Shown piece by piece: positions 1-26,898 of a stretch of 26,898 bases of DNA. The stretch comes from a virus. A model generated the notes under the pieces. That model saw only the letters and a list, made by a program, of their open reading frames with translations. It searched no databases and was not told the DNA's origin. The stretch is taken from positions 6,927 through 33,824 of IMG/VR virus record IMGVR_UViG_3300011129_000044; one strand, written 5' to 3'. The first letter of the stretch is position 1. Every line of letters begins with the position of its first letter. A program made the position numbers and the translations under genes.

Positions 1-927
1 CCAGCACCATCATCTGAGCCTCAAGATGCCGGTGACCCTAGCGAACTAGGGGCTATATTTACTGATGAAAGAGGTGTTGTGTGGAAAAACACAGGGTCAA
101 ACCCTTTAAATCCTGATACAAATGTTTGGACTACTTACGACCCTGATCAGGATACAATAGACGATTATAACGCAACTGGCCGTGTTTATGATAGTAGCTC
201 AGGAATTAGTGTTGGCACTAGCATAGGCCAAACACCTAATGTTCCGTCAGAAGGTTCTAATGAAACACAACCTTCTGGCCCTATAGAGTCTGGTAACAAA
301 GAAGAAGAAGAAAATCCTAATATTATAAACATTAACCGTGGTAATTCTACTATTAATCCTGTAGTCACTACAGTTACTCCTATAGAAACTACTGATACTT
401 CTACAGGTCTTTTTACAGGAACTACAGTTACTCCTATAGAAACTACTGATACTTCTACAGGTCTTCTTACAGGAACTACAGCTAATCCTATAGAAACTAC
501 ACAAACAAGTGTAACAGACGGCGCTGACGGAACTGACGGAACTAATGGTATTGATGGTACTGATGGTACTGATGGTACTGATGGAGAACAAGGTATCCAA
601 GGTATCCAAGGTACTGCTGGAATAGATGGAATAGATGGAATAGATGGAGAACAAGGTATCCAAGGTATCCAAGGTACTGCTGGAATAGATGGAATAGATG
701 GAATAGATGGAATAGATGGAATAGATGGAATAGATGGAACTGATGGTACTGACGGAGAACAAGGAGAACAAGGAGAACAAGGAGAACAAGGAGAACAAGG
801 AATTAGAGGACAAGCAGCTACACGCACAACAGATGCTTTGTTTGATGACGAATTGTTTAAGTTTAAGACTCCTGATTTAGAATACAGCGAATTAGAGAAG
901 TACATAAGAAAAAGGTACAACATATGA
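1..927 (+). CDS. Collagen-like virion protein, 5' end outside window
   Basis: The frame is open from base 1, so the gene starts upstream; the GTG at 79 is internal. The visible 308 residues begin with an acidic Pro/Ser-rich stretch. Then come three copies of an 18-residue Thr-rich repeat (VTPIETTDTSTGLFTGTT type), about 33 uninterrupted Gly-X-Y triplets (GTD, GID, GEQ, GIQ, GTA), and a 40-residue charged C-terminus ending in YIRKRYNI. The Gly-X-Y run contains no proline. Phage collagen-like segments form trimeric rods in fibres or capsid decorations. The gene directly precedes the tail tubular A-like gene (ATGA overlap), so a structural role is likely; fibre versus head decoration cannot be decided. 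No enzymatic motif is visible. Confidence 0.85.
   Translation, partial: PAPSSEPQDAGDPSELGAIFTDERGVVWKNTGSNPLNPDTNVWTTYDPDQDTIDDYNATGRVYDSSSGISVGTSIGQTPNVPSEGSNETQPSGPIESGNKEEEENPNIININRGNSTINPVVTTVTPIETTDTSTGLFTGTTVTPIETTDTSTGLLTGTTANPIETTQTSVTDGADGTDGTNGIDGTDGTDGTDGEQGIQGIQGTAGIDGIDGIDGEQGIQGIQGTAGIDGIDGIDGIDGIDGIDGTDGTDGEQGEQGEQGEQGEQGIRGQAATRTTDALFDDELFKFKTPDLEYSELEKYIRKRYNI
370..513 (+). repeat. 54-bp tandem repeat, two full copies and one partial
   Basis: Copies start at 370 and 424; a degraded third starts near 478. Each encodes 18 residues (VTPIETTDTSTGL[F/L]TGTT), so length changes keep the frame. The first two copies are almost identical in DNA, suggesting recent slippage or duplication. 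Confidence 0.8.
583..708 (+). repeat. 63-bp tandem repeat x2 in collagen-like region
   Basis: The unit begins ggagaacaaggtatccaag at 583 and recurs at 646. It encodes 21 residues, that is seven Gly-X-Y triplets (GEQ GIQ GIQ GTA GID GID GID). The two copies appear identical in DNA, and further ggaatagat 9-mers follow to about 735. Confidence 0.85.
754..798 (+). repeat. 9-bp repeat (ggagaacaa) x5
   Basis: Five perfect head-to-tail copies of ggagaacaa encode five Gly-Glu-Gln triplets at the C-terminal end of the collagen-like run. This is a microsatellite-like tract that can change length in steps of one triplet without a frameshift. Confidence 0.9.
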
Positions 928-1571
928 CATATCTCAATATAATAAATGCTGTTCTACGGCGAATGAGAGAAACAGAAGTAACTTCTATAAGCGAAACTGC
1001 TTATGTTTTGTTACTTGGTGAGTTAGTTAATGAAGCTAAAAGAACAGTAGAAAGCGCATGGGATTGGTCAGCGCTTAGAGCAGATATAGATTTTAATGCT
1101 ACGGCAGGAACTATTAGTTATTCTTTAACAGGAAGCGGCGACAGACCTACAGTTTTAGATGTAATAAACACAACGTCTAAAAAAAGAATGTGTTATGAGA
1201 CAACAGCACAGTTTAGAAACTTTACAAAGTTAAATGATGCTCAAACAGGTTCACCTTTTTATTTTACTTATAATGGCATTGACGCTAACGGAGACACTAA
1301 GGTAGATGTCTATCCTACTCCTGACGCTACTTATGCACTCTCCTTTACTGTTGTTAAGCGGCCAGCAGACCTTTCAACGTCTACCGATACTCTTTTAGTA
1401 CCTTCTGCTCCTGTAATACAAATAGCTACTGCCTTGGCCGCTAGAGAGCGTGGAGAAACAGGAGGAACATCAGCCGCCGAACATTTTGCTTTAGCAGACA
1501 GAACTTTGTCAGACGCAATAGCTTTTGATGCAGCTAAATACCCTGAAGAACTTGTGTGGCGAGTGTTGTAA
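924..1571 (+). CDS. Tail tubular protein A-like (T7 gp11-like)
   Basis: 215 aa. The start MTYLNIINAVLRRMRE, the central AWDWSALR segment and the length match podovirus tail tubular A/gp11-like adaptor proteins. These form a ring under the portal and connect it to the nozzle. The N-terminal third is helical, followed by a beta-rich part (ISYSLTGSGDRPTVLDV) and a helical end (QIATALAARERG). The start ATG overlaps the stop of the collagen-like gene (ATGA) and the stop overlaps the next start (TAATG), so the tail genes are probably translationally coupled. Family recognition is by sequence style and gene order; no search was run. Confidence 0.85.
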   Translation: MTYLNIINAVLRRMRETEVTSISETAYVLLLGELVNEAKRTVESAWDWSALRADIDFNATAGTISYSLTGSGDRPTVLDVINTTSKKRMCYETTAQFRNFTKLNDAQTGSPFYFTYNGIDANGDTKVDVYPTPDATYALSFTVVKRPADLSTSTDTLLVPSAPVIQIATALAARERGETGGTSAAEHFALADRTLSDAIAFDAAKYPEELVWRVL

Positions 1572-3115
1572 TGGCACAACAACTACAAAATGTAACTATT
1601 TCAGCACCAGCGTTTTTTGGTATAAACACCCAAGATTCTCCTGTTGATTTAAATCCTTCTTTTGCGTCTATAGCAGACAACTGTGTTATAGACACTTATG
1701 GTCGTATTGGCGCTAGAAAAGGTTTTGAATTACTCACTACTAACGGTGCTACTGTATTAGGAACAAGCAGGGGTATTGAAACTATATTTGAGTATATAGA
1801 CCAAAGCGGTGACATAAAAATATTATCAGCAGGAAACAATAAAATATTTAGTGGTACAACTACTCTTACAGACATAACACCTAGCGGCTATACGCCTACA
1901 GCTAACAACTGGAAGTTTGTTAATTTAGCTAACCATGCTTATGGTTTTCAAAGAGGTCACGAATCTATAATCTACACAGATGAAAGTGGTAGTGGCGTTT
2001 TATCAACTTTTTCAGGACACTCTCATTCTTCTGGTACTGCACCACAAGCTAATGAAGTTTTAGCTGCTTATGGAAGACTGTGGGCAGCAGATGTGTCAGG
2101 AAACAAACATACAATATTTTTTAGTCATTTAGGTGTAGGCCACCAATGGACGGGAGGATCATCAGGTAGTTTAGATATAACTACTGTTTTACCTAACGGA
2201 TCAGATGATATTGTTGCACTTGCAGCGCATAATGGTAAACTAGTTATTTTCTGTAAGAACACTATTATTATATACACAGGTGCTACTAATCCAGCAACTA
2301 TGGTTCTTGAAGATACTATTATAGGTATAGGTTGTATTGAAAGAGATACCTTAGTAAACACAGGAACAGACTTGTTGTTTTTGTCTTCTTCTGGTGTTAG
2401 ATCGTTAAGTAGGACTGTACAAGAAAAATCTGCTGCTATTGGCGACATAAGCAAGAACGTAAGAAACGACTTACTTACTCTTATACCTATACAAAACCAA
2501 GCAATTAAAGCCGTATATAGTCCTGAAGAATCTTTTTATCTTTTAGTGTTACCTACTAGTGAAATAGTGTATGCGTTTGACACTAGGATACCTCTTGACA
2601 ATGGTGCTTATAGAGTTACAACTTGGTCAAGCATAACACCTTTAAGTTTTGCTAGGTTATCAACAAATAAATTGTACATAGGTAAAACTTTAGGTATTGG
2701 AGAATACAAAGGATACCTTGATAATGATGCTAGTTATCAGCTTAGGTACTTTAGTAATCCTTTGGCTTTTGATAGTGCTTCCAATGTTAAGTTCCTTAAA
2801 AAGTTTAAGTTAACAATTATTGGTGGCTCAGGAACACAGATGACTCTTAATTGGGGATATGATTACTCTGAGTCGTATACTAAGCAAGCTTTGTCTTTTT
2901 CAGGCACTGTGGGGGACGCTGAAGTAGCTGAGTATGGTGTATCTGAATACAACACTATATCAGAATACACAGCTTCTTTGTTTGTAAATACACCTTCAGT
3001 AAACGGAACAGGCAGCGGATCAGTAGTCTCTGTAGGTTTAGAAGCACAAATTAAAGACGTATCTTTTTCTATACAAAAAATTGACATACAAGTATTATTG
3101 GGACGACTAATATGA
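1571..3115 (+). CDS. Tail tubular protein B-like (nozzle)
   Basis: 514 aa from the ATG at 1571, which overlaps the preceding stop (TAATG). I prefer this start to an in-frame one 15 bases upstream that lies inside the previous gene. The early FFGINTQDSPVDLNPSFASIADN segment and the RIGARKGFE motif are typical of podovirus nozzle or stabilisation proteins. The rest is beta-rich, with propeller-like repeats of Gly/Ser/Thr strands. T7 gp12 occupies the same place after gp11 and closes the tail tube. Its stop overlaps the fibre start. Position and N-terminal motif support the call; the fold assignment is inferred. Confidence 0.78.
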   Translation: MAQQLQNVTISAPAFFGINTQDSPVDLNPSFASIADNCVIDTYGRIGARKGFELLTTNGATVLGTSRGIETIFEYIDQSGDIKILSAGNNKIFSGTTTLTDITPSGYTPTANNWKFVNLANHAYGFQRGHESIIYTDESGSGVLSTFSGHSHSSGTAPQANEVLAAYGRLWAADVSGNKHTIFFSHLGVGHQWTGGSSGSLDITTVLPNGSDDIVALAAHNGKLVIFCKNTIIIYTGATNPATMVLEDTIIGIGCIERDTLVNTGTDLLFLSSSGVRSLSRTVQEKSAAIGDISKNVRNDLLTLIPIQNQAIKAVYSPEESFYLLVLPTSEIVYAFDTRIPLDNGAYRVTTWSSITPLSFARLSTNKLYIGKTLGIGEYKGYLDNDASYQLRYFSNPLAFDSASNVKFLKKFKLTIIGGSGTQMTLNWGYDYSESYTKQALSFSGTVGDAEVAEYGVSEYNTISEYTASLFVNTPSVNGTGSGSVVSVGLEAQIKDVSFSIQKIDIQVLLGRLI

Positions 3116-5790
3116 CAGATTATACTAAGACAACAAACTTTGCCTCTAAAGATGCTCTTCCTTCCGGTAATGCTAATAAAATTGTTAAAGGAACAGAGAT
3201 CAATACTGAGTTTGATAACATTGCAACAGCAGTAACAACTAAAGCAAACATAGCAAACCCTGCGTTTACTGGTGTTGTTTCTTTTCCTGATGGGTCAGCA
3301 AGCAACCCAAGTATAACTAATACTGGTGACACTAACGCTGGCTTATTCTTTAGTGCCGCAGATACCTTAGCTTTTAGTGCCGGAGGTACAGCGCAAGTTG
3401 TTTTTGCTGATGGTGTTATTTCTCCTGTTACAGATTCAGATGTAGATTTAGGGACTAACTCTCTACGCTTTAAAGACGCATATGTAGACTCTGTTACAGT
3501 CACAGGTAACGGTGCAATTACAGGCGACTTAGACGTAGATGGTACAATAGAGTTTGATGCTCTTTCAGGAACAGGCTCTGTAGCTATTACAGACATTCTT
3601 GATGAAGATGATATGGCCTCTAATAGTGCTACAGCTTTAGCAACTCAACAATCTATTAAAGCATACGTTATAGCACAACAGGACACCGTAGATAGTTTAA
3701 GCGAAGTATTGGCACTTGGAAATACAACAGGTGATACAGATATCTCAGTAACTGATGATACTAAGGTTCAGTTCAGAGACTCTGCAATCTACATCAACTC
3801 AAGCGCAGACGGCCAGTTAGATATAGTCGCTGACACTGAGATTCAGATAGCTGCTACAACTGTAGATATTAATGGTGCTGTAGCTCTTAATGGTGCAGTT
3901 ACTGGCGCAACTAATGTCACTCTTAGTGGAGAGCTTGATGCGGCTACAGGTGACTTTTCAGGCGCAGTAGATATAGATGGCGCTTTAGATGTAGCAGGAA
4001 CAACTAACCTAGATGTTGTTGATATTGATGGTGCTACCCAGATTGACGCTACTGTATCTGTAGGTGTAGATGATACTGGCTACGATGTTAAGTTTTTTGG
4101 AGCTACATCTGGTAAAAGTTTACTGTGGGATGAAAGTGCTGATAGTTTAATTGTTACAGGTACTACAACCATGACAGGTAACTCTACTGTTAGTGGTACT
4201 TTGGGTGTAACGGGCGTGTTGACAGGCACATCTTTAGACATCTCAGGCGATATAGACGTAGACGGCACTACTAACCTTGATGTTGTGGACATTGATGGTG
4301 CTGTGGATATGGCAAGTACTCTTACGGTCACAGGCGAAATCACAGCCAACGGTGGCATAGCATTGGGCGATTCTGACAAGGCTACGTTTGGTGCAGGTGA
4401 TGATCTACAGATTTACCATGATGGTAGCAATAGTTATGTTAAGGACGCAGGCACAGGAACTTTAAACTTACAAGGTTCAACTCAAGTTTTAATTGCAGGA
4501 GCTAATGGTACTGTTGGAGTGCAGTTTGTTGAAGGAGGCGGAGTAAACCTTAGACACAACAACAGTCAGAAACTATCCACCACCTCCGCAGGCATTCAGG
4601 TCACCGGAAATATAGCAAACGCCTCTGGTAATTTAACACTAGACGTTGCAGGAGACATTATCCTTGATGCTGATGGTGGAGATATTCAATTTAAAGATGG
4701 TGGCACAGAGTTTGGCAGAGTGTTTGGTAGTTCAAATAACTTTTATATTCAAGCTAGGCAATCTGATAAGGACATTATATTCCAAGGTATTGATGGAAGT
4801 TCTACCATTAGCGCCCTAACCCTTGATATGTCAGCGGCAGGTGCGGCTACTTTTAATGCAGGTGTGACGGCAGTAAGTGGCGTTTTTAAAAATGCGGCAG
4901 ACGCAACAGGGACAACAATAAAGGTACAAGACAACGCTGACAGGGGGATTACAATTACTTCCCCGATTAGTAATGGTGCCGCCGCAGGACGTATTGCGAC
5001 TAGCGGGACAGCAAACTCTCTTGAAGTAGGCGTTAGAGATTACCCAACTGCTTTAACCATAGCAGGTGGTTCAGGTGCGGCTACGTTTAGTTCTAGGGTA
5101 GGAATTGGAACCGCTCCTACAGACAGTCTACTTGGGTCAGATTATGGGACAACATTACTACACATAGATGGAGGAAGTGATAGAGGTCAGGTAATAATTG
5201 AAGGCGACGTCACTTCTCAAATTGTTATGTCTGACAATGCAGCTACTGCTAACTCAAGAGTTTTTATTACGCAAGTCAATGACGGCTTAATGAATTTAAA
5301 AAGCGTTAACGACAACGGCACTTCCAAAGCAACCTTCATGTCAGCGACTAGTGATGGTGAAGTTACAATGCCCTCGCAACCTGCGTTCAGTGCAATTCCT
5401 GCTGGAGACCAAAACAACATAGCTATTAACACTGTAGTAACTGTAGTTTTCGGTACTGAAAGGTTTGACGTAGGTGCTAACTTTGCAAGCAATACTTTTA
5501 CTGCTCCAGTGGCAGGTAAATATAGCCTCCACGCCCATTTAAGGTTGACGAACATAGATACATCAGCAGCTTATTATATGCTGCGTATCACAACGTCTAA
5601 TGAAGAATATCAGTCATTATTTACGTCTACGCAGTTTGCCAATGATGTTCTGTATTGGCCTATTGCAATGAATTGTCTTGCAGATATGGACGCAAACGAC
5701 ACCGCCGTTATATCTATTTATCAAAGTAACGGTTCTGCTCAATCAGACATAAATACTGAAAGTTACTTTAACGGCATATTAGTAGCATAA
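3112..5790 (+). CDS. Tail fibre with C-terminal C1q-like domain
   Basis: 892 aa. The N-terminus (MTDYTKTTNFASKDALPSGN, then IVKGTEINTEFDNIATAV) is the virion-attachment module common to marine podovirus fibres. Residues about 60-740 are repetitive beta-strand sequence rich in GDLDVDG, TTNLDVVDIDGA and TLTVTGEI motifs, as expected for a trimeric beta-helical shaft. From about residue 757 to the end the pattern FSAIPAGDQNN...F...SNTFTAPVAGKYSLHAHL matches a C1q/TNF-like jelly roll, a likely receptor-binding tip. I see no peptidase S74 chaperone. The ATGA overlap couples it to the nozzle gene. Shaft repeats near 4000 and 4268 encode the same peptide with mainly silent differences, pointing to an old internal duplication. 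Confidence 0.88.
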   Translation: MTDYTKTTNFASKDALPSGNANKIVKGTEINTEFDNIATAVTTKANIANPAFTGVVSFPDGSASNPSITNTGDTNAGLFFSAADTLAFSAGGTAQVVFADGVISPVTDSDVDLGTNSLRFKDAYVDSVTVTGNGAITGDLDVDGTIEFDALSGTGSVAITDILDEDDMASNSATALATQQSIKAYVIAQQDTVDSLSEVLALGNTTGDTDISVTDDTKVQFRDSAIYINSSADGQLDIVADTEIQIAATTVDINGAVALNGAVTGATNVTLSGELDAATGDFSGAVDIDGALDVAGTTNLDVVDIDGATQIDATVSVGVDDTGYDVKFFGATSGKSLLWDESADSLIVTGTTTMTGNSTVSGTLGVTGVLTGTSLDISGDIDVDGTTNLDVVDIDGAVDMASTLTVTGEITANGGIALGDSDKATFGAGDDLQIYHDGSNSYVKDAGTGTLNLQGSTQVLIAGANGTVGVQFVEGGGVNLRHNNSQKLSTTSAGIQVTGNIANASGNLTLDVAGDIILDADGGDIQFKDGGTEFGRVFGSSNNFYIQARQSDKDIIFQGIDGSSTISALTLDMSAAGAATFNAGVTAVSGVFKNAADATGTTIKVQDNADRGITITSPISNGAAAGRIATSGTANSLEVGVRDYPTALTIAGGSGAATFSSRVGIGTAPTDSLLGSDYGTTLLHIDGGSDRGQVIIEGDVTSQIVMSDNAATANSRVFITQVNDGLMNLKSVNDNGTSKATFMSATSDGEVTMPSQPAFSAIPAGDQNNIAINTVVTVVFGTERFDVGANFASNTFTAPVAGKYSLHAHLRLTNIDTSAAYYMLRITTSNEEYQSLFTSTQFANDVLYWPIAMNCLADMDANDTAVISIYQSNGSAQSDINTESYFNGILVA

Positions 5791-5831
5791 AACAACGAGC
5801 GAAATAACTCACTTTAAAAGAGGTAATAACA

Positions 5832-6110
5832 ATGGCAACACTAACACTGACAGTAGAAGTAACCGACACAGAACAAGCTATCTTGCTAAATGACTTAACA
5901 AGCATTGATGATTGGCTTCAAGGCGCAATGGATGGCAAGAAGAACAACTGTTGGAAACGTATGCAACAAGAGTGGACTACAAAGCTAATGAATGACGAGA
6001 GTTTTACAGACTCAATTCCTAGCAACCAAGCAGACTTTGTAGCCTTAGTAACAGCTAGAGCAGACTATAAAACGCGCACTGAACGTGACACAGAATCAGG
6101 AGGAGTATAA
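5832..6110 (+). CDS. Small conserved-type phage protein after fibre gene
   Basis: 92 aa, starting after a clear ribosome binding site (AAAGAGGTAATAACA before ATG). Composition is mixed and soluble: a beta-like start (MATLTLTVEVTDTEQAIL) then helices with a Trp-rich segment (DDWLQGAMDGKKNNCWKRM). No signal peptide, membrane segment or enzymatic motif is visible. Similar small proteins follow fibre genes in other marine podophages, so an accessory virion or fibre-assembly role is possible. I do not recognise a defined family. Confidence 0.75.
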   Translation: MATLTLTVEVTDTEQAILLNDLTSIDDWLQGAMDGKKNNCWKRMQQEWTTKLMNDESFTDSIPSNQADFVALVTARADYKTRTERDTESGGV

Positions 6111-6113
6111 AGC

Positions 6114-6464
6114 ATGGCAATTACTACTACTTGGTCAGTGACCGACATGACACACGTTGACGCAGATGGTGGCGTGATAAAAGCATATTGGAACTGTGTA
6201 GCAACGTCTGACACTACCCCATCGTACTCTGCTTCAGAAGGTGGCAAGCTGCTATGTACCTATGACGTTTCTAGCGGCTCGTACATACCCTATGCCGATC
6301 TAACTGAAGCTGACGTTCTTGGTTGGATTTGGACTAGCTTAATTGATGGCGAAGAGACAGCGGAAGAAGCTAAAGCGCGTATTGAAGCTAACCGTACCGC
6401 TCGCGTGCAGAATCAAATTGATCGTGCGGCGTTTACCGCAACGGGCGTGCCGTGGGCCGCTTAA
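6114..6464 (+). CDS. Small virion-associated protein of unknown function
   Basis: 116 aa, preceded by AGGAGGAGTATAAAGC, a strong ribosome binding site. The first half is beta-rich (TTTWSVTDMTHVDADGGVIKAYWNCVA); the second is helical with an acidic/Ala-rich stretch, ending in FTATGVPWAA. The TTTWSV opening and the G-[LV]-PW close recur in a group of uncharacterised phage proteins encoded near fibre genes. Function is unknown; it may be a minor virion protein. The three-base gap from the previous stop shows co-transcription. Confidence 0.75.
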   Translation: MAITTTWSVTDMTHVDADGGVIKAYWNCVATSDTTPSYSASEGGKLLCTYDVSSGSYIPYADLTEADVLGWIWTSLIDGEETAEEAKARIEANRTARVQNQIDRAAFTATGVPWAA

Positions 6465-6486
6465 ATTAAACTAAAGGAGAACTCTA

Positions 6487-6717
6487 ATGGCGAAAAATGA
6501 AAACAAAACCATTACTGTCAATGAAGTAGAGCACAATATTAAAGACCTTAGCGAGCAACAGATTGCGATGGTTAACCACATAGCAGACTTAGACAAGAAG
6601 CTAGGAAATCTTGGGTTTAATATGGATCAACTAAAAGTAGGCCGCGAGGCTTTTGTTAATATGCTGTCGGCGTCTCTTGAAGATGTTAATCAAAAGGAGG
6701 TAAGCAATGGAAATTAA
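6487..6717 (+). CDS. Small coiled protein, DUF6447-like
   Basis: 76 aa, with AAAGGAGAACTCTA upstream. The pattern is a short beta hairpin (KTITVNEVEHNIKDLSEQQ) followed by a helix that starts with HIADLDKKLGNL. This resembles the DUF6447 type of small phage proteins (a This-is-my-value strand pair, then LSE and a coiled coil). No function is established that I can name. It overlaps the next gene by 11 bases. Confidence 0.7.
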   Translation: MAKNENKTITVNEVEHNIKDLSEQQIAMVNHIADLDKKLGNLGFNMDQLKVGREAFVNMLSASLEDVNQKEVSNGN

Positions 6718-6997
6718 AGGAGCAAGTTTATTGGGTTTGTTGCCTGTTGTTATGGTAGCAAGTGGCGCTTTGTTTTCTTATGCTAGTTTAGACGCGATGG
6801 CATCTGAAAACTCTGAGGACATTGAAGATGTCACAGAGCAGGTCGAAAAGATTGAAGATGAAGTAGACGAGCTACAACAAAAGATGACTAGAACAGAAAT
6901 ACAACTGTCTAATGTAGCAGAAGACCTTGGTGATGTCAGGGCTGACACTAAGACTATTCTAACTATTTTATCTAACCAGCGATCATCAACTAAATAG
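6707..6997 (+). CDS. Membrane-anchored coiled-coil protein, possible lysis accessory
   Basis: 96 aa behind a near-perfect ribosome binding site (AAAAGGAGGTAAGCA). Residues 7-30 are hydrophobic (ASLLGLLPVVMVASGALFSYASL), a transmembrane helix or uncleaved signal anchor. Residues 35-90 form an acidic heptad-patterned coiled coil (DVTEQVEKIEDEVDELQQKM). One N-terminal membrane helix plus a long periplasmic or cytoplasmic coil is the build of inner-membrane spanins, but it could also be a virion or superinfection protein. The next two genes are also membrane or secreted mini-proteins, so a lysis cluster is a fair guess rather than a demonstrated role. Confidence 0.72.
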   Translation: MEIKGASLLGLLPVVMVASGALFSYASLDAMASENSEDIEDVTEQVEKIEDEVDELQQKMTRTEIQLSNVAEDLGDVRADTKTILTILSNQRSSTK

Positions 6998-7005
6998 TAT
7001 GTGTT

Positions 7006-7236
7006 ATGCAAGAGTTAATACTTGTTTTTGCTTTAATAGTTCAGCTTCCGTTAGAAACGGACGAAAAAACAGCAAGCTATTGGTTTTACCAAAAGCATTG
7101 TTTAAATGATGCTCGTTTGTTAGCGCAAAGAGAAGATAACTATCACCCTATAATGGCCTTTTGTCGTCCAGAGTGGGTTGATCCTTCTGTACACAAAATC
7201 CAAGGCTACCCTTTACAACAGTTGGACGACAAATGA
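7006..7236 (+). CDS. Small exported protein with two cysteines
   Basis: 76 aa. The first 15 residues are hydrophobic (MQELILVFALIVQLP) and look like a signal peptide or anchor. The rest is polar, with two cysteines (KHCLNDAR and AFCRPEW) about 23 residues apart that could form a disulfide outside the cytoplasm. No lipobox is seen, so it is not a classic outer-membrane spanin. The ribosome binding site is weak. The gene overlaps the next by four bases (ATGA). The exported small protein with FCRP near its C-terminus is a recurrent type in marine podophages; function unknown. Confidence 0.65.
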   Translation: MQELILVFALIVQLPLETDEKTASYWFYQKHCLNDARLLAQREDNYHPIMAFCRPEWVDPSVHKIQGYPLQQLDDK

Positions 7237-7415
7237 AAACAGTAGAAGAAGCGTTAATTAAACTAGAGGCACATGAAAAAGAGTGTTTAGTTCGTTACGA
7301 ACATATTAATCGTGTTTTAGATCAACACGCCGGAAGATTTAATAGAATAGAGGCTCTTACATGGGGTATCTATCCATTTATTATAGCGACACTAGCATTA
7401 GCTAAGTTTTATTAA
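7233..7415 (+). CDS. Small C-terminally anchored membrane protein (holin-like candidate)
   Basis: 60 aa. Residues 1-40 are charged and helical (EALIKLEAHEKECLVRYEHI); residues 44-58 form a single hydrophobic segment (WGIYPFIIATLALAKFY). One transmembrane helix with a charged cytoplasmic N-terminus is compatible with a small holin or pinholin but is not diagnostic. It overlaps the previous gene (ATGA) and is followed by the internal virion genes. This is the most holin-like gene in the window; the only cell-wall hydrolase seen is the M15 peptidase at 24311. Confidence 0.65.
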   Translation: MKTVEEALIKLEAHEKECLVRYEHINRVLDQHAGRFNRIEALTWGIYPFIIATLALAKFY

Positions 7416-7430
7416 AAGAGGTAATAAAGA

Positions 7431-8450
7431 ATGACACACGTAATTGGGCATAATGCTGGTGGTATTTACAACGTAGACAGCACTTTTCCTAGCGGTAGTA
7501 ATGTAGATACTAGTATCTCTGACGCAATGGGAACTGGCGGTGATTATTTTTCTGACTTGTCTTTTGGGGAAGATTCTCAAGGAGGGTTTAATTACTCTGG
7601 TTTGCTAAGTGGCTTGTTAAACACAGGTTTGCAAAGTTACTTAACTAATCAAAACTTAGCAGCTACTCAAAACTTTGGCTCACAAGTTACGGATATGGCA
7701 GGTCAACTAGCAAACCAAGCGGCAACAAGAGGACAATTTAAACCTTTTACTGTTACGTCTGATCTTGCTACTTCTGCAACTACGCCAGAGGGTGGTTTTG
7801 GCATTACATTAAGCCCAGAACAACAAGCGTTACAAAACTCTTTAATGTCCCAAGCGTCTGGAGCCTTTGGAGAAATAGGAGGAGACAGAGCGTCAAAAGA
7901 ACAACAAATATATGACCGCTTACAAGCCCTAAGTAACCCTGTAGCACAAAGGGCGCAATTGGGTCTAGACGCTACTTTGTTTGGTCAAGGACGTACAGGA
8001 TTACGTACAGACGCTTACGGAGGCACCCCAGAGCAACTAGCGTTGTCTAAAGCCATACAAGAACAACAATCGGCAGACGCAGTAAAAGCAATGGGCATGG
8101 TTAGCGATCAAAGGAGAGCAGACTTTGATTTAGGTCAAGGTCTAATGACTGCCGGTTATGTACCACAACAACAAACGCTTAATATGCTTGAGCTTGGTCG
8201 TGGTGTTGCACAAATACCTGCAAACTTACAAGCAAATGTATTATCTTCTACTGCTAATCTACAGTCTAAAGGTCTTGAAGGATACACAGAAGCACAAAGA
8301 CAACAAACAAATCAAGCTATAGCAAGAAATCAACTCCTATCAGGATTGTTAACAGAACAAGGCGGTTTTGGAAATGATAGCAGTAATAGCGCAATAGACT
8401 ATATTGGTAGTTTTCTTTCTGATATATTTAGACCTAAAGGAGATAATTAA
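7431..8450 (+). CDS. Internal virion (ejection) protein, Gln-rich
   Basis: 339 aa behind AAGAGGTAATAAAGA. Rich in Gln, Ala, Ser and Gly, and mainly helical after residue 45 (GLLSGLLNTGLQSYLTNQNL, KAIQEQQSADAVKAMG). It is the first of three consecutive large genes downstream of the tail genes, the place of T7 gp14-gp16, whose products leave the head and form a channel across the envelope. By order it would be the gp14 equivalent. Sequence identity with T7 is not evident, so the call rests on position and composition. Confidence 0.65.
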   Translation: MTHVIGHNAGGIYNVDSTFPSGSNVDTSISDAMGTGGDYFSDLSFGEDSQGGFNYSGLLSGLLNTGLQSYLTNQNLAATQNFGSQVTDMAGQLANQAATRGQFKPFTVTSDLATSATTPEGGFGITLSPEQQALQNSLMSQASGAFGEIGGDRASKEQQIYDRLQALSNPVAQRAQLGLDATLFGQGRTGLRTDAYGGTPEQLALSKAIQEQQSADAVKAMGMVSDQRRADFDLGQGLMTAGYVPQQQTLNMLELGRGVAQIPANLQANVLSSTANLQSKGLEGYTEAQRQQTNQAIARNQLLSGLLTEQGGFGNDSSNSAIDYIGSFLSDIFRPKGDN

Positions 8451-8453
8451 AAA

Positions 8454-9677
8454 ATGGCACAAGTAGATATTGCAGGATTACTAACAGGTATACCCTCGTT
8501 ACAAGATCCTATAACGCAAGGCCGTATTAATGCAGCTAATTTACCGGCTAACGCAAGTTCAATAGAAAGAACATTAGAACGTTATCGCCCACAAAATGAA
8601 GCTAATATGCGACGAGCCGTAGGCGGTCTTTTGTCTTCTGTTACTGGGTCACCTATTGACCTAAGAACTCAAGGGGCTAAAGCTAGAGAGGCTATTGGTC
8701 AGTTAGACGCTAATTCTCCTGAGTATCAAGCACAGTTGTTAACTCAACTTTCTAAGGTAGACCCTATGAGGGCAGCGGCACTAAAGTTTTCTTTTGACCA
8801 ACAAAAAGCTGACAAAGCAGAACAACAATTGGCTAAAGGCTATCAATCGGACGCAGACGAATATTTTTTAGATGCAAACGATAATCCATATTTAGTTTCT
8901 TCTACTTTTAACCCTAACCCTACTGCTAAAAATAGGAGGTCGGTAGATGTAGTTCCTTTTGGAAATTCTCCACAAAAACCTGTAGGTAAATTAAGACCTT
9001 TGCCTAAAGGACTTACTCTTGCAGAGTATACGGATCGACAAAAAGCTTTAACAAGCGAACAAAGACAAAGAGAGAAAGACAAAACTGAAGAATTAAAATT
9101 ACGAGGGTTTGATGCTTCGGAAGAAGACATTAAAATAGCATCAAGAAAAGACTTTAATAAACTTAGATTAGAGCAAACATCGTTGAGAAACGGAATGTTG
9201 TATGAAGAAAAAATGTTGGAAGATACGTTAGCTCTTGCAGAAGCAACACCACAAGGCGGCCCTATTAACAACATATCAAAAAGATTAACAGACTATCTTG
9301 GTGAAACACCTAAAAATGTAGCAGAGTTAGAATACGCTTTAGCCGATAGAGTTTTATCAGATTTAAAAAATAAGTTTGGAGGGTTAATATCTGAAGGAGA
9401 GCGGGAGTATTTGTTAAAAATTAATCCTACAGTTCAAAGAGGATCAGCAGCAAACAAAGCATTGTTAGAAAGGCTCTTACAAATACAAAAAAGCGCATTA
9501 GAAAGAAACAATATGTGGATAAAATCCTCTACTTTTGACGAATATTTAGAAAAAACTGAAGCGTATGAAGTTCGTTTAGGGAAAGACAGATTTAAAAATT
9601 TAGATCCTATGACCGGAAGTAGTGTTGATCTTTCTGCTAAAGATTTTAAAGACTATCAAGAGTCTTACGGACAATAA
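8454..9677 (+). CDS. Internal virion protein (gp15 position)
   Basis: 407 aa, largely helical and charged, with many Gln, Lys and Glu residues and no membrane segment. It opens MAQVDIAGLLTGIPSLQDP and has a middle segment of repeated Arg/Lys-Glu helices (RQKALTSEQRQREKDKTEEL). AAAGGAGAT lies upstream but at long spacing (about 12 bases), and the start is four bases after the previous stop. It is second in the internal-protein trio, matching T7 gp15 in position. No catalytic motif, such as a transglycosylase, is visible. Confidence 0.62.
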   Translation: MAQVDIAGLLTGIPSLQDPITQGRINAANLPANASSIERTLERYRPQNEANMRRAVGGLLSSVTGSPIDLRTQGAKAREAIGQLDANSPEYQAQLLTQLSKVDPMRAAALKFSFDQQKADKAEQQLAKGYQSDADEYFLDANDNPYLVSSTFNPNPTAKNRRSVDVVPFGNSPQKPVGKLRPLPKGLTLAEYTDRQKALTSEQRQREKDKTEELKLRGFDASEEDIKIASRKDFNKLRLEQTSLRNGMLYEEKMLEDTLALAEATPQGGPINNISKRLTDYLGETPKNVAELEYALADRVLSDLKNKFGGLISEGEREYLLKINPTVQRGSAANKALLERLLQIQKSALERNNMWIKSSTFDEYLEKTEAYEVRLGKDRFKNLDPMTGSSVDLSAKDFKDYQESYGQ

Positions 9678-9686
9678 GGAAAAACT

Positions 9687-11711
9687 ATGTCTCAAGAAAT
9701 GCAAAAAATAGCTTTTCCAAACGGAACGGCGGTTGTTCCTGTAGGCACTTCTCCAGAGGTACTAAAAGACTACGCCATAACAAAAGGTTTAGCAAGTCCA
9801 GAATACTTTGGAACTGTTACTCCTAAAGAAACTGGAGGAATTACAGGGTTTTTAAAAGAAAACCTTGATTTACCTTTAAGTGTAGCAGGTGGTATTACTG
9901 GCTCTCTTGGTGGTTTTGCCACAGGTGGGCCTGTGGGCGCTGTTGTTGGTGGTGTACTTGGAAGTGCTGTAGGTACTGGTACTGGTTCTTTGTTGTCAGA
10001 TGAACTATCAGGAGAAGAACTACAGTATGCGGAGGCAATTAAAAAGGTCGTAGAAGGTGCAGGAATTGATATAGCAACTTTAGGGGCCGGTAAGTATCTT
10101 AAAGCCGGTGCTTTTACTGCTGCTAAAGCTTTAGGATATACTCCAAAAGAAGTAGCAGAGAATTTAATTAAAACGCAAGCTCCGTTTGTTTCTTCCGTAG
10201 GATCTAAATCATCTTTAAAAGAAACTCAAGCGTTGTTATCAGCACAAGGAACAGGGGCAACACTTACTAAATACCAAACAGGAGAAGCGTCTAGTGCTGA
10301 AGTTCTTGCAGAAAATATATCTAGAATGGGTATTTTTTCGTCAGGAATTATGGAAAATAACGTAAAAAAAGTAAACGAAGCTATAGGAAAAACTTTAACT
10401 GAAATAGTAAACACTACTAATATGGTTACTTCTGAAAGTATTGGAGAATCTGTTTCTGAAATAATTACACAAGGGAAAAAAGCTACAGGAGAAATTTATT
10501 CTCAAAGTTTATCAGAACTACAAAAGTCTATTAATAATAAAACAGTAAACACTACTGGAGTTCGCAACGTTTTAAAAGCGTATTTAAAGAAAAACTCTTC
10601 TACAATAACAGGACAAACAAATATTTCGGCAGGAACTTACGGTAGTTCTCAGTTAGCTGATATTGTTACAACTAAAACTAAACAAGTTACTAAATTAGAC
10701 ACTAAAACAGAAGCGTACATTTTAGAAAAAATAAATGGGTTTTTAGAGCTTCCTAATATTAGTGCGCGTGATTTTATTGAGTTTGATAAAATAATGTCAG
10801 CCGAGATTAGACAGTTTGGTGTGTTAGGTTCCTCTTCTTTTAATACGAAAGTAGAAGGAGAGCTATTACAAATGCAAGGCGTGTTAAAAGACTCAATGAT
10901 TAAAGCATTAGAAAAAGTTGATCCTTCTGCTGCTGTTGCTTATAGACAAATGAAAACTGAGTATGCTACAGGAATGTCAGGTATTTTACCAGAAATTAAT
11001 AAAGGGTTAATTCAACAAGCTGATAAAGAATCATACAACGCTTTAGGTAAGCTTTTGTTAGAAAGCACAAACACTAGTAAAATAGGTAAATTTTTGTCTA
11101 GTATAGACATTGCTTATGCACAAGCAGCTAAGTCAGGTATGGACATAAGTTCTTTTCCATATAAAAATGCTGTTGAAGCTAAACAGGCTATTAAACAAGG
11201 CTTTATAAATAAATTAATACCAGAAACTATAGGGTCAGAGGGTTTTGACATACAAGACCATAAAAAATTAGCTCGAATGTTTCAAGACCCAGATCAAAAT
11301 AAACGATTACAGCTTATAATGGGTAAAGATTACAAAACCACTAAACAACTTTTTAATGCTATTGCTGAAGCAGCTAACGAACCAGAGTCTATGATAGGTT
11401 CTATTATTATCCGTGGTAAAGAAGCACAAGCTATTGGACAAGCTGTTGGAGCTGTAGCGGTAGGCTCTTTTATAGACGGAGGAACAGGTTTTGGCGTAGG
11501 AGCCGCAGTTCTATTTACTCCTGTGCTTTTAGCTAAAATGACAACCAACCCTAAAGCAGTAGACGCTCTTTTAGCTTTAAACAAAAAAGAATTTAAAACA
11601 CCCCAAGCCGCAGAAAAAGCAGTGTTGTATTTAACATCTAATTTAATGAAAAGTTTAACTCCTGAAGAACGGGCAGAAGTTAGAAATTATTTTAGAGAAG
11701 AGAATAACTAA
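9687..11711 (+). CDS. Large internal virion (DNA-ejection) protein
   Basis: 674 aa behind AAGGAAAAACT. Residues about 55-110 are a Gly/Ala-rich amphipathic or membrane-active stretch (GGFATGGPVGAVVGGVLGSA), the type seen in ejection proteins that insert into the envelope. A long helical middle follows, with a second Gly/Ala hydrophobic patch near residues 575-615 (AVGAVAVGSFIDGGTGFGVG). It is the last rightward gene and the largest of the trio, so it corresponds in position to T7 gp16. No lytic transglycosylase motif is visible at its N-terminus, a difference from T7 gp16. Confidence 0.65.
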   Translation: MSQEMQKIAFPNGTAVVPVGTSPEVLKDYAITKGLASPEYFGTVTPKETGGITGFLKENLDLPLSVAGGITGSLGGFATGGPVGAVVGGVLGSAVGTGTGSLLSDELSGEELQYAEAIKKVVEGAGIDIATLGAGKYLKAGAFTAAKALGYTPKEVAENLIKTQAPFVSSVGSKSSLKETQALLSAQGTGATLTKYQTGEASSAEVLAENISRMGIFSSGIMENNVKKVNEAIGKTLTEIVNTTNMVTSESIGESVSEIITQGKKATGEIYSQSLSELQKSINNKTVNTTGVRNVLKAYLKKNSSTITGQTNISAGTYGSSQLADIVTTKTKQVTKLDTKTEAYILEKINGFLELPNISARDFIEFDKIMSAEIRQFGVLGSSSFNTKVEGELLQMQGVLKDSMIKALEKVDPSAAVAYRQMKTEYATGMSGILPEINKGLIQQADKESYNALGKLLLESTNTSKIGKFLSSIDIAYAQAAKSGMDISSFPYKNAVEAKQAIKQGFINKLIPETIGSEGFDIQDHKKLARMFQDPDQNKRLQLIMGKDYKTTKQLFNAIAEAANEPESMIGSIIIRGKEAQAIGQAVGAVAVGSFIDGGTGFGVGAAVLFTPVLLAKMTTNPKAVDALLALNKKEFKTPQAAEKAVLYLTSNLMKSLTPEERAEVRNYFREENN

Positions 11712-11801
11712 TGGCAGGGATGTGGCGGTCTTTTAACAGCTAGGGGTCATGACAGGAGAATAAAAAAGAACCATCCTTGGCTCTAAGGCTACACAGGAGA
11801 A
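11712..11801. other. Convergent intergenic gap
   Basis: Ninety bases lie between the end of the virion operon and the end of the leftward replication operon, where opposing transcripts meet. I find no strong GC hairpin plus T-run in either direction; the best inverted repeat is only CCTT/AAGG near 11773. A 10-codon frame (MAGMWRSFNS) overlaps the previous stop (TAATG) but is too short to call. Confidence 0.5.
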
Positions 11802-13679
11802 TTACACTATCTCACAGGCTCCACCTACACACGCTAGTTCTTGGGAGCCTGTGGTATTGTCTTCTGTCTCAAAGTTCTCTAGGTCATTCCAGTCTACGTT
11901 TTTAGGCATGGCCTTTAGCAGTTCTTTGTACTTCTCAGGGTCTATCTCTTCATAGGGCGCCTGTTGGTACACATGGTCGCTATAGGGTAGCAGAGAGATA
12001 CCAGAGCATATTTCAAAGTTATCCCAGATCCATTGGGCCACCTGTAGAAACTCATCGTCAGTATAGTAAACCGTTATGCTTGGTTTATGTTCACACCAGA
12101 AGTTCTGATACGTCTTCCACAACTGCAACTGTTCCATAGCGCCTACTTGTTTGACCGTAGTGCTGCTTTTTGGTGATTTTACTGGAAAACTAAACACTAA
12201 GGAACTGGGAGACATAACATCCTGTTCTACGGGGAAACCCTTTTCGGACATAAAGGCAGCTAACGGGTCTTGCTTGTCTGACCTAACACGCCTAATGTAC
12301 TGACTAGAGAAGCGAGGATGTATACCAGAAGCAGTGTCCGTAAGCTGGCTAACAGTACCGCTAGGTTTGACGCAGGTGATAGCTGTCGCTTGGTTCACAC
12401 CTAATTGTTGCGCCCACTTTTTGTTTGTTGATACACTGACTTGTTTCATCTCCATAAGCCACATTTCTAGCTTATCTGAGTGTTTACCTAGCATTTTATG
12501 ATCCATAATACCCGTTAAAGAAACACCAAGTAACGCTTCTTGTTCCGTGTTGAACTTCCACGTATTCCGAAGGTATCTAAAGTCCGTTAGCGTGGACTGT
12601 AGCGTCCCTATTATGGTTGCTATACGTATCTTGTTCTTTAGGCTCTCTAAGGTATCCTCTGGTCGTACAATGACCTCAGATAAGTTGCAGAACTGGTTGC
12701 TTCTCAAGATAATCTCAGAGCAAGGGTTAGTCCCAAATTCTTTAGTAGCGTCACGCCTACCGTTCCTTGCAGCAATCTTTTGTGCAGCAACACGACTAAA
12801 TATACCACGCTCACCTGCCTTAGACTCGTACATATTCTGCATCTCACCTAAGAAGGACTCAAAGTCTGGTTTCTCAGTGTACGCTACAGAGTTATTTGCT
12901 AATCTACGGTGTCCTTCTAGCTCCCACCAGTTACCTGACTTAGCTTTAGCCATACGTGGATCAGACAGGTTAGACAGGCTAATTAAGGCAGACCTACGAA
13001 CACCTCCAACAACCACAATGTCTGCAATCTTACAGCAGATATCGTGACACTCAATAGACGTTAGCTTGCGTCCTTTAGCCTTTTGAAATACTTCTACACA
13101 GAAGTTAAACAAATCAATCAAAGGTTCTGGGCCAGACGCTCGACCTCCAAAGGTCTTTAGCCTAGCTCCAGAAGGCCTAATGCGACCCATGTTCCAGTTA
13201 GGTATCTTACCAGCATACAACAAGCTAATAAGCTCTCTAAAAGCACTAGCCCAACCAATCTTACTATCAGATACAACAATAGTAGTGTCAGTAACGTGAA
13301 ATGTCTCTGCTACTTCTGGCAGCTTGTTAATGAAGTTCCGCTCTACACTAAAGCCAACACCAGTACCGCACATCAGTACATACATAAGCTCGTCAAACGC
13401 TCTAGGATGGTCTATATGTAGATAGGAACAGTTGAACCCTGCTACATTGTCTTTGTCTAACGCCTTACCTGCTGTCATCATGCATCTCATACTAGGCATA
13501 ACTTCTAAGTTGTGTATAGCGTAATACAGTTCTTTTGCTTGTGCAACTGTTATTTGTTCCCTATCTCTCCAAAACTGAACATAACGGTACACTGTTTCTG
13601 TCCAAGTTTCTCTACGATTATGCTCTGGTAACCAACGTGCGTAGCGTGACTTATGTATAAATTGTTGGTACTGATCCAT
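11802..13679 (-). CDS. nrdJ: Class II (adenosylcobalamin-dependent) ribonucleotide reductase
   Basis: 625 aa from the ATG at 13679, chosen because AAAGGAGAACAGCTA precedes it and it forms a TAATG overlap with the upstream gene; an in-frame start 48 bases upstream lacks that. It reduces ribonucleoside triphosphates or diphosphates to deoxynucleotides using coenzyme B12. Key residues: Cys84 (GFNCSYLH) and Cys331 (QFCNLSE), the reducible pair; Cys320 and Glu322 in NPCSEI, the thiyl radical site; Cys617/Cys622 in ACVGGACEIV, the C-terminal thiol relay. One chain with no small-subunit gene fits the monomeric RTPR type; the Lactobacillus enzyme is 739 aa. Last gene of the replication operon. The host must supply or import cobalamin. 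Confidence 0.95.
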   Translation of the reverse strand: MDQYQQFIHKSRYARWLPEHNRRETWTETVYRYVQFWRDREQITVAQAKELYYAIHNLEVMPSMRCMMTAGKALDKDNVAGFNCSYLHIDHPRAFDELMYVLMCGTGVGFSVERNFINKLPEVAETFHVTDTTIVVSDSKIGWASAFRELISLLYAGKIPNWNMGRIRPSGARLKTFGGRASGPEPLIDLFNFCVEVFQKAKGRKLTSIECHDICCKIADIVVVGGVRRSALISLSNLSDPRMAKAKSGNWWELEGHRRLANNSVAYTEKPDFESFLGEMQNMYESKAGERGIFSRVAAQKIAARNGRRDATKEFGTNPCSEIILRSNQFCNLSEVIVRPEDTLESLKNKIRIATIIGTLQSTLTDFRYLRNTWKFNTEQEALLGVSLTGIMDHKMLGKHSDKLEMWLMEMKQVSVSTNKKWAQQLGVNQATAITCVKPSGTVSQLTDTASGIHPRFSSQYIRRVRSDKQDPLAAFMSEKGFPVEQDVMSPSSLVFSFPVKSPKSSTTVKQVGAMEQLQLWKTYQNFWCEHKPSITVYYTDDEFLQVAQWIWDNFEICSGISLLPYSDHVYQQAPYEEIDPEKYKELLKAMPKNVDWNDLENFETEDNTTGSQELACVGGACEIV

Positions 13680-14050
13680 TAGCTGTTCTCCTTTGTCACC
13701 ATCTCTGTTAGTTTGTTTAGATACCAACCGGCTTTTTGTAGGTCTTCTACTTGCTTACCTTTGTAGTCGTAGCGCCACAGGTATTTCATGCAGTTACCCT
13801 TGAGGTAGCCTTTGAATGCATGACTGGACATGGACTCTTCTATTGCATCAATACACTCTATATTCCCTGAGTTGTAGTGTTTAGGCTTACCTACCATGTC
13901 TTCCTCTTCTGCCTCTTCTGCCTTTTTGTCTTCCAACCTGTCACAATCAAAAGTTGTAGGGTTCTTTTGATAAGAGTCTTGCCTATCGGCTTTGAGTTTC
14001 ATGTTAAGCATTTTATCCCACTCTTTAGGGCTAACTTCGTTAAGTTTCAT
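13679..14050 (-). CDS. DUF3310 / T7 gp1.7-like nucleotide kinase family protein
   Basis: 123 aa. The C-terminal 70 residues carry the DUF3310 signature: KPKHYNSGNIECIDAIEESM, then FKGYLKGNCMKYLWRYDYKGK and DLQKAGWYLNKL. T7 gp1.7, a related protein, phosphorylates dTMP and dGMP, so this may feed the dNTP pool together with the adjacent reductase. The first 50 residues are a charged, poorly conserved extension (KAEEAEEEDMV). No P-loop is present, as is usual for the family. It overlaps the upstream 56-aa gene by 11 bases and the RNR start by one. Confidence 0.82.
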   Translation of the reverse strand: MKLNEVSPKEWDKMLNMKLKADRQDSYQKNPTTFDCDRLEDKKAEEAEEEDMVGKPKHYNSGNIECIDAIEESMSSHAFKGYLKGNCMKYLWRYDYKGKQVEDLQKAGWYLNKLTEMVTKENS

Positions 14051-14210
14051 GTGTCTCTAAGTCCTCTATAAATTTATCTTGGTAAAGCATTAGCCTGTCC
14101 TCAAAAGCTACAAGCAAGTCTTCTACTGTTATATTTAATGCTTCACATACTAATGTGACATCATACTCTTTCTCTATGTCTTCTTTGAGTTCTTCAAATG
14201 TGAGTATCAT
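14040..14210 (-). CDS. Small acidic phage protein (56 aa)
   Basis: Start ATG at 14210 overlaps the endonuclease I stop (ATGA) and follows AAGGAAAGAAAAC; the stop lies 11 bases inside the DUF3310 gene. Product: opens MILTFEELKEDIEKEYDVTL and includes LNITVEDLLVAFEDRL, an all-helical acidic protein. This pattern (two helices with a short I/L-T-x-EDLL motif) recurs among small proteins next to phage replication genes; function unknown. The filled gap and the overlaps at both ends argue that it is a real gene. Confidence 0.8.
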   Translation of the reverse strand: MILTFEELKEDIEKEYDVTLVCEALNITVEDLLVAFEDRLMLYQDKFIEDLETHET

Positions 14211-14590
14211 GTTTTCTTTCCTTTTATGTATTTTACCAAGTCCTTTGTTTCATGTGCAGTATAGCACAAAAATCCTTCTTTGTCACACCATTCTTCCATT
14301 GTTACCTTACTATTTTTTCTTACCTTCTTCTTCTTACTGGTCACAATAAAAACTAATTCCCACGTAGGCATAGAATCTCTAATAGCCTTGTACTTTTGTG
14401 TGTCTCCGGCTCTAAAGAAACCTTTACACTCTATTAGGACTCTCTTACCCTCATGTACAAAGTCTGGAACATAGTGCCTATGAGTAACATAAGGCAGCCT
14501 GAACGGCTCATACAGATACTCTGTGCCTTTCTTGTCGATACCTAAGTGATAACCTACCTGTTCCTCCAAGCCTGATCTAAACTGAGACAT
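14207..14590 (-). CDS. Endonuclease I, Holliday junction resolvase (T7 gp3-like)
   Basis: 127 aa. Aligns by motif with T7 endonuclease I: FRSGLE (Glu9 for T7 Glu20), YVPDF (Asp43 for Asp55), IECKG (Glu54 and Lys56 for Glu65 and Lys67). These residues form the PD-(D/E)XK metal site that cuts branched DNA. In T7 the enzyme resolves concatemer branches and degrades host DNA. Slightly shorter than the 149-aa T7 protein, mainly by loss of the N-terminal 11 residues. Overlaps the exonuclease gene by 14 bases. Confidence 0.93.
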   Translation of the reverse strand: MSQFRSGLEEQVGYHLGIDKKGTEYLYEPFRLPYVTHRHYVPDFVHEGKRVLIECKGFFRAGDTQKYKAIRDSMPTWELVFIVTSKKKKVRKNSKVTMEEWCDKEGFLCYTAHETKDLVKYIKGKKT

Positions 14591-15338
14591 TTAAAGTATC
14601 CTCTAAGTTCAGCCTATGGAAACTTTTCCAATCCCTACGCATATAAACCAAGTTCCAACAAGTCTCTAGACGTTCTTTCCAATCGTCAGGGTGAGCTTTC
14701 TTCCACTCTTCCTGTACCTTAGCGAACATATCAGGCTTACGGACATCAGCTAAGATCTTTTTCGCGGTTATCTTACCAACGCCCACAAGACCTTGAATGT
14801 TGTCAGTAGAGTCTCCTGTAAGCATCTGTATACACATATTATAGTAACCTTGGTCTTTACACACATAATATAAAGTTTCTTTGTTAAAGTTATAGTGCCA
14901 ACCTTCTACCATATCAATGTCTTTATCTATATGGGCTATAACAAAATGTTCCTTAGCGTCTAAAGCTTCTTGCGCCCATATACTTACTACATCATCTGCT
15001 TCACAGTTATCAGACTTAAAGTGTCCTAAACTATAAGCATACTCATTGAGGTCTTTTCGTCTTTCCGTTAGTTTAGGGTCTGGGTTTTCGTTTTTCTCTT
15101 CCTTTCGCTTACGTTTGCCTTTATAATTTTCTTCTATGTTATAACGGAAGTTGTTTTCCCCTTTTACAGCTACCGCTATATCAGAACTACACGTATCCCA
15201 ACCAATATTTTCAATTTCTTCATCATAATATTTCTTAGCTAGGTCAAGAGTAATGTCTTTAAGTGCTATCCGGTAGATAATTGAATCAGCATCAATAAAG
15301 CATTTGTCAAAGGGTCTTCCTTTTGGTTTAGTGTTCAT
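14577..15338 (-). CDS. 5'-3' exonuclease, FEN/T7 gp6-like
   Basis: 253 aa. Metal-binding residues: FIDADS (Asp16/18), NCEADDVV (Glu113, Asp115, Asp116), HIDKDID (Asp138/140) and GDSTDNIQG (175-183), followed by the helix-3-turn-helix DNA-binding loop GLVGVGKITAKKIL. The enzyme degrades RNA primers and 5' ends during replication, recombination and host DNA breakdown. It sits between the GIY-YIG gene (11-base overlap) and endonuclease I, the order expected for a T7-like replication module. All catalytic acidic residues look present. Confidence 0.93.
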   Translation of the reverse strand: MNTKPKGRPFDKCFIDADSIIYRIALKDITLDLAKKYYDEEIENIGWDTCSSDIAVAVKGENNFRYNIEENYKGKRKRKEEKNENPDPKLTERRKDLNEYAYSLGHFKSDNCEADDVVSIWAQEALDAKEHFVIAHIDKDIDMVEGWHYNFNKETLYYVCKDQGYYNMCIQMLTGDSTDNIQGLVGVGKITAKKILADVRKPDMFAKVQEEWKKAHPDDWKERLETCWNLVYMRRDWKSFHRLNLEDTLNVSV

Positions 15339-15861
15339 ATATAACTTCCAATATTAATTCATTAGCTACTACAGGTTTTAACTTAAACCATTCATTAATG
15401 TTATCACATTCTTTAGCAAGTCTTTTGTGTGCTGCATCTTCCCCTGCTCTTCTATCCTTCACTTCATAAACGTACAATAAAGAGTAATCTCTGAACGGTG
15501 CGCACGTTTGATAACTTTTAAGCCTGTCAGATGAATCTACAGCCATCCCTACCTTTACCCACTCAGGCCACGCGGGGTTAGAAATAACGTAAACTTGGCC
15601 CTCTGGTTTTGTGTTAAAGTTCTCTAAAGAATTAAATGCTGCTTCTTCAAAACTTTTGTAGTTTCCGGCTTTAAATAAAGGATGTGATTTACTGATGTAT
15701 TTACCATTAACATACATTCTATTATCATTCCCTTTTTTTTGATTGCGCGCTCTCCTCCTCCTACCGTCAACATGAATAAACCACCACGAACCGTCTTTAA
15801 AAAAGTAATTATTTTTTGTGGGTTTAACAGGGTTAGTGGGTATTTGCCCAGTTATCTCCAA
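15328..15861 (-). CDS. GIY-YIG (MUG113/T5orf172-type) endonuclease, possibly homing
   Basis: 177 aa if it starts at the TTG at 15861, with GGAG nine bases upstream; no ATG or GTG lies between there and the conserved part. The first third has a Trp/Arg patch (DGSWWFIHVDGRRRRARNQ), perhaps DNA-binding. Residues 88-163 hold the nuclease fold: GQVYVISNP, VKVGMAVDSSDRLKSYQ (conserved Arg113), GEDAAHKRL and NEWF. The gene begins inside the 3' end of the DNA polymerase gene in another frame (about 29 bases overlap) and overlaps the exonuclease start by 11. Such inserts between replication genes are often free-standing homing endonucleases. The start remains uncertain. Confidence 0.82.
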   Translation of the reverse strand: MEITGQIPTNPVKPTKNNYFFKDGSWWFIHVDGRRRRARNQKKGNDNRMYVNGKYISKSHPLFKAGNYKSFEEAAFNSLENFNTKPEGQVYVISNPAWPEWVKVGMAVDSSDRLKSYQTCAPFRDYSLLYVYEVKDRRAGEDAAHKRLAKECDNINEWFKLKPVVANELILEVIYEH

Positions 15862-17599
15862 CTTTGAATTCTCCGGCAAGGGGACATCTGAGGTTAAAGT
15901 GATTTCCTGCTGCTTCCATACAGGCTGTTGCAAGGTGTCCGAACTGTTGTGCCATCTCCTGTCTGACTTCCGATTGGATCTCATCATGAATATTCCCTAT
16001 AAAGTGATAATCAAGTTTATGTAAAGTCGCATAATGATCTAACAGGCACAACGCTTTCTTCATAACAATGGCACCTGCTGATTGCAACAGGGTATTTAAT
16101 GCACTGTGTTCTGATCGTACAATGACCCTTCGCCCGTCCAGTCCACGAAGATAGCCTCTTGTAGCGCCTGATCCAACTCGCTCTCGTAGTTCTGCAAGTG
16201 CTGGCGTATTTCTAAGGAACTCTTCTTTAAGTCTTCTACCTGTTTCTGCATTTCCTCCGACGATAGAGCCGATCTTAGCATCTCCGGCACCGTATAAGAA
16301 AGCATAAATAAAAGTTTTAGCTTCATCTCTTGTTCCAATTCCTGCATTAATTTGATTTGCTGTGTGTATATCACCATTGAGTATTTCATTGGTATAATCC
16401 TCATCGTTCATGTAATGAGCCAACATTCGTAGCTCAAGACCGCTGGCATCCATACCTACTAACGAATAGCCCTTGGGTACTGTCCAACACTGTCGGCACT
16501 CTTTACCGTAAGGAGAATAGGCCGCAGGTACTTGGCCCATGTTAGGGCTAGAGTGAGTCATCCTAGACGTTACAGCACCTATAGAATTAACATAACCATG
16601 CACCCTACCATCGTCTTTAACAGCCTCTAACCAACTTTGTACCTGTGCTATACGCTTTTGTATCATAAGGTACTTAGCAATCAATACAGCCTCTGGGATA
16701 TCCGTTACATTCTCTAAGGTCTTTTCATCTACAATAGGTTTACCTGTCTCTGTGTACTTGTCCTTATCAGGCACCCAACCAAAGTACTGTAGATAGCGTC
16801 CAATCTGCTGCCTAGATCCTAAATTAAACTGTTCCCAGTCTATTCTACTAAAGTCACCGCATACGTCAGTCCATTGGTCGCCTAAGAACTTTAACCCTAC
16901 AACAGATAGCGTGTTGTCTTTTTTAACTTTTGGTTGAACTTCCTTAACGAATGTAGGCAACGGTTTGAAAGTCTTATGTACTTCGTCTTCATACTCATTC
17001 TTCTTCTCCTTTAATTGCGCTAGTAATACAAAGGCTTTCTCTTGGTCTAGTAACCAACCCTTGTCTATCTGCTTTGATACAATGCGTTGTACATCATGCT
17101 CTAAATCTATAGATTCCTGAGAGAACCCTTTTAACTTTAAGCTCTTGTTGTCTCTTAACTCGTAACGTACCTCTTGTAAGACTCTCTTGTTAACCAAAAC
17201 GTCCTGCTGACAGTACAACAACATCTCAGGCGTAAACGTATCCCAATCGCTGTAATCGCCTTTAGGGAACCTTAGACGTTCTCCCCATGCCTTTAAAGAG
17301 TGGCCGCCCTCTCTAGAAGGATTAGCTAACCTAGACAGCACTAGGGTGTCTACTATCTCGCAACCACTAAAGTCTATGTTCCACAGCTTCTCAAGTACTG
17401 GTATGTCATAGCCTATAATGTTGTGTCCTACTAAACGGCAGCGTCCCTCAGTAATGTACGCTTGAAACTCAATAGCGTCTTTAGTCCAAAAGGAAACCTC
17501 GCCCTCTAAAGCACAAACACAATGAACTACGTCTGGGTCAAGACCATTAGTCTCTATGTCAAATATTATCTCTCTAACCTGTGCGTCTGAGGAAACCAT
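15833..17599 (-). CDS. DNA polymerase, family A (T7 gp5-like)
   Basis: 588 aa. Proofreading exonuclease motifs: FDIETNGL (Asp14, Glu16), VGHNIIGYDIP (Asp65), YCQQDV (Asp133). Polymerase motifs: A at MDASGLELR (Asp384), B at RDEAKTFIYAFLYGAG (Lys428, with Tyr432 at the position of E. coli Pol I residue 762 and T7 Tyr526), C at HDE (538-540). The exonuclease-to-motif A distance is about 100 residues less than in T7 gp5 (704 aa), which fits absence of the thioredoxin-binding thumb insertion. Start overlaps the helicase stop (TAATG). The 3' end overlaps the GIY-YIG gene. Confidence 0.97.
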   Translation of the reverse strand: MVSSDAQVREIIFDIETNGLDPDVVHCVCALEGEVSFWTKDAIEFQAYITEGRCRLVGHNIIGYDIPVLEKLWNIDFSGCEIVDTLVLSRLANPSREGGHSLKAWGERLRFPKGDYSDWDTFTPEMLLYCQQDVLVNKRVLQEVRYELRDNKSLKLKGFSQESIDLEHDVQRIVSKQIDKGWLLDQEKAFVLLAQLKEKKNEYEDEVHKTFKPLPTFVKEVQPKVKKDNTLSVVGLKFLGDQWTDVCGDFSRIDWEQFNLGSRQQIGRYLQYFGWVPDKDKYTETGKPIVDEKTLENVTDIPEAVLIAKYLMIQKRIAQVQSWLEAVKDDGRVHGYVNSIGAVTSRMTHSSPNMGQVPAAYSPYGKECRQCWTVPKGYSLVGMDASGLELRMLAHYMNDEDYTNEILNGDIHTANQINAGIGTRDEAKTFIYAFLYGAGDAKIGSIVGGNAETGRRLKEEFLRNTPALAELRERVGSGATRGYLRGLDGRRVIVRSEHSALNTLLQSAGAIVMKKALCLLDHYATLHKLDYHFIGNIHDEIQSEVRQEMAQQFGHLATACMEAAGNHFNLRCPLAGEFKVGDNWANTH

Positions 17600-19230
17600 T
17601 AAAACTCACCCCCATCGTCCAGAGGACAGGTTGTCTCCTCCATGCGTCCAGTATCTTTATTGTAATGTAGGTAGCAAGCAGGGCCAGTAAGCCCAGCAAA
17701 GCGATTCTTCAGCACTCTAACTGTCGTCGTGTTTCGTATCCTTGGATCTCCATTCTGCTGATCACGTTCTAAACCAATAACCATGTCGGATAACTGAGCA
17801 ATCGCAGCGGAACCTCTTAGCTCTGCAAGAGATATTTGTCCACCGTCTTCATGGGCTTTACCCTGTGGCCTACGCAAGTGTGACACAAGGAATAAACCTA
17901 CGCCTGTCTCTTGTACCAGTTTACGAAGGTTAGTCATTATGCTGTCAATGGCCTTACGCTCATCTGCTATATCTTGGTCGCTAACTACGATACTCAGATG
18001 ATCTAGGATTATCCACTTGCAATCAAGACCTTTAGCCATGTAGCGTATTCTAGCTAACAGGTTATCTTCTGACGTAGAACCCCAGTGATCGAACAGGTAA
18101 ACCCTACCAGTACCTAAAGTACGCTCCCAGAACCCGCGTTTAGCTTCAACGTCAAAGTCATCCCTGAGATGCAAGGGTGCGTTAGCTTCAATGGACATAA
18201 GACCCAGAGCAGTTCTAGGCACATCTTCCTCTAACGCTAAAATACCAATGTTGTCCTCTGTAGCATCTAGGATGTAATGCTCTAGCTCTCTCACTAACTG
18301 ACTCTTCCCCATACCTGAGCCGCTAGTTATCGTCACTAGCTCACGCTCCCTAAAGCCGAATGTAAGGTCATTAAGACAAGACCAAGGGTAAGGATATACC
18401 AGTACATCCTCTCTGGCAGTTATCATGTCCCATGTGTCCACACCTGAGACAATACCATCAGGTTGATAGGTCTTAGCGTTCCACCACTCCTTAACGAACT
18501 CAGTCACCTTGTTCGCCACTAGCATCTCTGCTGCATCCTTCATGGGTAACACGACATTCTTTGCCTTATTAGGAGTAAACAGGTCTAGCACTGAATTAGC
18601 TGCATCCTGTCCCGCCTTGTCAGAATCAAAGCAGACGACCACATTGTCAAAGGTCTCTAGGTACTCTAAGTTCTCTTTAATGTCCTTAGCAGCGTTAGGT
18701 GCGCCTGATCTTATGGACACCACAGGCCATTTATTGTCAAACATCTCTGATACTGCGAGGCAATCCTTCTCACCCTCAGTTATGGTTATGTATTTACCGC
18801 CACCTTTAAACTTCTGTTGACCAAAAAGACCGACATTATGAAAACCACCTGTAGCAAAGAATTGCTTTGAGTCACATACTCGCACCTTGGTGCCTGTGGT
18901 TTCATTAGTGCCTTTATCAACGTAAGGGTAGTGGTGTTTAACTATCTTACCCACTGAATCGTATTCTACGGTCACACCATACAACTGCATAGTAGCCTTA
19001 GATAAACGAAGTTCAGGTATAGCTGCTACAACACCTGTCATCTCTAATCCTCTGTGTAATATGCCTACTGACAATATATCTCTCTTATCGTCATCAGCAA
19101 ATTCATAGTATTGACAGCCATAACAAAAAGCATGGCCGTCATCGTATCTACCTAGATTGTCCTTAGAGCCACACTTAGGGCATGGCTCATGTCTGACAAA
19201 TTTAGACTCAGTTTTATGTTTATGCTTCAT
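17599..19230 (-). CDS. Primase-helicase (T7 gp4-like)
   Basis: 543 aa. N-terminal zinc ribbon CPKC...CYGC (Cys17, 20, 36, 39) reads the priming site; the TOPRIM primase core has TEGEKDCLAV (Glu152) and CFDSDKAGQ (Asp202, Asp204). The RecA-like helicase has Walker A GSGMGKS (304-310), Walker B WIILDH (406-411), a sensor His451 and a putative arginine finger at LKNRF. The protein ends CPLDDGGEF: short acidic tail with terminal Phe, as in T7 gp4, where the tail docks on the polymerase. Separated from the SSB stop by two bases. Confidence 0.97.
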   Translation of the reverse strand: MKHKHKTESKFVRHEPCPKCGSKDNLGRYDDGHAFCYGCQYYEFADDDKRDILSVGILHRGLEMTGVVAAIPELRLSKATMQLYGVTVEYDSVGKIVKHHYPYVDKGTNETTGTKVRVCDSKQFFATGGFHNVGLFGQQKFKGGGKYITITEGEKDCLAVSEMFDNKWPVVSIRSGAPNAAKDIKENLEYLETFDNVVVCFDSDKAGQDAANSVLDLFTPNKAKNVVLPMKDAAEMLVANKVTEFVKEWWNAKTYQPDGIVSGVDTWDMITAREDVLVYPYPWSCLNDLTFGFRERELVTITSGSGMGKSQLVRELEHYILDATEDNIGILALEEDVPRTALGLMSIEANAPLHLRDDFDVEAKRGFWERTLGTGRVYLFDHWGSTSEDNLLARIRYMAKGLDCKWIILDHLSIVVSDQDIADERKAIDSIMTNLRKLVQETGVGLFLVSHLRRPQGKAHEDGGQISLAELRGSAAIAQLSDMVIGLERDQQNGDPRIRNTTTVRVLKNRFAGLTGPACYLHYNKDTGRMEETTCPLDDGGEF

Positions 19231-19232
19231 GG

Positions 19233-19604
19233 TTAAAAGTCACCATCATCCTCTGATGCTTCTGCTACTTCCAACACCTTAACCTTATTCAAGTAAGGTG
19301 CTACACCATGTACAGGATGGGGCTTACCCAATGTATACGCTATGCGTACCCTAGACCCACGACCAATAACATTAGACGCAAAGGGTGTGCCGTCTACATC
19401 AAATACAGGTACATCGAATTTAGACGCAAACTTGCGCTGTGGAGTACCTTCATACTCGCGCATCTTAACGCCCTCTGTTTTAAGTGACTCTGCTACATCT
19501 GAGTCTAAGGACAATACAATAGAGTATTTTCCTGTAGATTGGCCGTTGTACTCTTCGTGTGAATTGAGGTTCTCAAATGCTAAAGTGCCTTCTAGTGTTG
19601 CCAT
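19233..19604 (-). CDS. Single-stranded DNA-binding protein (T7 gp2.5-like)
   Basis: 123 aa. Beta-rich OB-fold-like body (MATLEGTLAFENLNSHEEYN, then GKYSIVLSLDSD, VIGRGSRVRIAYTL) and an acidic tail ending SEDDGDF. In T7 gp2.5 the acidic tail with its terminal Phe contacts polymerase and helicase. It is about half the length of gp2.5 (232 aa), so it is a compact form. TTGGAGATACTATT precedes the ATG. First gene of the replication operon, with the promoter at 19702-19730 about 90 bases upstream. Confidence 0.8.
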   Translation of the reverse strand: MATLEGTLAFENLNSHEEYNGQSTGKYSIVLSLDSDVAESLKTEGVKMREYEGTPQRKFASKFDVPVFDVDGTPFASNVIGRGSRVRIAYTLGKPHPVHGVAPYLNKVKVLEVAEASEDDGDF

Positions 19605-19650
19605 AATAGTATCTCCAAATGTATACTAGTGATTAATAAGTGGTTGATCT

Positions 19651-19755
19651 TTAAGTTAAACTTTTAAGATAAATATAAAACATAACTAAAGATACTGAAA
19701 GAGTATACCATAAAAACGAGTATGCTTCAAGTTCATCTATGTCTTTAGTATTCAT
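19651..19755 (-). CDS. Predicted 34-aa membrane mini-protein
   Basis: Begins at the ATG at 19755, six bases after GGAG (TATGGAGATGAAT), and overlaps the end of the zinc-ribbon gene. Product MNTKDIDELEAYSFLWYTL, then a hydrophobic run SVSLVMFYIYLKSLT. One transmembrane helix, acidic N-terminus, basic C-terminal end. A promoter (19702-19730) lies inside the frame. The good ribosome binding site and overlap support translation; the small size and the promoter overlap leave doubt. Confidence 0.5.
   Translation of the reverse strand: MNTKDIDELEAYSFLWYTLSVSLVMFYIYLKSLT
19702..19730 (-). promoter_or_regulatory. Sigma70-type promoter for replication operon
   Basis: Read on the minus strand: TTGAAG (-35, 19725-19730), a 17-base spacer, then TATACT (-10, 19702-19707) with TG one base before it, an extended -10. 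It lies upstream of SSB, primase-helicase and polymerase and suggests use of host RNA polymerase. Confidence 0.7.
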
Positions 19756-19924
19756 ATTCATCTCCATAGTCATCTGACAATATGTCTTCTAATGACTCTC
19801 TGGCGTATCCAGACGCTATGTAACACGGCGTACATAACTCTATGTATAAGTTAGTGCTAGGGTCAGACCTAGATGCCTCTCCAGCGTCTAAAAGCACATT
19901 ACAAGCCTTACAGCGGCTACTCAT
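19745..19924 (-). CDS. Small zinc-ribbon protein
   Basis: 59 aa from the ATG at 19924 (MSSRCKACNVLLDAGE), which overlaps the stop of the preceding gene; an earlier in-frame start at 19963 lies well inside that gene. Two Cys pairs, CKAC and CTPC, about 23 residues apart, form a likely four-Cys zinc site; the C-terminus is strongly acidic (DDYGDEYEY). Mini zinc-ribbons of this form are common in marine T7-like phages near the SSB gene. Partner and role are unknown. Confidence 0.78.
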   Translation of the reverse strand: MSSRCKACNVLLDAGEASRSDPSTNLYIELCTPCYIASGYARESLEDILSDDYGDEYEY

Positions 19925-20144
19925 TGTCGTCACCCATGCCCATGGTATCAACACACCAGTCATCCCAAAGCTCTAAAAGGTGCTGTTTGTCCATAGCGAC
20001 ATAATGGTCGATCTTAGCACTAGTAACGATATGATACATCTCAGTTAACGACATATAATTTACGTCATACTCGACTAGCTCATTAATCGCTCTAGTGTAC
20101 AGCGGGTCGTCATTATCTTTGAATGATTGCCAATCATAACCCAT
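19917..20144 (-). CDS. Small acidic protein, unknown
   Basis: 75 aa from the ATG at 20144, chosen because AAGGAGAATTTA stands directly before it; an upstream in-frame start at 20168 lacks such a site. Product begins MGYDWQSFKDNDDP and is helical, Trp- and Asp-rich, ending MGMGDDNE. No signal peptide, membrane segment or known motif. Overlaps the zinc-ribbon gene. Confidence 0.72.
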   Translation of the reverse strand: MGYDWQSFKDNDDPLYTRAINELVEYDVNYMSLTEMYHIVTSAKIDHYVAMDKQHLLELWDDWCVDTMGMGDDNE

Positions 20145-20160
20145 TAAATTCTCCTTAATT

Positions 20161-20379
20161 CTACTCATTATCTAATGCCTCATAGTCATCGTAAATTGAA
20201 CCCAGCGTGATTATAATAAAAGGCAGCAATAGTATTAGACCGTTAAATAACATTGTTTTGAGGTCGCCCGTATTATTATTCATAACCCATACTAATCTAC
20301 TGTTTGTGGCCTCAATGTCTAACCCTATGCCATTGCGTAATTCTATCGTTAACACTAGCTCTCCAAACCACACGTTCAT
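20161..20379 (-). CDS. Small single-pass membrane protein, unknown
   Basis: 72 aa. A polar N-terminal half (MNVWFGELVLTIELRNGIGL) precedes one hydrophobic segment at residues 44-61 (MLFNGLILLLPFIIITLG), then an acidic end (YDDYEALDNE). GGGAGAGATTAA precedes the ATG, which overlaps the previous stop (ATGA). Possibly an envelope-targeted early protein; no family recognised. Confidence 0.7.
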   Translation of the reverse strand: MNVWFGELVLTIELRNGIGLDIEATNSRLVWVMNNNTGDLKTMLFNGLILLLPFIIITLGSIYDDYEALDNE

Positions 20380-20564
20380 TTAATCTCTCCCAGAGTGACA
20401 ATGCCATGCTGACGGTGCATAACGTCTTTAAATAGGTGCGTTAGACTATCAAACGCTTCCTCCCATGTTTCATATATAATATCTTCCAAATAGGGGTCAA
20501 TACCACCCTGTATAATTTTATGTCGATAACCAATAGGGCTATCTTCAATCTCAATAATCGTCAT
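20376..20564 (-). CDS. Small soluble protein, unknown
   Basis: 62 aa from the ATG at 20564 (MTIIEIEDSPIGYRHKII), preceded by AAAGAGGTAAATTT; the longer frame to 20630 would run into the preceding membrane-protein gene. Contains a segment ETWEEAFDSLTHLFKD typical of a small helical adaptor. No motif identified. Overlaps the next start (ATGA). Confidence 0.7.
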   Translation of the reverse strand: MTIIEIEDSPIGYRHKIIQGGIDPYLEDIIYETWEEAFDSLTHLFKDVMHRQHGIVTLGEIK

Positions 20565-20578
20565 AAATTTACCTCTTT

Positions 20579-20779
20579 TTATAAACTTAAAATAAGTACC
20601 GCTAGTATATAGAATAACATAGCGCCGCACAAGCCCAGCATAACGACGCTAAACCATCCTATCGTCGATACTAAAAAACTCATATAACGCTGTCGTCGGC
20701 TTTTATACCATAATCCTATTTTACTGTGTTTAGTAGCGCCTTTAGTTATTCTTTTGTCTATTACGGGAAACAGGTTCAC
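20579..20779 (-). CDS. Small membrane protein, GTG start
   Basis: 66 aa. Start is GTG at 20779, overlapping the preceding stop (GTGA), with AGGAG ten bases upstream. A basic N-terminus (DKRITKGATKHSKIGLWYKSRRQRY) precedes a long hydrophobic C-terminal half (SFLVSTIGWFSVVMLGLC and on), enough for one long or two short transmembrane helices. Basic residues before the helix suggest the N-terminus stays in the cytoplasm. Function unknown. Confidence 0.7.
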   Translation of the reverse strand: MNLFPVIDKRITKGATKHSKIGLWYKSRRQRYMSFLVSTIGWFSVVMLGLCGAMLFYILAVLILSL

Positions 20780-21066
20780 AATCTATCGACTCCTATGTTC
20801 GACCACGGTTTACTCAAGTACCACGACGAGAGCTTATGGTCACTTCTCTCAAATTGCGGCCAGACAGCGCCATAGCGAGCTAATGTTATATTCTTAATGT
20901 GCCGTTGTAAAATGCAATCAGTTTTTGACAAGCGACTATATAAGGTTTTGCGCGGGATGCCTTCAAAAGACGCCAACGACAATAGTTCGGTTATCGTGTA
21001 CTCTCGACCTTTTTTCAAATCCATATGATCCAGCATCGACATCCACCGTCGCTCAATCATGGTCAT
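20776..21066 (-). CDS. Small basic protein, possible winged-helix regulator
   Basis: About 96 aa from the ATG at 21066 (MTMIERRWMSML); the ATG at 21060 is equally possible. Residues 20-60 (KKGREYTITELLSLASFEGI, then PRKTLYSRLSK) look like a helix-turn-helix: helix, turn with Gly, then a recognition helix carrying Arg and Lys. The end is basic and Trp-rich. If the reading is correct it would be the only DNA-binding regulator candidate in the early region. Weakly supported. Confidence 0.65.
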   Translation of the reverse strand: MTMIERRWMSMLDHMDLKKGREYTITELLSLASFEGIPRKTLYSRLSKTDCILQRHIKNITLARYGAVWPQFERSDHKLSSWYLSKPWSNIGVDRL

Positions 21067-21310
21067 TACTCTCTGGATTTCCGTTAATAAACCTATGCGC
21101 GTCGGATAGTCTGGCAAAATAATGTTCTAACACATCAGAACTCTGGTTATGACTGTGGCGCAGCACAAGATACCCGCGCATGGTGCGTATAATCTCGTAT
21201 AAATAGCCGTGGTCGTCATAGTCCATGGGGTGGTATGGTAAACCTACGCCGTGGTTATCGTCGTATTGTGGGCCATCTGTAACGGCACAAGGCATTGTTG
21301 CTATATTCAT
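21053..21310 (-). CDS. Small His-rich protein, unknown
   Basis: 85 aa, behind GGGAGATTTAAT; the ATG overlaps the previous stop (ATGA). Rich in His, Tyr and Asp (YDDNHGVGLPYHPMDYDDHG), with a helical C-terminal half (LEHYFARLSDAHRFI). No known motif; the scattered His and Asp residues could bind metal, but no canonical spacing is seen. Confidence 0.68.
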   Translation of the reverse strand: MNIATMPCAVTDGPQYDDNHGVGLPYHPMDYDDHGYLYEIIRTMRGYLVLRHSHNQSSDVLEHYFARLSDAHRFINGNPESNDHD

Positions 21311-21483
21311 ATTAAATCTCCCAATGATCCTAGTTTGTGGTTTTTCCGTGATATTGTATCGCGTATAGCCGCATCGCGCCAGACATTTAATGCTGTACGT
21401 TGTTGTTGTTGTTTTTGCTGTTCATTGGCGCGATAAACTGCCGCCGCTGTTGGGTTTAGGTTAATCGTTTTGCAATAGCTCAT
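21307..21483 (-). CDS. Small Gln-rich basic protein (58 aa)
   Basis: Start ATG at 21483 follows GAGGAGGTGTCAGC, one of the best ribosome binding sites in the window, and overlaps the previous stop (ATGA); its own stop overlaps the next start (ATGA). Product MSYCKTINLNPTAAAVYRAN followed by EQQKQQQQRTALNVWRDAAI, a basic helix with a poly-Gln core. Function unknown; clearly a gene from its placement. Confidence 0.8.
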   Translation of the reverse strand: MSYCKTINLNPTAAAVYRANEQQKQQQQRTALNVWRDAAIRDTISRKNHKLGSLGDLI

Positions 21484-21800
21484 GCTGACACCTCCTCTAT
21501 ATCTATGTAATCCTCTGCTATCGCCTCTATATCAAATAACATATTTTGCATCAAATAATAGGGTACTTCACAATAACCACCGCCTATTACAGAGATTTCC
21601 ATTCCCTCCTCTTCGAACATATCACAATGAGAACGCAGTATGATAATACCTTCGTCCCCATCCGTATATATTGTTTTAATACGCCGGTTAGTTCTGACAG
21701 TTATACTGTCCTCTTGAAAACTATGAATCCATGCTTCAAACTCTATCGGTGTCTTGTTTGTAATTTCGTAACATTCTTTGTAGTCAACATAGTCATTCAT
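21480..21800 (-). CDS. Acidic early protein, unknown
   Basis: 106 aa with GAGAGGTCACAGC before the ATG and ATGA overlaps at both ends. Mixed alpha/beta and acidic, with an EFEAWIHSF segment and a C-terminal stretch DIEAIAEDYIDIEEV. Very acidic small early phage proteins can mimic DNA or bind host RNA polymerase, but nothing here identifies a target. Confidence 0.72.
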   Translation of the reverse strand: MNDYVDYKECYEITNKTPIEFEAWIHSFQEDSITVRTNRRIKTIYTDGDEGIIILRSHCDMFEEEGMEISVIGGGYCEVPYYLMQNMLFDIEAIAEDYIDIEEVSA

Positions 21801-21991
21801 GCTGTGACCTCTCTATTCATCGTTTCAACGTGTCTATGGTGCAGGTACCGCCCCATGCTAATTAACGCTTTAGCATCATCTACGTCTAGCCCGTGATGCT
21901 CTGCTAGTTTTTCCACTGTCAGATAATTATTAAACCAATCAAGATAAAAATCTATTACCTGTACGCTCATTAATGCTCGCTTATTCATCAT
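21797..21991 (-). CDS. Small helical protein, HTH-like
   Basis: 64 aa. The segment NYLTVEKLAEHHGLDVDDAKALISMGR has the spacing of a helix-turn-helix (helix, turn at HGLD, second helix). The same YLTVEKLAEHHG pattern is familiar from small marine phage proteins. GAGGTGGC precedes the ATG; it overlaps its neighbours by ATGA. Role unknown; possible regulator. Confidence 0.72.
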   Translation of the reverse strand: MMNKRALMSVQVIDFYLDWFNNYLTVEKLAEHHGLDVDDAKALISMGRYLHHRHVETMNREVTA

Positions 21992-22251
21992 GCCACCTCG
22001 TCATAGTCTGAATCGCATTCGCTGGTAGATGTCAGTAGACAATCAATGCGATCCTGTGGCACTGTAAGCGCCTCACAGCCGTTTAGCCACTTGTTGATGT
22101 GCTTGGTAGTGGTAACGCTATATCGCTCCGCTGTACGTACCAGTGAGCCGTCAGTCAAGCGTGCGGCCACTGGCGTTTCATAGCTGAAAAATACTTGTGC
22201 AAATCCTAAGTCTAGCTCTGTCATGTTACTGCCTATAAGTTTAAGTTTCAT
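21988..22251 (-). CDS. Small phage protein, possibly DUF8033-like
   Basis: 87 aa from the ATG at 22251 (MKLKLIGSNMTELDLG), with AGAGG six bases upstream. The core AQVFFSYETPVAARLTDGSL, then RTAERYSVTTTKHINKWL, resembles a group of small phage proteins with a SYETPVA motif. I associate it with DUF8033, with moderate certainty. Beta-rich body and helical tail; no active site recognised. Overlaps the preceding gene by 11 bases. Confidence 0.72.
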   Translation of the reverse strand: MKLKLIGSNMTELDLGFAQVFFSYETPVAARLTDGSLVRTAERYSVTTTKHINKWLNGCEALTVPQDRIDCLLTSTSECDSDYDEVA

Positions 22252-22450
22252 CTTGAACCTCTTCATTTTCATCCAATTGGCCTACGGCAAACTCTAACGC
22301 CTCTTGTTCTGTATCAATACCGTAACAGGTAAAGCAATGGTAATCGACCCATTCGCCACCAATAGGCGTTTGTAGGTTAAACGTGGCTGATTCATTCCAC
22401 TCTATACGGATGTGACCCGCTAGTGCGTGTTCTATTTCCCAGTGTTTCAT
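22241..22450 (-). CDS. Small acidic protein, unknown
   Basis: 69 aa with AGGAG nine bases before the ATG. Contains a Trp/Cys/His-rich middle (GGEWVDYHCFTCYG) and an acidic end (GQLDENEEVQDET). The single HCFTC cluster could hold a metal but lacks a full zinc-finger pattern. No family recognised. The 79-base gap upstream is one of the few in this operon. Confidence 0.68.
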   Translation of the reverse strand: MKHWEIEHALAGHIRIEWNESATFNLQTPIGGEWVDYHCFTCYGIDTEQEALEFAVGQLDENEEVQDET

Positions 22451-22529
22451 CTTGTGTTACTCCTATTGGTTTATAGTTGGTTTACTAATGCCGACCCAGT
22501 GTATCAGGTAGGCATAGGCAAAGCTACTA

Positions 22530-22718
22530 TTACCAACCGTTGGCATATGCCCAGTCAGTCATTTTAAGGTACATTGCGGCGGATATGTCAAAATCTAAAT
22601 GGTTATCTGCTATTTCAAGATTGACCTGATCGCCATTGGCTTTATTGACATCAGCGCGGCTTGTGCTGTCTTCAATTTCTATGGTGACTGTGTACTTGCC
22701 AAATTTCTTAATTTTCAT
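22530..22718 (-). CDS. Small beta-rich protein, unknown
   Basis: 62 aa. Begins MKIKKFGKYTVTIEIEDSTS, a beta hairpin, and ends in a helix MYLKMTDWAYANGW. GAGG stands eight bases before the ATG. No recognisable motif or membrane segment. It lies between two short membrane or basic mini-genes at the promoter-proximal end of the early operon. Confidence 0.65.
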   Translation of the reverse strand: MKIKKFGKYTVTIEIEDSTSRADVNKANGDQVNLEIADNHLDFDISAAMYLKMTDWAYANGW

Positions 22719-22741
22719 ATGTATTGCCTCATTGGTTTGGT

Positions 22742-22828
22742 TTATTTAGATTTGAAAGTTATGAATAAAACGCACGTTAGCACTATAATGCCCAATATTG
22801 CAAACGCCACTCCGTCGCCATATGTCAT
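22742..22828 (-). CDS. Predicted 28-aa membrane mini-protein
   Basis: ATG at 22828, with AGGAG ten bases upstream. Product MTYGDGVAFAILGIIVLTC followed by VLFITFKSK: a single hydrophobic helix with a basic tail, close to the smallest useful membrane protein. It fills the space between the 62-aa and 52-aa genes. Real translation is likely but unproven; the plus-strand frame across it is its shadow. Confidence 0.5.
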   Translation of the reverse strand: MTYGDGVAFAILGIIVLTCVLFITFKSK

Positions 22829-22894
22829 TGCTCTATTGCTCCTCGGTATTCCCAATGTTTGTTTGTTTGTGGCCGTCCGTGGCCTATGTTTGGT

Positions 22895-23053
22895 TTAAAT
22901 ATTGTCTGCGAGGTTATTGGCGTGGACAGTTGAAATGACGTAATTATATACAAAACCCTTGAACGGCGTATCCTCCCAACGCCATGATTTGTCGAATCGA
23001 TACCCAGTGATCCGTAGGATTGGAGCTATTAGTTTAGCGTTGAATCTTCTCAT
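22895..23053 (-). CDS. First early gene, 52-aa basic protein
   Basis: ATG at 23053 follows AGAGGTAATACAAC. Product begins MRRFNAKLIAPILRITGYRF and then DKSWRWEDTPFKGFVYNYVI, with mixed basic and aromatic residues. It lies about 30 bases downstream of the predicted leftward promoter start, so it should be the first protein made from that transcript. Unknown function; first early genes of lytic phages often act against the host. Confidence 0.7.
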   Translation of the reverse strand: MRRFNAKLIAPILRITGYRFDKSWRWEDTPFKGFVYNYVISTVHANNLADNI

Positions 23054-23088
23054 GTTGTATTACCTCTGTTGTTTGTTTGATGGGTTCT

Positions 23089-23117
23089 ATACTACGCATA
23101 GATGATATTATTGTCTA
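23089..23117 (-). promoter_or_regulatory. Leftward sigma70-like early promoter
   Basis: Minus strand: TAGACA (-35, 23112-23117), 17-base spacer, TAGTAT (-10, 23089-23094). Transcription would start near 23082 and reach the first early ATG at 23053 after a short leader with a ribosome binding site. The -10 hexamer equals that of the rightward promoter. Confidence 0.6.
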
Positions 23118-23314
23118 ATATTTTGTTTGCATATTAATAAATATTTTAATTACTTTTGAGTATATAAGTAAATACTGAGCTATATAAAGAGCGGGCGTGT
23201 GCGCGAGTAACACAATAGTCTGCCGATGTCAATAGTTAATTAGCTTGGTAGCTAACTTAGGTATGTGTCGAAGTATTACAGTTATATCGACATGATGACT
23301 TGGTTATAGCTATA

Positions 23315-23569
23315 GTGGGTACCATATAGACCCTCACACTTGCCTTATGATAACTTGGGTTGCCTGTGGATAACTTTGTGGATAACTTATGTTCCACGTA
23401 GAACCTTGGGCTATCTTATGTATAACTTTGGGGATATCCTTGGGATAAACTGTGGATAACTTGTGTATATGTATAACTCTGTGGATAACCTGTGGATAGC
23501 TTGTGGATAGCCTGTGGATAAAAGACACCGGAGGGGGACAGACGCTACAGTATTCTTATGGGTACCCAC
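23315..23569. repeat. 9-bp inverted repeat flanking the origin-like array
   Basis: GTGGGTACC at 23315-23323 and its exact complement GGTACCCAC at 23561-23569 bracket the DnaA-box array. Each contains the palindrome GGTACC. They could be protein sites marking the array ends; chance cannot be excluded. Confidence 0.5.
23345..23521 (+). repeat. DnaA-box-like repeat array, putative replication origin
   Basis: Five exact TGTGGATAA (complement TTATCCACA, the strongest E. coli DnaA box) start at 23365, 23377, 23451, 23480 and 23513. Two TGTGGATAG variants start at 23491 and 23502, with degenerate copies near 23345, 23417, 23429, 23440 and 23468. All point the same way. The last four strong copies are spaced exactly 11 bases, and several others 11-12, about one helical turn. 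The unit is roughly ACYTGTGGATA. An AT-rich tract adjoins. This is the build of a DnaA/iteron origin; the role is inferred. Confidence 0.75.
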
Positions 23570-23743
23570 CCGCATACAAAAGAAGCCAAAAGTGAACATT
23601 TAATGACAATAAATACAACATAAGTAAAAGCTATAAGTGTATGACACCAGTATACCTTTTGGTTATATTGTTCTTTTAATAATATAGAAACATAAGTATT
23701 ATTAATACTTTTCAGTAAAATTACAAATAAGACAAAAAAAGAC

Positions 23744-23772
23744 TTGACTTTTGCTTAAAAATATGTTAGTAT
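23744..23772 (+). promoter_or_regulatory. Rightward sigma70-like promoter for packaging genes
   Basis: TTGACT (-35, 23744-23749), 17-base spacer, TAGTAT (-10, 23767-23772). Start expected near 23780, leaving an AT-rich leader of about 120 bases before the small terminase gene. No other promoter of this quality was seen upstream of the packaging genes. Confidence 0.65.
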
Positions 23773-23885
23773 AAATAAGTAATCTTAGATAGCTTGGTAT
23801 TGCTAAGTAATATTTTAATAATTCATTAAAGATATTCTTAAAGGTTTATCATAAAAGTTATTCTAAGGCAACTTACTAGTAACTA

Positions 23886-23901
23886 CATAAGTATACTTAT
23901 G
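23886..23901. promoter_or_regulatory. 16-bp perfect palindrome over the terS start codon
   Basis: CATAAGTATACTTATG is its own complement and its last three bases are the ATG of the small terminase gene. It could be an operator for a dimeric protein or an RNA hairpin occluding the start. No clear ribosome binding site precedes this ATG. Confidence 0.55.
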
Positions 23902-24318
23902 AATACAGAAGAAAAACCTAAGAGGAAGCGTGGGCGACCTAAAAAGACAGAGATGGTGTCTAGAAAGAGGGGAGCTACAGGTCTACCTAGAGGCCGTCCT
24001 AAAGGTGATGCTGCTATTATCAATGAGTATAAGGGTCGTATGCTTACGTCTCCTAAATCTAAGTTGGTCTTAGAGTCTATATTTGATGCTGCTTTAGATA
24101 ATGAACACAAACATCAAGCTGCTGCTTGGAAGCTTTTAGCTGATCGTATAGTCCCTTTAAGTTACTTTGAGAAAGATAAGGTAGCTGGTGGCAAAAGTGC
24201 TATTAACATTTCTATTACTGGTGTCGGTGGAGAGCAGACAATAATTTCTTCTGGTTCTAATGACACTCAAGATGATGCTTTAGACGCAGAATACACAGAG
24301 GACTATCCAAATTTCTAA
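23899..24318 (+). CDS. terS: Small terminase subunit-like protein with two AT-hooks
   Basis: 139 aa. The N-terminus carries two AT-hook motifs, KRKRGRPKK (8-16) and LPRGRPKG (29-36), which bind the minor groove of AT-rich DNA. A helical middle follows (EYKGRMLTSPKSKLVLESIF, AAAWKLLADRIVPLSYFEKDK), then a beta-like INISITGVGGEQ and an acidic C-terminus (DDALDAEYTEDYPNF). This arrangement is the usual small terminase candidate upstream of terL in marine podophages; the family is inferred from position and pattern. No ribosome binding site is evident before the ATG, which lies in a 16-bp palindrome. Confidence 0.75.
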   Translation: MNTEEKPKRKRGRPKKTEMVSRKRGATGLPRGRPKGDAAIINEYKGRMLTSPKSKLVLESIFDAALDNEHKHQAAAWKLLADRIVPLSYFEKDKVAGGKSAINISITGVGGEQTIISSGSNDTQDDALDAEYTEDYPNF

Positions 24319-24673
24319 CTATAAGTATTTTAAAATAGAAGACTTTGATTGTTCTCATACAGGTCTTAACAAAATACAACCAGAACTAGTCGAAAGGCTA
24401 GACGCACTAAGGGAGAGATGTGGTTTTCCATTCATTATCACTAGCGGCTACAGAGATCCTAGCCATCCAGAAGAAATTAAAAAGAAAAAAGCAGGTACTC
24501 ATTCTCAAGGCATTGCGGCTGACATCAAAGTTTCAAACGGCGCACAAAGGTATGCTATTGTTAAACACGCCATCGCCTTGGGGTTCAACGGCCTCGGAGT
24601 GGCTAATAGTTTCATCCATGTTGATCTCCGTGAGTCTGACGCTAATGCCCCTAGTGTAATGTGGAAGTATTAG
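24311..24673 (+). CDS. M15-family zinc peptidase (endolysin candidate), non-canonical start
   Basis: 120 aa if read from the ATT at 24311. Cell-wall D-Ala-D-Ala or L-Ala-D-Glu peptidase of the M15 type: N-terminal YFKIEDFDCSHTG, conserved SGYR (45-48), zinc ligands His64 and Asp71 in THSQGIAAD, and His103 in FIHVD. No ATG, GTG or TTG exists in this frame between the stop at 24281 and the catalytic core, so translation must use ATT (GAGG lies nine bases upstream) or ATC at 24305, or depend on a frameshift or base error. It overlaps the terS stop. The only peptidoglycan hydrolase in the window, so likely the endolysin. Confidence 0.82.
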   Translation: MSNYKYFKIEDFDCSHTGLNKIQPELVERLDALRERCGFPFIITSGYRDPSHPEEIKKKKAGTHSQGIAADIKVSNGAQRYAIVKHAIALGFNGLGVANSFIHVDLRESDANAPSVMWKY

Positions 24674-24711
24674 AGTGTACTTAGGTATGCCTGAGTATTC
24701 TTTAGTAAGCC

Positions 24712-25965
24712 ATGACTGACTTAAACGTACAGTTGCTCCCTTGGCAGCAAGAGGTGTTTAGCGACCCTACACGCTTCAAAGTAATTGCAGCAGGTCGTCG
24801 TACAGGTAAATCAAGGTTAGCTGCTTGGTTATTGATAATCAATGGTCTTAGCGAAAAAGCAGGTCAAGTGTTTTATGTTGCTCCAACTCAAGGACAAGCT
24901 AGAGATATTATGTGGACGCTTCTATTGGAGCTTGGACACGGTGTTATTGCTTCTAGTCATGTTAATAATCTTCAGATTAAGTTGGTCAACGGTTGCACAA
25001 TAGCCCTAAAGGGTGCTGATAGACCAGAGACTATGCGTGGTGTCTCTTTAAAGTTTTTGTGTATGGATGAATATGCAGACATGAAACCTGCTGTATGGGA
25101 GCAGATTCTAAGACCTGCCCTAGCTGACCAAAAGGGTCATGCGTTGTTTATCGGTACACCTATGGGTCGTAATCATTTCTATGAGCTATATAACTATTCT
25201 AAGTTAGCAGAGGATGAAGATTTTAACGGTTGGCACTTTACAAGCTATGACAACCCGTTATTAGACCCTAAAGAAATAGAGTCAGCAGAAAAGTCAATGT
25301 CTCGGTACTCCTTTAGACAAGAGTTCCTAGCCTCTTTTGAAGCCCAAGGTAGCGAGTTATTCAAAGAAGAAGACATAGTGTTTCTAGAGGAAGAACCAGA
25401 GGAAGGGGAATACTACATAGCTGTTGACCTTGCTGGTTTTACAGATGTAAACAAAGTTAAAACAAAAACAAATCATTTAGATGAGTCAGCCATAGCCATA
25501 GCAAAAGTTAGCACATCAGGTTGGTGGGTCGCAGACATAAAGCATGGTCGTTGGGGCGTAGAAGAATCTGCTAGACGCATTTTTGAGGCCGTTAGAGATT
25601 ACAAACCTATTTCAGTAGGTATAGAAAAAGGAATAGCTAAAAACGCAGTCTTGCCTTACATAACAACCTTAATGAAACAAAAAAATGTCTTCTTTAGAAT
25701 AGAAGAGTTAACCCACGGAAATAAAAAGAAAGTTGATAGAGTTGTTTGGGCATTACAGGGTCGATTTGAACACGGAGCCATTCGCTTGGCTAAAGGATCT
25801 TGGAATACACAGTTCTTAGATCAGTTATTTCAATTTCCTAACCCCTTAGTCCATGACGATCTTATAGATTCTTTAGCGTATATAGATCAATTAGCTAAAG
25901 TAGCCTACAATATGGACATGGATATTGACGAATATGAACCAATGGACGCTTACGCGGGATACTAA
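24712..25965 (+). CDS. terL: Large terminase subunit
   Basis: 417 aa. ATPase: Walker A AAGRRTGKS (26-34), Walker B FLCMDE (115-120), coupling segment IGTP (147-150). Nuclease: Asp239 in IAVDLAGF, Glu305 in GIEKG, Asp382/383 in HDDLIDSLAY. Drives DNA translocation through the portal and cuts the concatemer. Shorter than T7 gp19 (586 aa) but with both domains intact. The gap from the peptidase gene holds only a weak ribosome binding site. Four bases separate it from the portal gene. Confidence 0.96.
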   Translation: MTDLNVQLLPWQQEVFSDPTRFKVIAAGRRTGKSRLAAWLLIINGLSEKAGQVFYVAPTQGQARDIMWTLLLELGHGVIASSHVNNLQIKLVNGCTIALKGADRPETMRGVSLKFLCMDEYADMKPAVWEQILRPALADQKGHALFIGTPMGRNHFYELYNYSKLAEDEDFNGWHFTSYDNPLLDPKEIESAEKSMSRYSFRQEFLASFEAQGSELFKEEDIVFLEEEPEEGEYYIAVDLAGFTDVNKVKTKTNHLDESAIAIAKVSTSGWWVADIKHGRWGVEESARRIFEAVRDYKPISVGIEKGIAKNAVLPYITTLMKQKNVFFRIEELTHGNKKKVDRVVWALQGRFEHGAIRLAKGSWNTQFLDQLFQFPNPLVHDDLIDSLAYIDQLAKVAYNMDMDIDEYEPMDAYAGY

Positions 25966-25968
25966 AAC

Positions 25969-26898
25969 ATGGAAAACCTAGATAAAGACGAATTTAAAGA
26001 AGAAACCCTAGAAGGTTGGGTCATTGAGAAGTGTGCAGAGTGGCGAGAAGACTTTGAAACTAACTATCAACAGATGTTTGACGAGTATTATCGTATATTT
26101 AGAGGAACATGGTCAGCAGAAGACAAAACAAGAGAATCAGAACGATCCCGCATTGTCTCTCCTGCTTCACAACAGGCCGTAGAGTCTACAGTAGCAGAGA
26201 TAGAAGAGGCCACGTTTGGCAGAGGTCGTTGGTTTGACATTAAAGATGACATTGGCGATCAAAATCCCGCCGATATTGCTTTATTAAGAGAAAAACTTTA
26301 CGAAGATTTTACTAAAAACAAAGCTAGGAAAGCCATTGCAGAGTGTGTCTTAAACTCAGCTATCTTTGGTACGGGCATAGCAGAGATAACGCTGTCTAAC
26401 GAAAAAGAGATGGCACCGGCAACAGAACCAGTCATGGGTGGTGATTTAACGGCTGTAGGTGTGAACATTATAGACCGTACAGTGTGCAAACTTAGGCCCA
26501 TCTTGCCACAAAACTTTTTGATTGATCCTGTAGCTACTTCTATTGAAGAAGCATTAGGTGTAGCTATTGATGAGTTTGTTCCTTTGCACTCCATAGAGAT
26601 GCTGCAAGAAGAAGGTGTCTATCGCAATATTCCTTTAGAAACTACTTATTATGATAATGATCTAGAAGCCGATAGAAATCTAACAAACATCTACAATGAA
26701 AATAAAACTAGAAAAACAACTTACTACGGTCTAGTCCCTAGATATCTTTTGAACAAAGCTCAAGAAGAAGGTTTACTAGACGATGAAATAGAGATAGTAG
26801 AGCCTCTAGCGTCTTCTGATGGCTCTTTTGATTCCGACGAAAGCTACTATGTGGAAGCTATTGTTGTTATAGCAAACGAAGGTGTCCTTTTAAAAGAT
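25969..26898 (+). CDS. Portal protein, 3' end outside window
   Basis: 310 residues are visible with no stop before the window end. Opens MENLDKDEFKEETLEGWVIE; includes a helical REDFETNYQQMFDEYYRIF, the segment SPASQQAVESTVAEIEEATF typical of podovirus portals, and NSAIFGTGIAEITLS. Position directly after terL and size support a head-to-tail connector that forms the dodecameric DNA gate. It is in line with larger portals of marine podophages rather than the 536-aa T7 gp8, but full length is not known. Confidence 0.88.
   Translation, partial: MENLDKDEFKEETLEGWVIEKCAEWREDFETNYQQMFDEYYRIFRGTWSAEDKTRESERSRIVSPASQQAVESTVAEIEEATFGRGRWFDIKDDIGDQNPADIALLREKLYEDFTKNKARKAIAECVLNSAIFGTGIAEITLSNEKEMAPATEPVMGGDLTAVGVNIIDRTVCKLRPILPQNFLIDPVATSIEEALGVAIDEFVPLHSIEMLQEEGVYRNIPLETTYYDNDLEADRNLTNIYNENKTRKTTYYGLVPRYLLNKAQEEGLLDDEIEIVEPLASSDGSFDSDESYYVEAIVVIANEGVLLKD

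Follow-up and report, generated by a model that had tools for sequence, protein, structure and literature searches.

What does a compact array of sites resembling those of the host initiator DnaA do in the genome of a phage whose replication genes are of the T7 type? The question is raised by a locus in the window analysed here, a stretch of 26,898 nucleotides that forms part of a 33,824-bp virus record (IMGVR_UViG_3300011129_000044, positions 6,927 to 33,824). The preliminary description of this window had proposed a replication origin at this locus, noting that the phage has replication enzymes like those of T7 and that no RNA polymerase was in view.

The enzymatic part of that proposal stood, with T7 as the positive control. 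The genome encodes a T7 gp4-type primase-helicase (17599–19230, minus strand), a T7-type DNA polymerase I (15833–17599, minus strand), a single-strand-binding protein, an exonuclease and an endonuclease. No match to the T7-type RNA polymerase (PF00940) was obtained in this genome, complete but for 20 bp, with T7, nasanit and BD5 being positive. The contig was assembled as a near-closed circle with no ends in it, and comparison with L002 and L003 placed the missing 20 bp inside the portal gene. A phage-encoded DnaA was also not found, with E. coli and others positive as controls. Additionally, an ORF that overlaps the polymerase gene (15328–15987) is similar to homing-endonuclease-like families, and a protein with collagen-like Gly-X-Y repeats is encoded at 79–927.

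To the right of the array, on the plus strand, are found a conserved 139-aa ORF (23899–24318), a candidate small terminase called 'TerS' by position alone, for which family searches gave no named match, and the large terminase subunit (24712–25965), whose nuclease part is weakly similar to the T7 terminase. The divergent promoters that had been described around the array call for a qualification: promoter matches in the region (9) do not outnumber those in shuffles (7.3), although a TTGAC-N17-TATAAT-like site precedes the downstream ORF in most of the relatives inspected, represented in the window by the promoter-like TTGACT-N17-TAGTAT at 23744–23772 (plus strand), upstream of the rightward ORF.

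Box content and phasing of the array

The array occupies positions 23365–23521 on the minus strand, as determined by box matches, a shuffle test and the phasing observed in relatives. The exact motif TGTGGATAA, which corresponds to TTATCCACA on the minus strand, starts at positions 23365, 23377, 23451, 23480 and 23513, and one-base variants of it (CTATCCACA) start at 23491 and 23502. About five degenerate copies can be read from the sequence at about 23417, 23429, 23440, 23462 and 23468 and, once these are counted, a ladder of 11–12 bp steps is nearly filled from 23417 to 23513. This content, in a single orientation, had been described correctly and lies far above chance. With 1000 dinucleotide-preserving shuffles of the whole 33,824-bp record as the null model, seven same-strand boxes with at most one mismatch were observed per 160 bp against a shuffle maximum of three, and the record contains six exact boxes against a shuffle mean of 0.32. 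Away from the array, box density is ordinary, with nine boxes of at most one mismatch in the rest of the window and 7.2 expected for the whole window. The 11-bp spacing reported for the four strong boxes at the end of the array is exact, but two of the four are one-base variants and not exact copies.

Directly to the right of the array, a G-run (GGAGGGGG, 23530–23537, plus strand) is present, which takes the form GGGGGCGGGGGGG in many relatives and is comparable to the poly-C tracts in the terminal repeats of Yersinia T7-like phages (PMC5923468). The possibility that the array is a known RNA was dropped, since an Rfam search of it matched none.

Relatives were collected by similarity of the large terminase and the primase, and the related contigs are unevenly sampled. 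Of 51 non-redundant upstream regions, 25 have boxes at the syntenic site, about 380–600 bp upstream of the conserved ORF that precedes the large terminase. In these relatives, the distances between same-strand boxes show a period peak of 10.4–10.5 bp, in agreement with the helical phasing that had been claimed; when boxes were re-placed at random 2000 times within each array, the observed strength was never matched, a result to be taken as a guide and not as a probability, considering that the relatives are not independent. The main box changes tolerated in relatives are G or A at position 5, that is, TTATNCACA. Since this tolerance is what would be expected for TTATNCACA, the boxes look like genuine DnaA boxes, which supports the identity first given to them. 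By inspection, no link was seen between the array and one type of replisome, as loci with and without boxes both have close primases.

When viral contigs were scanned for a triplet of exact boxes spaced 11 bp apart, at least 120 stretches matched, and in 24 of those listed the encoded terminase shares at least 45% identity with that of the window. In these 24, the array is found upstream of the neighbouring ORF wherever this ORF could be placed, and in five of them, among those listed, its orientation relative to the terminase genes is reversed.

Conserved cores and turnover of the array

The array is flanked by two cores that are alike, both on the plus strand and predicted to mark the genome ends: a left core, TGGGT/ACCATATAGACCCTCACACTT (23316–23341; family consensus AGGTATCCNCTAGCATACTCACACTT), and a right core, GGGT/ACCCACCCGCATACAAAAGAAGCC (23560–23587; family consensus CGGTACCCGCNCGTATACAAAAAAAGCC), the slash marking the predicted cut. 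The box region lies between them, upstream of the terminase genes, with the G-run near the right core. In principle, the two cores could instead be an operator pair and not end signals.

Both cores are present in 60 loci, of which 30 contain at least two exact boxes in the interval and 29 contain no box. The expected conservation at the syntenic site was thus found in part, with the array at the matching position in many relatives but missing from these 29. On the large-terminase tree, array presence requires 11 changes, at least nine of them forced by well-supported branches, which puts the gains or losses of the array at nine or more. Since half of the two-core loci are boxless and presence turns over on the tree, the array represents an accessory filling of a conserved two-core frame.

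The same interval may also contain other elements. An inverted repeat, GTGAC...GTCAC, recurs just to the right of the left core in many relatives; in L144, L100, L125, L066 and L022 it is located between the left core and the array, and it is not evident in the window. At the start of contig L601, GTGCAGTGCAACATA repeats are interleaved with DnaA boxes. The interval of L109 (4990–5143) and the core-to-core intervals of L154 and L103 lack DnaA boxes and contain GC-rich repeats, GCAGGTGTGCG for example, that recur about every 10 bp.

The occurrence of such other repeats in the interval of boxless relatives (L109, L103 and L154) is what would be expected if the likeness to DnaA boxes were incidental and the repeats served phage packaging proteins, in a manner comparable to the CCTAAAG repeats of T7. 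It would also fit the position of the array, which adjoins the terminase genes, and the fact that T7 itself has short repeats near its ends. However, exact copies of TTATCCACA are found in unrelated phage groups as well, their density in the core-to-core interval is about 590 times that of the rest of the family loci, and TTATGCACA and TTATACACA are among the box forms tolerated in relatives, all of which makes incidental likeness rather improbable.

A predicted terminal repeat around the array

Seventeen long contigs were examined, and one relative, G016 (36,338 bp), was found to have an exact direct terminal repeat of 221 bp. Its TerL is 59% identical to that of the window, and it has a T7-type primase and no RNA polymerase. 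The repeat begins within the left core (GGTG/TTTTTCTCATACTC) and finishes within the right core (GGT/CACCTTAACAGACACAAAAAAG), its two borders thus occupying equivalent positions in the cores, give or take one base. It holds seven exact boxes, at 61, 72, 83, 114, 125, 155 and 166. Its length is unlike that of the usual assembly overlaps; the end overlaps of G020 (127 bp), G002 (127 bp) and G011 (106 bp) were attributed to assembly and rejected as terminal repeats. Two contigs from other metagenomes, L586 and L589, begin 8 nt ahead of the left-core CATA, compared with 7 nt in G016. End signals are therefore indicated at both borders, where the cores of the 60 loci coincide with the ends of G016 and with the left ends of L586 and L589. 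In nearer relatives, contig ends are denser around the interval, yet they are scattered and do not fall at fixed bases, for which reason fixed genome ends were not derived from contig-end statistics alone.

Considering the cut points of the two cores, a direct terminal repeat of 243 bp is predicted in the window at 23321–23563 (no strand assigned), and the whole array is probably contained in it. The repeat itself was seen in G016, the sole family member to display it, and it is from this relative that the window's interval is read as its counterpart. Like T7-type terminal repeats, the interval is non-coding, lies beside the terminase genes and carries short repeats and a G-run.

Arrays in cultured phages and other viruses

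A search with the array consensus matched 51 phage records, among the matches listed. At the level of the records, the array is found within the direct terminal repeat of phiEap-1 (five boxes in 195 bp), ZK1 (eight boxes in 292 bp) and A7 (eight boxes in 177 bp), and in nasanit and P483 it lies in the part that matches the T7 terminal repeat. The phased TGTGGATAA arrays of the Autographiviridae phiEap-1, ZK1 and A7 thus resemble that of the window in their placement, but, unlike the window's phage, all three have an RNA polymerase gene and genes that point one way. Their arrays appear to have passed unremarked in the literature searched. The reading of the window's interval as a terminal repeat is supported by the G016 repeat, the starts of L586 and L589, the 60 two-core loci, the arrays of phiEap-1, ZK1 and A7, and the placement in nasanit and P483.

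RNA polymerase was detected in nasanit and BD5 by search and in phiEap-1, ZK1, P483 and A7 by annotation. Replication in phages that encode this enzyme is expected to initiate at RNA polymerase promoters, as in T7. Since such phages carry arrays all the same, the presence of a DnaA array does not imply a DnaA-dependent origin. No exact box was found in SIO1 or in the examined 50 kb of pelagiphage HTVC115P, in both of which RNA polymerase is not annotated.

Further arrays were observed in other viruses. The microvirus bajarodmic virus 1126 (L542:3781–3820) has three exact boxes, 11–12 bp apart, directly after its replication initiator gene; Lactococcus phage AM1 (L540:3954–4044) has DnaA boxes in a 1.6-kb non-coding stretch rich in G-runs; and in Arthrobacter phage Tiff81 (L539:2940–2983), about 90 bp or less from the end of the record, three exact boxes precede a G-run. 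A previous study predicted DnaA boxes at an origin in a Pseudomonas phage with 628-bp terminal repeats (PMC11512268); with the words searched, no publication describing DnaA arrays in the terminal repeats of phages was found. The array is a real, recurrent feature of several phage groups.

The array as a possible replication origin

According to the origin proposal, host DnaA bound to the phased array would melt nearby DNA, the phage primase-helicase would load and synthesis would start, and this could also take place after the ends are joined through their terminal repeats. The near-complete genome has no T7-type RNA polymerase, which would leave T7-type initiation unavailable, and the array is situated at the divergence of early and late genes. 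Additionally, the same 11-bp triple array occurs in bacteria, where 54 of the 118 loci listed have dnaA or dnaN within 8 kb, and at least two DnaA boxes close together, one of the features of the basal unwinding system, are present in the array. In these respects it resembles bacterial oriC and the DnaA-box origins of phages and plasmids, of which P1 oriR is an example, where high-affinity boxes are clustered, with 11-bp spacing near dnaA/dnaN in bacteria.

However, the remaining anatomy differs. DnaA-trio runs (at least four), counted when the repeats lie within 16 bp of a box (definition in PMC8287927), were found near no more than 5% of the family arrays, the same as in shuffles, whereas bacterial arrays near dnaA/dnaN have trio-like runs in 29% of cases against 12% of shuffles, on the left side and on one strand. 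The immediate flanks of the phage family arrays have a GC content of 50–60%, and for 50-bp flanks the values are 50–55% versus 36–40% in those bacterial arrays, so that an AT-rich unwinding region adjoining the boxes is missing from these flanks. The AT-rich neighbourhood originally described is to be found farther off, in stretches about 60–250 bp away on both sides. The anatomy therefore lends no support to the origin reading.

The same conclusion was reached from the distribution of the array, which, unlike that expected of oriC-type origins, is not kept in all relatives: 29 of the 60 two-core relatives are boxless, the gains and losses number at least nine, and arrays are also found in phages with their own RNA polymerase. 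The switch in GC skew, which had been put forward as a check, is identical in boxless relatives and tracks gene direction, and it was dropped as origin evidence. Taken together, these observations did not bear out the array as the replication origin: such a function is considered unlikely, and phage replication probably does not have to begin at the array.

Possible roles of the array at the genome ends

The reading preferred here, and considered reasonably likely, is that the array comprises host-DnaA sites on one face of the helix, inside a terminal repeat of about 243 bp of a T7-type linear genome with two-core ends, and that it would be used locally for duplication or maturation of the junction, for holding DnaA, or for both. 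In such a scheme, an ordered filament of host DnaA would cover the array on the incoming genome ends and, once the DNA is replicated, at every concatemer junction, each repeat offering five exact boxes and two variants. The filament could then seed synthesis, or block a passing fork, where the terminal repeat must be duplicated and matured. Alternatively, or in addition, the array could hold DnaA. It is known that terminal-repeat duplication is required in T3 and T7 (PMC5923468) and that the dissociation constant of DnaA for TTATCCACA is close to 1 nM (PMC5835720). Both the binding of DnaA to this array and its effect are predictions drawn from the sequence.

A more specific version holds that, in T7-replisome phages lacking the RNA polymerase, DnaA in the terminal repeat starts synthesis at the junction and so gives each packaged genome two repeats; this host-initiator-driven end duplication is regarded as improbable. 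Most weight is given to a local role at the genome ends, with DnaA capture close behind, and the absence of boxes from half of the family is counted against the end role.

Capture could also be the sole function, in which case the many phage copies would act as a decoy that soaks up host DnaA and halts new rounds of host chromosome replication, the repeat merely offering spare non-coding room. The number of boxes is similar to that of E. coli datA, a chromosomal locus, unlike the phage array, that likewise combines several DnaA boxes, two consensus and four with one misfit (PMC5835720). A decoy would also be compatible with the frequent gain and loss of the array, with its reversed orientation in the five loci noted above, and with its recurrence in unrelated phages that replicate in different ways, among them microviruses and T7-like phages with RNA polymerase. 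Nevertheless, the family array is always found at one site, which a decoy would not need, and a pure decoy is thus seen as possible but doubtful.

Comparison with known systems and implications

Terminal repeats of the T7 type are known to contain short repeats. In T7-like Yersinia phages, whose ends were mapped experimentally, repeats of 10–12 bp and poly-C tracts are found in terminal repeats of 190–224 bp (PMC5923468). The interval described here is like those of T7, T3 and the Yersinia fPS phages, which are 100–300 bp long and non-coding, with short 10–12 bp repeats, poly-G/C tracts and the terminase nearby (PMC5923468), but it differs in that the short repeats are phased exact DnaA boxes on one helical face and in that no T7-type RNA polymerase is encoded. 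The locus may therefore be described as an accessory host-DnaA array in a probable T7-type terminal repeat, with end processing or DnaA capture as its putative function.

These results also call for caution, as DnaA boxes and skew alone are insufficient to call a phage origin. Host-initiator sites that appear in the terminal repeats of several phage groups, helically spaced and repeatedly gained and lost, point to a host-protein step at the genome ends or to DnaA capture, an idea that is directly testable in cultured phages such as phiEap-1.
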